A stretch of DNA of 64,000 nt from an uncultured Cytophagales bacterium (GTDB taxonomy: Bacteria; Bacteroidota; Bacteroidia; Cytophagales; UBA9547): contig CAMFLX010000002.1 in assembly GCA_945957555.1 (NCBI GenBank), positions 62,001 to 126,000 of the forward strand. The letters are read 5' to 3'. The translations under genes and the position numbers were made by a program. Below are positions 1-64,000 of this stretch, one piece after another (position 1 is the first letter of the stretch; each line of letters begins with the position of its first letter). The notes under the pieces were generated by a model. It did no database searches, was not told where the DNA came from, and worked only from the letters and a program-made list of their open reading frames with translations.

Positions 1-300
1 GCCTACTGACTCATCACCTGATGAATTTCCACCAGAAACTGCAGACCAAACAATGTTCCCTAGAGGGTTATATTTTATTACAAAAACTGATTGAGTGGCA
101 TTGCGCCCATCAAGATGGTTAGTTTTGTTTATATATGTTAAACCAGTATAGTACCCTGTTATGTATGAGTTACCAGCTAAATCGACCACTATAGCATTTC
201 CTTTGGCATCATCTGACCCTTTTGTGCTTATCCAAGAAAATGATTGAGAAAAGCCAATATGAGCTAGAATTATAAAATAAAGTTTTAGTAATTTTGACAT
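1..300 (-). CDS. N-terminus of a secreted beta-propeller (SBBP-type) protein, partial
   Basis: Only the first 100 codons lie in the window; the gene continues past the left edge. The ATG is the reverse of bases 298–300. Residues 1–18 (MSKLLKLYFIILAHIGFS) form a hydrophobic signal peptide ending before Q19. The segments AIVVDLAGNSYITGYY and FVIKYNPLGNIVW are the strands of one blade of the SBBP/beta-propeller repeat found in exported Bacteroidota proteins. Such proteins usually end in a T9SS sorting domain, but that end is outside the window. The fold call is fairly safe; the function is unknown. Confidence 0.7.
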   Translation of the reverse strand, partial: MSKLLKLYFIILAHIGFSQSFSWISTKGSDDAKGNAIVVDLAGNSYITGYYTGLTYINKTNHLDGRNATQSVFVIKYNPLGNIVWSAVSGGNSSGDESVG

Positions 301-395
301 GATGATTTATAATTTATTTATAGAAATAGTTTATCCGAATAATGGTCTAGGTTTGCACCTAGACCTATTGTATTATATTAAGCTTGACTTTTTGT

Positions 396-1193
396 CTAAA
401 AAATAAAACCTATTCTCACAGAAGCTACCACTTGAGGTTTTAATGAGAAAGTACCGCCATCACTTTTGTTTTCAACAGTAGTTGTTGTCGATGAATTAAC
501 ACCAGAAGGTACTGTGGTTTCTGTTTTGATTTTGCTGTTTTTGAAAGAAAAGAATCCCCAACCAGCCTCAGCACCAAGATACAATTTCTTAGCGATATAG
601 TAGTCTGCACCTGTTACGGCTCTCAAACCAAAACCAAAACCACCACGGCTAGCATTGTCAGTAGATTTAGCTACACCAAACACACTAGAACCTTTCACTT
701 TTCTAGAGTTGTTTTCGCTATAGTTACCACCTGTGTACTTTTCTTCTTTCAAAGAAGCACCAGCAGCACCTAAAGATAAGTCTGCACCTATGTAAGTAGA
801 AAGTCTTTCAGTACCTGCAAAGTGTTTTTCTACACCAAGGTTGAAACCATAAAATGAAGCACTTACTTTCTGTGTACCTACATCACTAGTTTCTTTACCA
901 TCAACATCCAACTTGTAGGCTTTATCAGTTCTAGAGTTGCTAGAGAAGTTAAAGCTAGCTCTTACTGCTAGGTTGTCAGACAAAAAGTAACGAACTTTCA
1001 ACATTGCTGGAAACGCGTTACCAGAACTGCTAAGATCGGTTGCTGTATTCCAAAGACCACCAGAAAGCCCTAGCTCCACTGCCAAAGCACCAGAAGTTGG
1101 TTTGTAAGCAACACCACTACCAGAAGCGGCTTCTTGAGCATTAGCACCTACAAAAGCTGCCAATACCGCACTTGTTAAAATTAGTTTTTTCAT
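396..1193 (-). CDS. Outer-membrane beta-barrel protein (OmpA/Opa-like porin fold)
   Basis: A 265-residue protein with a clear signal peptide (MKKLILTSAVLAAFVGANA, cleavage before Q20). The mature part alternates hydrophobic and polar residues in short strands (for example LAVELGLSGGLW, LKVRYFLSDNLAVRASFNF, FYGFNLGVEKHF) and ends in a strand with terminal aromatic F (VVASVRIGFIF), as expected for assembly by the BAM complex. The length fits an 8- to 10-strand barrel of the OMP_b-brl family. Long Ser/Thr/Lys-rich segments between strands look like surface loops. It is divergent from bshA and not obviously in an operon. Ligand and role are unknown. Confidence 0.8.
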   Translation of the reverse strand: MKKLILTSAVLAAFVGANAQEAASGSGVAYKPTSGALAVELGLSGGLWNTATDLSSSGNAFPAMLKVRYFLSDNLAVRASFNFSSNSRTDKAYKLDVDGKETSDVGTQKVSASFYGFNLGVEKHFAGTERLSTYIGADLSLGAAGASLKEEKYTGGNYSENNSRKVKGSSVFGVAKSTDNASRGGFGFGLRAVTGADYYIAKKLYLGAEAGWGFFSFKNSKIKTETTVPSGVNSSTTTTVENKSDGGTFSLKPQVVASVRIGFIF

Positions 1194-1315
1194 TGATTAT
1201 AAAAATTGAGTGTTTATTTGATGGCCCAAATTAAATAGATTTGCACAATAAATACTAATTCCGATGGAACATTTTAGAGTCTTGGGGGGTTATGCTATCG
1301 ATTTAGAATATAGAT

Positions 1316-2467
1316 ATGAAAATAGGAATGGTTTGCTATCCCACTTATGGTGGTAGTGGTGTAGTAGCAACAGAATTAGGTAAATCCTTGGCAGAATTGG
1401 GCCACAAGGTACATTTTATCACATATAACCAACCCACAAGGCTCGATATCTTTAATGAAAACTTGTTCTATCATGAAGTTTCTATCCCCAACTATCCATT
1501 ATTTCAATATTCCCCATACGAGACCGCACTGGCAAGCGCTATGGTAAATGTAGTAAAGAACGAAAAACTGGATCTATTACACGTACACTATGCTATTCCA
1601 CACGCATCCGCAGCATATTTAGCTAAACAGATTCTCAAAAGCCAAAACATATACATTCCGGTAGTCACTACATTACACGGTACTGATATTACATTGGTGG
1701 GCAAAGACCCTTCATATGAGCCTGTTGTTACTTTTAGCATCAATGAATCCGATGGCGTAACCGCGGTATCAGAAGACCTTAAAAGAGATACACTAGAGCA
1801 CTTCGATATTGAAAATGAAATCAAGGTTATCTACAACTTTGTAGATCTCAATAGGTTTAAAAAGCAAAATAAGGAGCATTTCAAGAAAGCAATTTGCCCA
1901 AATGGTGAGAAACTCATCGTACATACATCCAACTTTAGACCTGTTAAGCGCTTAGGTGACGTATTTGATGTATTTGTGGGGATCAAAAAGCATATCCCTT
2001 GTAAACTCATCCTTATTGGTGATGGTCCTGAGAGGGTAAAACTAGAAGAGCTTTGTCGCAGTACAGGCCATTACGAAGATGTTCGATTTTTGGGTAAGCT
2101 AGACGCTATCGAGGACGTATTGTCAGTAAGTGATCTGTTTTTATTGCCTTCGGAAAAGGAAAGCTTTGGGCTAGCTGCACTAGAAGCCATGGCCTGTGAA
2201 GTACCCGTGATTTCAAGCAATGCAGGCGGTATCCCAGAGCTTAACATCGATGGCGTCACTGGCTATATGAGTAATATAGGCGACGTAGCAGATATGATCG
2301 CCAAATCATTGTTAGTCTTAGCAGACGATAAATTGCCCATATTTAAAGCTAACGCGCTTAAGAGAGCGAAAGACTTTGAAAAATCCAAAATTGTCGCGGC
2401 TTATGTTGATCACTATTCAACAGTTATTCAAAAACATAAGTTAAGTTCAACCAATATTGTATCTTAA
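1316..2467 (+). CDS. bshA: N-acetyl-alpha-D-glucosaminyl L-malate synthase BshA
   Basis: A 383-residue GT-B, family 4 glycosyltransferase. BshA joins GlcNAc from UDP-GlcNAc to L-malate, the first step of bacillithiol synthesis in the cytoplasm. The N-terminus MKIGMVCYPTYGGSGVVATE with the Gly-rich turn is diagnostic of BshA. The C-terminal half carries the donor site: VHTSNFRPVKR near 200, LIGDGPE near 230 and the EX7E motif in EKESFGLAALEAMACEVPV near 280–300. The length matches the family. A TAGATTTG -7-like element at 1236–1243 lies about 70 bases upstream, with TTTG at 1217–1220 (a short 15-base spacer). No other bsh genes are in the window; Bacteroidota often scatter them. Confidence 0.93.
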   Translation: MKIGMVCYPTYGGSGVVATELGKSLAELGHKVHFITYNQPTRLDIFNENLFYHEVSIPNYPLFQYSPYETALASAMVNVVKNEKLDLLHVHYAIPHASAAYLAKQILKSQNIYIPVVTTLHGTDITLVGKDPSYEPVVTFSINESDGVTAVSEDLKRDTLEHFDIENEIKVIYNFVDLNRFKKQNKEHFKKAICPNGEKLIVHTSNFRPVKRLGDVFDVFVGIKKHIPCKLILIGDGPERVKLEELCRSTGHYEDVRFLGKLDAIEDVLSVSDLFLLPSEKESFGLAALEAMACEVPVISSNAGGIPELNIDGVTGYMSNIGDVADMIAKSLLVLADDKLPIFKANALKRAKDFEKSKIVAAYVDHYSTVIQKHKLSSTNIVS

Positions 2468-2868
2468 TTTTAAGATTTTGTATGGATCAAACTCTAGGTA
2501 CTCAAATTTTTTGCTTTTCAATTTTCTAGCTTTCACCAAAGATCTTCTTAATTGATACGTAAATAAAAACCCCGTCATGTACTCCTTCCACTTCATAATT
2601 GATAATTTTTGGTCACAAAGAATAGGTATTAGTACGAAAATTAATTTGTCTGGGTTTCATACACACAAAATGTTTATACAAATGTGTGAGACAACCGAAG
2701 CTTTTATAAGAAAATAGTGCTCTATTATATGCTGTAATAGACAAATGGATTACAATAAAATTCGTTACAAAGTCTTAATTTAAAATTACTCATTCATTAA
2801 CTTGGTATAATTACTCAGAAGCAGCATCACACTTTTCATAAAATGTGTTTTTATAGTAACTTGCAAAC
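2468..2868. other. Intergenic stretch, no gene seen
   Basis: About 400 AT-rich bases between bshA and the next lipoprotein gene. All frames are broken by frequent stops. I see no tRNA, strong hairpin or clear promoter consensus. Confidence 0.5.
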
Positions 2869-3378
2869 ATGATGGCGAAAATAATAGGCATAATGGCTTT
2901 TGCATTGCTGTTGTTGACAACAAGCTGTAACAGGGAAAAGCTCGACACTAAAGAATTTGCAAAAGAATTAAAATCTAAGAAAATTAAACGAGTTACTGAA
3001 GGCGAAATAATTGCTAATGCACAAAAACTGGGCGACATTCTTAGTGATACACTCAACTTATTGTTTGACCAACGTAAATGTGAATTACAAAGCTTACCAG
3101 TAGTACAAACATTTATAAAAGAGTTTGATGCAAAGGTGAATATCTATAGTAACAAGGATACATCTACAATGGATAGCCTCACGAAACAGGTATTCCAAGC
3201 AACCTCATATGGTATTGGCATCAATGCTGCAGAAGCTCAAAAACCCAATCTACAGAATCTAAAAAATGAATACTGGCTGTATTCTAGGCCCTTAAAACAA
3301 GGGCAATGTGGCACCAAAGAATTTACCTTGTTGTGTATTGTTATCTCTCAAGCTGAAATGATCAAAAAACTAAATTGA
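2869..3378 (+). CDS. Putative lipoprotein of unknown function
   Basis: A 169-residue protein with a lipoprotein signal peptide: a positive start, the hydrophobic stretch IIGIMAFALLLLT and the lipobox-like end LTTSC, giving Cys20 as the lipidated residue. The rest is hydrophilic and helical, with two further cysteines (in RKCELQS and GQCGTKE). It loosely recalls small haem-sensor or DUF3365-like lipoproteins, but no CXXCH motif is present, so I do not assign a family. Two ATGs are adjacent (2869 and 2872). Its stop codon overlaps the start of the radical SAM gene, which suggests translational coupling and a shared role. Confidence 0.65.
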   Translation: MMAKIIGIMAFALLLLTTSCNREKLDTKEFAKELKSKKIKRVTEGEIIANAQKLGDILSDTLNLLFDQRKCELQSLPVVQTFIKEFDAKVNIYSNKDTSTMDSLTKQVFQATSYGIGINAAEAQKPNLQNLKNEYWLYSRPLKQGQCGTKEFTLLCIVISQAEMIKKLN

Positions 3379-4397
3379 AGGCTCAAATAAAAGATAGCTT
3401 CAACTTTTTGAGCAAGTTGTCACTCCAAAAAGTGATGAACTTTAAACTATTGATCATTTCGTACTATTTCTCCAAACTCTTTAAGAAAGACTTTTCCAAG
3501 GGTATGCCTTTCAGTATCTCCGTAGAGCCTACCACTTCTTGTAACTTACGTTGCCCAGAGTGTCCCAGTGGTTTGCGCTCCTTTACAAGACCCACAGGTA
3601 TGCTCACTGACGACACCTTCAAAAACATTATTGACGATCTCAGCCCCACACTTTCTTACCTCACCTTCTATTTCCAAGGTGAGCCCTATCTGAACCCTGC
3701 TTTCCTAAAACACGTGCAATACGCACATCAAAAACGGATCTATACGGCAACATCAACCAACGCCCACTACCTGAGTCCTGAAAAAGCTGAAGAAACTGTA
3801 AAATCAGGATTAGACAGATTAATCATTTCCATAGATGGCACTACACAAAGTACTTATGAAAGTTACAGAATTGGCGGAAGCTTAGATAAAGTGCTAGAAG
3901 GCACCAAAAATATGATCGCCGCTAAGAAAAAGTTAAACTCCTCCAAACCATACCTCATCTTTCAGTTTTTAGTAGTTAAACCTAACGAACACCAGATTGA
4001 CGAGGTATATAAGCTAGCTCATGAACTTGGGGTGGATGAAGTAAAACTAAAAACTGCTCAGATTTATGACCATGAAAATGGTTCTGACTTGATTCCTGAA
4101 CAAGGAAAATACTCACGTTATACAAAAAACAGCGCAGGAAAATACGTGATTAAAAACAGTTTAGAACATAGTTGCTGGAAAATGTGGCATTCAGCCGTAA
4201 TTACCTGGGACGGGAAAGTAGTACCATGTTGTTTTGACAAAGATGCAACCCATCAACTAGGCTCTGTATCTTCCCAAAACTTTAAGCAAATTTGGAAAGG
4301 ACCCCAATATTCACAATTCAGAAAGAGCATTCTCAGGTCACGATCTGAGATTGATATCTGCAAAAATTGTACGGAAGGGACGAAAGTATTTTTTTGA
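3375..4397 (+). CDS. Radical SAM/SPASM domain protein
   Basis: A 340-residue radical SAM enzyme. The CX3CX2C cluster motif CNLRCPEC near residues 55–62 binds the [4Fe-4S] that cleaves S-adenosylmethionine. A TIM-barrel core follows (TFYFQGEPYLNP, LIISIDGTTQSTYESYR). The C-terminus is a SPASM-type domain with cysteines in CWKMWHSAV, VVPCCFDKD and ICKNCTEG. The open frame begins with TTG at 3375, overlapping the upstream stop by four bases. The first ATG (3435) would remove about 20 residues (LSLQKVMNFKLL region) that I believe are normal for this family, so I keep the TTG start. The substrate is unknown; the coupled upstream lipoprotein is the best clue. Confidence 0.85.
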   Translation: MKAQIKDSFNFLSKLSLQKVMNFKLLIISYYFSKLFKKDFSKGMPFSISVEPTTSCNLRCPECPSGLRSFTRPTGMLTDDTFKNIIDDLSPTLSYLTFYFQGEPYLNPAFLKHVQYAHQKRIYTATSTNAHYLSPEKAEETVKSGLDRLIISIDGTTQSTYESYRIGGSLDKVLEGTKNMIAAKKKLNSSKPYLIFQFLVVKPNEHQIDEVYKLAHELGVDEVKLKTAQIYDHENGSDLIPEQGKYSRYTKNSAGKYVIKNSLEHSCWKMWHSAVITWDGKVVPCCFDKDATHQLGSVSSQNFKQIWKGPQYSQFRKSILRSRSEIDICKNCTEGTKVFF

Positions 4398-4776
4398 TCA
4401 ATAAGCCTATAAAAACAATCTATATTTATACTCTATACTTTTAGGGGTGGCATGACTATCTGAACAATATGTCTGCCAAGTTTTTGTCCTCTGGCGTTTA
4501 ATGAGCCTTATATAGGCCTTTGCTGTTTTATAAATTCCGAGAAAGTCTAGATGTTTCATCTTGATAAATATATTTTTTCTAGTCGTATACATAAGCCACA
4601 TGGATTAATAACACAAATGTACGTACCAATCTAAATCTCGCTTTAGCAAACTTGACAACTGTACCATTCTATCTAGTAAGTGGTCGGGTTAAAAATACTT
4701 CACAAAATCTACATATAAAGTACGATTATAATAAACTGAAAATAAAACACTGCCCAGCACTGCCCCAATGGCAATG
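4398..4776. other. Intergenic stretch, no gene seen
   Basis: About 380 AT-rich bases. A 64-codon frame on the minus strand (4407–4601) has no recognisable motif and looks like chance. The prfA promoter elements follow at 4777–4808. Confidence 0.5.
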
Positions 4777-4808
4777 TTGGGCATAATGCCTAAAATGTAT
4801 TATCTTTG
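4777..4808 (+). promoter_or_regulatory. Putative prfA promoter (Bacteroidota type)
   Basis: TATCTTTG at 4801–4808 matches the TAnnTTTG -7 element. TTG at 4777–4779 lies 21 bases upstream in place of the -33 TTTG. The predicted transcript would start near 4814, about 20 bases before the prfA ATG. No Shine-Dalgarno sequence is evident. Confidence 0.5.
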
Positions 4809-4834
4809 TATTCGTTTTCTCAATTTGAGAGGTT

Positions 4835-5911
4835 ATGATTGACAAGTTAGAACAAATAAAAGGTAGATTTGACGAAGTAAGTGAGCTCATCGTACAGCCT
4901 GATGCCACTTCAGATTTAAAGAGATATAAATCTTTAAACAAAGAGTATAAGGATTTAGGAAAAATTATGGAGGCGTATACCGCCTACAAAAACATACTCA
5001 GCAATATTGATTCTGCAAAAAACGTCCTACAAACCGAAAAGGATGAGGAGTTTCGTGAAATGGCAAAACTGGAACTGGATGCACTTTATCCTCAACAAGA
5101 GGAAATGGAAGCCCAGCTTAAGGAAATGATGATTCCTAAAGATCCAAATGACAGCCGCAACTGCATCCTAGAGGTACGTGGAGGCACAGGAGGAGACGAA
5201 GCGGCCATATTCGCAGGCGATCTGTACCGTATGTACCAACGCTTTGCCGAAAAACAAGGATGGAAGTTTGAGTTGATTGACTATACCGAAGGTACATCTG
5301 GTGGCTTTAAAGAGATCACAGCCAATGTATCAGGCGAAGATGTTTATGGAAAACTCAAGTTTGAATCGGGTGTTCATAGAGTTCAGCGCGTACCAGCTAC
5401 TGAAACGCAGGGCCGTATACATACATCTGCTGCCACTGTAGCAGTATTGCCCGAAATGGACGAAGTAGACGTGGAAATCAATATGAATGATATACGAAAA
5501 GACACTTTCTGCTCCTCTGGTGCTGGTGGTCAATCGGTAAACACCACCTATTCTGCGGTGCGCCTTACCCACCTTCCCTCAGGTTTGGTAGTGCAATGTC
5601 AAGACGAACGCTCTCAGATCAAAAACTTCGACAGAGCCCTTAAGGTACTTCGCGCAAGGCTTTACGAGATTGAGTTAAGAAAACATAACGAAGAAGTTGG
5701 TAACCAACGTAAAAGCATGGTGGGTAATGGTGACAGATCTGACAAAATCAGAACTTATAACTATCCTCAAGGTCGTGTGACTGATCATAGAATTGGTTAT
5801 ACCGTTTACAATCTCCCTGTAGTTATGGAAGGAGACATCGGAGACTTCATTGAACAACTTCGTATCGCAGAAAATGCCGAGAGGCTTAAAGAAGGTGCTG
5901 CTGTAGAGTAA
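4835..5911 (+). CDS. prfA: Peptide chain release factor 1
   Basis: A 358-residue class I release factor. It recognises UAA/UAG in the ribosomal A site and triggers hydrolysis of peptidyl-tRNA. The codon-recognition tripeptide PAT (residues 187–189, in RVQRVPATETQGRIHTSA) is the RF1 form, not the SPF of RF2. The catalytic GGQ is at 231–233 in CSSGAGGQSVNTTYSAVR. Length and motif spacing match the family. The usual prfA partner prmC is not adjacent. It stands alone between a promoter at 4777–4808 and a terminator at 5942–5967. Confidence 0.97.
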   Translation: MIDKLEQIKGRFDEVSELIVQPDATSDLKRYKSLNKEYKDLGKIMEAYTAYKNILSNIDSAKNVLQTEKDEEFREMAKLELDALYPQQEEMEAQLKEMMIPKDPNDSRNCILEVRGGTGGDEAAIFAGDLYRMYQRFAEKQGWKFELIDYTEGTSGGFKEITANVSGEDVYGKLKFESGVHRVQRVPATETQGRIHTSAATVAVLPEMDEVDVEINMNDIRKDTFCSSGAGGQSVNTTYSAVRLTHLPSGLVVQCQDERSQIKNFDRALKVLRARLYEIELRKHNEEVGNQRKSMVGNGDRSDKIRTYNYPQGRVTDHRIGYTVYNLPVVMEGDIGDFIEQLRIAENAERLKEGAAVE

Positions 5912-5941
5912 AGCAACCATTTTGATAAGACATATACCCCT

Positions 5942-5967
5942 AAAAACTCCCCAATTGGGGAGTTTTT
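5942..5967 (+). terminator. Intrinsic terminator of prfA
   Basis: An almost fully self-complementary hairpin: AAAAACTCCCC, then AATT, then GGGGAGTTTTTT. The T-run follows directly. It lies 30 bases after the prfA stop, and an A-run on the other side lets it work in both directions. Confidence 0.9.
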
Positions 5968-6047
5968 TCTTTTATAGCCTTCTCGAAATAACACTTTTTG
6001 TGCAATTCCAACATCTGCTTATATTTACCACTGTAACTTATATATAG

Positions 6048-7640
6048 ATGCAAATATTTCTAAGATTCCCCAATCGTGCGGCAAGAATGGCCGAAGTAAC
6101 ACAAATCATGCAAACTGAAGCCGATTTCATTGCATTTCAGCTACCTGTGTGGAGACCCGGACGCTATGAATTACAGAATTATTCAAAAAATATCATGTAT
6201 TTCGAGGCTTTTGACCACAATACTGGCGTTGTTTTACCTTTCCACAAATCAGACCGTAACACCTGGGTGGTACAGTGTACCAAAAATACGTACATAAGAA
6301 TACAATATAAATATTATTGTTATCAACAAGATGCTGGGGGGAGCTACCTTGATGATGATGTGGTATATCTCAACCCTGTAAATTTATGCATGGAGGTTTC
6401 TGAACATAAAGGAACGATAGAATTACTTTTAGAGCTCCCACAAACCTATAAGATTTCTTGCGGATTAAGTTTCAAGAATACAAACATACCTACTAGAAGT
6501 GAAACCTTGGTATATCGCACTACTTGTGCATCATGGTACGAACTTTACGACTCACCACTATTTGCATCAGAACATCTCGTCGAATATCAGTATACTGTAC
6601 AAGGCATTGTATTTAAATTATGGTTTTATGGAATCAAAGAGCTTAACAAGTCCGAAAAAGTAATCAGTGATTTTAAGAAATTCACCCAATACCAATTCGA
6701 TCTTTTCGGAAGCTTTCCTTTCGAGGAGTATCACTTTCAGTTCTTAATACTTCCTTATAAATATTACCATGGGGTTGAGCATAGAAATTCCACAGTCATA
6801 GTGTTGGGTAGCGCCGAGGAATTTAATGCAGGCAAACTGGACGATGACTTTCTAGGCATCAGCTCTCATGAACTTTTTCACGCATGGAACATCTGCAAGA
6901 TTAGACCTGAGGAATTGTTGCCCTATAACTACCATACTGCACCGTATTTCAATACTGGTTTTGTTGCAGAAGGTTTTACAACTTATTACGGCGATTATGC
7001 ACTCTACAAGTCAGGAGTGATCAGTAAAGAACAGTATGAAAAAGAACTTGAGATGATCTTAAAGAGACATTTTTCAAATATGGGAAATGCGCAATTCAGT
7101 CTTTCCGAATCTTCGTTTGACCTCATGGTTGATGGTTACCAACCGAGCCATCCCGAACGCAAAGTTTCCATATATGATAAAGGAGCTCTCGTTTCCTTCA
7201 TATTTGACGCCTACATCCAAAAGATCAGTGGAAGCGAGTATTCTTTAGACAACGTGCTTCAAACATTATGGATAGAATTTGGTGCTCAAGGAAAGGGCTA
7301 TGCAGCTCTAGATGTTTTAAAAGTTTTGACACGGTATGCTGATGCGTCCATAAAAGATATTTATGAAGAATGTGTATTTGGTAAATCTGACCTTAAAAGC
7401 CTATTGATTCAAGCCACAAAAATCAAAGATTTAAATCTTGAGGTCGAAAAGCTTTGGACTAACGACTTACAAATCAAAGGATTCACGCATATAGATAGGG
7501 ATGAAAAAAAAATCATCGAAAAGGTCAATCCCAAGCATCCAATTTATAATAAAATCAGTATATATGACGAGATAGTGGAAGAAAGCGATACGTATTTGCA
7601 CATAATACGGAATGGCAGATCCACCATAATCCAGAAATAG
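6048..7640 (+). CDS. M61-family (glycyl aminopeptidase-type) metallopeptidase
   Basis: A 530-residue gluzincin. The zinc site HELFH is at residues 274–278 (SSHELFHAWNICKIRPEE), with the third ligand Glu308 in VAEGFTTYYGDY. HGVEHRNST near 241 is also typical of M61. The N-terminal ~190 residues are the beta-rich M61 N domain. The final ~100 residues resemble a shortened PDZ-like region (HIDRDEKKIIEKVNPKHP, YDEIVEESDTYLHI). I see no signal peptide, so it is probably cytoplasmic. Members cleave N-terminal Gly or Ala from peptides. The gene is followed 22 bases later by a lipoprotein gene, possibly co-transcribed. Confidence 0.88.
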   Translation: MQIFLRFPNRAARMAEVTQIMQTEADFIAFQLPVWRPGRYELQNYSKNIMYFEAFDHNTGVVLPFHKSDRNTWVVQCTKNTYIRIQYKYYCYQQDAGGSYLDDDVVYLNPVNLCMEVSEHKGTIELLLELPQTYKISCGLSFKNTNIPTRSETLVYRTTCASWYELYDSPLFASEHLVEYQYTVQGIVFKLWFYGIKELNKSEKVISDFKKFTQYQFDLFGSFPFEEYHFQFLILPYKYYHGVEHRNSTVIVLGSAEEFNAGKLDDDFLGISSHELFHAWNICKIRPEELLPYNYHTAPYFNTGFVAEGFTTYYGDYALYKSGVISKEQYEKELEMILKRHFSNMGNAQFSLSESSFDLMVDGYQPSHPERKVSIYDKGALVSFIFDAYIQKISGSEYSLDNVLQTLWIEFGAQGKGYAALDVLKVLTRYADASIKDIYEECVFGKSDLKSLLIQATKIKDLNLEVEKLWTNDLQIKGFTHIDRDEKKIIEKVNPKHPIYNKISIYDEIVEESDTYLHIIRNGRSTIIQK

Positions 7641-7662
7641 GAAATTCTCAATTGCTGACAAG

Positions 7663-8208
7663 ATGAAAAAATCCTCCAAAACTAAACGAATTGCAATGGT
7701 GCTCCTATCATTATGTATAGGATTAGCAAGCTGTAAAGCTCTAAAAGAGCTTACAACCTTTTATATTACATACTCTGAAAATGTGACCATTGCCAAAAGC
7801 ACCGCGGTAAATTTACCCATAGATATAGCTACGCCCGACATAGTAACTAATTCCGAAGCTACATTTGCTGCAAACAAGACCAGAAAGGACCTCATTGATG
7901 AGGTCAAACTTAGGCAAGCAAAATTAATTGTAACCATTCCTTCTGATGGCGAATTTAGTTTTCTAAAATCGGTTGCAGTATACATCAGTAGTTCTGGCCA
8001 ATCAGAAACCAAAATCGCTTGGCGCGATGATATACCCGATGATGTGGGCAATGAATTAGTTTTGTTGGTATCTGATGCAGATTTGAAAGAGTACATAAAG
8101 GCAGATAAGTACAAGCTCAGAATCAAAGCTGTTACAGACAAACTTACCTCGCAAGACTATACGGTGAAAATTGAGACGGAATTTACGGTAAAAGGCAAGT
8201 TAAAATAA
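7663..8208 (+). CDS. Putative lipoprotein of unknown function
   Basis: A 181-residue protein. A basic start (MKKSSKTKR) is followed by the hydrophobic core IAMVLLSLCIGL and the lipobox LASC, with lipidated Cys at about residue 24. The mature part is predicted beta-rich (KLIVTIPSDGEFSFLKSVAVYIS, YTVKIETEFTVKGKLK), with an immunoglobulin-like pattern. I recognise no family. It sits 22 bases after the M61 peptidase gene and likely shares its transcript. After it, the 178 bases to the next gene show no obvious element. Confidence 0.65.
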   Translation: MKKSSKTKRIAMVLLSLCIGLASCKALKELTTFYITYSENVTIAKSTAVNLPIDIATPDIVTNSEATFAANKTRKDLIDEVKLRQAKLIVTIPSDGEFSFLKSVAVYISSSGQSETKIAWRDDIPDDVGNELVLLVSDADLKEYIKADKYKLRIKAVTDKLTSQDYTVKIETEFTVKGKLK

Positions 8209-8386
8209 TATAAGTTCATTATTCTCGTCTCTTGGACTAAGAGATGAGTGTAGCAATCATGGGAAAAAGTTAGTAAGACCTAACTCATAAACCTCCTACA
8301 CAAATTTTTCTAGATCTAATGTTGGTGCTTGAGATTTATATGTTAATTTTATTTTAAATTCAATAACATATTAACCCCAAAAAATA

Positions 8387-9895
8387 ATGAAACTAACATT
8401 TGTATCTCTCATTTTAATGTTCACCCAAATCATGACTGCCCAGCAGGACTTTCAAATCAAACAAATTTTGATGGATAAAGTGAATGGTGCTGGTTACAAT
8501 CTTGCCACAGATGGTAAGGACCTATTACTCACAGAATATGGTAAAGACAAGGTACATGCCTATCATTTAAAAGCCGATAGTACTTGGGAATATGTACAAA
8601 CACTGAGCCCCTCAGACAAGAAAGCAAATATCAGCAAATACTGGTACTACGGCTATGACATAGCAATGAGCGGCAATAACGCCATTATTGGTGCTTCCGA
8701 CAAAGGCACACAAAATGAAGACGGTGCTGTGTATTTTTACCACAAAGGCAATGACGGTCTCTGGCATGAAGAGGAAATTATTAATGTACCATTTGATACC
8801 TTGGCAAACACTGACTATTATTATGGTGGGCAAGGTTTAAATATGTATGGATCAACTGCCACCGCTTGCCAAAACAATGGTTTACCAAGGTATGTCCATA
8901 TTTTCAAAAGAGTTTCAGAAGGCAACTGGGAACTTACTGATACCATCTTAGACAAGGACAACATTGCCATATATAATGATAAGTCGTATTTTACAGACAG
9001 CTTGTATATATCGGGTGTTTATAAATACCAAAACCAACGCGTAAAAGAATATAAGTTAATGCCCAGCGGCACTTGGGTAAACACAGACACTGTAGACATT
9101 GGTATTACGGATAAAGACACCTATTTTGGAAACGACGTAGTAGTAGAAGGCAATTTAATGGCCGTGGGTGCCTACAACTATGATGTAGAAAGCACTGAAG
9201 GTCCGTTGAAAAATGCAGGAGCCGTATTTTTGTACGAGCGCATAAAAGGCAAGTGGAGCCTTATACAAACTTTAACAGAAAAGACTCCAGCACAATATCA
9301 CTATTTTGGGGCATCATTGGCTTTGAAAAATGGTATGCTTGTAGTTGGGGCAACAGGTGTTAAAGATTCGGCAAATGTGAATACTGGAGCGGTATACATT
9401 TATAGAAAAATAGCTGGATCTTGGACACAGACCGAAAGAATAGCACCCAAAACACAAACCGCTCAATATGCAGAAGAGCTCTATATCAACCATTCGCAGA
9501 TCTTGGTGGCGAGTAGTGCTGGACTTTATGTATTGCAGGCCATGAAAGATTGTAATGGCGACAAATATGGAACGGCAGATTACAACAGTTGCGGAATCTG
9601 TGTAAACGGCAACACTGGAATTGATTCTCTTGCAAGCGAACAACAATGTGTGACGGGAATTGTAGAATTGACTCTGGAGAATAACTTGAAAGCTGCACCG
9701 AATCCCTTCAATGAAGAACTCATCTTAAACCTTCCCATTGGTTCGGAAGCGATTCTTGTAGACATACATGGCAAAAAAGTTATGACTAGGCTAGTCTCAG
9801 GCAAAACAAATACTTCAGGACTCACCAAAGGGATTTATTTTCTGAGCATTGAAGCTCCAGACAAAACGGAAGTGCAAAGACTGATCAAGTTTTAG
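8387..9895 (+). CDS. Secreted FG-GAP-like beta-propeller protein with T9SS sorting domain
   Basis: A 502-residue exported protein. Residues 1–18 are a signal peptide (MKLTFVSLILMFTQIMTA). About six repeats of the form YYGYDIAMSGNNAIIGA, DGAVYFYHKG and YFGASLALKNGMLVVGATG are FG-GAP/integrin-type propeller blades (residues ~20–390). A short Cys-rich linker, CNGDKYGTADYNSCGICVNG, follows. The last ~75 residues are a type A T9SS sorting domain: PNPFNEELILNLP, then ILVDIHGKKV and GIYFLSIEAP, ending in LIKF. The protein is therefore probably displayed on the surface or released through the type IX system. Binding partner unknown. Confidence 0.85.
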   Translation: MKLTFVSLILMFTQIMTAQQDFQIKQILMDKVNGAGYNLATDGKDLLLTEYGKDKVHAYHLKADSTWEYVQTLSPSDKKANISKYWYYGYDIAMSGNNAIIGASDKGTQNEDGAVYFYHKGNDGLWHEEEIINVPFDTLANTDYYYGGQGLNMYGSTATACQNNGLPRYVHIFKRVSEGNWELTDTILDKDNIAIYNDKSYFTDSLYISGVYKYQNQRVKEYKLMPSGTWVNTDTVDIGITDKDTYFGNDVVVEGNLMAVGAYNYDVESTEGPLKNAGAVFLYERIKGKWSLIQTLTEKTPAQYHYFGASLALKNGMLVVGATGVKDSANVNTGAVYIYRKIAGSWTQTERIAPKTQTAQYAEELYINHSQILVASSAGLYVLQAMKDCNGDKYGTADYNSCGICVNGNTGIDSLASEQQCVTGIVELTLENNLKAAPNPFNEELILNLPIGSEAILVDIHGKKVMTRLVSGKTNTSGLTKGIYFLSIEAPDKTEVQRLIKF

Positions 9896-9925
9896 GAAAC
9901 AGGTTAATAATTTTCTACTCATTTT

Positions 9926-9955
9926 TTTGAAGATCAAAAAAAATAAATACCTTTG
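9926..9955 (+). promoter_or_regulatory. Promoter of the tRNA leader transcript
   Basis: TTTG at 9926–9929 (-33) and TACCTTTG at 9948–9955 (-7, TAnnTTTG) are 18 bases apart, a near-perfect Bacteroidota promoter. The transcript would begin about 5–7 bases after 9955, at or next to the leader ATG at 9961, so the message may be leaderless. It is the only promoter I can find for the four tRNA genes. Confidence 0.75.
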
Positions 9956-9960
9956 CATTT

Positions 9961-10050
9961 ATGAAAGCACTTGTGGCAAAATATAGTTTTAGTTTTTATT
10001 GCTCGTTAAGCAAACGAACAAGCGAGACTACTATGTTTATCTACAACTAA
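9961..10050 (+). CDS. Putative 29-residue leader peptide of the tRNA operon
   Basis: An ATG-to-TAA frame of 29 codons starts five bases after the -7 element. It begins MKALVAK, and codons 8–14 (9982–10002) encode YSFSFYC. All seven codons are TAT, AGT, TTT or TGC and are read by tRNA-Tyr(GTA), tRNA-Ser(GCT), tRNA-Phe(GAA) and tRNA-Cys(GCA), exactly the four tRNAs encoded downstream. Over the whole frame, 11 of 29 codons are of this class (4 AGY, 3 TTT, 3 TAY, 1 TGC). The composition suggests a sensor of decoding speed rather than a working protein. No homologue is known to me. Expression is inferred from promoter placement. Confidence 0.7.
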   Translation: MKALVAKYSFSFYCSLSKRTSETTMFIYN

Positions 10051-10087
10051 AAATATTAGAGTCAAAAAGTAAACCGCTTGTTACGTT
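10002..10087 (+). promoter_or_regulatory. Alternative RNA pairings: candidate antiterminator of the tRNA operon
   Basis: Three mutually exclusive pairings can be read. 1:2 pairs 10002–10007 (CTCGTT) with 10021–10026 (AGCGAG, one G·U). 2:3 pairs 10013–10024 with 10075–10087, giving 12 base pairs with a single bulged A at 10083; it occupies the 5' arm of the terminator. 3:4 is the terminator 10071–10103. A ribosome held at the YSFSFYC codons would cover region 1 and free region 2 to form 2:3 (readthrough). One reaching the stop at 10048 would cover region 2 and allow 3:4. The pairing is read from sequence; the mechanism is inferred. Confidence 0.65.
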
Positions 10088-10109
10088 CAGTAGCAAGCGG
10101 TTTTTTTTT
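10071..10109 (+). terminator. Intrinsic terminator between leader ORF and tRNA genes (attenuator)
   Basis: A 14-bp stem (10071–10084 with 10090–10103, one T·G pair) has a five-base loop GTTCA, and nine T follow from 10101. Its end is only 14 bases before tRNA-Ser, leaving no room for another promoter. Transcription from 9926 must therefore pass through it to make the tRNAs. Confidence 0.9.
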
Positions 10110-10123
10110 GGCCTTTTGTATTT

Positions 10124-10210
10124 GGAGGATAGGCAAATGTTGGTTTGTTGCGGCATCCTGCTAAGATGTTTCGTGTAACAGCGGCGGCGGTTCGATTCCG
10201 CTGTCCTCCG
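10124..10210 (+). tRNA. tRNA-Ser(GCT)
   Basis: Acceptor GGAGGAT pairs with GTCCTCC (one G·T), followed by discriminator G. The anticodon stem GCATC/GATGT has loop CTGCTAA, anticodon GCT, decoding AGC/AGT. The T arm is GGCGG–TTCGATT–CCGCT. The long variable region (~16 bases) is a type II tRNA feature. No CCA is encoded. Confidence 0.92.
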
Positions 10211-10215
10211 CAAAA

Positions 10216-10288
10216 GGAAGTGTAGCAAAGCTGGTCTATGCGTCGGTCTGAAAAACCGAAGATACAGGTTCGACTCCTGTCACTTCCA
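10216..10288 (+). tRNA. tRNA-Phe(GAA)
   Basis: Acceptor GGAAGTG/CACTTCC, discriminator A. The anticodon stem TCGGT/ACCGA has loop CTGAAAA, anticodon GAA. The T arm is ACAGG–TTCGACT–CCTGT. It starts five bases after tRNA-Ser. A regular cloverleaf of 73 bases. Confidence 0.95.
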
Positions 10289-10301
10289 CTATGAGTTAAT
10301 C

Positions 10302-10372
10302 GTTGGGTATACTCAATGGATGGGAACATGTCTGCAAAACGTGTATAGAGGGTTCGATTCCCTCCCCCATCT
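10302..10372 (+). tRNA. tRNA-Cys(GCA), atypical
   Basis: The 3' two-thirds is a normal tRNA: anticodon stem CATGT/ACGTG, loop CTGCAAA (anticodon GCA), variable TATA, T arm GAGGG–TTCGATT–CCCTC, 3' acceptor strand 10365–10371 and the U discriminator of tRNA-Cys. The 5' part is poor. The strand at the expected place, GTTGGGT (10302–10308), leaves mismatches at pairs 2–71 and 7–66. Position 8 is A rather than U, and the D stem has only three good pairs. GATGGG at 10319–10324 pairs perfectly with CCCATC at 10366–10371, which would give a D-arm-less form. Either a divergent functional tRNA or one in decay. Confidence 0.7.
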
Positions 10373-10380
10373 CTTTATCA

Positions 10381-10466
10381 GGGCAATCGGCTACGACGGT
10401 GGAGTAGCAGCGGACTGTAAATCCGCTACGTAGGAGACGCAGGGGGTTCGAATCCCTCATTGCCCA
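10381..10466 (+). tRNA. tRNA-Tyr(GTA)
   Basis: Acceptor GGGCAAT/ATTGCCC, discriminator A. The anticodon stem GCGGA/TCCGC has loop CTGTAAA, anticodon GTA. A long type II variable arm is present, and the T arm is GGGGG–TTCGAAT–CCCTC. Last gene of the operon. Confidence 0.95.
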
Positions 10467-10473
10467 CATAAAC

Positions 10474-10508
10474 AAAAAGGTCCGCCAGTTTTGCTAGCGG
10501 ACCTTTTT
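10474..10508. terminator. Bidirectional terminator between tRNA operon and recA
   Basis: AAAAAGGTCCGC at 10474–10485 pairs with GCGGACCTTTTT at 10497–10508. A/T runs lie on both sides, so it can end both the tRNA operon (+) and recA (-), which converge here. Confidence 0.9.
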
Positions 10509-10529
10509 ATTCTTATTCATTATGAGACA

Positions 10530-11561
10530 CTATTCCTCAGAAGTGTCTGTAGGAAGTACATCAGGTGTTACTTTTACCTTTTCGCGAATGGTCTTTTCGA
10601 TCTCGTCAAAAAGCTCTGGATTGTCAAGCAATATGCTCTTTACAGAATCACGTCCTTGCCCAAGCTTGTTACCTTTATAAGAGAACCAAGACCCTGATTT
10701 CTGGATGATCTCCAATTCCACACCCAAATCAAGCACCTCTCCTACTTTGGAAATTCCTTGACCGTACATAATATCGAACTCCACTACTTTAAACGGAGGC
10801 GCGACCTTGTTTTTAACCACTTTTACTTTGGTTCTGTTGCCTACAATGTCTTCACCATCTTTGATCTGTCCAATACGACGGATGTCTAAACGTACCGATG
10901 CGTAGAATTTAAGTGCATTACCACCGGTAGTAGTTTCTGGGTTACCAAACATTACGCCGATCTTGTCGCGCAACTGGTTGATAAAGATACAAGCACAACC
11001 AGTTTTATTGATTGCTCCTGTAAGTTTTCTAAGCGCCTGAGACATTAACCTTGCTTGGAGTCCCATCTTACTGTCTCCCATTTCGCCTTCAAGTTCGCCT
11101 TTAGGCACCAAAGCCGCCACAGAGTCAATTACGATGATATCTATAGCGCCAGAGCGAATCAAATGTTCGGCGATTTCAAGTGCTTGCTCGCCATTATCTG
11201 GCTGAGAGATCAACAGATTTTCAGTATCAATGCCCAATTTCTCAGCATATGTTTTGTCAAATGCGTGTTCTGCATCTATAAACGCCGCAATACCACCTTG
11301 CTTCTGGGCCTCTGCAATACAGTGGAGTGTAAGTGTCGTTTTACCAGAAGATTCTGGGCCGTAGATTTCGATAACCCTACCCCGTGGGATTCCGCCAATA
11401 CCCAAAGCAATATCCAAGCCTAGGGAACCTGTAGAAATCGCAGGTACGTCTACCACTTTGTTGTCACTGAGTTTCATTACGGTGCCTTTACCGTATTCCT
11501 TGTCTAATTTATCTATTACAAGCTGGAGTGCCTTAAGTTTTTCAACTTTTTCGTTTGCCAT
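10530..11561 (-). CDS. recA: RecA recombinase
   Basis: The DNA-strand exchange ATPase of homologous recombination and SOS co-protease. Walker [10 protein letters not shown] is at residues 68–76, the DAEHAFD segment near 100, Walker [11 protein letters not shown] near 145, and the L2 loop region [23 protein letters not shown] near 205–225. I start at the internal ATG 11559–11561 ([13 protein letters not shown], 343 residues), which matches the usual RecA start. The open frame extends 19 codons further, to 11618, but that extension is hydrophilic and not family-like. Promoter candidates on the minus strand are a TAACTTTG -7 element at 11639–11646 and a fuller promoter at 11770–11799. I see no convincing LexA box. 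Confidence 0.97.
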
Positions 11562-11769
11562 AATCTGTACTTTTATATCGAGTTGATGATCTGCTTTTGA
11601 GTTTTTATCAGCTTTCACGGCTGTGCATTTTAGAGTAACAAAGTTATAAACAAATTCGAAGTCTATAAGGCTTTTTTATTTTTTGTTTTTCGAATTCTTG
11701 AAGCAGCCAATCAAATAAATATCATAGCCCGTATAAACAAGATTTATAGGACATCACAAGCTTGGGTTT

Positions 11770-11799
11770 CAAATATAGGGAGGTAAACCCTCTTTCAAA
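11770..11799 (-). promoter_or_regulatory. Putative minus-strand promoter upstream of recA
   Basis: Read on the minus strand, TTTG (11799–11796), 18 bases, then TATATTTG (11777–11770) fits the Bacteroidota consensus. It would give a ~200-base leader before the recA start. A nearer -7 element without a good -33 lies at 11639–11646. The rest of the 450-base gap (11562–12014) holds no gene. Confidence 0.45.
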
Positions 11800-11911
11800 T
11801 GAGCATACCAATTACCTTGGAATAGTTTCTATAAATACTATAATATTGGTTAACTGGTAAGTATTAAAAATTCAATAGCACAGTCTTTAATTTAGTATTC
11901 TTCTAAAGAAA

Positions 11912-11919
11912 TATATTTG
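11912..11919 (+). promoter_or_regulatory. Putative -7 element for the haem-lipoprotein operon
   Basis: TATATTTG matches TAnnTTTG and lies ~95 bases before the ATG at 12015. Only a weak TTTA stands at the -33 position. Confidence 0.35.
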
Positions 11920-12014
11920 TAATTTTAGGCGTAAATTCTAGATTAACTCTTGCGATATGAATCTCCAAGCCAGTAGTTCAGAATTTATTCAAAATTATTA
12001 AGTTCCTTTATCAC

Positions 12015-12383
12015 ATGATATATAAAAGGCTTTTTTTACCCATAGTCTGTAGTCTACTTTTTGTAGCTATGTGGGGATCATCTTGTAGGCACAAAGCTGT
12101 TATACCAGAAACACAAGTCATTAGTTATAATGACCAAATCGCACCCATCATTACCAGCAACTGCGCGAGTAGTTCCGGCTGTCACGACGCACAGAGCCAT
12201 AGGGCGCTGAGCAGCCACGACAAAGTCATGTCTTACGTAAGTGCTGGCAATGCCCACAGCAGTGAGCTCTATAAGGCAATCACGAGCTTAGGGGCCGATC
12301 AGATGCCTGTAGACAAACCGCTCAATGAAGATCAGATCAAGTTGATCTATGTCTGGATTATGCAAGGCGCACAAAACAATTAA
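12015..12383 (+). CDS. Lipoprotein with a cytochrome c-like core and unusual CX5CH site
   Basis: A 122-residue exported protein: a hydrophobic segment (LFLPIVCSLLFVAMWGSS), then Cys24 as likely lipid anchor. The body resembles the small c-type-like domain that Bacteroidota place in exported lipoproteins: YNDQIAPIITSNCASSSGCH, then MPVDKPLNEDQIKLIYVWIMQGA. The haem-like site is CASSSGCH, five residues between the cysteines instead of two. It may bind haem in a non-standard way or have lost it. First gene of a compact four-gene operon with a CXXCH lipoprotein, DUF5777 and YceI, pointing to periplasmic electron or isoprenoid-type chemistry. Confidence 0.75.
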   Translation: MIYKRLFLPIVCSLLFVAMWGSSCRHKAVIPETQVISYNDQIAPIITSNCASSSGCHDAQSHRALSSHDKVMSYVSAGNAHSSELYKAITSLGADQMPVDKPLNEDQIKLIYVWIMQGAQNN

Positions 12384-12387
12384 TTGT

Positions 12388-12768
12388 ATGCAATTGAAAC
12401 TATTTTACGCTATAGGACTTGCGTCCTTATTGATCCTATTAAACTCTTGTTACTACGACAAGTTTAATGAAATCCATCCATTGGATGGCTACAAAAACCC
12501 TTGCGACAGCACTGCGGATAGTACCTATACGCATAGCATACGCTACATTATGTCGTACAACTGTACCTCATGCCATAACAGTAGTACGGCATCGGGCAAT
12601 ATCACTCTTGATAGCTATGAGGCAGTGGTAGAGCAAACTAAAAACGGCAACCTCATGGGCTGTGTGCAGCACGAAAATGGATATACGGCTATGCCTCTGG
12701 GCGCTAAGATCCCTGATTGTCAAATAGAAAAATTACAACAATGGGTTAATGCAAATTACCCAAAATAG
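12388..12768 (+). CDS. Small c-type cytochrome-like lipoprotein
   Basis: Start chosen at ATG 12388 (MQLKLFYAIGLASLLILLNS), which gives a lipoprotein signal peptide with lipobox LLNSC; the frame also opens upstream inside the previous gene. The 126-residue product has one canonical CXXCH haem site (CTSCHNSS near residue 60) in YIMSYNCTSCHNSS. A later methionine in YTAMPLGAKIPDCQIEKLQQW is a possible distal ligand. The architecture parallels the preceding gene (DQIAP…, …IYVWI) and suggests duplication. It sits four bases after the upstream stop, and its end is followed by DUF5777 after seven bases. Confidence 0.82.
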   Translation: MQLKLFYAIGLASLLILLNSCYYDKFNEIHPLDGYKNPCDSTADSTYTHSIRYIMSYNCTSCHNSSTASGNITLDSYEAVVEQTKNGNLMGCVQHENGYTAMPLGAKIPDCQIEKLQQWVNANYPK

Positions 12769-12775
12769 TATCGAT

Positions 12776-13711
12776 ATGTCTATTCAAAAATATTTACTTT
12801 TCTTTTTCGCCCCTCTGGTTTACACCAACTTATGGGCACAAGACGATCTGCTCAACAGCTTGGAGCAAGAAAGTCCCAAAACTAAATCATACGCTTTTGC
12901 TTCTTTCAAAGGCACAAGGTTGATCAACCTCCATACTATAGAAACATTGGGCAAAGGCTCTTTAGATTTCAGAATCTCTCATAGATTTGGCGATTTTAGT
13001 AGTGGCTTGTACAATTTTTATGGAATCGATGGACCAGCTACCATCAGGATAGGCTTTGACTATTCTGTTACCGATCGATTCACCGTAGGTATTGGCAGGT
13101 CTTCTTACGGTAAAATGTTTGACGGCCTCCTAAAATACAGGATCCTCAGGCAAACCCAAGAAAAAGGCATGCCCGTGAGCGTAACAGGGCTTGTAAGTAT
13201 CAATGCCATTGGCATTAGAGACCCCAACAAAGCCCTAACAGGTGTGGATATGTATGAAAACTTCAGCTCTAGGTTGGCTTATATGTATCAGCTCATGATC
13301 GCAAGGAAATTTAATTCCAAATTAACGCTCCAGATCTCACCCATTTTCATCCACTACAACATGGTCGTCCGTACTAATGACAAGAACGATATGTTTGCCA
13401 TAGCGGGCTCCGGCAGGTATAAAGTGAGTAAGAGTATTTCATTGACAGGCGAGTATACATTAAGAGCCACAAAATATACCGTATTGAAATCAACCTACTA
13501 CAATAGTGCTGGTGTAGGCATAGACATAGAAACAGGCGGACACGTCTTTCAGATGTTTGTAACCAATTCCAGCCCTATCAATGAGGTCCAGTCCATTCCA
13601 TTTACTACCAGTAGCTGGAGCAAAGGACAGGTAAGGCTTGGGTTCAACGTCTCAAGAGTCTTTGGCATAGCCAAACATCGTCACGAATCAAATCAAAATA
13701 AATCATGGTAA
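12776..13711 (+). CDS. DUF5777-family beta-barrel protein
   Basis: Start at ATG 12776 (MSIQKYLLFFFAPLVYTNLW), where residues 1–22 form a signal peptide ending in WA before Q; the earlier in-frame ATG at 12749 lies inside the previous gene. The mature ~290 residues are beta-rich with the DUF5777 pattern: FKGTRLINLHTIETLGKGSL, FRISHRFGDFSSG, IRIGFDYSVTDRFTVGIGRS and a terminal barrel strand QVRLGFNVSRVF. It probably sits in the outer membrane. DUF5777 genes commonly accompany YceI and haem-lipoprotein genes in Bacteroidota, as here. The function is not known. Confidence 0.8.
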   Translation: MSIQKYLLFFFAPLVYTNLWAQDDLLNSLEQESPKTKSYAFASFKGTRLINLHTIETLGKGSLDFRISHRFGDFSSGLYNFYGIDGPATIRIGFDYSVTDRFTVGIGRSSYGKMFDGLLKYRILRQTQEKGMPVSVTGLVSINAIGIRDPNKALTGVDMYENFSSRLAYMYQLMIARKFNSKLTLQISPIFIHYNMVVRTNDKNDMFAIAGSGRYKVSKSISLTGEYTLRATKYTVLKSTYYNSAGVGIDIETGGHVFQMFVTNSSPINEVQSIPFTTSSWSKGQVRLGFNVSRVFGIAKHRHESNQNKSW

Positions 13712-14271
13712 ATATGATACGTTCCCTTTTTCTCATCCTATTGTTCGCTCTGAGTAACACTATTAGTTTTGCGCAAACGAGTACCCAAATCTACAAGACC
13801 GCCAGTGGCAAACTGAGCTTTTTCTCAGAAACACCCCTTGAAAACATCAGCGCTACCTCAAACAGCGTGATCTCGGCCATCAACCCCAGCAATAGAAACG
13901 TTGCAGCTGTGGTCACGATCAGTACCTTTAAGTTTAAGAATGCCCTTATGCAAGAGCATTTCAACGAAAAGTATCTCGAGAGCGATAAATACCCCAAGGC
14001 CACCTTTTCTGGGATCATCAATGAAGCTGTAGACCTCATGACCCCTGGCACCTATCAAGTAAGTGTTACTGGCAAACTGACCATACATGGTGTGGAACAA
14101 AACAGAACGATCAAAGGGACCATTACCATAGACGCCAATATGAAACTGAGCCTAAAGTCTGAATTTGAGGTAAAGCTCGTAGATCATAAAATACAAGTAC
14201 CTGAGCTCGTATTTCAAAAAATAGCCGAAGTCATCACCGTAAAGCTGGAAGGTGAGTACAAATTGCAGTAA
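13705..14271 (+). CDS. YceI-family periplasmic lipid-binding protein
   Basis: A 188-residue lipocalin-like protein with a signal peptide (MIRSLFLILLFALSNTISFA from the second Met). The YceI pattern is clear: GKLSFFSETPLENISATSN, VVTISTFKFKNALMQEHFNE, KYPKATFSGIIN and GKLTIHGVEQNRTIKGTITI. Family members bind isoprenoid or lipid molecules in a barrel. It overlaps the DUF5777 stop by seven bases and closes the operon that begins at 12015. The two haem lipoproteins suggest that it carries a quinone-like or other redox-active lipid, but this is inference. Confidence 0.9.
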   Translation: MVNMIRSLFLILLFALSNTISFAQTSTQIYKTASGKLSFFSETPLENISATSNSVISAINPSNRNVAAVVTISTFKFKNALMQEHFNEKYLESDKYPKATFSGIINEAVDLMTPGTYQVSVTGKLTIHGVEQNRTIKGTITIDANMKLSLKSEFEVKLVDHKIQVPELVFQKIAEVITVKLEGEYKLQ

Positions 14272-14615
14272 GACCAATTCTCACAACTTTAGGCATCCGC
14301 TTGGATTCAAAACCTTGACGCCCGCTTCGCATTACCTTTACATTTGTTACATTAATGCTTAAATTAGCGAGACGCCATAAAAAGTAAGGTCTAGGCGGAC
14401 GTTTTGAACCAGTATGCACTACTTACTCCTCAACGCTTGGACTAGCGGGGTATTACCATAGCTTGTGACTCTTATTAAAAAAGAACCCCATCCTATAAAA
14501 TTCTTCCGGCTTGTGAAGAACACAACCGTAAAGTGAACATGTTATACCTCCTAAAAAGACGAGTGCCATTTTGATTTTCTTGAGTATCAAATATAGGAGA
14601 AACATATTTTAACCT
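14272..14615. other. Intergenic stretch between converging genes, nothing recognised
   Basis: About 340 bases between the YceI gene and the minus-strand accessory module. I see no strong hairpin, tRNA or conserved frame. It marks the edge of the 14.6–20 kb accessory DNA. Confidence 0.4.
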
Positions 14616-15164
14616 CTAACTGACCCAATCAAACTTTTTCGATGCTTTGTCTTTTGTAAGTACGAGAAAGGTCTCTATGTTAAACAACTTAGCATAGGAG
14701 CTGAATTTTGATTTATATTCTGTATTAATGTTTGAAATATAAGAGCTATCTGGATCGGTCCAATTTATGATTGAAAGTAATCTGATCTTTGTTGATGGAG
14801 TAATACTAAAAGGCGAGCATTCTTGAATTTGATTGCTATAGGGCTTTCCAAGTAGTATTGACATAATCATACAAACACTATCAAGTGATTTTTTCCATAG
14901 TTCTTCCAATCTATATTTCGAAATATTAATTTTGATCTGATTTACTTTGTCAATAGGGTAATTAGGATCACTTTCTTCTATCAAAGTATTGTTTTCCCAA
15001 TTTTTTAGTTCAATTATATATAAAGTATCAGACTTTTGTTCATACCAGCATACATCCATTTCTTTAATATGTGATAAACGTTTATGTCCAGCACATTTTT
15101 CAAAACGGAAAAAGTTATTATCAGGGAAATTGAGGGTAATGTTACTTTCTGTTAATTGTGTCAT
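14616..15164 (-). CDS. Small protein with PD-(D/E)XK-like nuclease motif, partner of an ATPase
   Basis: A 182-residue protein of no family I can name. Residues 34–55 read KEMDVCWYEQKS…LYIIELKNW. Asp37, Glu52 and Lys54 have the spacing of the D…ExK core of restriction-endonuclease-fold proteins (strand–turn–strand with ELK). An upstream acidic helix residue is also available. It is encoded one base after the stop of the AAA ATPase gene, so the two are co-translated. Known defence pairs join an SMC-like ATPase with a separate nuclease (Septu, PARIS), and by analogy this could be the effector. The nuclease call is from motif spacing only. Confidence 0.6.
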   Translation of the reverse strand: MTQLTESNITLNFPDNNFFRFEKCAGHKRLSHIKEMDVCWYEQKSDTLYIIELKNWENNTLIEESDPNYPIDKVNQIKINISKYRLEELWKKSLDSVCMIMSILLGKPYSNQIQECSPFSITPSTKIRLLSIINWTDPDSSYISNINTEYKSKFSSYAKLFNIETFLVLTKDKASKKFDWVS

Positions 15165-15165
15165 A

Positions 15166-16239
15166 TTATTTTAGGTCAATATCTATTTCCTCGTCATACA
15201 TTTTTATAGCTTCATCAATTATTGAGTTAGAAGGAAGGATCCCGTCTATTAAATCATGAAAAGAATTGTTTACGGGTTTTCCTATTTCTCTTGTTAGGTT
15301 CCAGCAACTTACATTTATTTGTTCTCTTTTAGAACAATTTGCTAATTGCTTAATAACAAAATAACTATGCGATGCTATAAAAATTTGAACCCCAGCTTTA
15401 CTCATAGCTACTAACATTTCAACCATTTGTCTGATTGCATCTGGATGTAGAGCTGTTTCTGGTTCGTCCATAAACAGTATTGTACCTTTGCCAAGTTGTC
15501 GATTTGTAATAAGTGTGGTTAAAATTCCGATCTTTTTAATCCCTTCTGCGGTTTGTTGCATAGCAAATTGTTGATTACCCTTTTTAAATACAAAAGGTTG
15601 ATCTTTTTGCCCAGTTTGCTCGATTTTTCCTTCAAATAAATCTTCGAGAGACTTGTTGACTTGGCTCAATTCATTGGCAACTCTTCCTTTAGTAGTCTCT
15701 AAATTCAATGCCTTAATTAAATCTAAATATGTGTCATCGAATCCTGTACCGTAGAAATTCTCTCTTATATTTCTTATGTCTGTAAATGCAGTAAGAACTT
15801 CCTTTGCAGGAACAAATAATGCATTTATTGAGTTTGCTGGGATCGCTTCAACATGTTCGATGCAAGTTGAAATAGATTTTTCAGTTCTGTCTCCAAATGA
15901 ATAAAAGATCTGTTGCCTATATTTTCCGTTATTTCCATTTATTACTAAATCGATATCTAATCTTTCTTTACTACCTTTTTGAACAAGGTCGCCTAGTCCG
16001 TTCTTTCTTGGCATAAAAGTATCAAGCAATTTGTCCGAAAGTTCTTTTTTGAATACAACCTCTGATGATTTTGCTTTCAAGCTGTATACTTCTAAGGATT
16101 TAACAGTCGCATAAAGCAGTTTGAGTAAGCCTGTTTTTCCAGTATCATTTTTTCCAATAATTACGTTTATTGCTGGAATATCTTTTAGGCTCAAATCTGA
16201 ATGAGCCATGAAGTTTTTTATTATTATTGAGCTTATCAT
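15166..16239 (-). CDS. SMC/OLD-like AAA ATPase (AAA_15/AAA_21 type)
   Basis: A 357-residue P-loop ATPase. Walker A GKNDTGKT is at residues 29–36, preceded by the typical MISSIIIKNFMAHSDLSLKD start of the RecF/OLD/SMC class. Walker B is ILFMDEPETALHP near 255–267, and the H-switch is FIASHSYFVIKQL near 285. The length is that of a single ATPase with a short insertion and no TOPRIM domain. The effector seems to be the next gene (14616–15164), a nuclease-like protein. An XRE regulator lies 81 bases upstream on the same strand, giving a regulator–ATPase–nuclease cassette. Phage defence is the likeliest role but unproven. Confidence 0.85.
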   Translation of the reverse strand: MISSIIIKNFMAHSDLSLKDIPAINVIIGKNDTGKTGLLKLLYATVKSLEVYSLKAKSSEVVFKKELSDKLLDTFMPRKNGLGDLVQKGSKERLDIDLVINGNNGKYRQQIFYSFGDRTEKSISTCIEHVEAIPANSINALFVPAKEVLTAFTDIRNIRENFYGTGFDDTYLDLIKALNLETTKGRVANELSQVNKSLEDLFEGKIEQTGQKDQPFVFKKGNQQFAMQQTAEGIKKIGILTTLITNRQLGKGTILFMDEPETALHPDAIRQMVEMLVAMSKAGVQIFIASHSYFVIKQLANCSKREQINVSCWNLTREIGKPVNNSFHDLIDGILPSNSIIDEAIKMYDEEIDIDLK

Positions 16240-16320
16240 CTTGAATTCTTTTTTAACCCCAAATTAGTCTTTAATATGGCATTTTCATGTAATTAAGAAA
16301 CTAACTTATCTAATATATTA

Positions 16321-16692
16321 TTACTTCCCCTCCAAGCCCTTAATCTTCTCTTGTAACAAAGCGATCATATCAGCTTGGAGCTTGATTTTGTCTTCGTAAA
16401 GTTGAGTCAGCTTTTCTGACAATCCTGCTTGGATCGTTCCATGATTGAATATGGATGCATGGTCATGCAAAGTGTTATTACTGAATACCAACTTCTCATC
16501 AAAACTTAAAACTTCTTCTGGCTTCATCTCAAAAATACCCGCTAGTTCGAGGAGGCGTTCCATGTTGATCGATACCTCATCGCGCTCTATGCGTTGGTAG
16601 CCTGAGAGGCTCATGTTAAGGCGATCGGCCATGTCTTTAGGGCTGATGTTTTTGAGTTCTCTGATCTTATGAATCTTGTTGCCGATCTTCAT
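16321..16692 (-). CDS. XRE-family helix-turn-helix regulator with coiled-coil tail
   Basis: A 123-residue DNA-binding protein. Residues 2–60 are a lambda-repressor-type HTH: KIGNKIHKIRELKNISPKDM, LNMSLSGYQRIERDEVSINM, LLELAGIFEMKPEEVLSFDE. A variable linker and a coiled coil follow (LTQLYEDKIKLQADMIALLQEKI), probably for dimerisation. Two regulators of the same design, with the shared LYEDKI segment, are at 37699 and 38135. It is upstream of the ATPase/nuclease pair on the same strand and probably controls it. Confidence 0.9.
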   Translation of the reverse strand: MKIGNKIHKIRELKNISPKDMADRLNMSLSGYQRIERDEVSINMERLLELAGIFEMKPEEVLSFDEKLVFSNNTLHDHASIFNHGTIQAGLSEKLTQLYEDKIKLQADMIALLQEKIKGLEGK

Positions 16693-16893
16693 GATGTGTC
16701 TTTTAAAAAAATATAGGCTTTACATGCTGCGCCTGTATACAAACATAGTATTTTTTTGTGAGATTTTACCTGCATAAAAGTTGTAAAAAAGGCATAAAGT
16801 GCCGAGCAGACCTTTTAAAATGGGGCCTTGTGAGGGCCTGAGGGCTTAATTTTGTAGTATAATTCATCATCGCAATTCTTAAATACTACTTTT

Positions 16894-17193
16894 ATGAACG
16901 CAACTGTACAGAAAGAAATCGTCCTCCATCTCATCTTCAACGATCTGGTTAACTGCAAACTCATTTATGGCCTCATAGCGCTTCACATAGACGCTGGAAT
17001 TTATAGCTTGTGCATGGCTGAGTCGATCTTTAAACTCATGGGCTTTGCCGAAGCACAGTGTACGCACGAGCACTATGACCACTACGCGGTTCTTTGTCGC
17101 AAAGTCACCGACATAGCCTATGCTGAAGGACAAGAGCATGTGCTGCAGGCATTGGCCTTGGAGATTTATGAAGACTTGGCTTGTGGATTGTGA
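16894..17193 (+). CDS. Hypothetical small protein
   Basis: A 99-residue frame starting MNATVQKEIVLHLIFNDLV. It is predicted all-helical and Cys/His-rich (CTHEHYDHYAVLCRK) and ends before a strong terminator at 17242. The antisense frame 16879–17214 is longer but has an amino-acid composition of a shadow frame. No family is recognised and no Shine-Dalgarno sequence is seen. The gene is divergent from the XRE regulator at 16692, so the regulator may also act on it. Confidence 0.55.
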   Translation: MNATVQKEIVLHLIFNDLVNCKLIYGLIALHIDAGIYSLCMAESIFKLMGFAEAQCTHEHYDHYAVLCRKVTDIAYAEGQEHVLQALALEIYEDLACGL

Positions 17194-17241
17194 AAAAAGA
17201 TGGTGACTATACATAAATTGGGTTTAAATTGGGCAAGACAT

Positions 17242-17280
17242 AAAAAAAGCCCCGACACGTCTGTCGGGGCTTTCGTTTTT
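17242..17280. terminator. Strong bidirectional terminator
   Basis: AAAGCCCCGACA at 17246–17257 pairs with TGTCGGGGCTTT at 17262–17273 around CGTC. T-rich tails follow on both strands. It separates the converging genes at 17193 (+) and 17289 (-). Confidence 0.9.
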
Positions 17281-17288
17281 AGTATCCC

Positions 17289-17990
17289 TTAGGCAGGCCT
17301 GCCTGTAACGGATATCTGGACTGGGTCGCTCCACTCGCCTACGGGTTCATCGCGCTTCATGTAGATCGCAATGTACTTCCACACCTCGGCCTTGCCAAAC
17401 TCTGGCAAGGGATGCGTGTCCAAGTAATTAGGGTAAGTATCGTAGGCCAAGAAACTGTAAGAACCTGTACCACGGTCTACCACGATCTTGATGCCGTCCA
17501 TCTTGCCCTTTTTCCAGAGAATATTGGGCTGACCACTCAGCACCTCTATACCCAACACAGGCTTTACGGCAGCAGGAACTTCCGCAGGAGGCGGACTGGG
17601 TGCTTCTATGCCCAAATCCTTACCCATGGCCTCGTTGTAGTTTTTGTGTTCCTTGATCACATCCACCCAGGCCACGATTTGTCCAAAGATGTTGCCTTCC
17701 ACCACGCCCTCAAAGGCCAGCGTAGCAGGCGCCTCACTCAGAGGTGCCAGTTCCCCCTTGGCACCATCGCGCAAGAGGTTTTTATAAGCCGTGAGCGTCG
17801 TCCCGTAGCTGCGGTGCGTCTCTAGGCCATGCATCATCAGGCTGAATTGTTTGGAAAAAGTTTGTACCTTATGTACCACGTCCAAACTAAAGTCCACCTC
17901 TGGTGCATACTTCTCAAACTTCAGTGCGAAGTTTACGAGCCAGGGGTCTTTGTCCTGGTCGCTACTGGGCAAATAATTTGCAGTTACCAT
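17289..17990 (-). CDS. Hypothetical protein with C-terminal Fn3-like segment
   Basis: A 233-residue cytoplasmic-looking protein without a signal peptide. Residues ~5–110 are helical (SSDQDKDPWLVNFALKFEKY, TAYKNLLRDGAKGELAPL). A Pro/Ala-rich linker (EAPSPPPAEVPAAVKP) leads to a ~90-residue beta domain (GQPNILWKKGKMDGIKIVVD, YIAIYMKRDEPVGEWSDPVQ) with the closing pattern of a fibronectin type III fold. I recall similar unnamed proteins in many Bacteroidota and Leptospira, with no assigned function. Base composition is richer in GC than the neighbouring repeats. The 277 bases upstream (17991–18267) show no gene. Confidence 0.7.
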   Translation of the reverse strand: MVTANYLPSSDQDKDPWLVNFALKFEKYAPEVDFSLDVVHKVQTFSKQFSLMMHGLETHRSYGTTLTAYKNLLRDGAKGELAPLSEAPATLAFEGVVEGNIFGQIVAWVDVIKEHKNYNEAMGKDLGIEAPSPPPAEVPAAVKPVLGIEVLSGQPNILWKKGKMDGIKIVVDRGTGSYSFLAYDTYPNYLDTHPLPEFGKAEVWKYIAIYMKRDEPVGEWSDPVQISVTGRPA

Positions 17991-18267
17991 ATCTTTAGTG
18001 TTAAAGATTACAATAAATCTAGTATTACAGTCCTATACTCCATGCCAGGGGCTCGCGATTTCCTTGACGGATGGGTTAAGTATTTCAGAACGAATCATAA
18101 ATGTTTCCAGAATTCTCTCAATCTCCTACCGGTACTGGATCTTGAGCGTAAATCTCTACAACATTCGGCTTGTTCCCCTACGACCTTGCGACGTTTCACA
18201 AGGTCTCTTGCTACATTCTTTGCTCGGTCAGCGACGGCCTTGCAAACCATTTATTAGATAACGGATG

Positions 18268-18796
18268 GATCGTTTATTTTATTGTGTACCGTTCAAAAAT
18301 ATTTTTAGAGTCTTCGAAAATCGTTTCCTGATCCCACAAAACCATTTCATAACCTTCCCGCATCGTTTCACAACACTCCGAAAGGGTTTCGCAGGCCTCC
18401 CAAAGCATTTCGCAACGCAACATATCCTTTCGCAAGCCTCCCAAATGGTTTCGCAACATTGTGAAACCATTTCATAATCTTCTCAAATCGTTTCATAATT
18501 CTCCATAATCATTTCGTAATCTTCCCGAATCATTTCCTAACCCAACAAATCGTTTCACGATGCTCCCAAACCATTTCGTAAGCCTATGAAACGGTTTCAC
18601 AACCTTCTCAAGGCATTTCGCAACGCGACAAGTCGTTTTGCAGGTCTCTCAAATCATTTCGCAAGGCTGCGAAATGGTTTCACAAGCTTCCCAAAGCATT
18701 TCGTAATTCCAATAAAATCATTTTGGGATCGTCTTAAATCGTTTCTGAATCCTCAGGAATCGTTTTATGATGGTAACAAATCGTTTTATAGAGTCC
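18268..18796. repeat. Degenerate 21-bp tandem repeat array (about 24 copies)
   Basis: TTTC (or TTTT) recurs with a period of 21 bases through the region, with a few 20- and 22-base units. The rough consensus is TTTCrnAAnCyTCCnAAATCr on the plus strand. Copies differ at many sites, so this is an old or diverging array. A 21-base period equals seven codons; on the minus strand parts of it read as heptads of the type [C/Y]E(T/M)(I/L)xEx (18274–18459). Length changes and stops interrupt every frame, so I do not call a gene. Confidence 0.8.
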
Positions 18797-18826
18797 CCAT
18801 AGGGCAGCCTATATCTAAACTTCTGT

Positions 18827-19000
18827 CCGTAGAATCAGCGAAGCGCTCTACGGATTGGGAAATGGCTTTAGAGGCTAAGCCTCGGATCCTTGCCAATTCT
18901 TACACTCTATACGTAGAATCAGCGGAGCGCTCTACGTATTAACAAATGGTTTTAGAGGCTCCCCAGAAATCGGGACAAGTTGCGCCTCGGATTTGTACCC
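18827..19000. repeat. REP-like elements, left flank of the RAYT gene
   Basis: Two copies of a palindromic element lie at 18827–18853 and 18910–18938. The core GTAGAATCAGCG, then AAGCGCTCTAC or GAGCGCTCTAC, folds into a hairpin. Each copy is followed by TTTAGAGGCT and GCCTCGGAT. The repeat unit is about 84 bases. Inverted relatives lie on the other side of the transposase (19616–19802). Confidence 0.75.
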
Positions 19001-19010
19001 ATTGACATCC

Positions 19011-19565
19011 TTACACAAAGTCAATATCAAGCAGGCCCTTGCCATTACAATAGTAATTAATCGCACTGGAATACATGTAGTCCCACTCGTTTCTTACCAA
19101 GCCCGCTCTTAAAGGATTTTCATGTAAATATTTCATCTTTGATTCCAGCATTGAAGTACTGGTACACTCTTCAGGATGGTTGTCTTGCTGCCAAAACTGA
19201 TGTTTGTCGTTCCGTTTGTTCTTTTCTCCAGCACTTCTAAAGATCCAGAGCATCCAGTTCCTACGGCTTTCTCTTTCGTTTTCCTCCATGGCTTTTACAA
19301 TTTCGCGAGAGGTATGCCTTTTGAAATCCCTAAGGACATCCGAAAGGGTATTTCTTCCATCAGTGGACAAGATCAAATGTACATGATTACTCATAATACA
19401 CCAGGCGTGGATCTTAAGCCCTTTTTCCTTTTGACAATGTCTTAAACTATCCAAGACAATTTCCACATAGTCCTTTCGAGTAAACACATCTATCCATTCG
19501 ACGACTGCAAATATGATAAAATGTATGGCATATTGGTCTCTGATCCGGTATCCTCCTTCTGGCAT
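19011..19565 (-). CDS. REP-associated tyrosine transposase (RAYT, Y1/HUH family)
   Basis: A 184-residue Y1 transposase-like protein. The HUH motif is in IMSNHVHLIL (His-x-His) and the nucleophile tyrosine in ESKMKYLHENPLRAGLV, with HQFWQQDNHP between them as in TnpA_REP proteins. I start at ATG 19563–19565 (MPEGGYRIRDQYA); two upstream codons (TTG TGT) extend the frame. Such proteins nick REP hairpins and are usually single-copy domesticated relatives of IS200/IS605. Here the gene is flanked by inverted sets of REP-like hairpins, consistent with a living REPtron. Confidence 0.88.
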   Translation of the reverse strand: MPEGGYRIRDQYAIHFIIFAVVEWIDVFTRKDYVEIVLDSLRHCQKEKGLKIHAWCIMSNHVHLILSTDGRNTLSDVLRDFKRHTSREIVKAMEENERESRRNWMLWIFRSAGEKNKRNDKHQFWQQDNHPEECTSTSMLESKMKYLHENPLRAGLVRNEWDYMYSSAINYYCNGKGLLDIDFV

Positions 19566-19615
19566 ACACAAATATAAATGACAGCTCTAAAATATCAAGG
19601 GAGAATATTATTAAT

Positions 19616-19802
19616 GCTGTGGTGAGAATCCGAGGCACAACTTGTCCCGACTTCTCGGGAGCCTATACATTCATTGCCTTGTACTGAGAGCGAGTAGATA
19701 TTCCTTGAATATTATTTAATACTGTGGTGAAAATCCGAGGCGCAGCCTCTAAGATCATTGTCTTGTACGGAGAGCGGCTGCGCCTGATTCTCCGTACAGT
19801 TT
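19616..19802. repeat. REP-like elements, right flank of the RAYT gene (inverted)
   Basis: Two units begin GTGGTGAGAATCCGAGGC and GTGGTGAAAATCCGAGGC. They contain the inverse of the left-flank GCCTCGGAT and TAGAGGCT blocks, and end with the hairpin GTACGGAGA (19766–) … TCTCCGTAC (–19798). ACTTGTCCCGA here matches the left-flank TCGGGACAAGT in inverse orientation. Confidence 0.7.
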
Positions 19803-19985
19803 AGGGATTTCCTTTTGCAACGAGTTGGAAAAGGAAATCCTCCATGATATCATCAAGCATTGTGGAGGGGACCCTAGCAAGATGAGCACATTTAATTCTG
19901 CATAAACCGAAAGTTCCTTACACTCTTGGGTTCGAACCTCGCCGACGTTTCATTTCGCTGATGCTCACTGTAGATGCTTTAAACG

Positions 19986-20012
19986 CAAAAAGCCCCTGCT
20001 TTCGCAAGGGCC
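19986..20012 (-). terminator. Terminator of the porin gene
   Basis: On the minus strand GCCCTTGC, GAAA, then GCAGGGGC (one mismatch) is followed by TTTTT (plus bases 19987–19991). It lies 27 bases after the porin stop. Confidence 0.7.
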
Positions 20013-20038
20013 CTCTGAACACTCAATCAATCAATCTC

Positions 20039-21346
20039 TTAGAACTTGTATACTGCAGCTAGACCTATGGTCACTTGTGACTTAGTTTGTTGCCCTGTAT
20101 TATCTTCGTACATGCCTTTACCCTTCTCTGCAGTTCCTAAAACATAACCCATTGTTCCTGAATCAATTCTTAACTCTGGTTTAAACGTCAACTGACCATC
20201 AGCAACCGTTATAGGAGTAGTTAATGTTACACAGTTGTTGGTACCATTAAAATATCTAACACCTGCATTATCATTGAAATATTCATATCTTAAACCAATT
20301 CCAAACATATCAGAAATTTTGTAATTGGTATAGATCGCAACACCACCCCACTGTTTCTTAGCAGAAGAATCTTTAGTGAATCCTCCATCTTTTGTACCCT
20401 TAACAAGATTTCCTAATGTATCTCGGAAAGTATAGAAACCATAAGCAGCATTTAAACCTACATAAAACTTATCCGAAACCTGATACCCAGTAGTCAAATC
20501 AAACATGTTTCTCACATAAGAACCAGTCACGCTATACAAACCAACAGCATTTGGATCTATAGAAGAAGAAGGTACTTTAAAAGGATCATCATTCTTTCCT
20601 CCGATATAGTTCACATATACGTTCCAACCACTTACTGGAGTAAAGAACAATTGTGCTATTGCCGATTTTTGTTTTTTCCAGTCTGTCATCGCATCCCAGT
20701 TGTTTACTGCACCAACCATCAAACTCATTTTGTCTGAAAATGCATACGTTGCTTTAGCACCCACATGGTAGAATGGGCCGTTGTTGAACAAGTTAGAAAG
20801 CGAATAATTATAGTTCACTGGTGCATCGATTACCTCATAACCAATGTGGGTACCAAACTGACCTGCAGTGAAGCTTAGTTTGGAAGTAGCTTTATAGGTG
20901 AAATATGCTTGTTTAATCGCGATACCATTACCGTATAATGCGGACTTATTGGCATTTGTTGGAACGTAAGAACCTGCTCCGATAAACAATTGGTTACCAA
21001 AGTTTCCTAATTGTGCGTTGGGACCAAATGTTAAATCGACTACTGCTTCCGATTTAGCGTTCGTGTATGTAAACTTAGTCTGTACCAAACCCAAACTGAA
21101 TTGTTTATCAAGCCTATCGAATGCCCTTGAAAAACCAACAGCTGCTGGACTATTAGCATAATAACCCATGTAGTTTCCACTTTTCGGATCATTCAATCCC
21201 ACCATGTAATAGCTGTCCAAATAACCACTCATTACCATCTTCCCCGCTGTGGACGCTGTTGAATCTCCTTTAGTTTGATCTTTTTTTGCAAATGCCGGTA
21301 ACGATGCTACCGCTAAGCCTAACGTGATGTAAAACGTACGTTTCAT
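20039..21346 (-). CDS. Outer-membrane porin, BBP2 (OmpL-like) family
   Basis: A 435-residue exported beta-barrel. The signal peptide is MKRTFYITLGLAVASLPAFA. The first mature strand (GKMVMSGYLDSYYMVGL), the NSPAAVGFSRAFDRLDKQF segment and QAYFTYKATSKLSFTAGQF then GTHIGYEVIDAP are the hallmark start of the BBP2 family. The protein ends in the aromatic strand SQVTIGLAAVYKF. Members often accompany ammonium or other small-solute transporters; no such partner is adjacent here. The 400-base upstream region is very AT-rich and holds no gene. The gene is probably monocistronic, with its terminator at 19986. Confidence 0.87.
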   Translation of the reverse strand: MKRTFYITLGLAVASLPAFAKKDQTKGDSTASTAGKMVMSGYLDSYYMVGLNDPKSGNYMGYYANSPAAVGFSRAFDRLDKQFSLGLVQTKFTYTNAKSEAVVDLTFGPNAQLGNFGNQLFIGAGSYVPTNANKSALYGNGIAIKQAYFTYKATSKLSFTAGQFGTHIGYEVIDAPVNYNYSLSNLFNNGPFYHVGAKATYAFSDKMSLMVGAVNNWDAMTDWKKQKSAIAQLFFTPVSGWNVYVNYIGGKNDDPFKVPSSSIDPNAVGLYSVTGSYVRNMFDLTTGYQVSDKFYVGLNAAYGFYTFRDTLGNLVKGTKDGGFTKDSSAKKQWGGVAIYTNYKISDMFGIGLRYEYFNDNAGVRYFNGTNNCVTLTTPITVADGQLTFKPELRIDSGTMGYVLGTAEKGKGMYEDNTGQQTKSQVTIGLAAVYKF

Positions 21347-21630
21347 AATTTTTAAGTTTAAAATTAAAAGTGGATTCCCTTTTTAATTAAAATCCAATTT
21401 GACTGCCTTTATTTATTAATATGATTTTTTTGATATGACAAATATATAGGGCTTTTATGTAATTACAAAACAAAAAGGTTATAATTTTATACACTCATAA
21501 GTAAAAAATGAGTATTATTACTTAATAATTGGCAATATATATGGTTTATTATACAAAATATAGGGCATAATTTTTATTAATTAACTTTAAAAAATAAAAA
21601 CCGACAGCCCCCTTTTGGGTTAGAAATTGT
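21347..21630. other. AT-rich upstream region of the porin gene
   Basis: No gene, repeat or RNA recognised. CAAATATA at 21439–21446 reads TATATTTG on the minus strand and is a possible porin -7 element. Confidence 0.4.
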
Positions 21631-21663
21631 AAAAAAAAAAGCAGGTGATATGCCTGCTTTTTT
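21631..21663. terminator. Hairpin with A/T runs, probable bidirectional terminator
   Basis: Ten A (21631–21640), GCAGG, loop TGATATG, CCTGC, then six T. A second hairpin between folE and the porin gene. Confidence 0.6.
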
Positions 21664-21704
21664 GTAATATAAGAATAATGCAATAATACATCAATTGTCT
21701 CCAA

Positions 21705-21740
21705 ATCAAAAGGGCCCGAGCAAGCTCGGGCCCTTTTGAT
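21705..21740 (-). terminator. Terminator of the queD–folE operon
   Basis: A 17-bp perfect stem, ATCAAAAGGGCCCGAGC and its complement around AA, 21 bases after the folE stop. The T-rich 3' side lies within the stem (CCCTTTTGAT). Confidence 0.88.
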
Positions 21741-21760
21741 TTAAATATGATCAAAAACTC

Positions 21761-22450
21761 TTAGTTATTGAGATATGCCCAAAACTCTTGCTTTTTCTCT
21801 TCTCTTTTAAACACACCACTGTAGTGCGAAGTAACTGTAGCGCTCGAAGTATCCTTAATACCCCTTGAAGAAACACAAAGGTGTACTGCGTCAATAACTA
21901 CCGCTACATCTTCCGTATTCAAAATCTTTTTAAGACTCTGGGCTATTTGTACTGTAAGGCGCTCCTGCACTTGAGGCCTTTTGGCAAAATGCTGCACAAT
22001 CCTGTTGATCTTAGAAAGACCAATGACCTGACCAGAAGAAATATAAGCTACATGGGCCTTACCTACTATGGGTACAAAATGATGCTCACAGTTGGAATAA
22101 AACTGTATGTCTTTCTCCACCAGCATCTCCTTATAATTGTATTTGTTGTCAAACAACTGTATATCTGGAAAATTCTTTGGGTCTAGGCCACTAAAGATCT
22201 CCTTCACATACATTTTTGCAACTCTCTTTGGTGTGCCCTTAAGACTATCATCATTTAAGTCAAGCCCCAACACGTTCATGATTTCCCTAAAATGCTCTTC
22301 GATTTTCTTGATCTTAGTAGCATCATCCATGTCAAAGGCATCTGCACGTAAAGGTGTGTCAGAAGAAGTACTGATGTGATTCTCCCCTATCTCATCTGGA
22401 TCCATGTCACTTAGCTTCAGGGTATTCAACAAAGTTTCTTTCCGTTTCAT
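21761..22450 (-). CDS. folE: GTP cyclohydrolase I
   Basis: Converts GTP to 7,8-dihydroneopterin triphosphate, the entry to folate and to preQ0/queuosine synthesis. The zinc ligands are Cys121 and His124 in YSNCEHHFVPIVGKAHVAY and Cys192 in VHLCVSSRGIKD. The substrate-site motif GLSKINRIVQHFAKRPQVQE is intact. The 229-residue length includes a ~45-residue N-terminal extension (DMDPDEIGENHIST) common in Bacteroidota. Its start lies 44 bases inside queD, so the two are translationally coupled. Together they catalyse consecutive steps toward 6-carboxytetrahydropterin. Confidence 0.96.
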   Translation of the reverse strand: MKRKETLLNTLKLSDMDPDEIGENHISTSSDTPLRADAFDMDDATKIKKIEEHFREIMNVLGLDLNDDSLKGTPKRVAKMYVKEIFSGLDPKNFPDIQLFDNKYNYKEMLVEKDIQFYSNCEHHFVPIVGKAHVAYISSGQVIGLSKINRIVQHFAKRPQVQERLTVQIAQSLKKILNTEDVAVVIDAVHLCVSSRGIKDTSSATVTSHYSGVFKREEKKQEFWAYLNN

Positions 22451-22820
22451 ATAATAAAACTTTTAAATCGTACTGAGCCGCAAGTTTGGCCCGCACTAAA
22501 TTGTAAATAACGACAGCAATATTTTCTGCTGTAGGATTGAGGTCTTTAAACTCCTCTACATCCAAATTCAAATTTTTATGATCAAATTTATTAATGACAT
22601 TTTCAATGATGAGTTCGCTCAGCATTTTCATATCGATCACGTAGCCTGTATCTGGATCAATTTCCCCAGAAACTTTTACCACCAACTCATAGTTGTGTCC
22701 ATGATAGCTGGGATTGTTGCATTTTCCAAACACCTTTTGGTTGGTCTCCATGTCCCAACTTGGATTGTGCAAACGATGAGCCGCATTAAAATGTTCTTTT
22801 CTATAAACCGTTGCACGCAT
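22407..22820 (-). CDS. queD: 6-carboxytetrahydropterin synthase QueD (6-pyruvoyl-tetrahydropterin synthase family)
   Basis: A 137-residue T-fold enzyme acting on dihydroneopterin triphosphate, in queuosine (or possibly pterin) synthesis. The zinc histidines are in FNAAHRLHN and YHGHNYELVVKV; the catalytic Cys is in VFGKCNNPSYHGHN. Other family landmarks are GYVIDMKMLSELI, KFDHKNLNLD, NPTAENIAVVIYN and LYETERNFVEY. The length and the pairing with folE favour QueD. The gene is first in the operon and overlaps folE by 44 bases. Confidence 0.92.
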   Translation of the reverse strand: MRATVYRKEHFNAAHRLHNPSWDMETNQKVFGKCNNPSYHGHNYELVVKVSGEIDPDTGYVIDMKMLSELIIENVINKFDHKNLNLDVEEFKDLNPTAENIAVVIYNLVRAKLAAQYDLKVLLYETERNFVEYPEAK

Positions 22821-22999
22821 AAACTAATTCATAAACATGAGAATAAATTATTTGTTCTAACAAATATCAATTAATTTCTCAAAAGACAAATTGAAAAACT
22901 TTTCTGGGCGAATATTAATGGACAATACAGTAAACCATGCCCTTGCTCTGCTCCTAACTCTATAAAAAAGCCTACAAAAATAGATGTTTATTTGAAATA

Positions 23000-24487
23000 T
23001 TATTGATCGTCATCCAAATCTTCGAAATCAATACCACCCAGCATACTATTCATAAGATCCTTAAAGGTGACCTTCGTATGCACATTGTTTCTACTGATTT
23101 GCGAGAATTCGGCCAGTGCGTATAACACAAACTCCATATATAGCAGAGTTGTGGCCTTATCTGCTGTCTGTATTTTCTCAGAGACCAATTCATACAAGCC
23201 AGGCACAGAATACAAAACGGCACTAAACTCGGTATTGGGCATGTCATTATATATATCTACATACTTGCCTTCAGCAAACCAATCTGTAATGGCTTGGTAC
23301 GCACTCTCTCCTTTTTCTTTTTTGAAAGACTCAGGATCAGGAAAGTACTCTAAGAAACGGTTTCGAAGGGCTTTACCTATGAGGTTCTGGGCCACAATCA
23401 TGGCACCTTCTTGCTCGCCTTCATAAACCAACTCCACTTTTCCCGTAATGGAAGGGATCACCGACCAAAGATCTGTGATGCGTACCGATGCCCCGTCTTC
23501 ATTATTAATAATCATGCGTCTCTCCGCCGCACTGATGAGTGTTTCCAAAGCAGAAATGGTAAGACGTGCCGAAACACCACTTTTTGAGTCTACATATTCG
23601 CTACTGCGGCCCTCTATGGCAATTTGCTCTATAAGGTCGTTTAGCAGTTCTGGCACAAATACTTTGTCTTGACCTTTTTTTACATGAGCCTCTTGCTTGG
23701 TAATGGCTTTGCCGATCTCGATACTTGCTGGATAATGGGTAATGATTTGACTATCTATTCTATCCTTAAGCGGAGTGATGATACTACCACGATTGGTATA
23801 GTCCTCTGGATTGGCCGTAAACACAAACTGTATATCAAGAGGAAGTCTTAATTTAAAACCTCTGATCTGTATATCTCCTTCTTGAAGGATGTTAAATAAA
23901 GAAACTTGAATCCTTGCTTGTAAATCGGGCAATTCGTTGATCACAAAAATACCTCTGTGCGAACGTGGAATCAAACCAAAATGGATGACACGATCGTCGG
24001 CATAACTTAATTTCAACGTCGCGGCCTTGATCGGGTCCACATCCCCAATAAGATCGGCTACTGAAACATCAGGTGTGGCCAACTTCTCAGTATAACGCTC
24101 GCCTCTATGCAACCATGAAATTGGTGTAGCATCACCCTGCTCTTCTATCAGTGCTTGAGATTGTCTGGTAATAGGGTCTAAAGGATCTTCGTTCAGTTCC
24201 GAACCCACCAATACAGGTATGTATTCGTCTAACAAATCGACCATAAGCCTTGCAATACGTGTTTTTGCTTGCCCCCTGAGTCCCAATAAGTTAATATTGT
24301 GCATAGAGAGGATCGCTCTTTGCAACTCTGGCAGTACGGTATCATCATAACCGTAGATACCCCTAAACACCTTTTCTTTAGTTCTGAGCTTCGCTATAAG
24401 ATTGTCCCTAAGTTCTTGTTTCACACTTTTAGGTTGGTAGCCAGATTTTTTTAATTCGCCGAGCGTTTTGATGCTGGTATGATTCAT
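23000..24487 (-). CDS. MoxR/magnesium-chelatase-like AAA+ ATPase
   Basis: A 495-residue AAA+ protein. Walker A GLRGQAKTRIARL is near residue 75, with the characteristic long insertion before sensor elements (PISWLHRGERYTEKLATPDV, LIGDVDPIKAA). The Walker B position reads GIFVINELPDL, with Asn-Glu in place of Asp-Glu. Later come FVFTANPEDYTNRG (sensor 1) and TPLKDRIDSQIITHYP (arginine-finger region). In Bacteroidota this family is often annotated as magnesium chelatase subunit I, but no chlorophyll genes or VWA partner are present, so a MoxR-like chaperone role is more likely. It is probably a single-gene transcript. Confidence 0.8.
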   Translation of the reverse strand: MNHTSIKTLGELKKSGYQPKSVKQELRDNLIAKLRTKEKVFRGIYGYDDTVLPELQRAILSMHNINLLGLRGQAKTRIARLMVDLLDEYIPVLVGSELNEDPLDPITRQSQALIEEQGDATPISWLHRGERYTEKLATPDVSVADLIGDVDPIKAATLKLSYADDRVIHFGLIPRSHRGIFVINELPDLQARIQVSLFNILQEGDIQIRGFKLRLPLDIQFVFTANPEDYTNRGSIITPLKDRIDSQIITHYPASIEIGKAITKQEAHVKKGQDKVFVPELLNDLIEQIAIEGRSSEYVDSKSGVSARLTISALETLISAAERRMIINNEDGASVRITDLWSVIPSITGKVELVYEGEQEGAMIVAQNLIGKALRNRFLEYFPDPESFKKEKGESAYQAITDWFAEGKYVDIYNDMPNTEFSAVLYSVPGLYELVSEKIQTADKATTLLYMEFVLYALAEFSQISRNNVHTKVTFKDLMNSMLGGIDFEDLDDDQ

Positions 24488-24640
24488 ATCCCCAAAAAAT
24501 ACTTTATGTCAAATATACAAACCTCCTTTTAAGTAAAAAGATTTAAATCTGGTAATTTAAATTTAAGCACTAAGTTGAGTTAATTATAAATTTTGAATTT
24601 TAAATTATAAATGATTGCAATAGAAAAGAAGGGCTTGCCA

Positions 24641-24694
24641 AAGTTTGTGTCTCCACAAACTTGTCTCAGTTATGCGTTCGTGAGGACACGAACG
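24641..24694. repeat. Paired hairpins, REP-like
   Basis: AAGTTTGTG–TCTC–CACAAACTT (24641–24662) is followed 12 bases later by CGTTCGTG–AGGA–CACGAACG (24675–24694), then TAGGCGGGACT. Two perfect short stems in tandem resemble a BIME. The sequence is unrelated to the REP set around the transposase at 19011. Confidence 0.65.
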
Positions 24695-24796
24695 TAGGCG
24701 GGACTATTCATACTAAACCTATAAGATATTTAAATGTATTGCATAATGTACTGATATATAAATAATTGTGATAAATTAAAGAAGAACAGATAAACA

Positions 24797-24846
24797 TAGG
24801 GTAAACAATTTTGAAACGTAATTATTTAGTTTCGAAGTTTACCCTA
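24797..24846. repeat. Inverted repeat TAGGGTAAAC…GTTTACCCTA
   Basis: A perfect 10-base outer arm (24797–24806 and 24837–24846) encloses a weaker inner arm TTGAAAC…GTTTCGAA. It could be an operator or part of a recombination site. GGTAAACAAT within it recurs at 45660–45669 next to the integrase. Confidence 0.6.
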
Positions 24847-24931
24847 TATACCATAAATATAAACTAAACCCATAACATACCAATAGCATTGCTCGGATAC
24901 TTATCTCATCATGATGCAAAATGAATAATAG

Positions 24932-26740
24932 CTATACATTGAATAAATAATCTAAAATTTTGTTTTTCTCTTTTTCCTTTCTGTCAAGGCATGTTGCCAA
25001 ATCCCAATGTGAGGAATATTGGGTACAGTGATTTTTTACAATTTTGAAAATGCTTGTCGGATAGTTACAAATCTTTGTATCATAAAGCTTGTTGCTTAAA
25101 CTTTGGTTTATCTCTCGCTCCAAAACCACTAAATTGCCTATTGAATTAATGTTCTCTTTCCAATCATCTAAAATTTGAGGTCTCAATTCCAGATCACGGT
25201 CATTGTAGGACTGTATATGTTCAATATCAATGTCAGTTTCAAAGAGTCCTTTTCTTATGAATTCAATCTTGTTTTGATCCGTTGTTTTGTAGTCCTCTTC
25301 GAGCATTGCAGAAAGACGGCAAATAATGTTTTTCAGCTTGCCGTTATGTACAATATTACCCGCCAAAGTATTGTCAAGGTCTCCCCATCCTCTATGATTA
25401 TCAAGTATACCTATTTTCTTGTTCAAAGAATCCATCACCTTATCAAAGGAATCATTCATTATGAGTGATACTAAATCATAAGTGAATCTATGGATTTCAT
25501 TGATCGACTTCAAGAACCTGATACTATAGATAATATAAAGCTTGCTCAATTGTCTTACAAACAGGAGCATTTTATCCCAATAATTTTCCTCACCCCTAAA
25601 TCTGTAAAGAAATACAAATGTAAGGTTCCAATATTTCCCATACCTTGACCACCAGATAAAATGTATAGCACACGCATCCTCACAGGTTTTATATTCAGTA
25701 CCTTGCCATTCATAACGAATCTCAATAATCCTATGGATATCATCAATTGACAACTCTATATCGTTAACATGGTTTTTGAAATGTTCCCATTGGTTTATGT
25801 TAAATATTGTATCAAATAATCTTTCAAAAAATGTGTCTGTACTATAACTATACAGAGTCGTTGGTAATGTGTATTTGGCAATTAATATAAATTGATATAT
25901 GCCCAGCACGCCTGTAATGTCCGTTATGGTTTCTTTGAATCTTAAATTGTATTCATCTATTTTTTTGTAAACTTGGTTTATTTCCTCAAAGACATTTTCG
26001 TCCATTGATTTTTTTTCTCTTAGGTATTCATACAATTTGATCTTGAATACATCTCCACCGTTCAAATCCAAGCCTGTAGTATTGATAGCATTGAAAATTT
26101 GCAAAGTTTTAGACAATCCTGCCATTGTCTCAATTACAACAAAATAGATATTGCTAAATAAGTGAATAATGAATTTGTCTACGTTGAAATCTATAAAAGC
26201 TTCTTCTTCATTTTCTATTTGTTCTTCAAACAGCTCCATGATTGTAAAAGCATTTTGTAGGTACAAGTTTTGGCTTTCTTTAGAGCCTCCCAAATCACTC
26301 GAAGCCATTTCTTGTATCTGTTCTTGCTGTATTGGCCTATTAACATGTGTTGTTATCCAGTCCAATCCAGTTTGGTTTAACTCCTGATTATCGGGAAATT
26401 TTATTTTAAGTACCTTGATGAAGATCAAAAGAGTTGTAAGCCTTTGTTGTCCATCAATTATATAATGTTCATTATTTTCATTCTTTTTTGACAATTGCAT
26501 GGTACCTATGAACATTGGCTCTTCTGTGGAATTCCTTTCATTTCCCCAAAAAGAAACAAATATGTCAGAGATAAATTTTTTAAGCTGTTCATCCTTCCAA
26601 GAATAGGGACGCTGATATATAGGAACTATATATCTTGTACCATTGCCTAAAATGGACGCATAACCATCTTGATTGTTATACTTTAAAGTACATGTTTTAG
26701 CACTTATAGAAAAAACTGTATGAGAACTCATGTGTGTCAT
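24932..26740 (-). CDS. DUF262/DUF1524 protein, GmrSD-like restriction candidate
   Basis: About 602 residues combining two domains. The N-terminal DUF262 (ParB/sulfiredoxin-like) carries YIVPIYQRPYSWKDEQLKKF, FIGTMQLS and the DGQQR motif YIIDGQQRLTTLL, then FNAINTTGLDL. The C-terminal DUF1524 is an HNH-type nuclease: DIDIEHIQSYNDRD, then SIGNLVVLEREINQSLSNK. Fused GmrS+GmrD proteins are type IV restriction enzymes that attack modified phage DNA; relatives act in other defence settings. The frame opens with GTG at 26761; ATG codons at 26740 and 26731 follow. I use the first ATG. It is alone, at the left edge of the accessory block. Confidence 0.85.
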   Translation of the reverse strand: MTHMSSHTVFSISAKTCTLKYNNQDGYASILGNGTRYIVPIYQRPYSWKDEQLKKFISDIFVSFWGNERNSTEEPMFIGTMQLSKKNENNEHYIIDGQQRLTTLLIFIKVLKIKFPDNQELNQTGLDWITTHVNRPIQQEQIQEMASSDLGGSKESQNLYLQNAFTIMELFEEQIENEEEAFIDFNVDKFIIHLFSNIYFVVIETMAGLSKTLQIFNAINTTGLDLNGGDVFKIKLYEYLREKKSMDENVFEEINQVYKKIDEYNLRFKETITDITGVLGIYQFILIAKYTLPTTLYSYSTDTFFERLFDTIFNINQWEHFKNHVNDIELSIDDIHRIIEIRYEWQGTEYKTCEDACAIHFIWWSRYGKYWNLTFVFLYRFRGEENYWDKMLLFVRQLSKLYIIYSIRFLKSINEIHRFTYDLVSLIMNDSFDKVMDSLNKKIGILDNHRGWGDLDNTLAGNIVHNGKLKNIICRLSAMLEEDYKTTDQNKIEFIRKGLFETDIDIEHIQSYNDRDLELRPQILDDWKENINSIGNLVVLEREINQSLSNKLYDTKICNYPTSIFKIVKNHCTQYSSHWDLATCLDRKEKEKNKILDYLFNV

Positions 26741-26826
26741 GTTGTCTTTTGTTATTGTCACTTAAGTTAAAATTTAGTTGAGATTATGTCTGAGACGCAG
26801 GAAAATAGATGAAATTCACATATTCA

Positions 26827-27381
26827 TCATTGTTTCGAAACGTTTTTTGACGGTTCCACATGATAATGTGCCACCCAAACGTTCCGTTCCGCATTGAAGA
26901 CGTGGAAGCCGATCTTAGTGAAGAAATAGCTGAAAATCTCTGCGGTCTCATCACTGGTTGCCATGAAGGTGCATTCCAATCGTTTTACTCCTGTATTGGT
27001 ACAATGTTGTACAAGTCTAGAAACAGCTAGTCTACCGTGTCCCATTCTCATGCCACCTGTGATCTGGACAATTCTAATTACTTCGCCTGTTGTTTCTGCC
27101 TTGACTTTGAGTCTGCATTCCGCATCTGGATTGGTGTTGAGGTTATAAATTTCTATTTCGGTCGCAAACGCATCTATACACAGCAATACTGGTACTCCCT
27201 TTGAAGTGGTATGGAACTCATAGATACAGGGCTTGTTCTGCCGTTCCAGAACGGCAGTAACGCACTTGAAACGTTCCTTGGTTCGTTTCAGGGTCTGTTC
27301 CATGTCAAGGTATTCCACAATGGGAGTTGCCTTGTCTGGGGTCTTTTCAGGGTTTCTTTTTAAAAAATCAAACAATTTCAT
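26827..27381 (-). CDS. Hypothetical protein, possibly GNAT-fold
   Basis: A 184-residue protein. The second half has a GNAT-like course: VIRIVQITGGMRMGHGRLAV, then SRLVQHCTNTGVKRLECTFM and AEIFSYFFTKIGFHVF. This resembles the acetyl-CoA loop, helix and the terminal 'F..k.GF' strand. The acetyl-CoA loop (GGMRMGHGRLA) lacks the strict R/QxxGxG/A form, so catalysis is uncertain. The coding sequence contains the 12-mer CGTTCCAGAACG (27242–27253) seen twice more in the block. Its role in the island is unknown. Confidence 0.55.
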   Translation of the reverse strand: MKLFDFLKRNPEKTPDKATPIVEYLDMEQTLKRTKERFKCVTAVLERQNKPCIYEFHTTSKGVPVLLCIDAFATEIEIYNLNTNPDAECRLKVKAETTGEVIRIVQITGGMRMGHGRLAVSRLVQHCTNTGVKRLECTFMATSDETAEIFSYFFTKIGFHVFNAERNVWVAHYHVEPSKNVSKQ

Positions 27382-27403
27382 AACTTCAATATGTCAATTA
27401 GGG

Positions 27404-27482
27404 ACAAAGGCGTTGGGGATGCCCCAAGCCTTTTGTAAATCAATAAACCTACATTATGCTGGTGCGTGTCTTATGCACCAGC
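27404..27482. repeat. Hairpin element of a three-copy family, plus second hairpin
   Basis: GACAAAGGC…TTGGGG–ATG–CCCCAA–GCCTTTTGT (27403–27435) resembles the hairpins at 37206–37238 and 37357–37390. A second stem, GCTGGTGC…GCACCAGC (27458–27482), follows. They lie just downstream of the toxin/immunity operon on the minus strand and may end its transcript. Confidence 0.6.
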
Positions 27483-27504
27483 TACCGTGATTTTTCTTGG
27501 TGTT

Positions 27505-27945
27505 TTAAGACAAAAGACCAAGAGTTTTGTCGTCAATTATTTCAGAGCCATCCTTTAAAAGTAAGGCATCTAAGTGTCTTGCCATTTCTACAAAGATTTT
27601 CAAATCCTTAAATTTTGGAGGGTGTGCAAATTGAATTGTTATCCAATTTAGTTCTTCATAAAAACTAACACTGATATTATACAATTTTTTATTATCTATA
27701 TATTCCGCAAAACATCTAACTTTATTTAAGCTTGCCAAAACCCTTTCTTTAAAATCATCAGGAACATTTTCCATGTTTTGCAAGCTTTTCTTTCCTTCCT
27801 CTGTGTACTCATTCCAAATAAAATAGCCAGAGTGATTATCAACGAACTGAACCCACTTATCATAATCTAAAGGTTCTGTTTTAGAAAATACATTATCAAG
27901 TAAGCCTTTTGCAATTCTAAAGTTTGTATTCTTCGTAATCTTCAT
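27505..27945 (-). CDS. Candidate immunity protein for the TANFOR polymorphic toxin
   Basis: A 146-residue hydrophilic, acidic cytoplasmic protein (MKITKNTNFRIAKGLLDNVF) with no signal peptide and no family I recognise. It begins four bases after the stop of the 1717-residue secreted protein, on the same strand. Like that protein's C-terminal tip, it is AT-rich compared with the GC-richer body of the toxin gene. Placement directly after a polymorphic toxin, small size and matching composition are the usual marks of an immunity gene. The assignment is contextual only. Confidence 0.6.
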   Translation of the reverse strand: MKITKNTNFRIAKGLLDNVFSKTEPLDYDKWVQFVDNHSGYFIWNEYTEEGKKSLQNMENVPDDFKERVLASLNKVRCFAEYIDNKKLYNISVSFYEELNWITIQFAHPPKFKDLKIFVEMARHLDALLLKDGSEIIDDKTLGLLS

Positions 27946-27949
27946 ATTT

Positions 27950-30900
27950 CTATTGTATAAAATCTTCTAATGCTTTTATTTCAAATTTTATTTTGGGGTC
28001 TATTATATTTAATTTATTCATCCAAGAGGTTTTTAAATCCTGAGTAATGTTAATCTTAGGCATATAAATATGAATTTCCGCATTGTTCAAAAACATTTTC
28101 AAGCTATTGTTTGGATCGATTAAACCACTTGGAGTCAATCCTTCTTTTAAAAACCTAATATTGTCCTGAACGGATTGATATTTTAGCCATTCATCCACAT
28201 TGGTTTTGATGGTTGTTTTCATTGAAACTGCTGTATTCGCATATATCTCACTACCTTGTTGTGCACCTTTATAAAAATCAATTCCCTTCACATTAAATGA
28301 AATATCTCCTGTATGATTCCAGCCTGTTGATTTTGTATAACGATATTGTCCCATTATATCTTCAAAAAAACTTCTACCTCCTAACATATCTGGAATAGGA
28401 TATTTGGTTTTCCAAACATCATCAATGTGCTTTAACTTGTCATCAAGAGATTTATTTATAAAGCTGTTAAGATCATCAAGTACATCCGCATTTTTGGTCT
28501 TCCTAAACTCCTCCCACTTCTCCTTCGTAAGCTTGCTGGGGTCAGCCTCCACAGCCTTGATGTACCCTTCCAGCTCATCCAGCTTCACATCGGAAGCATC
28601 CAGAGCCTCAAAGAGGTCTTTACGTGCCTGTCCCTGTGGCAAAGCGTTAAGCCTATCTACAAATTTATTGAGGTCGTCTGCCTTGATCTGGCTAGGGTTG
28701 AGTTGAGCAAAAAGCTTCTTAAGGTTCTTGGTCTGCGCAAGGAATATCTTGTAAGGACTCCCTGCGACATCATCTATCTTGCTCGCTATCGTCCCGAAGC
28801 TGGTCACCGCATCATCCCCTGCCTTTAGGGCATCGTCAGCCTTTCCTGCAACCCCTCCAAAGATAAGCGTTGCGAGTTCAAAGGTCATCTTACCCTTATC
28901 GTGGTAGTCCTTATCGGTGCTTCCTGCTATGGTGCCAAGTGTCTGCTTGCCGAAGCCCACCAATGCTTTACCTACCTTTGATGGTGTGAGCGACTTGAAC
29001 TGTTGTACCAGAGCATCACGCACCTCCTCCTTCAGGGCGATGTCCGTAGCCAATAGTACCAGTTGCGGAATGGATTTAAGTTCGTCCACCATGCCATTGC
29101 CCAATCCACAGGCGAAGGGCGAAGTGTTGAAGATAGACTTGGGGTAGCCTGCATCCTTCGAGTCGTAGACACTGGCAGGTATTGCACATTTTTCGAGGAG
29201 TTCCCCTGCTGTCTTGGAGACCCCCGAAATCATCTCTATGAGGGAGGCCTCTTTTACAACGGTCTTGTAACCATCGGTTTCAAAGGCATTGGGGTCGGTG
29301 GTCTTGGGCTGTAGCGTGGCTAGGTTGTCGGCACTGGACTTTTTGAGAAAGTCCTCCATCCGTTTTTTGATATCTGTCTGTAGGGATTGTCTTTCGGATT
29401 CGCTTAAGGGCTTGAAGCCTGTTTTTTGTGGTGTGATGTCCTTTTTGAGGCCAAAGGTCACATCGTGTACGATCTTGCCGTCCACCAACTTGCTCTCCAC
29501 CAATACCTGTGAGTTGTCGGTAATGTTGCCAGCCTGTATGCTTGTTTTCAGTGCCTGTATCTTGGCAGGGTCGCTCTCCGTGGTCTTGTTGCCCTTTTCG
29601 TCTATGGTGAGCAGGATGCCGTTTTCAAGCACGGACACCTTGGAGCCTGATACCTTGGTGTTGTTTATGGTTTTATACTTGTCCTTGATCTGGTCAGTGG
29701 TGGTTGCCAAGGTCGCAGTGCTTGGCGGTGCCTTGTTGCCCGTCTTGGTTGTCCAGATCGGAAAGGCACCGTTGAACTGCCCGTTCACCTCAAAACCTTC
29801 GTGGATGCTCAATGAAAGTTTATTGAGCAATGGGCATCCGTCCTGCATGTTGAACAGCTTGAAACCATCGTCCCCCAACAGCTCATAGTTGGCACCCGTC
29901 ACCGTCCTGTAAACCATCTTGATACAGGACGCAACCCTGTTCAGGTCATAGCTCTCAATCAGGAACCCTCCCTTGTAGTCATCCCTGAAGCTGGCAAACT
30001 TCTTGTCGTTGTCGAGCACCAGAAGCCTGTGGCTGACGATCTGGGGTTTGTCGGGTGTACCCGAGACCACGTTGATCTGTTCGCAATAGCTGTTGATGGT
30101 GCCATTTTCGCCCAACACGTCATACTTTTCCCTAAAGCTTTTGATCTGTTTGGTTTCGACGGTCTTGGTCTTGTCCTTTGTGTTGAAGAACTTGGAAGCG
30201 ACCGCATCGAAGGTATACACATTGTCGGGGTCGATGCCGTTGTCTAGGCTCGCCTGTGCCACCATTTCAAGCACGGGGCCATTGGGTATTAACTTGGTGA
30301 TCCAGAAGCGGTAATTCCCTCCATCAGAGGTCTTGGGTATCTCAAACTTGGTGCCGTCAGGGGCTAGGAAGAAGCCCTCGTCCTGTAGGGCAAGCCCCAC
30401 GGTGCTGTTCTGACCAAAGCGTATCTTCAGTTTGGGGTTGTGTGCAAGCCCCCATTGCAGGAAACACAGGTTGGTGCCCTTGGTGTAGTCCATGAGGTTG
30501 GTGCCGTCTTCGCCCATGAACACATGCCCCAGTGCCAGCGGATAGCCATGCCCCACCTCGTGGGCAAGGGTTCGGAGGTCTAGGGTCTCCCCAAAGAGAA
30601 AGCCAAAGCCCCTGTTGATCGGTGTATGCCCCTTGATCTCGCTGTTGCTGGCCTGCTTGCACAGGAACAGGTAGAGTGTGTTGTCTGTCTCCTCCCTGTG
30701 GAAGTCTATGTAGTCAAGTATCACCTGTGCCTGTGCTGGGGAATATTCACCCTCCAGCTTGCCGTGTTCCACGCTCAGGGGTTGGTCGGCACTGGCGGAA
30801 CTGAAAGGCTTGTCCACGCTCACGCTGTAGGCGATGTTCGCCTGATGGTATACCTTGTTGAGGTAGCTTTCGATCTGGCTGGCATTGATCTTGGTCTTGT

Positions 30901-33103
30901 CGTATCCATTGAGCGGTACCAGTACAAGATTGACCTGTTTTCTATCCAGTGGCATTACGTTGAGCTTGCCACAGATGGTATCCCTACCGTTACCATAAAA
31001 GGGAAGCACAGCAAAATCGTTTCGGTGCAGGCCTGCGGTGATGGTGAGTGTCCATTCCTGTTTGAGGGAGTCGTATTCATGGGGAACAACCACGCCCCAA
31101 TTGGTCTTGAACCTGATGCGCTTCATGTCCACTTCAAGGGGATTGGCATATACCTTGGCCTTAACCTTGTCGGTACCCGAAGCGCCTACGGCCTTATAGG
31201 GAACATAATAGTTTTCCTGATCGTTGATGATGGCCTCATAGCCACGTTCTCCCATCGTGTTCAGTGATGGAGCATCAAAGCCCCAGACCTGATCAGGATG
31301 TGCAAAGAACTCCAAAATAGGTTGCTCATCACGAAAATAGAGACCATCGGTGTTCTCGCCACCTTCCTTTACGGGTTTCCCTCCCTGTACCTTGCTTTCA
31401 GTTGCCTTTGCTTGTTTGCTGATACTGTTGTCCTTGCTGACCAGATAGACGTTGCCGTCCTTGTCGGTGATCTTGTAGTCCTTGCCTGAACCGAGGGTTC
31501 GCACGGTCAAGCCTTGGGGATCGTTGATCACGATCTTCTTCAACGTGCTGTCGTAGGTTACCGTGCCTATGGTCACCTCTATGCTGATCTCTTTGGGATG
31601 CACGGCATCGTCCTGATTGACCATGTCCTGCGTTTTCTCCAAGCTCTCCCTGAACTCCCTTACCTTCTTGTCGCTGAATACGTATGGTTTTTGCTGAAAC
31701 TTGACCACCCCAGTAATCAATCGACGGTCGGTGTTGATGGTGATGCCATCAAAAAAACAGACCACGTCCACGCCTCCAAGCAAATAAAAGGGCGTTTTGC
31801 CTTCACCAGCAAAGCTGTTGCTGTCGTTCCTTGTCACCCTTGTCACGGTGATGTCAAAGTCGAAGGAGGTGAATTTATCACCCACGGCAAGGCTTGGCAA
31901 CTTTTTGAAGTTGGTGATAACGATCTCGGGGAAAGCACCGCCACAGCCCCATTGGTTGTTGTGGTCTGAGGGAGGCGTTCCTATGTTCACGATGGGGCTG
32001 TAGGCACTGACCCTGTCGCTACTGCACAGGGTAGCCACACGCATTTGGTACTGTGCGGAGGGATATGTTTTCTCAATGGAAAAGCGGTTCATGAGTACGT
32101 CCGCCTCAGACCAAGCGGTGTCGATCCTGCCGTATTGGAGCCTGTAGCCTCCTTGGCTGGGCGTAAGTGCCCAGTTGACCTGTATACCCCTTTTATCCGT
32201 GGTGGCGGTGAGGTTGGTGGGTGGGTTGCAGGCATCGCCATAGGTAAACTTGACCACCTGAGAGTAGCCGTTGTTGTTGTATATCTCCCTGCCGTCTGGC
32301 GACAGTACCTGTACCCTGAGCGCATAGGACTTGCCTGCCGTCAGGGGTACATTTGACATGCCATAGTTGTAGGAGGTAAAACTCGTGTAGTCGTCCAGTA
32401 TGGGCGGATAGTTGCTGTTGGCAATGATGTTGGGGTCTTGGCTGGCATCCAGCATCTCCCACATCTCTATGCGGTAGGAAGGTATGTTGGCTTGGTTGAA
32501 GCTTGCAGGGTTCCTGTTCGTCCAGTTGATGGCGAAGTTCTGCATGGGGTTCTCGTTGACCTTGCCGTTGTTGCTGGGCGTGTTGATGATGGGGGGCTGT
32601 CCCCTCTGTATGCTCATCAAGCCTATGGCCTCGTTGCTCGCCAAGGAACCCGTAAACTTGAGGTAAGCCTTTATCTTGAGCTTGTAGAACCCCTCTGGGA
32701 GTTGCTGTCCAGTGGCAAGGAAGCTTTCCCTTCCAATGCCTTCAAAACTTAGGGCGTTTACGTTAAAGTATTCCGCAAGGTCGCTGTTGGTCAGCATGAG
32801 CGATTGACCAGGAATCACGTCTATGTAGGTGCTGGGTCTGAACGAAGGTAGGGTCTTTAACCGTACACCAGCACTCTCCAGCTCTATGTTGAGGTATACC
32901 TCCTGCGACTCCCTCGTGATGTCCCTCTGGATGAGGAACAGTTGTATGTTGTTGCCAGTGGCGTAGTCGTTCAGATAGGTGGAGTATGGGGGCATCGTGG
33001 ACAGTTGCGCACTGATGCCGTACTGGGCTTTCAAGTTGTAGGTTGTCCAAAGGAAGCAGAAAAATATAAGTAATAGTTTGCTCGTTTTAAGGGTTGACTT
33101 CAT
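27950..33103 (-). CDS. TANFOR/Fn3/metallopeptidase-like secreted polymorphic toxin candidate
   Basis: 1717 residues. A signal peptide (residues 1–26, ending TTYNLKA before Q) is followed by a TANFOR-type domain (~27–165: YGISAQLSTMPPYSTYLNDY, LPEGFYKLKIKAYLKF). Next is a fibronectin III domain (~295–385: PTNLTATTDKRGIQVNW). Near 848–860 the zinc-protease-like motif HEVGHGYPLALGH is followed by NLMDYTKGT. A long helical/DUF-rich part comes next (~1330–1540). The last ~170 residues are a probable toxin tip: RSFFEDIMGQYRYTKSTGW, GIDFYKG, AVSMKTTI, with the look of a PD-(D/E)XK-type nuclease. No T9SS sorting domain is seen at the C-terminus, as expected if the tip is the toxin. Confidence 0.75.
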   Translation of the reverse strand: MKSTLKTSKLLLIFFCFLWTTYNLKAQYGISAQLSTMPPYSTYLNDYATGNNIQLFLIQRDITRESQEVYLNIELESAGVRLKTLPSFRPSTYIDVIPGQSLMLTNSDLAEYFNVNALSFEGIGRESFLATGQQLPEGFYKLKIKAYLKFTGSLASNEAIGLMSIQRGQPPIINTPSNNGKVNENPMQNFAINWTNRNPASFNQANIPSYRIEMWEMLDASQDPNIIANSNYPPILDDYTSFTSYNYGMSNVPLTAGKSYALRVQVLSPDGREIYNNNGYSQVVKFTYGDACNPPTNLTATTDKRGIQVNWALTPSQGGYRLQYGRIDTAWSEADVLMNRFSIEKTYPSAQYQMRVATLCSSDRVSAYSPIVNIGTPPSDHNNQWGCGGAFPEIVITNFKKLPSLAVGDKFTSFDFDITVTRVTRNDSNSFAGEGKTPFYLLGGVDVVCFFDGITINTDRRLITGVVKFQQKPYVFSDKKVREFRESLEKTQDMVNQDDAVHPKEISIEVTIGTVTYDSTLKKIVINDPQGLTVRTLGSGKDYKITDKDGNVYLVSKDNSISKQAKATESKVQGGKPVKEGGENTDGLYFRDEQPILEFFAHPDQVWGFDAPSLNTMGERGYEAIINDQENYYVPYKAVGASGTDKVKAKVYANPLEVDMKRIRFKTNWGVVVPHEYDSLKQEWTLTITAGLHRNDFAVLPFYGNGRDTICGKLNVMPLDRKQVNLVLVPLNGYDKTKINASQIESYLNKVYHQANIAYSVSVDKPFSSASADQPLSVEHGKLEGEYSPAQAQVILDYIDFHREETDNTLYLFLCKQASNSEIKGHTPINRGFGFLFGETLDLRTLAHEVGHGYPLALGHVFMGEDGTNLMDYTKGTNLCFLQWGLAHNPKLKIRFGQNSTVGLALQDEGFFLAPDGTKFEIPKTSDGGNYRFWITKLIPNGPVLEMVAQASLDNGIDPDNVYTFDAVASKFFNTKDKTKTVETKQIKSFREKYDVLGENGTINSYCEQINVVSGTPDKPQIVSHRLLVLDNDKKFASFRDDYKGGFLIESYDLNRVASCIKMVYRTVTGANYELLGDDGFKLFNMQDGCPLLNKLSLSIHEGFEVNGQFNGAFPIWTTKTGNKAPPSTATLATTTDQIKDKYKTINNTKVSGSKVSVLENGILLTIDEKGNKTTESDPAKIQALKTSIQAGNITDNSQVLVESKLVDGKIVHDVTFGLKKDITPQKTGFKPLSESERQSLQTDIKKRMEDFLKKSSADNLATLQPKTTDPNAFETDGYKTVVKEASLIEMISGVSKTAGELLEKCAIPASVYDSKDAGYPKSIFNTSPFACGLGNGMVDELKSIPQLVLLATDIALKEEVRDALVQQFKSLTPSKVGKALVGFGKQTLGTIAGSTDKDYHDKGKMTFELATLIFGGVAGKADDALKAGDDAVTSFGTIASKIDDVAGSPYKIFLAQTKNLKKLFAQLNPSQIKADDLNKFVDRLNALPQGQARKDLFEALDASDVKLDELEGYIKAVEADPSKLTKEKWEEFRKTKNADVLDDLNSFINKSLDDKLKHIDDVWKTKYPIPDMLGGRSFFEDIMGQYRYTKSTGWNHTGDISFNVKGIDFYKGAQQGSEIYANTAVSMKTTIKTNVDEWLKYQSVQDNIRFLKEGLTPSGLIDPNNSLKMFLNNAEIHIYMPKINITQDLKTSWMNKLNIIDPKIKFEIKALEDFIQ

Positions 33104-33109
33104 GGTAAA

Positions 33110-33946
33110 TTATTGCTCATTCTTGATGTATACCTTGTTTTTGCCCGAGACCTCAACAAAGTTCTGGAACGGGGAAATGGATTGTTTGATTTCTAGGTTG
33201 TACCAACCGTCGGGGAGATAGAATTGATCTTTTGAAACTCTTATGGATATACTATAGCGTTCGTTCACAGTTTTAGAATAGTCTGGTGTTTCAAAAAAGA
33301 CATCAAACAAATGTGGTATCTCCTTTTGCCCGACAAACACCTGCATATTGTCAGGCACTTGTCCTGTCATCAACATCTTCCATGAAGTGAAGTGCTGTTG
33401 CTTTTTAATAATCAAAGTGTCCTGTATAAGTTTGAATACTGGCTTTATCGGGGCAAAGTTGGTAGCACATATCCGCATATCAGCCCTGTCATTTTGTTGA
33501 TTGAAACTTCCGTGGATGATCTTTCCAAAGTACAGATAGGCTGTGTCCGATTGCGTAGAATATATCTCGTTCTTGGAGCATCTGTAAAGTATGGTAGAAT
33601 CTGTGATAGCCACCATTTTACCGTCCCTTATGGGGTTTCGGGCATTGATCCTAACATCCATACGTGTATCAGTAGCTTTGGCATAGCCTCCAACGGTATA
33701 CAGTTCCAAGAAATAATCGTTCTTCATGGACACATCAAAGCCCTTGCCCTTCACCAGCACATACATGCCTGTATCCACATAGGCATTGTCCTGCAAGGTG
33801 ATCCTGATGTTCTCACCAGAAGCAATGATGCTGGAGGAGTCAAAAGGAACCACTTTCGTAGGCTTTGGCGTGGAATCATATCTCTTACAGGAAACAAGTA
33901 CTGCAACTAAAAAAACAATGACGTAAAATGCTTTAAATATTTTCAT
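33110..33946 (-). CDS. Lipoprotein of the toxin locus
   Basis: A 278-residue protein with a lipoprotein signal (MKIFKAFYVIVFLVAVLVSC; Cys20 anchor). The mature part is beta-rich with Ig/Fn3-like stretches (ENIRITLQDNAYVDTGMYVL, YFLELYTVGGYAKATDTRMD, YLPDGWYNLEIKQSISPFQN). The last resembles the 'LPEGFYKLKI' strand of the neighbouring TANFOR protein, so the two may share a domain type. It is six bases upstream of the toxin gene and three bases downstream of the SprB-like gene, clearly one operon. It may be an outer-membrane partner in export or surface anchoring. Confidence 0.7.
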   Translation of the reverse strand: MKIFKAFYVIVFLVAVLVSCKRYDSTPKPTKVVPFDSSSIIASGENIRITLQDNAYVDTGMYVLVKGKGFDVSMKNDYFLELYTVGGYAKATDTRMDVRINARNPIRDGKMVAITDSTILYRCSKNEIYSTQSDTAYLYFGKIIHGSFNQQNDRADMRICATNFAPIKPVFKLIQDTLIIKKQQHFTSWKMLMTGQVPDNMQVFVGQKEIPHLFDVFFETPDYSKTVNERYSISIRVSKDQFYLPDGWYNLEIKQSISPFQNFVEVSGKNKVYIKNEQ

Positions 33947-33949
33947 AGA

Positions 33950-36900
33950 CTATTCGTTTGTAACCAGAAACCTCAACATGAACACTTCACTTTTGACCTT
34001 GACATAGACCGCATAGGCACCATCGGGCAAATCCTCTTCAAACGTCACCCTGTGTTCGGAATATTCGTTGGAAGTGATCTTTTTGAGGATGGAACCCGTT
34101 GCAATAGATGCGAGGGTAAGTTCCACGGGAATGTTGGGTTCGTTGAGGTCAACCGAAACCGTAAAGTCACCGTTGTTGGGATTGGGGTGCAGGGAACATT
34201 CCTTGACAATGCTGACCTTCATGCCCAAGGAACGGTCGTTGTTGTTCCTTTCATGGGCTGGAATGATCGTGATCGTTCTTTTCCTCACGTCCCTACAGCC
34301 TTTGTAATAGCTTGTCATCTCAATGCCATGTTCCCCTTCGGTATGGAACACCAGTTCCTGCGCCCTGAAATCGGGGTTGCCTGATATCAACTTGTGGTAA
34401 GCATCGTCAAAGCCCCACCTGATGGAATCTATTTTGGCATCGGTATTAAGCAACACAACTGTATCTCCCTTTACCGCCTTGCTGGGCATAAGGAAATCCG
34501 TCCTGATCTCAACATCCGATTGTTTGAGCAGAAAGGTGTCCCTGCCTACACAACCCGATTTGTTGGTGACCTTAACATAGTAGGCACCCTCAAAGTATAG
34601 GGTTACGTTTCTGGTATTGGCTACAAAGCCGTTGTTGCTAGACCATTCGTACCTTATGCCCTTGTCTCCAGCATCAAGGTCAAGGGTTTGTCCCTTGCAG
34701 ATCAGTGGATAACCTTTCAGGTCAACTTGCAGGGAAGGAGGTGCGACTAGCACAAAGGTGTCGATCTTGGCACAACCAATCGCATCGGTAGCCTTAAATA
34801 TGTAAGTACCTTTGCCAAGTCCCAACCTTGTCAGGCTGGTGTCCTTGTTGGCTTCCGTGTCCAACCATTCGTTTTTATAGGGTGCTATGCCGTTTTCGTT
34901 TCGAATCCTCAATGAGCCATCATTGCTTTCGTCACAGGCTGGGTTTTCCTTAAGCAATACCGTGTTCGTCAACTTGGAAAGCGTACGCAAAGTATAGGAT
35001 GCAGAATCCACACAGCCAAGACTATCCTTTACATAAAATGTATAGGCACCTGCCCGAAGCGAATCATAGTCTTGAAAAAACACAATATCCTTGTTCCTTG
35101 TCAGAATTACACTGTTTGAATGCCAGACTTCTTTTCTTCCAGTGCCTCCTAGTCCCTTGATGGTAAAGCCCCCATTGCTTTCGCCTTGGCATTTGACCTG
35201 CCTTTCCTCTACATTGATGATCTGTATTGGAGAAGGTTCCCTTACCAATACCGTGGTGTCCTTGACACAGCCTTTGTTGTTCTGTGCAAAGACCTTCTGA
35301 TAGTTAGAGAGTAGTCCCTTGAATACTCCCTCGGTTTGGAGTTGTGCCTGATCGAGTGCATACGAATAGGTATATTGGGGATCATTACTGGTGCATGATA
35401 CATGTAATTCCCCCTGCTGTGCCTTCGGACAAATATTGTCTACGATCTTATCGACCTTGATATTAAAATCGTGCGGGTTGTTGAGCCTTATGGAAGGCAA
35501 GCTAAGGCTACAGTTGTTTTTGTCATAGACCTTTGGGTATACCAGTGTTCCTGCCTTGGCTGTATATTGTGGTGAAGTCTGCAACACAGTTGTAACAGGC
35601 TCAAACGAGTATTTGTAGGGGTTTGTAGCGTCAATACGTGTACCTCCACTTGCCACGATGTTGATCTTGCCCAAACCGTTGTGACAGGGTACGGAGTCTA
35701 GGGAAGCGCTTGCCTGTATCTGGGTAGGTTCCGTAGCTGTGTATTTGATCTCCTTGTCATAGACGCAACCGTTTTGATCTACAATCTTGAAGTCATAAGT
35801 CCTGTTTCCTTTGAACAAGGGAATATACCAGTCTTGATCGTTGTTGATCGGTGCCCCGTAGATTCCATACTGTACTTCGTATTTAGCGGTATTGCCCTTG
35901 ACATGGATGTTCATGGACGCACTTTCACTATAACATAAAATATCCTCAAATCTTGTAGAAATCACTTCCAATGGTAAGGGAGCCACGATTTTTACGCTGT
36001 CGATATATTGCTCACAGGAAGTTCCAGTTTGGTATATTTCATAAATTTTTAACCGATAAGGACTCCCTTCGATTTTCAGCTCTATCTCATTGAATTCTTT
36101 ACTTAGGGTTAATTCCGATGGATTTTCACCATTGCGTTCATAGTGCGTTAATCTAAAAGTCCTTCCAAATACAGACTTGTCCAATGACAGGTGTGCTACT
36201 GTCTTGGAATCATCACCAGAACTTTGGGCATCCGTACATTTGGGCTGTGTGAGGATCAGGGTCTTGCCCAGCTCCAGATTGGGATAGGGACTGTGCTGGA
36301 AGTTGATGGTGGAGGTTTGCCAGTTATATTTGTTTTTCTGAACTATGGCATAGATTTGCATGGGCTTGCATTTTTCTCCCGTATACAAAAGTTCTGTGCC
36401 AGCATTTTCGAATCTGAATTTTGGCTTGCCGTTTTCATAACCATAGCTTTCCTCAAACACATACCAATAGATGTCCAGAGGATCAAAGTTGTTTGCCAAG
36501 AAATCGGGCGCACGAAACCGCATCTCTGGTGTGGTGACCAAGCCGTTGACATTGGGACTCAGAATCTTCGGTGCGGTAAGGGATTCGGGTACACAGACAA
36601 AATCCCCTTGGTACCTGATATGGTTGTTGTATCCATACACCTCCGCTACAACATTTTTTTTGATATAGTTTGTATAGTCAAACGACAAATATTGCACCTC
36701 CCCATACACATCGGTACTGCATGATGCAATGGTGGCATGCTTTTTCAGTCCTATGGGATTATGATCAAAAACCATGTAGCCTCCTGCCGTGTCGTTCCCC
36801 AATCGGTTGTATTCTACCACCGATTGTTTTATTTCCTTGTAGAAACAGCCCAATATAGGATAGCAGTTTTCGTTTGTACCGTACTGATACAAGAAATCCA

Positions 36901-37081
36901 TGAACTTGGTATCGGGGTTGTCCATGGTAGCCAGTTTCATGGTAATTTGTCTTGTGTAGTGACAAACACGGTTGTTGGTAATGTCAAACAGGTTCTGCTT
37001 GTGGTAGAGCCTATAGCTCTGTGAGAAGCCATGATAACTTGCCATGACAAGGACAAGGAATATGGGTAAACGGGCTTTCAT
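33950..37081 (-). CDS. SprB-repeat/PKD-like surface protein with T9SS sorting domain
   Basis: 1043 residues. A signal peptide (MKARLPIFLVLVMASYHGFS) is followed by an N-terminal region resembling TANFOR-operon proteins (LYHKQNLFDITNNRVCHYTR). Several SprB-type repeats follow, each with a 'CxG.sNG.i…GG…Y…W' theme (VKCQGESNGGFTIKGLGGTG, NPACDESNDGSLRIRNENGI, AGAYTFYVKDSLGCVDSASY, GTYIFKATDAIGCAKIDTFV). There is an Ig/PKD-like part (LICKGQTLDLDAGDKGIRYE) and a type A T9SS domain at ~960–1043 (HPNPNNGDFTVSVDLNE … GAYAVYVKVKSEVFMLRFLV). It is the first gene of the toxin operon and could be the adhesin or stalk that presents the TANFOR toxin. Confidence 0.82.
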   Translation of the reverse strand: MKARLPIFLVLVMASYHGFSQSYRLYHKQNLFDITNNRVCHYTRQITMKLATMDNPDTKFMDFLYQYGTNENCYPILGCFYKEIKQSVVEYNRLGNDTAGGYMVFDHNPIGLKKHATIASCSTDVYGEVQYLSFDYTNYIKKNVVAEVYGYNNHIRYQGDFVCVPESLTAPKILSPNVNGLVTTPEMRFRAPDFLANNFDPLDIYWYVFEESYGYENGKPKFRFENAGTELLYTGEKCKPMQIYAIVQKNKYNWQTSTINFQHSPYPNLELGKTLILTQPKCTDAQSSGDDSKTVAHLSLDKSVFGRTFRLTHYERNGENPSELTLSKEFNEIELKIEGSPYRLKIYEIYQTGTSCEQYIDSVKIVAPLPLEVISTRFEDILCYSESASMNIHVKGNTAKYEVQYGIYGAPINNDQDWYIPLFKGNRTYDFKIVDQNGCVYDKEIKYTATEPTQIQASASLDSVPCHNGLGKINIVASGGTRIDATNPYKYSFEPVTTVLQTSPQYTAKAGTLVYPKVYDKNNCSLSLPSIRLNNPHDFNIKVDKIVDNICPKAQQGELHVSCTSNDPQYTYSYALDQAQLQTEGVFKGLLSNYQKVFAQNNKGCVKDTTVLVREPSPIQIINVEERQVKCQGESNGGFTIKGLGGTGRKEVWHSNSVILTRNKDIVFFQDYDSLRAGAYTFYVKDSLGCVDSASYTLRTLSKLTNTVLLKENPACDESNDGSLRIRNENGIAPYKNEWLDTEANKDTSLTRLGLGKGTYIFKATDAIGCAKIDTFVLVAPPSLQVDLKGYPLICKGQTLDLDAGDKGIRYEWSSNNGFVANTRNVTLYFEGAYYVKVTNKSGCVGRDTFLLKQSDVEIRTDFLMPSKAVKGDTVVLLNTDAKIDSIRWGFDDAYHKLISGNPDFRAQELVFHTEGEHGIEMTSYYKGCRDVRKRTITIIPAHERNNNDRSLGMKVSIVKECSLHPNPNNGDFTVSVDLNEPNIPVELTLASIATGSILKKITSNEYSEHRVTFEEDLPDGAYAVYVKVKSEVFMLRFLVTNE

Positions 37082-37698
37082 CTTTAGTGTATCTGTGTTT
37101 AAGGTTTGTGAAACTGTTGTCCTGCCAGCCTATCGGTCAAAACGACTGCGAAGTTACTTATTATTTTTGGTTTTGTCCTTCCCCCGTTTTGGGGGATATA
37201 GATAGGGACAAAGGACGCAGGCAACGCCTGCTCCTTTGCGGATTCAATTTAAACTAACCTAATACCATGAGTCTTTGAGTTCTTGTGTACATGTTTGACA
37301 ATGTGACGCTTTTTTATGTTATGAATCGGCATTTAGTTTGGGACGGTTTTGATAAGTACAAAGGACACAGGCAACACCTGTGCCTTTTGTGTGTATTAAA
37401 TCCTAAACTAACCTAATTAACTACCTTGAATGTAATGTTCAAATAATGTGACTTCTTTATATGACATTTTTTAGGAGTCATCTTATGATTGGTCTTTTCG
37501 TCAGTGAGGGGAATCGGCCAAGTACATAATCATTGGTGTATTGTACGATGATTGGTGTGTGCATTCTTTTCATTTTTAGTGTTATTTTAAAGTTGAATTT
37601 TGTATTACAAAGATAAATACTTCGATACTATTATATTACGAACAAAAATTCTTATTTTTACTTTTCAGGACAAGTTTTAAACTTTTGAGACAACAATG
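37082..37698. other. Divergent regulatory region between toxin operon and XRE genes
   Basis: About 615 bases with no gene. It holds two related ~150-base units, each with a hairpin and then TAAACTAACCTAA and a TAATGTGAC-like segment, described separately. AT-rich near 37600. Confidence 0.5.
37206..37390. repeat. Two hairpin units of the ACAAAGGA family
   Basis: Unit A is ACAAAGGACGCAGGC–AAC–GCCTGCTCCTTTG (37207–37238). Unit B is ACAAAGGACACAGGC–AAC–ACCTGTGCCTTTTGT (37358–37390). Compensating changes keep the stem (GCAGGC/GCCTGC versus ACAGGC/ACCTGT), and TAAACTAACCTAA follows both at about 20 bases. A third relative is at 27404. Confidence 0.7.
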
Positions 37699-38064
37699 AT
37701 GAGGATTGGCGAAAAAATCAGGATATTGAGGGAAATCAAGGGAATCAGCACCAAGGATATGTCAAGTGAGTTGGGTATGACACAGGCTGGCTACCTAAAG
37801 ATTGAGAGAGACGAGGTGGACATCAATACGGAAAAGGTTGAGAAAATTTCAAACAAACTTGGGGTGAAGCCACATGAACTGTTCATGGATGAAAAATTTG
37901 TTTACAATCACCAAACCAACAGCATTTATGGGGCAAACAATAACTTTACATTCCCAGAGGATATGAAAAAACTCTATGAAGACAAAATTGAACTGTTGGT
38001 GAACAGAATCCAGAAAATGGAGAGAAAACTAAGGAAGATGGGCGTTCCAGAAGAGGATATTTGA
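37699..38064 (+). CDS. XRE-family regulator 1 (paralogue pair)
   Basis: A 121-residue lambda-repressor-like HTH protein (MRIGEKIRILREIKGISTKD, then LGMTQAGYLKIERDEVDINT and KLGVKPHELF). A coiled-coil tail carries MKKLYEDKIELLVNRIQKM. Two ATGs are adjacent (37696, 37699); the second gives the MRIGEKI start shared with the next gene. The product is closely similar to that at 38135 and related to that at 16321, so this is a tandem duplication. Divergent from the toxin operon, it is a candidate regulator of it or of the ATPase/HNH genes. Confidence 0.9.
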   Translation: MRIGEKIRILREIKGISTKDMSSELGMTQAGYLKIERDEVDINTEKVEKISNKLGVKPHELFMDEKFVYNHQTNSIYGANNNFTFPEDMKKLYEDKIELLVNRIQKMERKLRKMGVPEEDI

Positions 38065-38134
38065 TCTGGTGTTTGGCTTTGGAAACAAAAGTTCTAATTT
38101 TGCTATAATTCAGTTTTTATAATATTTGCTATCC

Positions 38135-38551
38135 ATGAGAATAGGTGAGAAAATAAGAATACTAAGGGAGATTAAAGGCATCTCAAGTAAGGAAATGTCT
38201 GCTGATCTGGAAATGACACAGGCAGGCTACTTGAAAATTGAAAGGGACGAAGTGGATATAAATACGGAGAAGATAGAAAAGATAGCAAGTATTTTAGGCA
38301 TAAAACCTCATGAACTATTGTCTTTCGATGAAAAATATGTCTTCAACAACTACAGTACCAATGAATATTATAATGCTGGTCTGAATACTGTAAACTATCA
38401 TTTTCCCGAAGAAATGAAAAAGTTGTATGAAGACAAGATCAAATTGTTGGAGGAGAAAATAGAGGCATTTGCCGAGAGTAAAAAATTGCTCAACGAAAAA
38501 ATAGAAGTTTTGAAATCAGAGATTGAAACTTTGAAGAATAAAGATAAATAA
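38135..38551 (+). CDS. XRE-family regulator 2 (paralogue pair)
   Basis: A 138-residue HTH protein starting MRIGEKIRILREIKGISSKE at ATG 38135; a TTG start nine bases earlier is less likely. The HTH (DLEMTQAGYLKIERDEVDIN) is almost identical to regulator 1. The C-terminal coiled coil is longer (MKKLYEDKIKLLEEKIEAFA, then KLLNEKIEVLKSEIETLKN). The pair may form hetero- or homodimers. It lies 70 bases after regulator 1, probably co-transcribed. Confidence 0.9.
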   Translation: MRIGEKIRILREIKGISSKEMSADLEMTQAGYLKIERDEVDINTEKIEKIASILGIKPHELLSFDEKYVFNNYSTNEYYNAGLNTVNYHFPEEMKKLYEDKIKLLEEKIEAFAESKKLLNEKIEVLKSEIETLKNKDK

Positions 38552-39276
38552 GATTGGCTGGGGCAATTCTTAATTAGCCAATTACGAAATAGGCTAAAGC
38601 AAACAATAGATTTTAAAAGTTAATTAGGTTAGGTTGTGTTAGATGGATCAGGGAACGGACAGGTGTCTATTTCCTGATTTTTTTGTTCTTTTCCGTACCC
38701 ATTCGTTCCGAAAACGTCAAAGAATGTTCCAAAACAATTGGGAAAACGTTACCGAATATAGCCAAAGGAACGTTTCTGTAACATTCCAAAACACCTTTTT
38801 GCACATCAATGGGGCAGAGAAACCCCATTCCAGACCAATTGCTCGTTGCTATGCCAAATTCAAGAACAAGGAACCCAAACTCAATATGTTCTCATGGAAA
38901 AATCAACGTTTGCTGTACATTCTCTCAATGTTTTCTCAACATATTCTCAACCAGCACTGTCTTACGATTCCTCTTGTTTTCAAACCATCCTGAATATCCA
39001 TTGTCAATAAATGGTTTTGGAGACATGGACATAGAAGTCCGTCTTCAATGTCTTGCCTAAAGGTTTGCATCTACCATGTTAATTTGAAAGGTGAGGGAAC
39101 CTAGAAGGTAAGTAGGATGTATAGGGAACGAGATATGTGCCCATTTCCCTGTTTTTGCGTTCCATCCGTTACAAAATCGTCACAAAATGCCATGAAACCC
39201 GTTCTGGAACGGGTTTCAGGGGAACGTTCCGAACGTTACGGGAACCTTAAAAACACTGGTTTTGAGGGTTGGTGAA
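38552..39276. other. Gene-poor region rich in GTTCC/GGAAC motifs
   Basis: About 725 bases without a credible gene; the plus-strand frame 38643–38993 has a composition unlike real genes here. GTTCC and GGAAC recur many times. A degenerate duplicated segment (around 38641–38692 and 39114–39163) has AGGGAACG … ATTTCC … TTTTT…GTTC in the same order. AAACCCGTTC–TG–GAACGGGTTT (39196–39217) is a strong hairpin. Confidence 0.5.
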
Positions 39277-39431
39277 TTACTGTTCTGTCTCAGGCATCAC
39301 CTCAGTGATCTTGGCCAATAGAGCATCCTCGGTATAGGGCTTGGAGAAGTATCCATCCATACCTGCATTGAGGTATCTTTCATGGTCTCTTCATGGCATT
39401 TGCAGTCAGTGCGATGATGGGCACCCTTGAC
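39277..39431 (-). pseudogene. Remnant of a response-regulator receiver domain (C-terminal part)
   Basis: On the minus strand the segment encodes VPIIALTANAM, then after a frame change HERYLNAGMDGYFSKPYTED and ALLAKITEVMPETEQ, followed by stop TAA (39277–39279). This is the end of a receiver domain of the kind attached to hybrid histidine kinases (…PIIALTANA…GMD.Y.sKP…). About two bases are missing near 39392, and everything upstream of VPIIALTA is absent. The fragment ends beside the HNH gene. It shows that the locus previously held, or recombined with, a signalling gene. Confidence 0.75.
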
Positions 39432-39444
39432 CATAACATTCCAT

Positions 39445-40440
39445 TTAAATTAGGTGCAATCCTTTAGCAATGTCTTGTATGAATTTTGACATAGGTCTTT
39501 TGTGGATATCTTCTGGAGTGTCATAGTTACCAATTAATATTCTATTGAATTGTTTTGGGTGTGGAACCACTGAGCTAAAACTTTCAAATAAAGAATTTTT
39601 ATATACGTCATTGTATATTAATGACTTATTTATGAGTTCTGCTGCAATATCTTTCTGAGTGTTGTATATTTCTTGTATATGAAACAAATCTTGCAAACAA
39701 CCTTCAGAGAAAGATTCTTCTGATATCTTGTCAGGATCATGAAAAGTTATAGCTAGTTTTTCATGATTAAAGTCTATCAAATATTCTGCTTTGCTTGTCT
39801 CTGTAATTGAAAAAGCATAATTATTTGGATTTGGTGTATTAGAGTCGGAGTATAGTTTGAAGTTTACAGGCTTTTTTTGCTTTATGTTATTACAAGTTGC
39901 ACATGTAGGATATAAGTTTAATAAACTTATTGACAGGTATGGATAATCAATTTGAGAATAAAAATGATCGACTTGGAATTTGGCAACCCAGTGTAAGGTG
40001 TCTTGCTTTTTCCCACTTTCATTGAAAGTGCTTTTCTCCAAGCTTAAAGTATATTGGCTGTTACAGTAAACACAAGCTTTAATACCAATTTTGCCAAAAT
40101 ATTTAGGATAAAAACTACCCCTCTTGGAGTGATATCCAAGAGCATTTATTATTTTAGACTGTAAGGTGTCATCCTTTTTTTTAGAAAAAGTAATTGTTGG
40201 TACTTTTTTTACCATGGTTTTTAATGTTTCCATCTCATCCAAACCTAACGTGAGAATATTTTTATTCTCTAACTCTTTTACTAGCATTTTGATGAACTTC
40301 AATGCTTTTGCATTATTTTTTATTTTTTTATCATCCGCTAATAGTTTTAGTTTATTGAATGCATCATTTGAATATTTTTCTATTTCCTTTTCAAAGTACT
40401 TTATACATTCATTGATTGTTAAAATGGAAATCGCAATCAT
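39445..40440 (-). CDS. HNH endonuclease, PtuB-like partner of the ATPase
   Basis: A 331-residue protein with a zinc-supported HNH site: ACVYCNSQYTLSLEKS, then KFQVDHFYSQIDYPYLSISL and NLYPTCATCNNIKQKKPVNF. The order CxxC–DH–N–CxxC–N fits the HNH fold of Septu PtuB and similar defence nucleases. The N-terminal ~100 residues are helical. Its start overlaps the ATPase stop by four bases, so the two proteins are made together. Septu joins an SMC-like ATPase (PtuA) with PtuB; the ATPase here is longer than usual, so this may be a Septu relative rather than a standard one. Confidence 0.82.
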   Translation of the reverse strand: MIAISILTINECIKYFEKEIEKYSNDAFNKLKLLADDKKIKNNAKALKFIKMLVKELENKNILTLGLDEMETLKTMVKKVPTITFSKKKDDTLQSKIINALGYHSKRGSFYPKYFGKIGIKACVYCNSQYTLSLEKSTFNESGKKQDTLHWVAKFQVDHFYSQIDYPYLSISLLNLYPTCATCNNIKQKKPVNFKLYSDSNTPNPNNYAFSITETSKAEYLIDFNHEKLAITFHDPDKISEESFSEGCLQDLFHIQEIYNTQKDIAAELINKSLIYNDVYKNSLFESFSSVVPHPKQFNRILIGNYDTPEDIHKRPMSKFIQDIAKGLHLI

Positions 40441-42509
40441 TTGTTTAATTCTTTAGTAAGCCTGTCTATTTCCCTTTTTATAGTTTCCTTAGTATTGAAT
40501 TTGTTTAAGTACAGACGTCTTATCCCCTCCTTCAACATTGGCTCCCCAATTATTTGAATGAATTTGTCAGCTTTTTCTTGATTCCATAGTTCCTCATTCG
40601 TGTCTCTGTTTTCTAAGTATGTAATCAGTGACTGTATTTTGTTTTTTGCAAATTCACCCATGAAACCTTTATTGAGGAAAAATTCATATTTGAGAAGATC
40701 ATGAATGTTTGCTCCAAAAGTTTGATTAATTCCCTTTTCTGTATGCGGAACGTAAGTGTTGTTTTCGCTTTTTAGCATCAAGATGTTTGAATCTGGTATA
40801 TCTGAAAGTATAAATGGAGAGTGAGTTGAAAATATAATATTAATGCCCTGTATGTTGTTTAGATTGGCATTCTTTAAATTATGCAATAACCGCCATATAA
40901 ACGTTCTTTGATATTCGGGATGAAAATGAAGTTCAATCTCATCCATCATAATATTCAGGTATTTATATCTTATCCTTTTTTTAGATATTTTATTATCAGA
41001 TTTATCATCAAAGACTGAGTCTATATTATTAATCTGATAGATTATGCCTTGGATAGAATGAATTAGCTGTTGCTCTCCTGAGCTAAGCTTGCTAAAGTAA
41101 TTTGAAGACGATGGGTTGTTTAAGCCTATATTTTTTGGGAGATCATATAGAACCAATTCTATATCAAATAATGAAGGAGGGATTACTTCAATAATCTTGT
41201 TAACAGAAGTTCTTGTTTCTATAATTCTATTGGACAATGTTTCTACTGAAATTTCAAATTGCTTTTTTAGAACTCCATTCGAATCTATTTTATCAGTCCA
41301 TATAGTTTTTTCGGCAATATCGTTCCTTAAAATGTCCCCTTTCAGATAATTAATTGCTTGAAAAAGCTTGAAAGTTATATGACTTTTATCTTGAGTTAGT
41401 TTTTTAAGAAAACCATCAAAATCCCTAAACCGTGATCTTTGCTGAATAATTTTCTTTCCATTAATAGGAAGAATCTTGTTTGGGAACTCGGAAAAATGTT
41501 CTTTGTATTTAGGATATGTTTGAGCAATTTTGATTAGCTTTTTAATAATATACAATTCTATTTCAGTCTTGTAAATAATATCATCAGAAGGCTCGGATCC
41601 AAAAAATACCCCATATATGGATTTTAGGAGCAATTCTTTTTTATCCTTTTTAAAAAACACTTCAAAACTTATTTCTTTGTCTTTTGGATTGGTGCTTTTA
41701 TATGCATATTCGATCTTACTATTATTTAATTCGAACAAAAAACCTTTTACTTTATGTTTTTCTGTTATATATCTGAAGTCGTCGCTTTCACCTTTAATCG
41801 GCCTTAAAATATTACTGAGTAATCTTTGTTTAGCTAAATATATTTCATGGTTTATATCTATTATTCCATCTTCTCTAAAGGGATTAATAACGATGGGTGT
41901 TTGATAACCATCATTTTTAAAGTAAATCGCTTTTATCCAATTTCCAAGATTCAAAGAATTTAGTCCAAATAGTGAATAATTGGTAACTATTGTATAAAAA
42001 AAATCATGCAAGTTGAAATTTACAATATCATCTTTTGTTTTATTAGTAAAGTTGGTTAAGGTAATATCGTCATTTAAAAACCGAATCTGTTTTATTTTAT
42101 CGTTTGTCAAATAGTAAAGTTCACAGTTAAAACCTCGATGTAATTCTTCGATTATTTTGTTTGTTAATGGGTCGATTATTATTTTTCTTTTGACAGCTAT
42201 ATTATACACTGCAATAAAAATAAGTTCAAATAATGAACTTTTGCCTGAACCATTCTCTCCAACTATGGCTGAAATATTTACCGATACATTGGTTTTATTC
42301 TTTAAGTTTTTAATATTATACAGATCATTAATCTTAGCTCCTTCAGAATCATATTCTACGTTAATTACCTCTAATTCAATATTGTTGTCTTGGTAAATAA
42401 ACTTGTAATCATTAAAAAACTTATATGTTTGATTTGGTTTTAACACTTTCAATAACGCTGGGGAGCAACCAATTAAAGGTCTGATTGCTATCAATTTAAA
42501 ATCATTCAT
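40437..42509 (-). CDS. SMC-like AAA ATPase, PtuA-like
   Basis: A 690-residue P-loop ATPase. Walker A is AIVGENGSGKSSLFEL near residues 82–97. The ABC-type signature region is YFSKLSSGEQQLIHSIQGII near 500. Walker B is LNIMMDEIELHFHPEYQRTF near 545, and the H-loop INIIFSTHSPFILSDIPDSN follows. A long middle region (~150–480) separates the halves, as in SMC/Rad50-like defence ATPases. It is the first gene of a two-gene operon with the HNH nuclease. By analogy with Septu, ATP binding would control the nuclease during phage attack. It is AT-rich like the HNH gene and unlike the GC-richer integrase module on its right. Confidence 0.82.
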   Translation of the reverse strand: MNDFKLIAIRPLIGCSPALLKVLKPNQTYKFFNDYKFIYQDNNIELEVINVEYDSEGAKINDLYNIKNLKNKTNVSVNISAIVGENGSGKSSLFELIFIAVYNIAVKRKIIIDPLTNKIIEELHRGFNCELYYLTNDKIKQIRFLNDDITLTNFTNKTKDDIVNFNLHDFFYTIVTNYSLFGLNSLNLGNWIKAIYFKNDGYQTPIVINPFREDGIIDINHEIYLAKQRLLSNILRPIKGESDDFRYITEKHKVKGFLFELNNSKIEYAYKSTNPKDKEISFEVFFKKDKKELLLKSIYGVFFGSEPSDDIIYKTEIELYIIKKLIKIAQTYPKYKEHFSEFPNKILPINGKKIIQQRSRFRDFDGFLKKLTQDKSHITFKLFQAINYLKGDILRNDIAEKTIWTDKIDSNGVLKKQFEISVETLSNRIIETRTSVNKIIEVIPPSLFDIELVLYDLPKNIGLNNPSSSNYFSKLSSGEQQLIHSIQGIIYQINNIDSVFDDKSDNKISKKRIRYKYLNIMMDEIELHFHPEYQRTFIWRLLHNLKNANLNNIQGINIIFSTHSPFILSDIPDSNILMLKSENNTYVPHTEKGINQTFGANIHDLLKYEFFLNKGFMGEFAKNKIQSLITYLENRDTNEELWNQEKADKFIQIIGEPMLKEGIRRLYLNKFNTKETIKREIDRLTKELNK

Positions 42510-42854
42510 GTTCTTTTAATAAAGTCTGTCGTTTATATAAGGCCATTTATCGTTGGTAATTTTTATAGACAGGATATTAAGTTGAATTTTATCCATTCCA
42601 TTTTCTAATGTAGTAAATCATTGCGTCTAATAAAAGTAACTTTGACAATACATCGCTATTGTTTGTAATCTGCATCATCTTTCTTAAAAACAGTAAGATT
42701 CGACTTTTGATACCATAATATTAAATAGCAGTTGGAAGATTCTATACTTCAGCAAGGAAAACTCGATTCTTGCTGTCTTTAAGAGACCAAACAGCAAAGC
42801 CGACCTTTTGGGTCGGCTTTGCCGTTATTGATTGGTTTACACACAACGGGAAAA
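42510..42854. other. Intergenic region with a perfect hairpin
   Basis: About 345 bases with no gene. The only strong structure is GCAAAGCCGACC–TTTTG–GGTCGGCTTTGC (42794–42822), a 12-bp stem that lies 33 bases after the stop of the next minus-strand gene and probably ends it. Confidence 0.6.
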
Positions 42855-43577
42855 TCAATCCCCGTACTCCTCGTCACTGTCGTCATCATCTTCCACGTTC
42901 GTCTCGAAGAAGTCGTCCTGATCAAGACACTCGTCTAGGTGTTCCAACTCGTCACTGTCATAGTCGATGGTATAGGAGTCGTCAACCTCCTCCCAGTACC
43001 CCTCAAACTCCTTTACAAAGTCGTTGAGCCTCTCCCAGATGGTGAACACCTCGGGACTGTGGTCGGTGTTCATGGCAATGAAGTCCTCAATCTCGTCCCT
43101 GAGCTCAGAAAGCCTGTCCTTGAAGTCCTCCAAGTCCTCCTCATCCCACTCTATTTCCTCGCAGTCCTTGCGGAGCTCTTTCAACAGCCTCAGATACCTG
43201 TTGAGGTACACCTTGCCCTGTCTGGTGATCTCCTTGCGCTTTTTGTCCTCCTTGCTTGCAGACTCGCCCTTTTTGATCTCCAGTTCCAGCGTCCTGTTGC
43301 GCAGTTCGTACATCTTGCGCTCGTGATCCAGTTCCAACTGGCGGAACCTGAACTCAAGGTCACCATCCATTCCCTGAACGGGATTTTCGATCTTGTGGTA
43401 GGCAAGGTTCCCCTTGGTGTCCATCGTTCCGTAATGGTTCGTTGAAGCTCCCAATGTCATGTGCAACATCCTGTGCACAGTGGTCTTGCTGACGTTCAGC
43501 TCATTTGCTATCTCCGACATGGACATGCCACTCTCGTACATTTCCTTGGCCTTTTCTGCCGTTTCCTCGTTTGCCAT
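42855..43577 (-). CDS. HTH protein with acidic coiled-coil body, element-associated
   Basis: A 240-residue protein. Residues 1–35 form a resolvase/Hin-like HTH: ETAEKAKEMYESGMSMSEIA, then NELNVSKTTVHRMLH. A long charged helical region follows (FRFRQLELDHERKMYELRNR, LNRYLRLLKELRKDCEEIEW) with a very acidic tail (ETNVEDDDDSDEEYGD). I recognise no named family; proteins of this form occur next to excisionase and integrase genes in Bacteroidota elements. It may be a DNA-bending or transfer-related accessory factor. Same strand as the excisionase-like gene and integrase. Confidence 0.65.
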   Translation of the reverse strand: MANEETAEKAKEMYESGMSMSEIANELNVSKTTVHRMLHMTLGASTNHYGTMDTKGNLAYHKIENPVQGMDGDLEFRFRQLELDHERKMYELRNRTLELEIKKGESASKEDKKRKEITRQGKVYLNRYLRLLKELRKDCEEIEWDEEDLEDFKDRLSELRDEIEDFIAMNTDHSPEVFTIWERLNDFVKEFEGYWEEVDDSYTIDYDSDELEHLDECLDQDDFFETNVEDDDDSDEEYGD

Positions 43578-43665
43578 CTTTGTTGTGTTTAAAGGATTGT
43601 GTGAAATCTAAAAGTTGGGAACGGTCGGGCTGTATTCGTGGCCGTTCCCGATATGGACAAGGGGC

Positions 43666-43959
43666 TTACCCCTTGTATCCTTTTTTGAAGGCTGGGTTCT
43701 TGTGCGCTTTGAGGAAGGCCTCAATGTCCTCCATCCTGTAGTAGATCTTGTGGCCTACCTGTGAGAAGGCGATCAGCCCCTCGTCACGCCAAGCCTGTGC
43801 GGTGGGCTTTGATACGCCCATGAGCTTCTCGAACGATGCACTGTCCAGAAGCCTTTCTGCATCCCTTTTAAGGTCTGCGGTTGCCATTGCCCTTGCGAGG
43901 CTGTCGATCTTGGAGACCAGTACCTTGTAATGGTCTTCCGTCATTAGTTCCACGTTCAT
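43666..43959 (-). CDS. Excisionase-like helix-turn-helix protein
   Basis: A 97-residue protein. The second half is an HTH_17/MerR-like DNA-binding domain of the excisionase class: LMGVSKPTAQAWRDEGLIAF, then QVGHKIYYRMEDIEAFLKAH. The first half is a short helix region. Such proteins direct integrase toward excision or regulate element genes. A TTTGAAC–TTG–GTTCAAA palindrome at 43981–43997, just upstream of its start, could be its operator. The integrase is 450 bases further on the same strand. Confidence 0.82.
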   Translation of the reverse strand: MNVELMTEDHYKVLVSKIDSLARAMATADLKRDAERLLDSASFEKLMGVSKPTAQAWRDEGLIAFSQVGHKIYYRMEDIEAFLKAHKNPAFKKGYKG

Positions 43960-43980
43960 AAGATTATGGTCTGTGCTTGA

Positions 43981-43997
43981 TTTGAACTTGGTTCAAA
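43981..43997. promoter_or_regulatory. Palindrome upstream of the excisionase-like gene
   Basis: TTTGAAC–TTG–GTTCAAA, a perfect seven-base inverted repeat 22 bases upstream of the start at 43959. Position and symmetry suit an operator for an HTH dimer. Confidence 0.5.
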
Positions 43998-44317
43998 TGA
44001 ACAAAAAGCGTCCGACATGCTTTCCCCTTTCGGTCACAAACGGTAGGGATCGGTCACAACTTTGCCCGAATCTGCCCGTTTTCATCGCATTGAAAGCATC
44101 TTGATCCCATTTGTGGGCGGGACACCATCGCTGATCCCAACCAGTTTCAAACATGGCTCAAATCAAAGGAAAATATCTGGGACACTGTACCTGTTTTGCG
44201 GTCTTGTGCGGGGTTTTGTGCAAATATGCCGAACTATGGTGGATTTTGCGTGATTTTGCAGGGCATACGCAAGGATAGTCACACCCTATCGAAAAAACGT
44301 TTGGAACGGCATGGAAT

Positions 44318-44337
44318 GTTCCATATCGATATGGAAC
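44318..44337. repeat. Perfect 20-bp palindrome
   Basis: The half-site GTTCCATATC is followed directly by its complement, giving a 20-base perfect palindrome 75 bases after the integrase stop. Candidate protein-binding or recombination site. Confidence 0.6.
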
Positions 44338-44412
44338 GCTGGGGAACTGGCTGTATAGGGTTGGTGGAACGGAGGAAAAGTGATACTTCCCCTCCGTTTG
44401 ATCTATTTATTG

Positions 44413-45609
44413 TCAGGAGTTGAACACGTCCATAGCCCTGTCGAGATCCTCGTTCACGATCTTGGCATAGTCCAAGGTCATCAGGATGGTGGAGTGACCC
44501 ATGAGCTTTGAAACTTTCTCCACGGGTATACCTTTGCGCAACGCCCTTGTTGCCCATGTGTGCCTACCTATGTGGGTGGTCACCTTTTTGTCGATCCCCG
44601 CAAGCTTGGCGATTTCTTTCAGCCCCTTGTTGACTTTCGATGTTGCCTCCTGTATGGAATCGTGCAACAGTTCCGCATCATCCGTGTCAAGATCGTCATC
44701 CAGTACGGGGAACAGGTAGCCCGTCTTGCGCCTGTATTTCTCAATGATCACCAGTGACCTGTTGGGTAGTTTTAATGACATTTGCCCCTTGGTCTTGCGT
44801 GTGGTGAAGTGAACGTGTGAACCGTCCATCTTCTCCCACCTAAGCTGTAGGAGGTCTGAAATCCTTACCCCACCCGTCTCTGAGGCAAAAAGGAACATGT
44901 CCCTGTACATTTCAAGATCGGGATTGCCAGTAAGTTCCAGTTTCACCAGAGATTCCAGTTCGGTTTCGGTAAGGAAGCCCTTCTGGGTCTTTTCCGTCTG
45001 GAACTTAACCTGCCTAAAAGGGTTCTGGTGGTATTCTATTACCTCCTTGCGCAGTGCCTCGTTATAAACCGCCTTGAGGAACTTGAGGTTGTGGGTGATG
45101 GTATTGGTCTTGTTCTCCAGTTCGGTACGCATGTATTCGGTGAAACGTTCCAGAACGGGGTGTGTGATATCGGAGAACGATGCGTTCCTGTTCCCTAGAA
45201 AACGTTCCAGCTTGTTGAGGATGCCCATCCTGTCCCTGTACGTACCAATCTTCTTCTGTTCCTTGAAACGGTTCACCATCTTGTCGGCAAATGGAAAGAA
45301 CCCGATGCTGACTTTACCGTTCACCTTGTCCCTGATCTGGGTGGAAGACAGCGACCTGTCCACAGTCTGCGATTCGAGGAACATCGCCTGTACCTCGGCA
45401 AACTTTGCCTGTAGCAGGGCGTTGAGCCTTGCGCTGTTCTGTACGCTCGGGCGAACCCTTGTGTTTTTTTCGTCCCATGCCTGTTCTGGAACCATGATGC
45501 CAGAAGCAATGTACCTAGGTTTCCTGTCCTTGGTGATGCGGAAGTGGATAGGGCATTCGCCCCTCTTGTTAATCTTGTCCTTCCTGAATACGATCTTTAG
45601 TGTTGCCAT
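44413..45609 (-). CDS. Tyrosine recombinase / integrase of the accessory element
   Basis: A 398-residue integrase of the Bacteroidota mobile-element type. The N-terminal arm-binding domain (TLKIVFRKDKINKRGECPIH, PRYIASGIMVPEQAWDEK) is followed by a SAM-like core-binding domain (RFKEQKKIGTYRDRMGILNK). The catalytic domain has Arg in ETGGVRISDLLQLRWEKM, the HxxR motif THIGRHTWATRALRKG, His in LMGHSTILMTLDYAKI, and Tyr in the same segment. It is intact in length and active-site residues. It lies at the right edge of the accessory block, reading inward, which is typical of an integrated element whose attachment site is just to the right. Confidence 0.93.
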   Translation of the reverse strand: MATLKIVFRKDKINKRGECPIHFRITKDRKPRYIASGIMVPEQAWDEKNTRVRPSVQNSARLNALLQAKFAEVQAMFLESQTVDRSLSSTQIRDKVNGKVSIGFFPFADKMVNRFKEQKKIGTYRDRMGILNKLERFLGNRNASFSDITHPVLERFTEYMRTELENKTNTITHNLKFLKAVYNEALRKEVIEYHQNPFRQVKFQTEKTQKGFLTETELESLVKLELTGNPDLEMYRDMFLFASETGGVRISDLLQLRWEKMDGSHVHFTTRKTKGQMSLKLPNRSLVIIEKYRRKTGYLFPVLDDDLDTDDAELLHDSIQEATSKVNKGLKEIAKLAGIDKKVTTHIGRHTWATRALRKGIPVEKVSKLMGHSTILMTLDYAKIVNEDLDRAMDVFNS

Positions 45610-45895
45610 AATATCCGTTGTGTTTTACATTACAAATATAGGCAAAAATCAATACAAAAGGTAAACAATGGGGTAAACTTTTAGACCTTTTAGGGCTATT
45701 TTTTCTTATTGTGATTCAACTTAAAACAAGCTAAAATGCCTTTTAAAGTACAAATAGGGCAATATTAATAAAAATTGATTGAGATTTATTTAAACCTATA
45801 AGGTTTTAGAAACCTTGGAGGTTTATGTTAATTTAATGGATTTGGCAAAATGTTCGTCAATGAGGCTAGGTGGTCTAATGCACAATTGATTGCTG
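45610..45895. other. Integrase upstream region, candidate right end of the element
   Basis: AT-rich, no gene. GGTAAACAAT (45660–45669) and GGGTAAAC (45671–45678) match parts of the inverted repeat at 24797–24846. The imperfect hairpin AAACCTATAAGGTTT–TAG–AAACCTTGGAGGTTT (45792–45825) resembles a common Bacteroidota intergenic repeat. Confidence 0.45.
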
Positions 45896-45923
45896 TTGTT
45901 TTCATGTTAATTTATTAGTTTTG
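45896..45923 (+). promoter_or_regulatory. Putative promoter of nuoIJK
   Basis: TTG at 45896–45898 and TAGTTTTG at 45916–45923 are 17 bases apart. The start would fall close to the GTG initiation codon at 45928, implying a very short or absent 5' leader. Confidence 0.5.
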
Positions 45924-45927
45924 CATC

Positions 45928-46596
45928 GTGAGTTCATATTTCACAAATATCAAACAAGCTTTCTCTACTTCTGTTACGGGTCTCAAGCTCACGATGAAGC
46001 ATGTTTTCAGTGCCCGAAAGAGTAGTAGCAACTTTGACATCTCCTCTCCGGAGTATTTCAAAGATGCTGAGAACGGTATTGTAACGCTGCAATATCCTCA
46101 TTTTAAGTTGCCTGTACCTCAGGCAGGTCGCTATAAGCTGCACAACGAGATCGATGATTGTATTGTCTGTGACAAATGTGCCAAGGTTTGCCCTGTAAAC
46201 TGCATAGATATAGAGCCGATCAAGTCTACTGAGGACATTGGCTATACCTCTGATGGCTCCCTGAAAAGGATCTATGCAGCGAAGTTTGACATAGATATGG
46301 CTAAGTGCTGTTTTTGTGGACTTTGTACCACAGTTTGCCCGACCGAATGTTTGGTGATGACACCTGAATACGATTTCGTAGAAACGGATGTGAGCAAGAT
46401 GAACATTCCCTTTGGCGAGATGAGCGAAGCCGAGATTTTGGAGAAGAAAAGACTTTTGGAAGAAAAACAACAAGCTGCTTCAGTTGCAAAGCCGAATGTA
46501 CCTCCTGCGCCTGAAACCAACACAGATAGCAGCAGCAATACGGACGCTCCCAAACCCAAGGCCGTTTTCAAACCTGTCTTTAAAAAACCTAGCTAA
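45928..46596 (+). CDS. nuoI: NADH-quinone oxidoreductase subunit I
   Basis: A 222-residue peripheral-arm subunit of complex I that holds iron–sulfur clusters N6a and N6b. Two 4Fe-4S motifs are clear: CIVCDKCAKVCPVNCIDIEP near residue 75 and CCFCGLCTTVCPTECLVMTP near 125. The Pro/Ala-rich C-terminal tail (PNVPPAPETNTDSSSNTDAP) is longer than in E. coli. Translation starts with GTG (MSSYFTNIKQAF). It lies four bases before nuoJ. The expected upstream neighbours nuoG/nuoH are not adjacent; the mobile block ends just to the left. Confidence 0.95.
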   Translation: MSSYFTNIKQAFSTSVTGLKLTMKHVFSARKSSSNFDISSPEYFKDAENGIVTLQYPHFKLPVPQAGRYKLHNEIDDCIVCDKCAKVCPVNCIDIEPIKSTEDIGYTSDGSLKRIYAAKFDIDMAKCCFCGLCTTVCPTECLVMTPEYDFVETDVSKMNIPFGEMSEAEILEKKRLLEEKQQAASVAKPNVPPAPETNTDSSSNTDAPKPKAVFKPVFKKPS

Positions 46597-46600
46597 ACAT

Positions 46601-47104
46601 ATGGAGATTGTATTTTTGTATATTTTCTGTTTTATTTCGGTGCTTTCAGCATTAGGTGTATTGCTACTTAAAAACCTACTTCATGCGGTATTGTGTTTCA
46701 GTATTACCCTCATTAGTGTAGCTGTCCTATTTTTATATGGACAAGCAGAGTTCTTAGCAGTGTCACAACTCATGATCTATGCGGGCGGCATTCTTATTTT
46801 GATCGTTTTCGGATTGATGTTGACCTCCAAGATAGGGAGCAAACAAAGTAATACTAATAATTCCAACCTCTGGTCAACTGTTCTCTTAGGTCTGGTTTTG
46901 TTTGGTTTTTTCTCGAACAAAATTTTAAAACTAGATATATCTATTGTTCCTCAACATCAAGTGGCATCTATTCCAAAGATAGGCTATCTATTGCTTACCG
47001 AACACTTGTTCACCTTTGAAATGATCACTATACTTTTAGTGATTTCCCTAATCGGTGCAGCAATTATTTCTAAAGGCTTAAAAGACGACTCTCATGCAGA
47101 CTGA
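46601..47104 (+). CDS. nuoJ: NADH-quinone oxidoreductase subunit J
   Basis: A 167-residue membrane subunit of complex I. The start is ATG 46601 (MEIVFLYIFCFISVLSALGV); the frame opens upstream inside nuoI. Five hydrophobic segments are visible. The family pattern LLKNLLHAVLCFSITLISVA, LFLYGQAEFLAVSQLMIYAG and GGILILIVFGLMLT is clear. It overlaps nuoK by 11 bases. Confidence 0.95.
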   Translation: MEIVFLYIFCFISVLSALGVLLLKNLLHAVLCFSITLISVAVLFLYGQAEFLAVSQLMIYAGGILILIVFGLMLTSKIGSKQSNTNNSNLWSTVLLGLVLFGFFSNKILKLDISIVPQHQVASIPKIGYLLLTEHLFTFEMITILLVISLIGAAIISKGLKDDSHAD

Positions 47105-47381
47105 ACTCCTTATCGTTGGTCTGGCCCTATTTTGCATAGGCATGGTTTTGGTCATTTCCAAAAACAACGCCATTACGGTACTCATGGGTATCGAGATGAT
47201 CTTTAATGCAGCTCATATCAATTTTGTAGCTTTTAGTGCGCAAGACAAAATGATCGGAGGACAGATGTTTGTGCTCTTTTCTATCATCATAGCCGCTTGT
47301 GAAACTGCCATAGGACTCGCACTGGTTCTGCAGATCTACAAAACCTTCAAAACCAACAATCTCAACGAGATCGAGAAGTAA
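47094..47381 (+). CDS. nuoK: NADH-quinone oxidoreductase subunit K
   Basis: A 95-residue proton-channel subunit with three membrane helices. The family's buried glutamates are present, in LMGIEMIFNAAHINFVAFSA and IIIAACETAIGLALVLQIYK. It overlaps nuoJ and ends the cluster: nuoL, nuoM and nuoN do not follow. The remaining complex I genes must lie elsewhere. Confidence 0.95.
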   Translation: MQTELLIVGLALFCIGMVLVISKNNAITVLMGIEMIFNAAHINFVAFSAQDKMIGGQMFVLFSIIIAACETAIGLALVLQIYKTFKTNNLNEIEK

Positions 47382-47814
47382 ACATCTCTATCAATTTAGA
47401 ATTTCGATGTTAAGCTTTGTTTAAAAGTTTTACAATCGTGCAACATGACGCTTCTTAAGTTCTAACATTCGAATATTTTGTATTCCATAGATGAGTCTTG
47501 TCGTTTAAGCCATTAAATATTGGGGTTTAAATTTGAAGACAAAGGAAGGCACTATATTAGGAAAATCTGTTTGAGCTTTTGCCACAAATACAGCCTTGTC
47601 ATATTACGATCCCAATAGTTCAAGTAAAGCCCTGTATACATTAGAATAACCTAGCCTTTACATTCGACCACTGTAACACACTGACAACTTGATACTTTTA
47701 ACATAATGCTAAACTGGGCTTAACAGCTCATTGAAAGCCTATACCTAATTTTGAGGATCAGAAAATCACCTCTTTTATTTTTTAAAATCAATTAATCTTA
47801 AATCCTTTTTTTAA
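47382..47814. other. Long upstream region of the phytase/GDPD gene
   Basis: About 430 bases without a gene. CTGTAACACACTGACAACTT (47671–47690) weakly resembles a Pho box (two 7-mers 11 bases apart), but I would not rely on it. A very AT-rich stretch precedes the ATG. Confidence 0.4.
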
Positions 47815-50571
47815 ATGAATTCAAAACGTTTACTCCAGACATTTACCTGGGCTTTGGCAACATCTTGCACCATGGTGGCCCAAGCGCAAAACAAGCTAGA
47901 GGGTAGGGCTGTAGCACCGGCAGCTACTTTTTCGGCAGGACCGATCTCGGGCAAATATATAGGTACAGGACCCATTGCTGGTCAGGCGGTTCCTTTTGTG
48001 GGCCAACCGTTTCAAGGCATCTCTGCCTTGATTGACAACCACGATGGCACATACATGGCTATGCCAGATAATGGTTACGGCTCTATAGAAACCTCGGCAG
48101 ATTTCTATTTGCGTGTATACCGTATAAAACCAAGTTTCAAAACGGCTACTGGTGGTGCAGGCACTCTTGAGATCATTAACTTCTTGGAACTGAACGATGC
48201 CGACAAGAAAATCCCTTTTGCGATTGTGAATGACTTTACGCAAGAGCGTAAACTAACGGGTGCCGATTTTGACGTAGAATCCATCCAACGTGCAGCCGAC
48301 AGTACCTTTTGGATCGGTGATGAATTTGGCCCCTTCCTTTTACATTTTGACAAATCGGGAAAGCTCTTGGAGGCACCTTATCAATTACCAGATTTCGACA
48401 ATACTGGAAAATTTGTCCGTGCACCTCAAAACCCTTATAATGAGGAAGCATCTGCGCTGCGTCTTATGAATGCTTATCGTACCCATGCACAAATGAACGG
48501 CAATATAAAGGCACCTGTCTTCTCGCCTAATGCCAACTTAATTGATGACTCCGACACAACAACTGTGTCTGGAGACCGCAAGAGTCCAACGGGTGGTCTT
48601 GCAAAAGCTTCTACGGATCTCTTTAATGTAACGCTCCTTAAGGCGGGTGGTTACCCTGTAGTAGCTTGGACGGTGAACGACTCAGCATCGATCATGAAAT
48701 TGATGAACTTGGGTGTGAACGGCATCATCTCAGATTATCCAAACCTATTGATGCGCCTGGTACGCACTTATGACAAGAACAAAGACGGTCAGCCTGATTT
48801 CTTGGATGCGGATGGCCTTGTGGACATTAGCAAATTTGACGCTCAAGCGCACCGTGGCGGCAGAGGGCTTCGTCCAGAAAACACCTTGCCTTCTTTTGAA
48901 AATGGCTTGGATGAATTGGTTTCTACCTTGGAGATGGACTGCGGCATCACTTCTGACGGTATTCCTGTGATCTCTCACGATCCGCACATTCAAAACTCTA
49001 AAGCTTATAAAACCAATGGCGCTCCTTATACTTTGAATGATGAGGTATTAATCAAAGATCTGACTTTGGCTGAGTTGCAGTCTACATTTACCCTGAACAA
49101 ACTCTTGGGAGGAACTTGGACTGCACAAACAAATGACACCACGCTTTCTCCAGTATCGGTGGCCTTTATCAAAGCGAAAGGTATTGCGCATACCTATACC
49201 ATTCCAAGCTTGGAGCAAGTGTTTGATTTTGTTAGCTTTTATGTAGAATACTATACTTCAGGTGCTGGCAGTACACATCACGATGCTGTTAAAAGAGCTA
49301 AAAATGCGGCGCGTGTTCGTTTCAATATAGAAACAAAGTTCAACCCTAGAACGGATAACGACGAAAGAGGTGTTGCTTTTATCTCAAGAACAGCTCCGGC
49401 CGATTCATTTGCAGTAAAAATCGCTAAATTGATCACCAATAAAGGTCTAACACAAAGGGCAGATATCCAAAGTTTTGCCTTCCAGACTTTGCTAAAAGTA
49501 CAGCATGATTTCCCTGCTATTCGTACGGTATACTTGTTTACCGACAGTCCTAAATTGCCTACAAATGCCAACGATGGTGGCAACTTACAACCACAAGGTG
49601 CCGACAACAAGAGTCCTTGGCTCGCGGGCCTGTATTGGCCTTATAGAAGCACCAAACAGAGTAATCCTTTCCGTGCACAGCGTAGCGGTGGTTTTGAAGG
49701 TATGGCTTTGAGCATGGCCAAAGACAAACTGTGGCCTCTTTTAGAACTCCCTTTAACAGGCGATGACAGTAAAACCATAAGGCTTCATGAGTTTGATCTG
49801 GCTACAAAAGCTTATACAGGAGCACGCCATAAGTTCAAATATGGTCAAGGGGGCACCAATATCGGAGATTTCTGTATGTTCAACGAAAAAGATGGCCTCA
49901 TCATAGAGCGTGACAACAATCAAGGGCCAACTTCGTTGATCAAAAGGATCTATAAAGTTTCTTTTAACAGTACGGATACTTTGGCAAAGACCTTAGTGGT
50001 TGATTTGTTGGATCTGCAAGACTCTGACAATCTTTCATCGGGATTAACCACGCTTACAGGTGACTATGGTGCAGGCACTAACTACAAATTCCCGTACCAA
50101 ACTATAGAAAGTGTGGTGGTTTTAGACGCAAGCACTTTGGTAACGATCAACGACAACAACTATCCATTCAGCGTGGGTCGCCACGTAGGCAATACTTCAA
50201 CCACTGCCGACGATATCACTGATGACAATGAGATGATCGTGATCAAGTTGGATGAAAACCACAAACTGGATGCCTTGACTTCTACTGCTGACCAAAAAGT
50301 GCAAGCGGATCTTAATACTTTGGTAAGCTATCCTAATCCTTTTGGAAATAGTACTGTGTTGGAGTTTGCTCTAACCGAAGCAAGCAATGCAAGTGTGAGC
50401 ATCCAAAATACGCTGGGTGAAGAGCTGATACACATTAATCTCGGTGAGCTTTCTTCGGGAAGACACTCGCATACTTTAAGCAACTTGCAAGTACTCAGCC
50501 AAGGTTTGTATGTGGTAAAATTGAACACCAATGCTGGGGAACAAAGTCTAAAAGTGATCAAAACACAATAA
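47815..50571 (+). CDS. Secreted phytase-like esterase/GDPD fusion with T9SS sorting domain
   Basis: 918 residues. A signal peptide (MNSKRLLQTFTWALATSCTM … AQA) is followed by the first half of an 'esterase-like activity of phytase' propeller (~43–190: FQGISALIDNHDGTYMAMPD, FWIGDEFGPFLLHFDKSGKL). A fragment resembling the end of a GDPD domain follows (~270–318: VVAWTVNDSASIMKLMNLGV). A full glycerophosphodiester phosphodiesterase domain comes next (His346 in AQAHRGGRGLRPENTLPSFE, acidic EMDC, VISHDPH). The second propeller half (~605–810: FEGMALSMAKDKLWPLLE, DFCMFNEKDGLIIERDN) and a T9SS domain (YPNPFGNSTVLEFAL … GLYVVKLNT) close it. It likely releases phosphate or glycerol from phosphodiesters outside the cell. 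Confidence 0.88.
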   Translation: MNSKRLLQTFTWALATSCTMVAQAQNKLEGRAVAPAATFSAGPISGKYIGTGPIAGQAVPFVGQPFQGISALIDNHDGTYMAMPDNGYGSIETSADFYLRVYRIKPSFKTATGGAGTLEIINFLELNDADKKIPFAIVNDFTQERKLTGADFDVESIQRAADSTFWIGDEFGPFLLHFDKSGKLLEAPYQLPDFDNTGKFVRAPQNPYNEEASALRLMNAYRTHAQMNGNIKAPVFSPNANLIDDSDTTTVSGDRKSPTGGLAKASTDLFNVTLLKAGGYPVVAWTVNDSASIMKLMNLGVNGIISDYPNLLMRLVRTYDKNKDGQPDFLDADGLVDISKFDAQAHRGGRGLRPENTLPSFENGLDELVSTLEMDCGITSDGIPVISHDPHIQNSKAYKTNGAPYTLNDEVLIKDLTLAELQSTFTLNKLLGGTWTAQTNDTTLSPVSVAFIKAKGIAHTYTIPSLEQVFDFVSFYVEYYTSGAGSTHHDAVKRAKNAARVRFNIETKFNPRTDNDERGVAFISRTAPADSFAVKIAKLITNKGLTQRADIQSFAFQTLLKVQHDFPAIRTVYLFTDSPKLPTNANDGGNLQPQGADNKSPWLAGLYWPYRSTKQSNPFRAQRSGGFEGMALSMAKDKLWPLLELPLTGDDSKTIRLHEFDLATKAYTGARHKFKYGQGGTNIGDFCMFNEKDGLIIERDNNQGPTSLIKRIYKVSFNSTDTLAKTLVVDLLDLQDSDNLSSGLTTLTGDYGAGTNYKFPYQTIESVVVLDASTLVTINDNNYPFSVGRHVGNTSTTADDITDDNEMIVIKLDENHKLDALTSTADQKVQADLNTLVSYPNPFGNSTVLEFALTEASNASVSIQNTLGEELIHINLGELSSGRHSHTLSNLQVLSQGLYVVKLNTNAGEQSLKVIKTQ

Positions 50572-50592
50572 TAAGACGAAAGCCCAATTCTC

Positions 50593-50628
50593 AAAGGCCC
50601 TAGCTCCGCAAGGACATGGGCCTTTTTT
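50593..50628 (+). terminator. Terminator of the phytase/GDPD gene
   Basis: AAAGGCCC (50593–50600) pairs with GGGCCTTTTTT (50618–) around a 17-base loop, 21 bases after the stop. Confidence 0.8.
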
Positions 50629-50743
50629 ATGCACTAATTATACAAATCCATCAAGACTTGAAGTTGTTTAGATAAGGTAATAAATTAACAAAAAAGGCTC
50701 TCCGATTGGAAAGCCCTTCTTATTACAAAATCGATTTGGGGTT

Positions 50744-50968
50744 TTACTTCACAGAAACGGTATAGTTGCTGTTGTTTATATTATATTTAGTACCCTTTAC
50801 ACTTTCAAATTTGGTGTATGTATTGTTGTTGTCTTTTACAACTTCAACATTGCCAACCACTTTTATCTTTTTGGTATTTACACCATCACTTACCATTACG
50901 GTTTTAGTACATGATGCAAAGAACCCAAAGATCGATAAAACCAACATTAAGTTTATTCCTCTTTTCAT
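50744..50968 (-). CDS. Small DUF3060-like lipoprotein
   Basis: A 74-residue lipoprotein: MKRGINLMLVLSIFGFFASC with Cys20 as lipid anchor. The short mature part is a repetitive beta sequence (KKIKVVGNVEVVKDNNNTYT, KYNINNSNYTVSVK) like one or two turns of a DUF3060/beta-helix protein. It stands alone, antisense to its neighbours. A weak hairpin AAAGGCTC…GAAAGCCCTT at 50694–50720 lies after its stop. The role is unknown. Confidence 0.65.
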   Translation of the reverse strand: MKRGINLMLVLSIFGFFASCTKTVMVSDGVNTKKIKVVGNVEVVKDNNNTYTKFESVKGTKYNINNSNYTVSVK

Positions 50969-51294
50969 CTCTGTACTGTTTAAAATGTTTTTATTTCGAG
51001 TTTAGTCAAACAAAGTTAAGAAATTTCATGAAAATTAACAATTTCTTAACATATAATATTACGATAAAAGCTACTTAAAGGTTCCGAAAGCTATAAAATA
51101 TTCCAAATACATAATATTCAGTCTTTTGTACACTTCAAATATTGGTAACAATTAATTAACATAGCATTGTAGCCAGAAAATGGTTTTATAAAAATATTTA
51201 TTCTCTACTTCATAAATTGTTTGTCAATAATTGAATCTTTTCTTGGAAGAATTTTAAATTTGCTGCAAATTAGTGCGAAAGTAAATTGGAATAG
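50969..51294. other. Divergent intergenic region with a promoter for the BadF-type gene
   Basis: TAAATTTG at 51255–51262 matches TAnnTTTG, with TTG at 51231–51233; the start at 51295 would follow a leader of about 27 bases. Otherwise AT-rich with no gene. Confidence 0.5.
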
Positions 51295-52152
51295 ATGATA
51301 GCAATAGCAGATAGTGGTACCACCAAGACATCTTGGTTGTTTGTGGACAAGATTAATAACAAAAAGTATGAATACAAATCTGTAGGATTTAACCCTTACT
51401 ATCAGAGTTCCGAAAACATTACCAACAATATATTGCATGGACTTATTCCTCATTTGAACTTTAAGGTTCAAGAGGTTGAAGCTATATACTTGTATGGAGC
51501 TGGCTGTGAGCTCGATTCAAGAAAAGAACAGGTTGCTGTAGGAATCAGAAAGGCTTTTCCAAATTGTAAAGTATCTGTTTACCACGATTTGCTAGCTGCT
51601 GCAAGGGCTTTGTTTAGTGACACCGCTGGTATTGCTTGTATTTCAGGAACAGGCTCTAACACTTGCTATTATGATGGTGAAAAGATCGTAAAAAATGTGG
51701 AATCTTTGGGCTTGTCGCTTGGCGATGAAGGTAGCGGTGGCTATAAAGGCAAGCTACTCGTAAGGGATTATATGAGAAAACAAATGCCTGCGCACATCAA
51801 AGAGGCATTTGAGAAAAAATACACGGATCGTACACCTGAAATCATGGATGCGGTGTACACTAAAGAGTTCCCTAGTAGATATTTGGCTTCTTTCACCGTA
51901 TTTTTAGGTGAGCATATTGGAGATCCTTATGTACAACAACTCGTACACAGGAGTTTTTCTGAAATGTTTCAAAACTGTGTTACCAAATATGAGAATTACA
52001 AAGATGTGCCTATAGGTTACATTGGATCCATTGCGTATTATTTTCAAGATGAATTACAAAAGGTAGCAGCCGAGTATGGTGTGAAAGTTTCTAAGATCAT
52101 TCGCAATCCATTGGAAGATTTGGCTGAATATCATTTTAAGAAAGGTATATAG
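51295..52152 (+). CDS. BadF/BadG/BcrA/BcrD-family ATPase, N-acetylglucosamine-kinase-like
   Basis: A 285-residue ASKHA-fold protein. Phosphate-1 is IADSGTTKTSWLFVD at the N-terminus, phosphate-2 GIACISGTGSNTCYYDGEKI near 115–130, and LGDEGSGGYKGKLLVRDYMR near 145. The length and the GTGSN motif match small sugar kinases of the NagK/MurK type rather than the CoA-dehydratase activators. It may phosphorylate GlcNAc or MurNAc in cell-wall recycling. It stands alone with its own promoter and terminator. The substrate is not certain. Confidence 0.8.
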   Translation: MIAIADSGTTKTSWLFVDKINNKKYEYKSVGFNPYYQSSENITNNILHGLIPHLNFKVQEVEAIYLYGAGCELDSRKEQVAVGIRKAFPNCKVSVYHDLLAAARALFSDTAGIACISGTGSNTCYYDGEKIVKNVESLGLSLGDEGSGGYKGKLLVRDYMRKQMPAHIKEAFEKKYTDRTPEIMDAVYTKEFPSRYLASFTVFLGEHIGDPYVQQLVHRSFSEMFQNCVTKYENYKDVPIGYIGSIAYYFQDELQKVAAEYGVKVSKIIRNPLEDLAEYHFKKGI

Positions 52153-52162
52153 ATTTTTGCTG

Positions 52163-52188
52163 AAAAGGCTCCTCTTGGAGCCTTTTTT
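52163..52188 (+). terminator. Terminator of the BadF-type kinase gene
   Basis: AAAAGGCTCC–TCTT–GGAGCCTTTTTT, a 10-bp perfect stem starting 11 bases after the stop. Confidence 0.9.
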
Positions 52189-52211
52189 ATGTAAGTATAA
52201 GAAAACACGAT

Positions 52212-53612
52212 ATGTATTTGACAAGATTTCAATTGATGGTGAGCTTAATGCTGACTATCGCAGTTTTAGTTTCATGCAAAAAACAGGTCATAGTAGTTAC
52301 TGCCCCAGCTGAGACTTATGTGAAAAGAAAGTACCAGCCTGGCGTTTCTGAAATACATGTGCCAGTGACGATCCCTATCAAAAACATTAACGACAAATTG
52401 AATAAGGAACTTAATGGTATCATATATGAAGATAATAGCCTGGAAGACAATGGCGAAGACAACTTGATGTTGAAGATCTGGAAACGTGCCGACTTTAAAG
52501 TTAGTGTTACAAAGGATCGATTTGATTACGAACTTCCCTTAAAAATATGGGTGAAGTACGGAAAAGAAATATTAGGAGTTGATGCTTTTGGGGAAGGAAA
52601 TTTTGATTTAAAGGTTCGCTTCAAGACCCACCTTGTGATGGACAGTACTTGGCGAGTGATCACCCATACCGAGTCCGACGGTTATGAATGGGTTTCTTCA
52701 CCGAACATACAGATTGCAGGTATGGAAGTACCTATCAAATGGGTGGCTGACCTTATCTTAAATAGACAAAAGAAAGACCTGAGCAAGATGATAGATGATA
52801 TGGCTGCGCAATACATAGATGTAAAAAGTTATGCGGATGGTATCTGGCGCAGTATTCAAAATCCTATCGAAATTTCATCTGAACCTAAAGTTTGGCTCAA
52901 AATCACGCCACATAAGTTTTCCATGACTCCTTTTTATGGAGATTATGGAACCATAAAGTCTGCTTTAGGCCTTGTGGCTACTACAGAAACTGTTTTGGGT
53001 GAAAAACCAACGGTAATTAATAACCAGCATTTGCCCAATCTCTTGGTTACCAATACCGCAAAAGATGATTTTTTCATAACCTTAAGTACAGAAATCCCCT
53101 ACACAACTGCTGCGGAAATCGCGAAGAAGCTACAGGTTGGGCAGACTTACGAGTTTAAAGAGGGTAAATATAAGATAAAAATAGAAGATCTTGATGTATA
53201 TGGAAGTGGCGAAAACATGACCGTCAAGACCTTATTGTCGGGAAGTCTTAACGGTTGGGTGTATCTCTCAGGAACACCAGAATACGACGAACTTAAAAAG
53301 ACGATTTCCTTGGTCAATGTAAAATATGATTTTAACACCAAAAATGCGCTCATGAAAACAGCTGATTGGATGTTTCATGGAGTTTTTGAGAAGAAGATAC
53401 AGGAGAGTATGATTTTTTCGATCAAAGATCAACTGGATAGTAGCAAGAAGGAGATAGAAAAAGCGCTGAATAACAATAAAATACCGCCTGGAATTGTACT
53501 CAATGGAAAGTTGGGCAGCCTAGATGCTAAAGATATTTTGCTAACCCCTACAGGCATAAAAACATACGTGGAAATCAAGGGTAATCTCAATATCGTTGTG
53601 GACAGTTTCTAG
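52212..53612 (+). CDS. DUF4403-family lipoprotein
   Basis: A 466-residue lipoprotein: signal segment FQLMVSLMLTIAVLVSC with Cys22 as anchor, then K K. The DUF4403 pattern is clear: SEIHVPVTIPIKNINDKLNK, FDYELPLKIWVKYGKEI, DLKVRFKTHLVMDSTWRVIT, VWLKITPHKFSMTPF and the terminal VLNGKLGSLDAKDILLTPTG. These proteins are found in Bacteroidota and other diderm bacteria; the repeated beta-rich halves recall lipid-carrying (BPI/TULIP-like) folds, but the function is unproven. The gene ends 55 bases before kynU, which has its own promoter-like sequence. Confidence 0.88.
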   Translation: MYLTRFQLMVSLMLTIAVLVSCKKQVIVVTAPAETYVKRKYQPGVSEIHVPVTIPIKNINDKLNKELNGIIYEDNSLEDNGEDNLMLKIWKRADFKVSVTKDRFDYELPLKIWVKYGKEILGVDAFGEGNFDLKVRFKTHLVMDSTWRVITHTESDGYEWVSSPNIQIAGMEVPIKWVADLILNRQKKDLSKMIDDMAAQYIDVKSYADGIWRSIQNPIEISSEPKVWLKITPHKFSMTPFYGDYGTIKSALGLVATTETVLGEKPTVINNQHLPNLLVTNTAKDDFFITLSTEIPYTTAAEIAKKLQVGQTYEFKEGKYKIKIEDLDVYGSGENMTVKTLLSGSLNGWVYLSGTPEYDELKKTISLVNVKYDFNTKNALMKTADWMFHGVFEKKIQESMIFSIKDQLDSSKKEIEKALNNNKIPPGIVLNGKLGSLDAKDILLTPTGIKTYVEIKGNLNIVVDSF

Positions 53613-53667
53613 AACTTTTTAGAGTTGTTTTTTTGTAACAGATACCATTGCTTTTTACTTTTACACA

Positions 53668-54933
53668 ATGAAATTCAAAGCCGATTTGGAGTTTGCAAAA
53701 ACTATGGATAAGAACGATCCCTTAAAAAGGTTTCGCACACAGTTTTTGTTCCCAAAAATCAACGGCAAGCGCTGTATTTACTTCTGTGGCAATTCTCTGG
53801 GTTTACAGCCAGTATTTACAGAGTTGCATATCACGACCGAGCTCAAGAAATGGGCCGATTATGGAGTAGAGGGGCATTTTCATAATCACGAACCTTGGCT
53901 GAGCTATCATAAATTACTCAAAGAAGGTCTTTCGCACATAGTAGGCTCCAACGAAGATGAAGTCGTGGCTATGGGCACACTCACCTCCAATATTCATATA
54001 CTGTTGACTTCATTCTACAGGCCCAATATGAACCGCTTCAAGATCCTGATGGAAGATGGCGCCTTTGGCAGCGATACCTATGCGGTCGAAAGCCATGTGC
54101 AGCTGCACGACCTAGATCCAGAAATGGCCGTAATCAAATTAGAAAGTAGGCCCAACGAATTCATTCTGCATACCGAAGACATTATAGCAGCTATCGAAGC
54201 ACATAAAAACGAAATCTCTGTGGTCTTTCTAGGTGGAATCAATTACTATACTGGTCAAGTGCTAGATATGGAGGCGATCACCAAACATGCACACCAATAC
54301 GGGATCATGGTTGGTTTTGATCTAGCTCACGCAGTAGGAAACATAGAGCTGAAGCTTCATGATTGGGACGTAGATTTTGCGACTTGGTGTAGCTACAAGT
54401 ATTTAAATGCAGGCCCTGGTGGTATCGCTGGCATATTTATCCATGAGCGACATTTCACCGATCGCAAGATCAAGCGTATGGCAGGCTGGTGGGGGCATGA
54501 GGAAGAAACGCGTTTTCAAATGCCTAAAAGATTTGTGCCTAGCTATGGAGCAGATGCTTGGCAACAGAGCAACATACCGATTTTTCAAGCTGCGGCCCTT
54601 AAAGCTTCGCTAGACTTGTTTACTGCGGCTAAAATGCATCATTTAAGAACCAAAAGCCTACTGCTTACAGGTTATCTTTTGTATTTATTGCAATTTGTTC
54701 CAAAAGGACGGTTTGAAATCATCACACCATTGGAAGACAGCCAAAGAGGTTCACAACTATCTTTATATTTTGAGAATGAGGGCCATAAAGTATTTGAAGA
54801 ACTTGCAAAACAAGGGGTTGTGGCAGACTGGAGAGAACCTAACGTGATCCGAATAGCACCAGCCGCTATGTATAACAACTATGAGGACGTATATCGATTT
54901 TACGAAATATTAAAGCAGATTCTTGAGAAATAA
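53668..54933 (+). CDS. kynU: Kynureninase
   Basis: A 421-residue PLP enzyme that splits kynurenine into anthranilate and alanine (or 3-hydroxykynurenine to 3-hydroxyanthranilate) in tryptophan breakdown. The Schiff-base lysine is Lys244 in ATWCSYKYLNAGPGGIAG. Other landmarks are YFCGNSLGLQP, GVEGHFHNHEPWLSYHKLLK, MGTLTSNIHILLTSFYRP, GFDLAHAVGNIELKLHDWDV and MAGWWGHEEETRFQMP. The length fits the family. TTTTTTG (53630–53636) and TACTTTTA (53656–53663) just upstream could be its promoter. No other kyn genes are nearby. Confidence 0.96.
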   Translation: MKFKADLEFAKTMDKNDPLKRFRTQFLFPKINGKRCIYFCGNSLGLQPVFTELHITTELKKWADYGVEGHFHNHEPWLSYHKLLKEGLSHIVGSNEDEVVAMGTLTSNIHILLTSFYRPNMNRFKILMEDGAFGSDTYAVESHVQLHDLDPEMAVIKLESRPNEFILHTEDIIAAIEAHKNEISVVFLGGINYYTGQVLDMEAITKHAHQYGIMVGFDLAHAVGNIELKLHDWDVDFATWCSYKYLNAGPGGIAGIFIHERHFTDRKIKRMAGWWGHEEETRFQMPKRFVPSYGADAWQQSNIPIFQAAALKASLDLFTAAKMHHLRTKSLLLTGYLLYLLQFVPKGRFEIITPLEDSQRGSQLSLYFENEGHKVFEELAKQGVVADWREPNVIRIAPAAMYNNYEDVYRFYEILKQILEK

Positions 54934-54960
54934 GGCATCTACGTTTCCTTCCTTACTCAA

Positions 54961-55710
54961 CTATATTTTCAAAAGATCTTTAAGGGCTGAATAGCCACTT
55001 TTACTTACTGGTATGGCAGCATTGTTAGCAAGTACAATACGATATGATTCCTTTTCATAATGCTCTAACCTGTTCACATACTTTATATTTACCATATACG
55101 AACGATGGGTACGCACAAAATCTTTGTTCAGATTCATCTCAAAATGTTTCATGGTCTGTTGCTTCAAGTGCTTATGACTTGTAGTATAGATCATTACGTA
55201 ATCATCTTGAGCCTCAAGGTACATGATCTCCTCACAAGGTATCAGTTGAATCTTGTGTCCGTCTTTTACCACAACACGGTCCAGCTTTTCACTTTGGGGC
55301 AAAGGATTGCTTTGGAGGCTTTTGATGGAAAGGTCATAGGCCTGTTTATTTTGCATGGTGGCTTTCACTTTTTCCACAGATTTTAGGAGTCTATCCTTGG
55401 AAAAAGGCTTCATAAGGTAGTCTAAAGCATTCATTTCAAAAGCTTTGATCGCAAATTGGTCGTATGCTGTCGCAAAGACAATGATCGGAGGATTTTCCAA
55501 AAGCTCCAAGAGTTCCAACCCCGTGATTTTAGGCATCTGAATATCCAGCAATACTAGGTCTGGCTTTTGATCTTGTATTGCTTTTAATGCCTCAAAGCCG
55601 TCGGAACATTCCGCAATTACTTCTATATCCTTTTCAGTAGAGAGAAAGTTTCTCACCAGAGTCCTTGCTAGTGCTTCATCGTCTACAATAATGGTTCTAA
55701 TTTTTTCCAT
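54961..55710 (-). CDS. LytTR-family response regulator
   Basis: A 249-residue regulator. The receiver domain has the acidic pair in IIVDDEALARTLVRNFL, the phosphorylated Asp56 in DLVLLDIQMPKITGLELLEL, Thr in IVFATAYDQFAIKAFEMNAL and Lys in YLMKPFSKDRLL. The C-terminal LytTR domain (~140–249) reads IMYLEAQDDYVMIYTTSHKH, FVRTHRSYMVNIKYVNRLEH. It overlaps the sensor kinase gene by 14 bases, and both follow the two LiaF-like genes on the same strand. Confidence 0.94.
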   Translation of the reverse strand: MEKIRTIIVDDEALARTLVRNFLSTEKDIEVIAECSDGFEALKAIQDQKPDLVLLDIQMPKITGLELLELLENPPIIVFATAYDQFAIKAFEMNALDYLMKPFSKDRLLKSVEKVKATMQNKQAYDLSIKSLQSNPLPQSEKLDRVVVKDGHKIQLIPCEEIMYLEAQDDYVMIYTTSHKHLKQQTMKHFEMNLNKDFVRTHRSYMVNIKYVNRLEHYEKESYRIVLANNAAIPVSKSGYSALKDLLKI

Positions 55711-56758
55711 GACTTTTTATGGGTAATGTAATTTTAACAATAAAAGCCCCATCCTTTCTTTGGGTATGTATTTCTGCCTCATCCTGATAAATCAGGCGTA
55801 GCCTTTCATGTGTGTTTTTGAGCCCCGAGCCTGTACCTTTCTTTTTGGGAAGACTGGCATCGAAGTTATTACTTATTTCTATGACAAGACTATTTGCTTC
55901 TTGACACGCTTTAAAGTCAATATGAACGATTTCGGTACTTTCATAAACACCATGTTTGATCGCATTTTCAAGTAAAGGCTGTAGCAACATATTGGGTATT
56001 CTTTCTTGCAAAACTTCAGGAGATACCTTCATCGCAAATACAAGCTTGTCGCCGAAGCGAACCTCTTCAATATCCAAATACAGTTTACTGTATTCAAGCT
56101 CTTTCTCTAGCGTAATCATTTGCTCCTCATCCTTTTTGAGAGTATATCTCATATAAGTAGATAGCTTTACCACCATTTCTTGGGCTTTGTAAGGTTCTAT
56201 TACAGTAAGAGAACTGATCGAATTAAGACTGTTGAAAATAAAATGTGGATTGAGTTGCGACCGAAGTAAGTTAAGTTCTGCATCTTTCACCAGTGTTTTC
56301 AACAAAGCTTCATTCAGTTGTTTTTCCTTGAAGGAATTATAATAGATACTCAAATAATAAAACAATACAATAATGAGATAGTACATGCTACCCAGCGCCA
56401 ATCTCCAAGGGTAGGATGAGTGCTCAAAGTTTTCATAATCAGCTCCTTCTAGAAGTGCATTGCAAGTTATGGAAGACGAAAACAACCAAATAGTTATAAT
56501 AATAATTTCTGTAACGATGTGGTTGATGATCAGCGTGAATACTGATTGGTTGTCGAGACTTAAATAACGTATGGTATACCATAGCCCAAGCATCATCACC
56601 GCAAAGAGCGCATTGTAAATGAGTGTATCGGTAAGTGCAATAAGGAGAGGAAAGGAGTAAAACAACGATAAAACAGCTATTTGGCCAGCGCTGATGCTGA
56701 GCCAAATAGCAATGTAAATCACAAGAACCTTACGATTATTTAAAATTGGATTTTGCAC
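55697..56758 (-). CDS. LytS/YehU-type sensor histidine kinase
   Basis: A 353-residue membrane kinase with four predicted membrane segments (VLVIYIAIWLSISAGQIAVL, DTLIYNALFAVMMLGLW, NHIVTEIIIITIWLFSSS, LGSMYYLIIVLFYYLSIYY). The His_kinase domain has its phospho-acceptor His172 in LNPHFIFNSLNSISSL. The ATP-binding N-box is MLLQPLLENAIKHGVYE, and the G-box KKGTGSGLKNTHERL. Translation starts with GTG at 56758. It forms a two-component pair with the LytTR regulator downstream. The preceding LiaF-like proteins suggest a response to envelope stress. Confidence 0.93.
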   Translation of the reverse strand: MQNPILNNRKVLVIYIAIWLSISAGQIAVLSLFYSFPLLIALTDTLIYNALFAVMMLGLWYTIRYLSLDNQSVFTLIINHIVTEIIIITIWLFSSSITCNALLEGADYENFEHSSYPWRLALGSMYYLIIVLFYYLSIYYNSFKEKQLNEALLKTLVKDAELNLLRSQLNPHFIFNSLNSISSLTVIEPYKAQEMVVKLSTYMRYTLKKDEEQMITLEKELEYSKLYLDIEEVRFGDKLVFAMKVSPEVLQERIPNMLLQPLLENAIKHGVYESTEIVHIDFKACQEANSLVIEISNNFDASLPKKKGTGSGLKNTHERLRLIYQDEAEIHTQRKDGAFIVKITLPIKSHGKN

Positions 56759-56810
56759 TTAATATAAAGTTTTGCGTTTTGATAGGGATGATAAAGTTAA
56801 CATTTATACC

Positions 56811-57179
56811 TTATGCTCTATTGATCTCCACGCCCCCCATCACGACAGTTCCTTTTATGATCAGTTCAGCAGCCGGGTCTACGTAAGCTTGAGGAGTCTT
56901 GTAGATGTGGTCATCCACACCACCTAGCACTGGCACCACATCCAGTCGTACATTCCACTCCCTAGGCACTGTCAAGCTTACGCCGCCCATTACTGCTTCT
57001 ATTTCTATCACAGCTTTGTTGTTAGACAAAGTGCAGTTGGTAAGATCTACTTCCAAGCCCCCCATCACTATGGTGATTTTCCCACCTTTAAAATCGTAAG
57101 AACTTATTTTTTTACTACCACCGCTCATGATGAGGGTTTCGTCCAAAAGTTCATTGTTTTCTACAGTTTTGGCTTCCAT
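56811..57179 (-). CDS. LiaF-like C-terminal-domain protein
   Basis: A 122-residue cytoplasmic-looking protein made of a short beta-helix: KISSYDFKGGKITIVMGGLE, IEIEAVMGGVSLTVPREWNV, LDVVPVLGGVDD, IIKGTVVMGGVEI. The 'MGG…' turns are the mark of the LiaF C-terminal domain (DUF2154-like, 'cell wall-active antibiotics response'). I start at ATG 57179 (MEAKTVENNELLDE); a TTG frame reaches 57197. It is 14 bases after the membrane-protein gene and 50 bases before the kinase gene. LiaF controls a sensor kinase in Firmicutes; here the same functional link with a LytS-type kinase is likely. Confidence 0.8.
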   Translation of the reverse strand: MEAKTVENNELLDETLIMSGGSKKISSYDFKGGKITIVMGGLEVDLTNCTLSNNKAVIEIEAVMGGVSLTVPREWNVRLDVVPVLGGVDDHIYKTPQAYVDPAAELIIKGTVVMGGVEINRA

Positions 57180-57193
57180 AACATTGCATTTGT

Positions 57194-57601
57194 TCAAATC
57201 GAAAGTTCTTTTTTTTTATTCATCTTGAGTAGGAACAGTGTACCAATGAAGATGGGAATCAGTGGCCAGAGTTTCTTCTTGTATTCCCAGAGCTCATGTC
57301 CTACAAGTTCTGGGGTATAAAACATGATCGCTAAAAAGGCCATAATCGCTGTACCCCAAAACCTCCCATGGATCAGGAAGTTGACAGCCATAACCACAAA
57401 TATCAGTTTCCAGCTCAACAAACCCGCCGGTATTTCAAAAGCTATCCAGCCCAAGTTCCTTGCCAAAAAAGTAAGTCCTGCTCCTATAAGAATGATCCCC
57501 CAAAAGAGTCTTGATCTTTTCTTGCGAGCTTGATGCTCTTCGCTCTCCAAATATTCCAAATTAAAACGACGATGACGACGATGCTTAAACATATTGTTCA
57601 A
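57194..57601 (-). CDS. LiaI/LiaF-type transmembrane protein
   Basis: A 135-residue protein. A basic N-terminus (FKHRRHRRFNLEYLESEEHQ) is followed by about four membrane segments: SRLFWGIILIGAGLTFLA, LLSWKLIFVVMAVNFLIHG, WGTAIMAFLAIMFYTP, LWPLIPIFIGTLFLLK. This is the pattern of the LiaI-LiaF-like TM region. First gene of the four-gene operon ending with the LytTR regulator. LiaF is thus split here into a membrane part and a soluble part made by separate genes. Confidence 0.8.
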   Translation of the reverse strand: MNNMFKHRRHRRFNLEYLESEEHQARKKRSRLFWGIILIGAGLTFLARNLGWIAFEIPAGLLSWKLIFVVMAVNFLIHGRFWGTAIMAFLAIMFYTPELVGHELWEYKKKLWPLIPIFIGTLFLLKMNKKKELSI

Positions 57602-57834
57602 TGATTATGAAACAAAAGTAGATGATAGGCCTTAGTTATAAAACACAAAATAGGCGAACAGTAGAAAGCTGTCGGTGAATGGTAAAAAATAGGGAATGAG
57701 AAGACTATCTTTTAGTGTTGAAGATGTAAAACCCTCTATAAGTACCATTGATAAATAACTACCAGGACTTTTGTCAAACTTTGGGAAGAGATTATGCGTC
57801 AAGACTGTGTTCGCGTGCAATTTAGCCTTAAACA
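57602..57834. other. Intergenic region upstream of the LiaF-like operon
   Basis: No gene recognised; a 67-codon minus-strand frame (57632–57835) shows no motif. AT-rich, leading into the tRNA-Arg remnant. Confidence 0.4.
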
Positions 57835-57863
57835 CAAAATCCCCAAACAGGTTTGGGATTTTG
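57835..57863 (-). terminator. Hairpin after the tRNA-Arg remnant
   Basis: CAAAATCCCCAAAC–AG–GTTTGGGATTTTG (one bulged C). It stands in the same place relative to the tRNA 3' end as the terminator at 59255–59290 does for the intact gene. It is probably the original chromosomal tRNA-Arg terminator. Confidence 0.7.
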
Positions 57864-57907
57864 TGGTCTCACCAAGAATCGAACTTGGATCTAAAGTTTA
57901 GGAAACT
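57863..57907 (-). repeat. attachment-site-like copy of the tRNA-Arg 3' end (45 bp)
   Basis: Identical over 45 bases to 59293–59337: it covers the anticodon 3' side, variable loop, T arm and acceptor 3' strand of tRNA-Arg. The flanking bases differ at both ends (57862 versus 59292; 57908 versus 59338). The 5' half of the tRNA is missing. This is the usual remnant left when an element integrates at a tRNA 3' end. Confidence 0.88.
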
Positions 57908-57983
57908 CATAATAAAAAAATTAATTCGCAGAAAACTATCAGTTTTTAAAGATTTTTAGAAATAAGAATATATTTGTAAATCT

Positions 57984-58847
57984 ATGACAGAGATTTTAAA
58001 ATCCATAAATGATTATTTCAAATTATATTCAATAATGAGAAAAGAGCTTTCTAATATTAATATTGAGTTAATAATAGAAAAAAGCTTCTTAGAACCAACG
58101 GATATTTTGATATTAACACAGTTTATTATAAAACAAAACCAAAGAAACTGTGAAATTACCGTTAGTGCTTCAGATAGTAATGTTTTAGATTATTTAAAAG
58201 CTATAAAAATTGTAGATTTTTGTAGCAAAAATATTGATATGGCAACAACTCTTGATGCTATTGAAAATTATACTGCTATGCCAATTAGGAGAGTTGAAGA
58301 AGAAAGCATGTTTTCTTATATTGACAGTACACAAAAATATTTTAGATCGTTTTGTGATGGGAAAGATTTAAGCATGTTAGACCTTTGTTTATCTGAACTA
58401 ATAAATAATGTACATAATCATTCCCACTCTAGTATTGGGGCCTATGTTTTCTGCCAATATTATTCTTCCCAAAATGAAATCAAATTAGCAGTTTCTGATT
58501 TAGGAATTGGTATACCAATGTCTGTAAACTCATTTAATAAATCGAAAAATCAAAAGGAATTATCATCACGCGAATGTGTAATTTGGGCACTAAAAGAAAA
58601 CATGACAACAAAATCAATTCCTCAAAATATGGGTAAAGGCTTAGACATTATTAAATCTTTTATGGGAAAAACCAATTTAACTTGGAAGCTTTATACAAAT
58701 GATGTATTAATGAATGGTTACCCTTCAGGAATTAAGTATGAAGAAAACCCCATTTCTTTTTTTAATGGAACTTTGGTTCAACTAAATATCAAAATTGACA
58801 ATTTACCAGATTTAGAAATAATAGAATCTGTTGAATGGAGTTTTTAA
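57984..58847 (+). CDS. GHKL (histidine-kinase-like) ATPase of the tRNA-Arg mini-island
   Basis: A 287-residue protein. The second half is a HATPase_c domain: the N-box is LCLSELINNVHNHSHSSIGA, G1 is AVSDLGIGIPMSVNSF, and G2 is NMGKGLDIIKSFM. No phospho-acceptor dimerisation domain, receiver or membrane segment is present. The N-terminal ~110 residues (ELIIEKSFLEPTDILILTQF) look like a small STAS- or helical-type domain. It is encoded head-to-head in end position with a STAS-like gene (stop codons adjacent). The combination recalls anti-sigma kinase/antagonist pairs and predicted two-protein modules of unknown role. AT-rich, unlike the flanking genes. Confidence 0.78.
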   Translation: MTEILKSINDYFKLYSIMRKELSNINIELIIEKSFLEPTDILILTQFIIKQNQRNCEITVSASDSNVLDYLKAIKIVDFCSKNIDMATTLDAIENYTAMPIRRVEEESMFSYIDSTQKYFRSFCDGKDLSMLDLCLSELINNVHNHSHSSIGAYVFCQYYSSQNEIKLAVSDLGIGIPMSVNSFNKSKNQKELSSRECVIWALKENMTTKSIPQNMGKGLDIIKSFMGKTNLTWKLYTNDVLMNGYPSGIKYEENPISFFNGTLVQLNIKIDNLPDLEIIESVEWSF

Positions 58848-59138
58848 TTACTGACTGATTGGTTTTTGAAATGAAGATACGTATTTTTTCAAAACATCAG
58901 ATTGTGTCGGCGTTAATTTTACTGCTTTAACTCTATTAAAAACCTTTATTCCATATTTATCAATAAGAGCGCCTATTGAAGAATTAAGAAATGAAGAAGA
59001 TGTTATTGAAACACCTTCAAATGATAAAATTAGCATTTCTTCATTTGCATCCAAAGCATTTTCCATAACAACAAATAATGAATAACCTGAGGCATTTGTA
59101 TATGTTTCTGGAACTATGTCTTTAATTGTAATGATCAT
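58848..59138 (-). CDS. STAS-like DUF4325 protein of the mini-island
   Basis: A 96-residue protein matching the STAS-like DUF4325 pattern: MIITIKDIVPETYTNASGYS, LILSFEGVSITSSSFLNSSI, GALIDKYG. The central 'L.f.gv..i.ssFl…lig.l' is the antagonist-type strand–loop–helix where partner proteins are phosphorylated. DUF4325 genes often pair with GHKL ATPases, as here. Its stop abuts the stop of the ATPase gene (58847/58848), so the two are convergent with no spacer, unusual for partners. Confidence 0.75.
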   Translation of the reverse strand: MIITIKDIVPETYTNASGYSLFVVMENALDANEEMLILSFEGVSITSSSFLNSSIGALIDKYGIKVFNRVKAVKLTPTQSDVLKKYVSSFQKPISQ

Positions 59139-59254
59139 ATTATTATTGATCTAATTTAGAATATGAATGAAATGAACTTAAGAAATTATAATAGTTGACT
59201 TTTTATTAAATATACTAAAAAATCCAAATGATTGTTTCATTTAACCCAAACTAT

Positions 59255-59290
59255 TAAAAAAAGATCCCTTATTTAGATGAGGGATCTTTT
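59255..59290 (-). terminator. Terminator after tRNA-Arg (right-hand copy)
   Basis: AAAAGATCCCT (59259–59269) pairs with AGGGATCTTTT (59280–59290). On the minus strand it is followed by a T-run (plus A-run 59255–59262). It starts three bases after the tRNA 3' end and can also serve the divergent STAS-like gene region. Confidence 0.8.
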
Positions 59291-59292
59291 AA

Positions 59293-59337
59293 GTGGTCTC
59301 ACCAAGAATCGAACTTGGATCTAAAGTTTAGGAAACT
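59293..59337 (-). repeat. attachment-site-like 45-bp repeat within intact tRNA-Arg
   Basis: Second copy of the repeat at 57863–57907, here joined to the tRNA 5' half. The two copies enclose a 1430-base unit. Confidence 0.88.
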
Positions 59338-59365
59338 TCTATTCTATCCGTTGAACTATGAGACC
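59294..59365 (-). tRNA. tRNA-Arg(CCT)
   Basis: Acceptor GGTCTCA/TGAGACC, discriminator A; D stem GTTC/GAAT; anticodon stem GAAGT/ACTTT with loop TTCCTAA, anticodon CCT (decodes AGG); T arm CCAAG–TTCGATT–CTTGG. It lies 25 bases after the stop of the ABC ATPase gene on the same strand. Its 3' 45 bases are duplicated at 57863. Confidence 0.93.
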
Positions 59366-59390
59366 TTAACTGGACTGCAAAATTAAAGAA

Positions 59391-60368
59391 TCAATTGAAT
59401 TGTATCAACCCTTCTGGATTTAATTTCACATAAATTTTATTTTTCAAATCTAAAACCTCCTTGGCATAGAAAAAGAAGGGTTTTTCGTTTAAATTAAAGT
59501 AGTATTTATAATTATCTCCATAAAAGAAGCGCTTTTCCAATACTACTTCTCTCCCATTTCTCGCATCAGAGATTGAAAATACTGAAGGTCTGGCATACGC
59601 AGTCTCCGCCCTTTCAACTCCAAAATACAATAAAGTTTCTGCACTCAACTCTACTAGTTCCCCAGAAATCTCGGCAACAGCCTTATTTTTAGGTCTGTGG
59701 TAAATTTGCTCTGGACTGTCAGACTGGGCTACCCTGTTACCATCTAATACAATAACTCTTGTGGCAACCGAAAGTGCATCGGTAGCGGTATGGGTCACAA
59801 ATACCAAGGTAGTACCTAGAGCATCAGCGATGTCCAGTATGTCATTCTTTAACAAAGCCGTATTACTGATATCTTGGTTGCTAAAGGGTTCATCTAACAA
59901 CAAAAATGAAGGCTTGGAAATCAAGGCTTTTGCAATGCCTGCACGTTGCAGTTGCCCTCCTGATACTTGCGTGGGATACTGATTGATATAGTCTTTCATC
60001 CTGAATACTTCCGCAAGTTCATCTGTTATGTTTTTAAGGTAGGTTTTGCTTTCGAACTTTATAGGTAATACTATATTTTCCAAGATCGTGAGGTTCCTGT
60101 CAAATTTAGTATGCTGTGTAACTAATGAGATCTCAGGATGCCCAGGAACTAATTTAGTACCTGGTCCATCGATTTTCTCATTATCCAAAAACAGACCTCC
60201 AGCATCTGTCTCTTCAAGCCCTGCAAGAATTCTCAACAAGGTGCTTTTGCCAGTACCGTTTGCACCCAATAAAGCTACGCGCTCTCCTTGTTGAATTTTA
60301 AGAGAGATGTTATGAAGAACTTTGTGGTTCTCATAAGACTTGTAAGCGTTTCTAAGTTGTAATACCAT
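59391..60368 (-). CDS. ABC transporter ATP-binding protein (CysA/PotA class)
   Basis: A 325-residue ABC ATPase. Walker A GANGTGKST is near residues 34–42, the Q-loop SLVTQHTKF near 85, the signature QVSGGQLQRAGIAKAL near 135, Walker B SFLLLDEPFSNQD near 155, and the H-loop VFVTHTATDALS near 190. The C-terminal ~85 residues form a TOBE-like domain (VFSISDARNGREVVLEKRFF). No permease or binding-protein gene is adjacent, so the substrate cannot be inferred. It is between nrdA and tRNA-Arg on the same strand, separated from nrdA by a terminator. Confidence 0.9.
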   Translation of the reverse strand: MVLQLRNAYKSYENHKVLHNISLKIQQGERVALLGANGTGKSTLLRILAGLEETDAGGLFLDNEKIDGPGTKLVPGHPEISLVTQHTKFDRNLTILENIVLPIKFESKTYLKNITDELAEVFRMKDYINQYPTQVSGGQLQRAGIAKALISKPSFLLLDEPFSNQDISNTALLKNDILDIADALGTTLVFVTHTATDALSVATRVIVLDGNRVAQSDSPEQIYHRPKNKAVAEISGELVELSAETLLYFGVERAETAYARPSVFSISDARNGREVVLEKRFFYGDNYKYYFNLNEKPFFFYAKEVLDLKNKIYVKLNPEGLIQFN

Positions 60369-60449
60369 GCAATGATTCGAAAAGACAATGTTTCAAAATT
60401 ACAACTATTAGTCTTATCATAAGCAGTAAATACTATAAAAAGCATCATA

Positions 60450-60480
60450 AAAAACAAATCCCACCAAGAGGTGGGATTTG
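60450..60480 (-). terminator. Terminator of the nrdBA operon
   Basis: CAAATCCCACC–AAGA–GGTGGGATTTG, an 11-bp perfect stem 31 bases after the nrdA stop, with a T-run on the minus strand (plus A-run 60450–60454). Confidence 0.9.
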
Positions 60481-60511
60481 TCCAGTATAGAGTGTATGTA
60501 GAAATTGAATG

Positions 60512-62881
60512 TTAACTACCACAAGCTTCACAACCCTCAGGGTTATCAAGCGAACAAACCATGTCAGAGATTTTCTGCTCTTTAGTTGCAATAATTGGTT
60601 CTAAAGCAACATCGGCTTGTTTTTCTACTGTAAACTTGATAGCATCGGCCGCAGCTTTAGTTCTCAAGTAGTACATACCAGTCTTCAAGCCTTTATTCCA
60701 TGCGTAGAAGTGCATAGAAGACATTTTACCGAAGTTGGCATCCTGCATGTGTACGTTAAAGCTTTGGCTTTGGCAGATATAAGCACCCCTGTCGGCAGCC
60801 ATATCTATTAAGGTTTTTTGCTTTATCTCCCATACAGTTTTGTAGAGATCTTTAATATGTTGAGGAATCTCAGCGATGTTCTGAACAGAGCCATTAGCTG
60901 TGATCAGTTTGTTTTTCATGCTATCGTTCCACAGGTTTAATTTTACTAAGTCTTTAAGTAAATGCTTGTTGACTACCACAAACTCTCCAGAAAGTACGCG
61001 ACGTGTGTAAATATTGGAAGTATATGGCTCAAAAGACTCGTTATTGCCTAAAATCTGAGATGTAGAAGCTGTAGGCATAGGCGCAACTAAAAGAGAGTTA
61101 CGTACTCCATGTTTCTTCACATCACGCTTCAATGTTTCCCAATCCCATCTTTTAGACTTAGGCGTTACACCCCACATGTCGAATTGGAATATACCTTTAG
61201 ATACAGGAGATCCTTTAAATGTCTCATAAGGACCTTGCTCCTTTGCCAACTCCATAGAAGAAGTCATAGCGGCAAAGTAAATAGTTTCAAAGATGTCTTC
61301 GTTCAGGCCTTGTGCCTCTTCTGATTCAAAAGGCATTCTCAATAAAATTAATGCATCAGCTAAACCTTGTACACCAAGACCAATAGGCCTGTGACGCTTG
61401 TTAGACTTTTCTGCCTCAGCCACTGGATAGTAGTTCACATCTATTACCTTATTAAGGTTACGAGTGATGACTTTAGTGACTTCGTATAGTTTCTGATGAT
61501 CAAACTTACCGTCTATAATGAACTTTGGTAATGATATGGAAGCTAAATTACATACGGCAACCTCATCTGGTGCAGTATACTCTAGAATTTCAGTACACAG
61601 GTTTGAAGACTTTATCGTGCCAAGATTTTTCTGGTTTGACTTTCTGTTACAGTGGTCTTTATACAACATATAAGGCGTCCCCGTTTCAATCTGCGATTCT
61701 AAAATCTCAAACCAAATGTCTTGTGCCTTTACTTGTTTTCTGTACCTGCCTTCTTTCTCGTATTTTTCGTATAGTTTTTCAAAGTCATCACCATAACAAT
61801 CAGCCAAGCCAGGGGCCTCGTTTGGACAGAATAGTGACCAAACATCATTAGCTTCCACACGTTTCATGAAAAGATCCGGAATCCACATTGCATAGAACAA
61901 ATCCCTTGCACGAAGCTCTTCTTTACCGTGGTTTTTCTTGAGATCTAAAAATTCGAAAACGTCTGCATGCCAAGGCTCTAGGTAGACTGCAAAGGCTCCT
62001 TTACGCTTTCCTCCGCCTTGATCCACATATCTAGCTGTGTCATTGAATACTTTCAACATTGGTATGATCCCGTTGGAAGTCCCATTGGTTCCTTTAATAT
62101 AAGATCCAGTAGCTCTCACATTATGTATGCTTAGGCCTATACCACCAGCAGATTGTGAGATCTTAGCACATTGTTTTAATGTATCATAAATACCATCAAT
62201 GCTATCGTCCTTCATGGTCAAAAGGAAACATGAAGACATTTGTGGTTTTGGGGTACCTGCATTAAACAATGTTGGAGTCGCATGCGTAAACCACTTCTCT
62301 GAGAGCAAGTTATATGTTTCTATTGCAGCAGTAAGATCATTCATATGAATGCCAATAGCCACACGCATAAGCATTTGTTGCGGCCTCTCTACTACTTTCC
62401 CATCCACCTTAAGCAAATAAGACCTTTCTAAGGTTTTAAAACCAAAATAGTCATAATTGAAATCCCTATCATAAATAATAGAAGAATCCAGTAGCTCTGC
62501 ATTCTTTTTAATGACTTCATACACCTCTTTAGAAATCAAAGATGCGTTTTCACCAGTTTTTGGATCTTCGTACGTGTAGAGTCTTTTCATCGTATTGAAG
62601 AAAGACTTACTCGTTGTTTTGTGAAGGTTTGATATAGCAATCCTAGCAGCCAAGAGTGCATAATCCGGGTGTTTTGTAGTCATTGAAGCTGCTGTTTCTG
62701 CAGCTAAGTTATCCAGTTCTACCGTGGTTACGCCATCGTAGATCCCGTTAATAACTTTCATAGCAACCTCAGGCACATTTACAAAGTTAAGGTCTAAACC
62801 ATAACTAAGTTTATCAATGCGCGCAGTAATTTTTTCAAATTTTACAGACTCTCTACGTCCGTCTCTTTTAATAACTAACAT
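60512..62881 (-). CDS. nrdA: Ribonucleoside-diphosphate reductase, large subunit (class Ia)
   Basis: A 789-residue alpha subunit that reduces NDPs to dNDPs. An ATP-cone allosteric domain is at 1–90 ([20 protein letters not shown]). The active-site and radical-transfer features are intact: [39 protein letters not shown], the [11 protein letters not shown] segment and [20 protein letters not shown] near 740. The C-terminal redox pair is [14 protein letters not shown]. The sequence is of the eukaryote-like NrdA type common in Bacteroidota. It follows nrdB by 53 bases on the same strand. Confidence 0.97.
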
Positions 62882-62934
62882 AATTTCTTACAGGGTGATG
62901 TTATATATATACGTTCAATTCTAATTAATACCTA

Positions 62935-63906
62935 TCAAAAATCTTCATTCAGACTAAACTTCTGAGAGTCCTTGTCAGACATGACACCAGCTTTCTGATA
63001 TTCTGCAACTCGCTTCTCGAAAAAATTGGTCTTTCCTTGCAAAGAGATCATTTCCATGAAATCGAAAGGGTTACTGGCATTGTACTCCTTGCCTAAACCC
63101 AGTGCAATTAACAATCTGTCTGCCACAAACTCGATATATTGGTTCATAAGCTTTGAATTCATCCCTATCAAGTCTACTGGCAGTGCGCTTGTTACAAACT
63201 CTTGCTCGATTTCGACAGCTTCTTTTATAATCCCTAAGACACGCTCTTGTGGTAATGGATTTTTCAGGTGATCTGTATAAAGTAAACAAGCAAAATCGCA
63301 ATGTAACCCCTCGTCTCTGGAAATTAACTCATTAGAGAAACTTAAACCAGGCATTAACCCCCTCTTCTTCAACCAAAAAATAGAACAAAAACTACCTGAG
63401 AAAAATATACCCTCAACTGCGGCAAAAGCAATTAGACGTTCCGCGAAGTCTCCTTGTCCAATATATTTCAATGCCCAATTCGCTTTTTTCTGTACGCAAG
63501 GAACAGTATCTATTGCATGAAGTAACCTAGTCTTTTCAGTGTTATCCTTTATATAGGTATCTATTAATAAAGAATAAGTCTCAGAGTGAATGTTTTCCAT
63601 CATAATCTGAAAGCCATAGAAGCACTTTGCTTCAGGGTATTGCACCTCTCTAAGGAAGTTTACAGCCAAATTTTCATTGACGATACCATCACTAGCCGCA
63701 AAAAATGCAAGTACGTGCGAAATGAAGTGTTTCTCCCCTTCGTTTAATTTCTCCCAGTCTTTAAGATCTGGAGACAAATCAATCTCTTCTGCTGTCCAAA
63801 AGCTAGCTTCCGCCTTTTTGTACATTTCCCAAATATCACTATGTTGTATCGGGAACAACACGAACCTGTCTTTATTCTCTTCTAATAATGGTTCAACTTC
63901 TGTCAT
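62935..63906 (-). CDS. nrdB: Ribonucleoside-diphosphate reductase, small subunit (class Ia)
   Basis: A 323-residue beta subunit carrying the di-iron tyrosyl radical. Iron ligands are in [39 protein letters not shown] and [19 protein letters not shown]. The radical Tyr is in [37 protein letters not shown] matches the eukaryote-like R2 group. First gene of the nrdBA operon. The 94 bases upstream to the window end show no clear NrdR box or promoter. Confidence 0.97.
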
Positions 63907-64000
63907 ATATTTTCTACATTTTCACAATTCAAACATTCCTGCGCAGTTTTGATTGGCTTGACCTCATCAATCTAATGTTAATGAGACTCAAGTTTATCTG

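Follow-up and report, generated by a model that had tools for sequence, protein, structure and literature searches.

In the attenuation of the trpL, hisL and pheL type (for the theory, see PMC1183508), a short leader is translated, and the stalling of the ribosome at its control codons decides between a terminator and an antiterminator that excludes it; the output of these systems is biosynthetic enzymes. T-box riboswitches likewise sense the status of tRNA via a terminator, but they bind the tRNA directly and need no translated ORF. Accessory tRNA genes can also be regulated by a protein: in Anabaena, the tRNAs of the trn operon are kept off by TrcR, a ribbon-helix-helix repressor, and are induced by translational stress (PMC10272220). 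As to phages, their tRNAs are reported to evade tRNA-cleaving defences, diverged tRNAs replacing the cleaved ones of the host (PMC10264068, PMC11555353); a strong promoter for a phage tRNA-Tyr was reported in one of these two papers, and in neither is there any mention of attenuation or of a leader peptide. Full-text searches of open papers (most subscription papers lie outside their coverage) returned no report of leader-peptide attenuation of tRNA genes, in agreement with the earlier note on this DNA, which knew of no described case. Since attenuation of the trp/his type is known, the novelty, as far as these searches go, lies in tRNA genes as its target.

The window analysed here is a stretch of 64,000 nucleotides from an uncultured Cytophagales bacterium (assembly GCA_945957555.1, contig CAMFLX010000002.1), in which ARAGORN called four tRNA genes, Ser(GCT), Phe(GAA), Cys(GCA) and Tyr(GTA), in this order (Table 1). 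This operon very probably represents a reserve set of tRNAs under ribosome-mediated transcription attenuation; judging from the sequence, it carries the defining features of such an attenuator that were tested, namely leader, terminator, exclusive antiterminator, protector and codon match. It resembles the trpL, hisL and pheL systems in its translated short leader, its control codons and its mutually exclusive structures, with a stall predicted to decide between them, and differs from them in that the output is tRNA genes and in that the control codons of this operon and its counterparts are a mixture covering two to nine amino acids, in line with the tRNAs that each operon encodes.

Table 1. 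Features of the accessory tRNA operon and its leader region (positions of the window).
Feature	Position	Strand	Details
Promoter-like site, Bacteroidota type	9926..9955	+	TTTG 9926-9929, 18 nt, TACCTTTG 9948-9955; consensus match only, from sequence; no evidence of function
Leader ORF MKALVAKYSFSFYCSLSKRTSETTMFIYN, 29 codons	9961..10050	+	ATG 9961, TAA 10048-10050
Control codons TAT AGT TTT AGT TTT TAT TGC (Y S F S F Y C)	9982..10002	+	Run of seven, operon's own tRNAs; P 1.2e-5
1:2 protector hairpin, predicted to sequester the antiterminator segment if no ribosome covers it	9999..10025	+	-5.0 kcal/mol
Antiterminator segment, predicted partner 10075-10087	10013..10024	+	Folding; beats dinucleotide shuffles, p=0.03
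Predicted intrinsic terminator (attenuator): 14-bp stem, 5-nt loop, T9	10071..10109	+	Stem 10071-10103, T9 10101-10109; -20.9 kcal/mol
Accessory tRNA-Ser(GCT)	10124..10211	+	ARAGORN; 55% identity to main copy
Accessory tRNA-Phe(GAA)	10216..10289	+	ARAGORN; compared with main copy
Accessory tRNA-Cys(GCA)	10302..10373	+	ARAGORN; compared with main copy
Accessory tRNA-Tyr(GTA)	10381..10467	+	ARAGORN; compared with main copy
Terminator-like inverted repeat at operon end, before recA (opposite strand)	10474..10508	.	From sequence

The promoter-like site, the 29-codon leader, the 14-bp terminator with its nine T and the order of the tRNA array are all as the earlier note had described them. The probability of at least seven successive matching codons in 28 is 1.2e-5, the background being the codon frequencies of the window itself (p = 0.13). 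It had been claimed that these seven codons are read only by the four tRNAs of the operon; the run does match these tRNAs, but main copies of all four occur elsewhere in the genome. The leader RNA folds well above shuffled sequences (z -5.96 and -4.73), and the leader stop lies 20 nt 5' of the terminator. In the computed nascent RNA, before the 3' arm of the terminator is made, positions 10013-10024 pair with 10075-10087 (-17.3 kcal/mol), and once a ribosome is past the antiterminator segment this pairing is gone (-1.1 kcal/mol left), so that the exclusive pairing originally proposed is borne out by folding. The predicted exposure of the antiterminator stops just 3' of the control codons. The proposed 1:2 pairing exists as well, in a register different from the one first given (about 9999-10007 with 10013-10025).

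In the genome of this bacterium (a 6.2 Mb draft in 413 contigs), the main Ser(GCT), Phe, Cys and Tyr tRNA genes are present elsewhere, and the window tRNAs share 55-64% identity with them. The presence of a main copy, diverged from each of the four, implies that the window operon is an accessory (reserve) set and not the sole source of these tRNAs. Hence the idea of leader-peptide attenuation through the operon's own tRNAs is supported as far as the attenuation goes and has to be amended as to the tRNAs: as these are second, diverged copies, the switch would read the total usable pool and add a reserve to it, rather than autoregulate sole genes. The same genome harbors a second accessory operon, Gln(TTG)-His(GTG)-Arg(ACG)-Leu(TAG), on contig C82, composed entirely of second copies and preceded by a promoter match, a leader MNIMYLHISQHQLRPQDEEWGYYVCRH (which begins MNIMYLHISQHQLRPQ) and a strong terminator. 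All eight accessory tRNAs have main copies in the genome (46-71% identity), and, among the tRNA transcription units of this genome that were checked, a leader and a nearby terminator occur together only in these two operons. Inspection by eye of position 37 in the anticodon loop revealed an A in all four CNN-reading accessory tRNAs of this genome, those for Gln, His, Arg(ACG) and Leu(TAG), and a G in their main copies (L056 vs L047/L039/L051/L248). The accessory Leu(TAG) of L056 is just 75 nt long, its long variable arm being absent. The interval that separates tRNA-Gln from the first terminator contains another short ORF, MKYLSLIYLAQPRKSSH (L056:1243-1480, contig C82), which likewise has codons for Leu, Gln, Arg and His and might belong to a second attenuator in tandem.

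Relatives were searched for a T-tract or 'GGCTTTTTT' directly 5' of a tRNA, and the matches were then inspected; the counts given below are therefore conditioned on a terminator adjoining the tRNA. Matching operons were found in other Cytophagales and in Balneolaceae. The earlier note had suggested comparing the upstream regions of related operons, and leader codons, terminator and alternative pairing do go together, in operons that are unrelated and whose tRNA sets differ widely. The family of the window bacterium has a Leu-(Ile)-Ser-Ser-Tyr operon with leader MANRKLYSLSWLSYSLV. An uncultured Microscilla harbors Cys-Leu arrays (leader ..TYCQLSLLQSL..), Ser-Tyr-Phe-Gln arrays (MKQYTYISFYQSSQQMFGYYSFSS), a Met-Pro-His-Arg-Ile operon (MIFPIRHIANTHTHRRNP) and a Lys-Trp-Asn operon (MSKNKVKHNKWWKYCLE, with the pattern KNKxKxNKWWK). 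Further cases are an operon of four Leu tRNAs with a Leu-rich leader (MSTSYTFFLLQLLALLLW), a Pro-Gln-His operon whose leader MITIQLHIHQPQQMP includes QLHIHQPQQ, a Gln operon (..QQ..), a Leu-Leu-Ser-Ser operon (MKTVKTYSLLSLSSLL) and the tRNA-Tyr genes of Balneolaceae, which have a conserved leader with YY. In each of the 19 bacterial cases the leader stop lies 19-45 nt 5' of the terminator; for the operons compared with that of the window the range is 19-49 nt. A similarity search with whole-operon DNA gave almost no matches, because the accessory tRNAs diverge fast. In one accessory array (L187, contig C52 of G054), a Lys-Trp-Lys-Asn unit is repeated three times behind a single leader.

The match between leader codons and the tRNAs of the same operon was scored over 15 independent operons, reaching 48.5 against a maximum of 37.9 when leaders were permuted over operons (none of 10^6 permutations as good). 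The operon's own tRNA set ranked first of 15 for 10 of the 15 leaders, the weak fits being Ile-Thr of Microscilla (rank 10/15), Cys-Ile (3/15) and Met-Cys. A fixed rule (an ATG ORF, 10-60 codons long, with its stop 15-60 nt 5' of the terminator), applied blind to all 191 tRNA clusters, kept 19 of them, and 0/500,000 permutations were as good. A rule taking the longest ORF regardless of distance picked the wrong leader three times (G003, G054 Lys-Trp and G105), and the permutation test was still significant. One cluster, Tyr-Lys-Phe-Asp-His-Arg-Gln-Met (G100:C15), was picked from the tRNA list before its upstream DNA was inspected; the predicted leader (MLYLYTYRLNDQMPFLRFEKQDNHLDFMAHSGMNRYFKRK, 22/39 codons matching, p=0.002) and hairpin (-23 kcal/mol) were found there, which we count as support for the codon match.

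Two of the 19 clusters kept by the rule look like false positives: at L042, tRNA-Trp is preceded by the end of a long gene, and at L249, tRNA-Leu(CAA) by an ORF. Moreover, no convincing leader was seen, despite a nearby terminator, at L147 (which follows an apparent ribosomal-protein gene), L150/L153/L158, L161/L162, L168 and several viral contigs, and none was found for the accessory-array-like clusters L288-L290 of G032. In the Thr(TGT)-Tyr-Gly-Thr operons L150, L153 and L158, a hairpin and a T-run lie at the start site, directly after the promoter, with no space for a leader ORF, which might mean control of another kind or else a signal for processing. Other peculiar tRNA loci were also observed. 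At L118-L120, L287 and L290, tRNA-like units form arrays in which GTGTCGTAG...TACTTC...TTGTTACC motifs recur. L289 (contig C44 of G032) has three tRNA-like genes side by side, for which the anticodons CTG, CTT and CTA are predicted; CTA would read the amber stop. At L175/L203 of G747 and L198 of G781, a unit of about 133 bp that combines the 3' end of a tRNA with a terminator and a spacer is repeated in tandem 3' of tRNA-Met or tRNA-Asn.

The behaviour of the switch was computed by folding, up to the terminator loop, the RNA left free by a ribosome stalled at each codon in turn, assuming a 13-nt ribosome edge and no pseudoknots, and by reading out the share of the terminator 5' arm paired upstream. 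Mean antiterminator exposure was 0.70 with the ribosome stalled on matching codons vs 0.23 at the stop codon, most leaders showing the drop within a few codons after the matching run. The antiterminator pairing exceeds that of dinucleotide-shuffled sequences in strength (Fisher p 4e-10), and the matching codons sit where a stall frees the antiterminator (Fisher p 7e-8), a position effect absent in two leaders, G262 and G154. The antiterminator still prevails in many leaders when the RNA carries no ribosome (mean 0.64); untranslated RNA might thus read through, and termination in these leaders would require translation of the leader, unlike in the superattenuated trp operon. The 1:2 protector is weak or absent in some relatives.

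Similar arrangements were found in phages. A 636-kb uncultured phage has a tRNA that shares 83.5% identity with the window tRNA-Ser(GCT), a degenerate core of which also occurs on 15 IMG/VR contigs; most of the arrays on these contigs lack a leader. Among these sequences, one siphophage, with capsid, protease and head-tail genes, has a leader MQNQSLYSLLSLCYSKDSQEGV before Leu-Leu-Tyr-Ser-Cys-Ser; an RNA ligase gene (phrog_14301) adjoins this attenuator-bearing tRNA operon (L311:3761-4423). A scan of IMG/VR gave 33 clusters with a terminator and an ATG ORF, which 0/500,000 permutations match as well, 14 of the 33 being judged by eye to have no convincing codon match. The computed switch profile of the viral leaders is the same as that of the bacterial ones, and the phage identity of several contigs was confirmed by structural or packaging genes. 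One of the viral contigs is the cultured Cellulophaga phage phi4:1. Both in this phage and in phi38:1 the tRNA array is split into three groups, each with its own leader and terminator: Pro-Glu-Gln-His-Leu-Arg (leaders MKIQRLHLQELEQP and MNVTLLHQEPLEQLRLP in phi4:1 and phi38:1, respectively), Ala-Lys-Ile-Gly-Met-Asp-Thr-Val-Arg (VQLTKTGITVIDKTKGARAY and MKTIMNIATDIRTKGVK) and a Ser/Asn/Phe group, which in phi4:1 also comprises Tyr and Trp (MKTNYCTYNNSNWSFSY and MKTNMTYNNFSWYSNCSFSSY). In the 3x3 score matrices of both phages, whose leaders were hand-selected from the sequence (the second phi4:1 leader requires a GTG start), the diagonals are positive (2.2-4.0) and the off-diagonals negative. 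The predicted leader of the Ala-Lys-Ile-Gly group is contained in phi4:1 gp075, annotated as hypothetical (L470:3990-4109). The tRNA region of T4 has no such attenuator.

We propose that RNA polymerase would start near 9957-9960 and that the leader would be translated during synthesis. If Ser(AGY), Phe, Cys and Tyr tRNAs are plentiful, the ribosome would pass position 10002 and cover 10013-10024; after its passage the 1:2 hairpin would form, and the terminator would stop transcription. If any of the four is missing or unusable, the ribosome would stall at the control codons, leaving 10013-10024 free to pair with 10075-10087; no terminator would then form, and the four accessory tRNAs would be transcribed. 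The nearest functional analogue appears to be the trn operon of Anabaena (PMC10272220), likewise an accessory tRNA operon, with the difference that a leader peptide is predicted here in place of the repressor TrcR, the window operon being predicted to stay off until a shortage.

A remaining question concerns the signal to which such a switch might respond. While the attenuation is well supported by sequence, we infer the biological trigger with less certainty, favouring the loss of tRNA, for example through anticodon nucleases in a phage-host conflict, over amino-acid starvation. Codons mixed for up to nine amino acids, together with a tRNA output, make a shortage of usable tRNA the most sensible signal. 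The accessory tRNAs are, from their sequences, diverged and phage-like, and this divergence, the A at position 37, the RNA ligase adjoining the operon of one phage and the published data on phage tRNAs that overcome tRNA-cleaving defences (PMC10264068, PMC11555353) suggest that they may replace cleaved tRNAs. We would give roughly even chances to the broader idea that a regulated tRNA reserve is widespread and common to the phages of Bacteroidota and some Bacteroidota, with phage-type tRNAs sorted by operon, each leader sampling its own supply and the replacements released only after destruction, as an inducible answer to tRNA-cleaving immunity.

It is also possible, if on the whole rather doubtful, that no nuclease is involved and that the accessory tRNAs boost phage or host translation whenever codon demand exceeds supply. 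Such a function would fit leaders that sense the pool of usable tRNA regardless of what depletes it, and near-complete tRNA sets in phages may replace a decaying host pool; taken alone, however, it leaves unexplained the strong divergence of the tRNAs, including the A for G at position 37 in Gln, His, Arg and Leu. We consider it unlikely that the leaders are starvation sensors in the trp/his style, reporting low charging with the tRNA genes merely as output. A stalled ribosome cannot tell an uncharged tRNA from an absent one and the layout is that of amino-acid operons, but the leaders of phi4:1 and phi38:1 combine codons of as many as nine amino acids that share no pathway, extra tRNA is no cure for a lack of amino acids, and the outputs are diverged tRNAs of phage type. 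That the short ORF and its composition are due to chance, the hairpin being the ordinary terminator of an upstream transcript, is very improbable: L042 and L249 do look so, but the permutation results refute it as a general explanation, the exclusive pairing is present, and no second promoter site is seen in the window sequence between the terminator and tRNA-Ser, where the earlier note had seen no room for one. Control by a T-box or another known riboswitch can practically be dismissed since, even though a T-box also senses tRNA charging via a terminator, an Rfam search of positions 9700-10800 gave no T-box or other cis-regulatory match above the cut-off.

If tRNA genes are controlled through the reading of codons, the decoding machinery would feed back directly on the supply of tRNA, and the system offers a natural set of tRNA-specific sensors. 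Its presence in cultured phages provides a testable account of why and when phages use tRNA arrays. Finally, many of the short "hypothetical" ORFs located 5' of tRNA arrays, such as the leader within phi4:1 gp075, may be regulators.

Follow-up and report, generated by a model that had tools for sequence, protein, structure and literature searches.

A two-gene, 1.4-kb island between copies of the tRNA-Arg(CCT) 3' part in an uncultured Cytophagales bacterium

The duplicated tRNA part and the DNA it encloses

The stretch of DNA that we analysed, called the window below, comprises 64,000 nucleotides of a draft genome (6.25 Mb in 413 contigs) of an uncultured Cytophagales bacterium. It contains two convergent genes with abutting stop codons, enclosed by a 45-bp direct repeat whose copies agree in 45 of 45 bases and lie 1,430 bases apart (Table 1). 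The right copy forms the 3' portion of the one tRNA-Arg(CCT) that ARAGORN detected, which is intact, and the left copy consists of positions 29–73 of that tRNA alone. As read from the sequence, position 29 belongs to the 5' side of the anticodon stem. Exact identity over 45 bp exceeds chance by far, and a search of the whole genome with the tRNA returned only these two copies of the block, which rules out a dispersed repeat.

Immediately past the displaced copy is a terminator-like hairpin. On the island side of the intact tRNA a second one, GATCCCTCATCTAAATAAGGGATC followed by T7, was read directly in the sequence; the hairpin scan did not return it because it allows only shorter loops. The island interior (57908–59292; 1,385 bases) has a GC content of 26.3%, which is exceeded by all segments of this length in the 64-kb stretch (mean 39.6%, sd 5.4%). 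It holds two genuine ORFs, and 76 bp separate the 45-bp core from the vapK-like gene. The ORF list and Pfam reveal no recombinase in the 1.4-kb island, nor does any ORF in the 1.38 kb correspond to a fragment of an integrase. An exact repeat bounded by the tRNA, with one copy inside the intact gene and the other lacking the 5' half, a terminator past each copy, AT-rich DNA in between and only two genes without an integrase are what a first-pass annotation, made from the sequence alone, had described, and in all these respects it was accurate. A genome of the same family (G004) has a single copy of the tRNA with the same ABC ATPase gene adjoining; this is the nearest thing to an empty site, and serves as a proxy only.

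Table 1. Features of the tRNA-Arg(CCT) locus in the window.
Position	Strand	Feature	Basis
57841..57858	-	terminator hairpin past the displaced copy; probably the original tRNA terminator	hairpin scan
57863..57907	-	displaced copy of tRNA-Arg(CCT) positions 29–73, distal att, 45 bp	exact repeat
57984..58847	+	vapK-like gene, 287 aa	Pfam, AF2 model, alignments
58848..59138	-	vapS-like gene, 96 aa, STAS-like DUF4325	Pfam, family profile
59260..59292	-	terminator-like hairpin, island side of the reconstituted tRNA	read in sequence
59293..59365	-	intact tRNA-Arg(CCT), whose 3' part (59293..59337) forms the att-block copy on the element side	ARAGORN, repeat comparison
59391..60368	-	ABC ATPase, flanking host gene	same neighbour at the tRNA in G004

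A VapK/VapS-like pair of a toxin-less class

The protein encoded by the vapK-like gene has an N-terminal alpha/beta domain followed by a GHKL ATPase/kinase domain with the N-box ELINNVHNHS and the G1 box DLGIGIP. Its Pfam match to HATPase_c_2 (E 2.9e-5) lies below the gathering cut-off of the family, and the best PDB match of the AF2 model (pLDDT 82) is the GyrB ATPase domain. The gene has the STAS–GHKL kinase layout of vapKSC, with the N-terminal domain as a presumed STAS domain by analogy with the architecture of VapK. The vapS-like protein matches DUF4325 (PF14213, E 2.4e-9), and a profile built from it and its relatives matched one solved protein, Escherichia VapS (PDB 9z7o, E 1.9e-15). 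Ser48 of VapS, which by our count is residue 66 of the tagged 9z7o chain, aligns with Ser48 of the window protein; in the column alignment this position is Ser or Thr across the relatives, and Ser48 is a candidate phospho-acceptor. Foldseek searches with the VapS model gave weak STAS matches only, for example to RsbS. An assignment to DISARM was discarded, as the PADLOC matches to DrmA were weak and did not extend beyond the ATPase and STAS regions. The profile match to 9z7o together with the match to published vapKSC identifies the pair as VapK/VapS-like.

The vapKSC system, described in 2026, protects against a phage: VapS uses its C-terminal region (94–116) to block the PIN toxin VapC, a phosphomimic at Ser48 abolishes this inhibition, and ssDNA is the probable activator of the VapK kinase (PMC13373217). 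The window pair shares with vapKSC the GHKL kinase with a STAS partner, the profile match and the conserved serine of the phospho-site; it differs in that no VapC is encoded by the two ORFs of the island, the C-terminal tail of VapS that blocks VapC is missing, and the genes are convergent, whereas in every other pair that we found vapS is downstream of vapK in the same direction. One explanation for these differences is that the pair is an inert remnant of a vapKSC operon that lost its toxin. The inverted vapS would fit such a history, as would the complete vapK-vapS-vapC with a PIN toxin on contig C40 of the source genome (L071 15665–19180), which lies between direct repeats of 50–104 bp that are absent elsewhere in the genome. 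A second two-gene unit stands in tandem with this C40 system.

However, the comparison of 84 kinase loci across Bacteroidota (a few of them, present in both of two overlapping collections, enter twice) argues for a different reading. We defined a close class by a kinase profile E-value below 1e-38 relative to the window kinase (n = 26) and looked for VapC within 1.5 kb. VapC accompanies none of these 26 loci but 27 of the 58 more distant ones (Fisher p 6e-6). Likewise, past profile position 90 the VapS of the close class has only 4–9 more residues (measured in 25), and that of all 27 VapC-linked loci has 17–25. The absence of the toxin is thus a property of a widespread and intact two-gene class, of which the window VapS, with its short tail and no VapC, is a normal member and not part of a broken vapKSC. 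An inert remnant is therefore improbable.

Two other kinase–STAS systems resemble the pair. In CapK/CapS, regulators of immune operons, an anti-sigma-type kinase also acts with a STAS substrate (PMC13373217); however, the window kinase begins with the alpha/beta domain and has no HTH, its partner consists of 96 aa of STAS only without a wHTH, and no immune operon follows downstream. SpoIIAB/SpoIIAA (RsbW/RsbV) share the presumed mechanism, a GHKL kinase acting on a serine of a STAS protein, but the window kinase carries a separate, fused domain that is presumably STAS and has no known sigma factor partner, and the similarity is weak (TIGR01925, E 0.005). By homology, VapK would sense ssDNA arising from DNA damage or phage attack and would phosphorylate VapS on Ser48, releasing a target other than VapC. 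The kinase reaction and the defensive role that we assign to the window pair are thus predictions from sequence.

Islands at the same tRNA in relatives, and other locations of the pair

When 380 genomes of the order were searched with the tRNA, about forty contained additional partial copies, and 32 of these were examined. The first-pass annotation had proposed comparing related tRNA-Arg(CCT) loci for other cargo between the repeats, and such cargo is indeed present, including ParDE and secreted or unknown proteins. In the family with Algoriphagus and Aquiflexum the tRNA adjoins rpsP-, rimM- and trmD-like genes, and the sequence 3' of it varies between genomes. Genome G350 has an island of about 3.0 kb with an exact displaced copy of 51 bp (positions 23–73) at 2.9 kb, G095 has tandem islands of 1.8 and 4.4 kb with exact 51-bp copies at 1.8 and 6.2 kb, and G237 has two copies of the block 2.5 kb apart on a contig; the cargo in these three encodes secreted or unknown proteins. 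The island of Aquiflexum lacus (G374) measures about 1.25 kb, has an exact copy of 33 bp at 1.2 kb and contains only a ParE/ParD toxin-antitoxin pair. None of the islands in these four genomes contains an integrase ORF. A 31-kb island beside the tRNA in G333 does encode a 498-aa tyrosine integrase (Phage_integrase and Arm-DNA-bind_5), of which a 6.8-kb island in G288 retains a C-terminal remnant (80% identity over 64 aa); the island in G327 contains another integrase fragment. In G324 a gene family found about 30 bp from the tRNA in G294 and G377 is located at +2.6 kb, following an insertion of 2.5 kb at which no displaced tRNA copy is recognisable.

The window block (45 bp, positions 29–73) is comparable with the 51-bp block of the relatives (positions 23–73), and like the Cyclobacteriaceae tRNA-Arg(CCT) island family the window island has a block that runs from the anticodon stem to the 3' end. 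A different tyrosine integrase at tRNA-Arg(CCT) in G062 goes with a block of only 15 bp and a 5.6-kb island, so that the window block resembles the anticodon type. A large serine integrase at this tRNA in G028 was rejected as a parallel, since the second tRNA copy there contains a palindromic insert and adjoins a GIY-YIG gene. In two different genera (L073 10560–10983 and L076 19084–19420) there are also additional copies of tRNA-Arg(CCT) whose D-arm region has a GC-rich palindrome inserted, each next to a small GIY-YIG nuclease gene; they look like a separate small mobile unit. The tRNA-Arg(CCT) of L003 (G015), a genome of another family, is identical to that of the window in 73 of 73 bases.

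The inner ends of the relatives' islands are alike with or without an integrase. The distal array, which precedes the distal copy, consists of two TTGCAGT repeats, ACTGCAA and finally, some 25 bp from the core, TTGATTTTCA or a sequence close to it; on the tRNA side a TTGATTTTCA-like sequence 4 bp past the tRNA is followed by the terminator and then by TTGCAGT repeats. Most of the integrase-less islands keep both arrays of the 31-kb island, with G374 having one at the distal end only. Across 118 genomes of the family, a strict pattern of the distal array matched three times (twice in G095, once in G350), always at an island end, and a reversed control pattern not at all. The TTGCAGT and TTGATTTTCA repeats are probably arm-type, attP-like integrase sites.

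Neither kind of arm is present at either end of the window island. The longest words shared between its ends are no longer than in shuffles, and comparison of the ends with all fetched loci gave no meaningful match. The source genome contains no close homologue of the G333 integrase, its integrases being similar to that enzyme only over 65–95 residues (about 31%). With neither arms nor an integrase of the matching type, the reaction at the window locus cannot be tied to a known enzyme. The earlier suggestion of a recombinase supplied in trans has support in the relatives' integrase-less islands, most of which keep both arrays, but none in the window island. The window itself encodes a tyrosine integrase (44413–45609); nothing links it to the 1.4-kb unit, and we rejected it as the responsible enzyme, its own island not being at a tRNA. 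This second small island (39445–45609) also has an HTH_17 excisionase-like gene (43666–43959) and a candidate defence pair, PDC-M62A/B, that is, an AAA ATPase with a PtuB-like partner (Septu-like). Its integrase part has a GC content of about 50%, its cargo one of 29%, and contig C16 encodes an enzyme 94% identical to its integrase.

The VapK/VapS pair itself occurs at several other genes. Islands of 13.7 kb (G272) and 26 kb (G248) carry it as first cargo behind a tRNA-Phe; they are bounded by 17- and 24-bp copies of the tRNA 3' end, respectively, and each has a tyrosine integrase at the far end. In three other genomes the pair is the sole cargo between direct repeats: 64-bp repeats covering the 3' end of tRNA-Arg(ACG) and its terminator in G038; copies of the 5' end of a greB-like gene in the Sporocytophaga MAG G191 (L062 7434–10966), where one of two tandem units contains only the pair; and copies of a gene 3' end with terminator in G364 (L069 6527–14120), where the 1.5-kb pair unit adjoins a second unit of 0.9 kb with a PIN gene. 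Eight vapK loci, the window included, lie less than 700 bp from a tRNA and all on its 3' side, a pattern noticed post hoc. Direct repeats accompany 8 of 34 pairs compared to 15 of 269 random spans from the same loci (7 of 33 without the window, Fisher p about 0.005), the control hits coming from four loci and being non-independent. We did not accept as insertion footprints a strong direct repeat at L039, where the pair itself was probably copied in tandem, and the long repeats at L042 and L145 (669 and 936 bp); around the pairs near tRNA-Met in G374 and L064 there is no convincing att pair. A profile search of viral contigs with the kinase found no relative, and phage and plasmid records gave distant partial matches only, mainly in streptococcal phages and Hymenobacter plasmids. 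In G395 (L144 4503–9645) two tyrosine recombinase genes lie directly upstream of a VapK/VapS pair, the 3' end of the second is duplicated beyond the pair, and RHS-core genes are nearby.

Many further copies of the pair have no repeats and lie in part beside restriction genes. The first-pass annotation had taken relatives with the same genes but no tRNA duplication, or the duplication as a general repeat elsewhere, to speak against integration. The former is literally the case in many relatives, but it only shows that the pair travels by several routes; the latter was not found in the source genome.

Origin and meaning of the island

A tyrosine integrase that crosses over in the anticodon loop of a tRNA gene leaves a block of identity from there to the 3' end of the tRNA, a mode that Williams reportedly described in 2002. 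As a rule, such integration leaves an intact tRNA at one end and, at the other, the displaced 3' part followed by its own terminator. We infer that the 45-bp duplication is the footprint of site-specific integration at tRNA-Arg(CCT) by an integrase of the tyrosine type, with a probability of roughly 0.85. The first-pass annotation had also read the repeat as an integration footprint, and the tRNA-bounded block starting at the anticodon stem, the foreign composition of the enclosed DNA and the islands with unrelated cargo at the same tRNA in other Cytophagales all point in this direction. In the proposed reaction at the anticodon stem-loop, the incoming DNA would have brought its own copy of tRNA positions 29–73 and rebuilt the tRNA, displacing the resident 3' part with its terminator by 1.43 kb; between the att copies would lie cargo only, the vapK/vapS pair of the toxin-less class. 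The unit may have originated as a deletion derivative of a larger island or as a mini-element that an integrase from elsewhere inserted on a single occasion.

An origin without integration, in which illegitimate or homologous recombination imported a fragment with a partial tRNA and the two genes, could draw on the many sites where the pair has no repeats and on the draft state of the genome. However, the block ends at the anticodon stem and at the tRNA 3' end, as in islands of other genera, and each copy is followed by a terminator; we consider this origin very unlikely. Given integration, internal deletion may have stripped a larger element of its integrase and most of its cargo, leaving vapK/vapS and both att copies. 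Complete integrase-bearing islands that carry the pair at their tRNA-proximal end, the integrase remnants in G288 and G327, the inverted vapS as a sign of rearrangement and the lack of arms and of a matching integrase in the source genome are all consistent with such decay, to which we give nearly even odds. Against it, the 1.38 kb contains no integrase fragment among its ORFs, both 45-bp copies are still identical, and the same outcome would have to have arisen by independent deletion in each of four comparable units that hold only the pair at different target genes.

Alternatively, the 1.43-kb unit may have moved as such, MITE-like, with an integrase acting in trans. The islands of 1.25–4.4 kb at the same tRNA in relatives make this plausible: they lack an integrase, have unrelated cargo and mostly keep the arm arrays of the G333 island, the strict arm pattern appears three times in 118 genomes and each time at the end of such an island, and G095 has a tandem array of them. 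However, the window island has no arms, its ends share no words longer than in shuffles, only 76 bp separate the core from vapK, and no helper integrase is present in the source genome, and movement in trans is a possibility that we would rate short of even. The missing arms and the missing helper favour a sedentary remnant at the window locus. Whichever way it arrived, the island is most likely sedentary today, and its present mobility is not supported.

Among known elements, CIMEs and the integrase-less ssrA islands of Dehalococcoides also have cargo flanked by attL and attR at an RNA gene without an integration module (PMC3146451). The window island has attL/attR flanks and no integrase or transfer genes of its own, but it is much smaller (1.43 kb, two genes) and no integrase-bearing element adjoins it at the same site, as the block does not occur a third time in the genome; the nearest integrase, 12 kb away, is not at a tRNA. 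CALINs and MITEs are likewise units without an integrase or transposase that are moved in trans. The repeats of the window island, however, are tRNA 3' parts and neither attC sites, as in integron cassettes and CALINs, nor terminal inverted repeats, as in MITEs and IS elements, and the inverted similarity of its ends is no better than in shuffles. Its two genes include none for phage-satellite packaging or interference with a helper phage.

Taken together with the relatives' islands, these observations lead us to propose, tentatively and with the odds against it, that tRNA-targeting elements of Bacteroidota have MITE-like derivatives of 1–4 kb, composed of arms and cargo without an integrase, which integrases of larger islands move in trans, and that the toxin-less VapK-VapS pair is a self-contained cargo repeatedly carried in this way and acting through another target. 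The recurrence of the pair as sole cargo suggests that a kinase and its STAS partner are enough for a selectable function; the cargo in the window represents a toxin-less branch of the newly described ssDNA-triggered kinase switch. Because island finders seek an integrase, integrase-less units of 1–4 kb are largely invisible to them. If such units do move in trans, defence and toxin-antitoxin genes can spread pair by pair.
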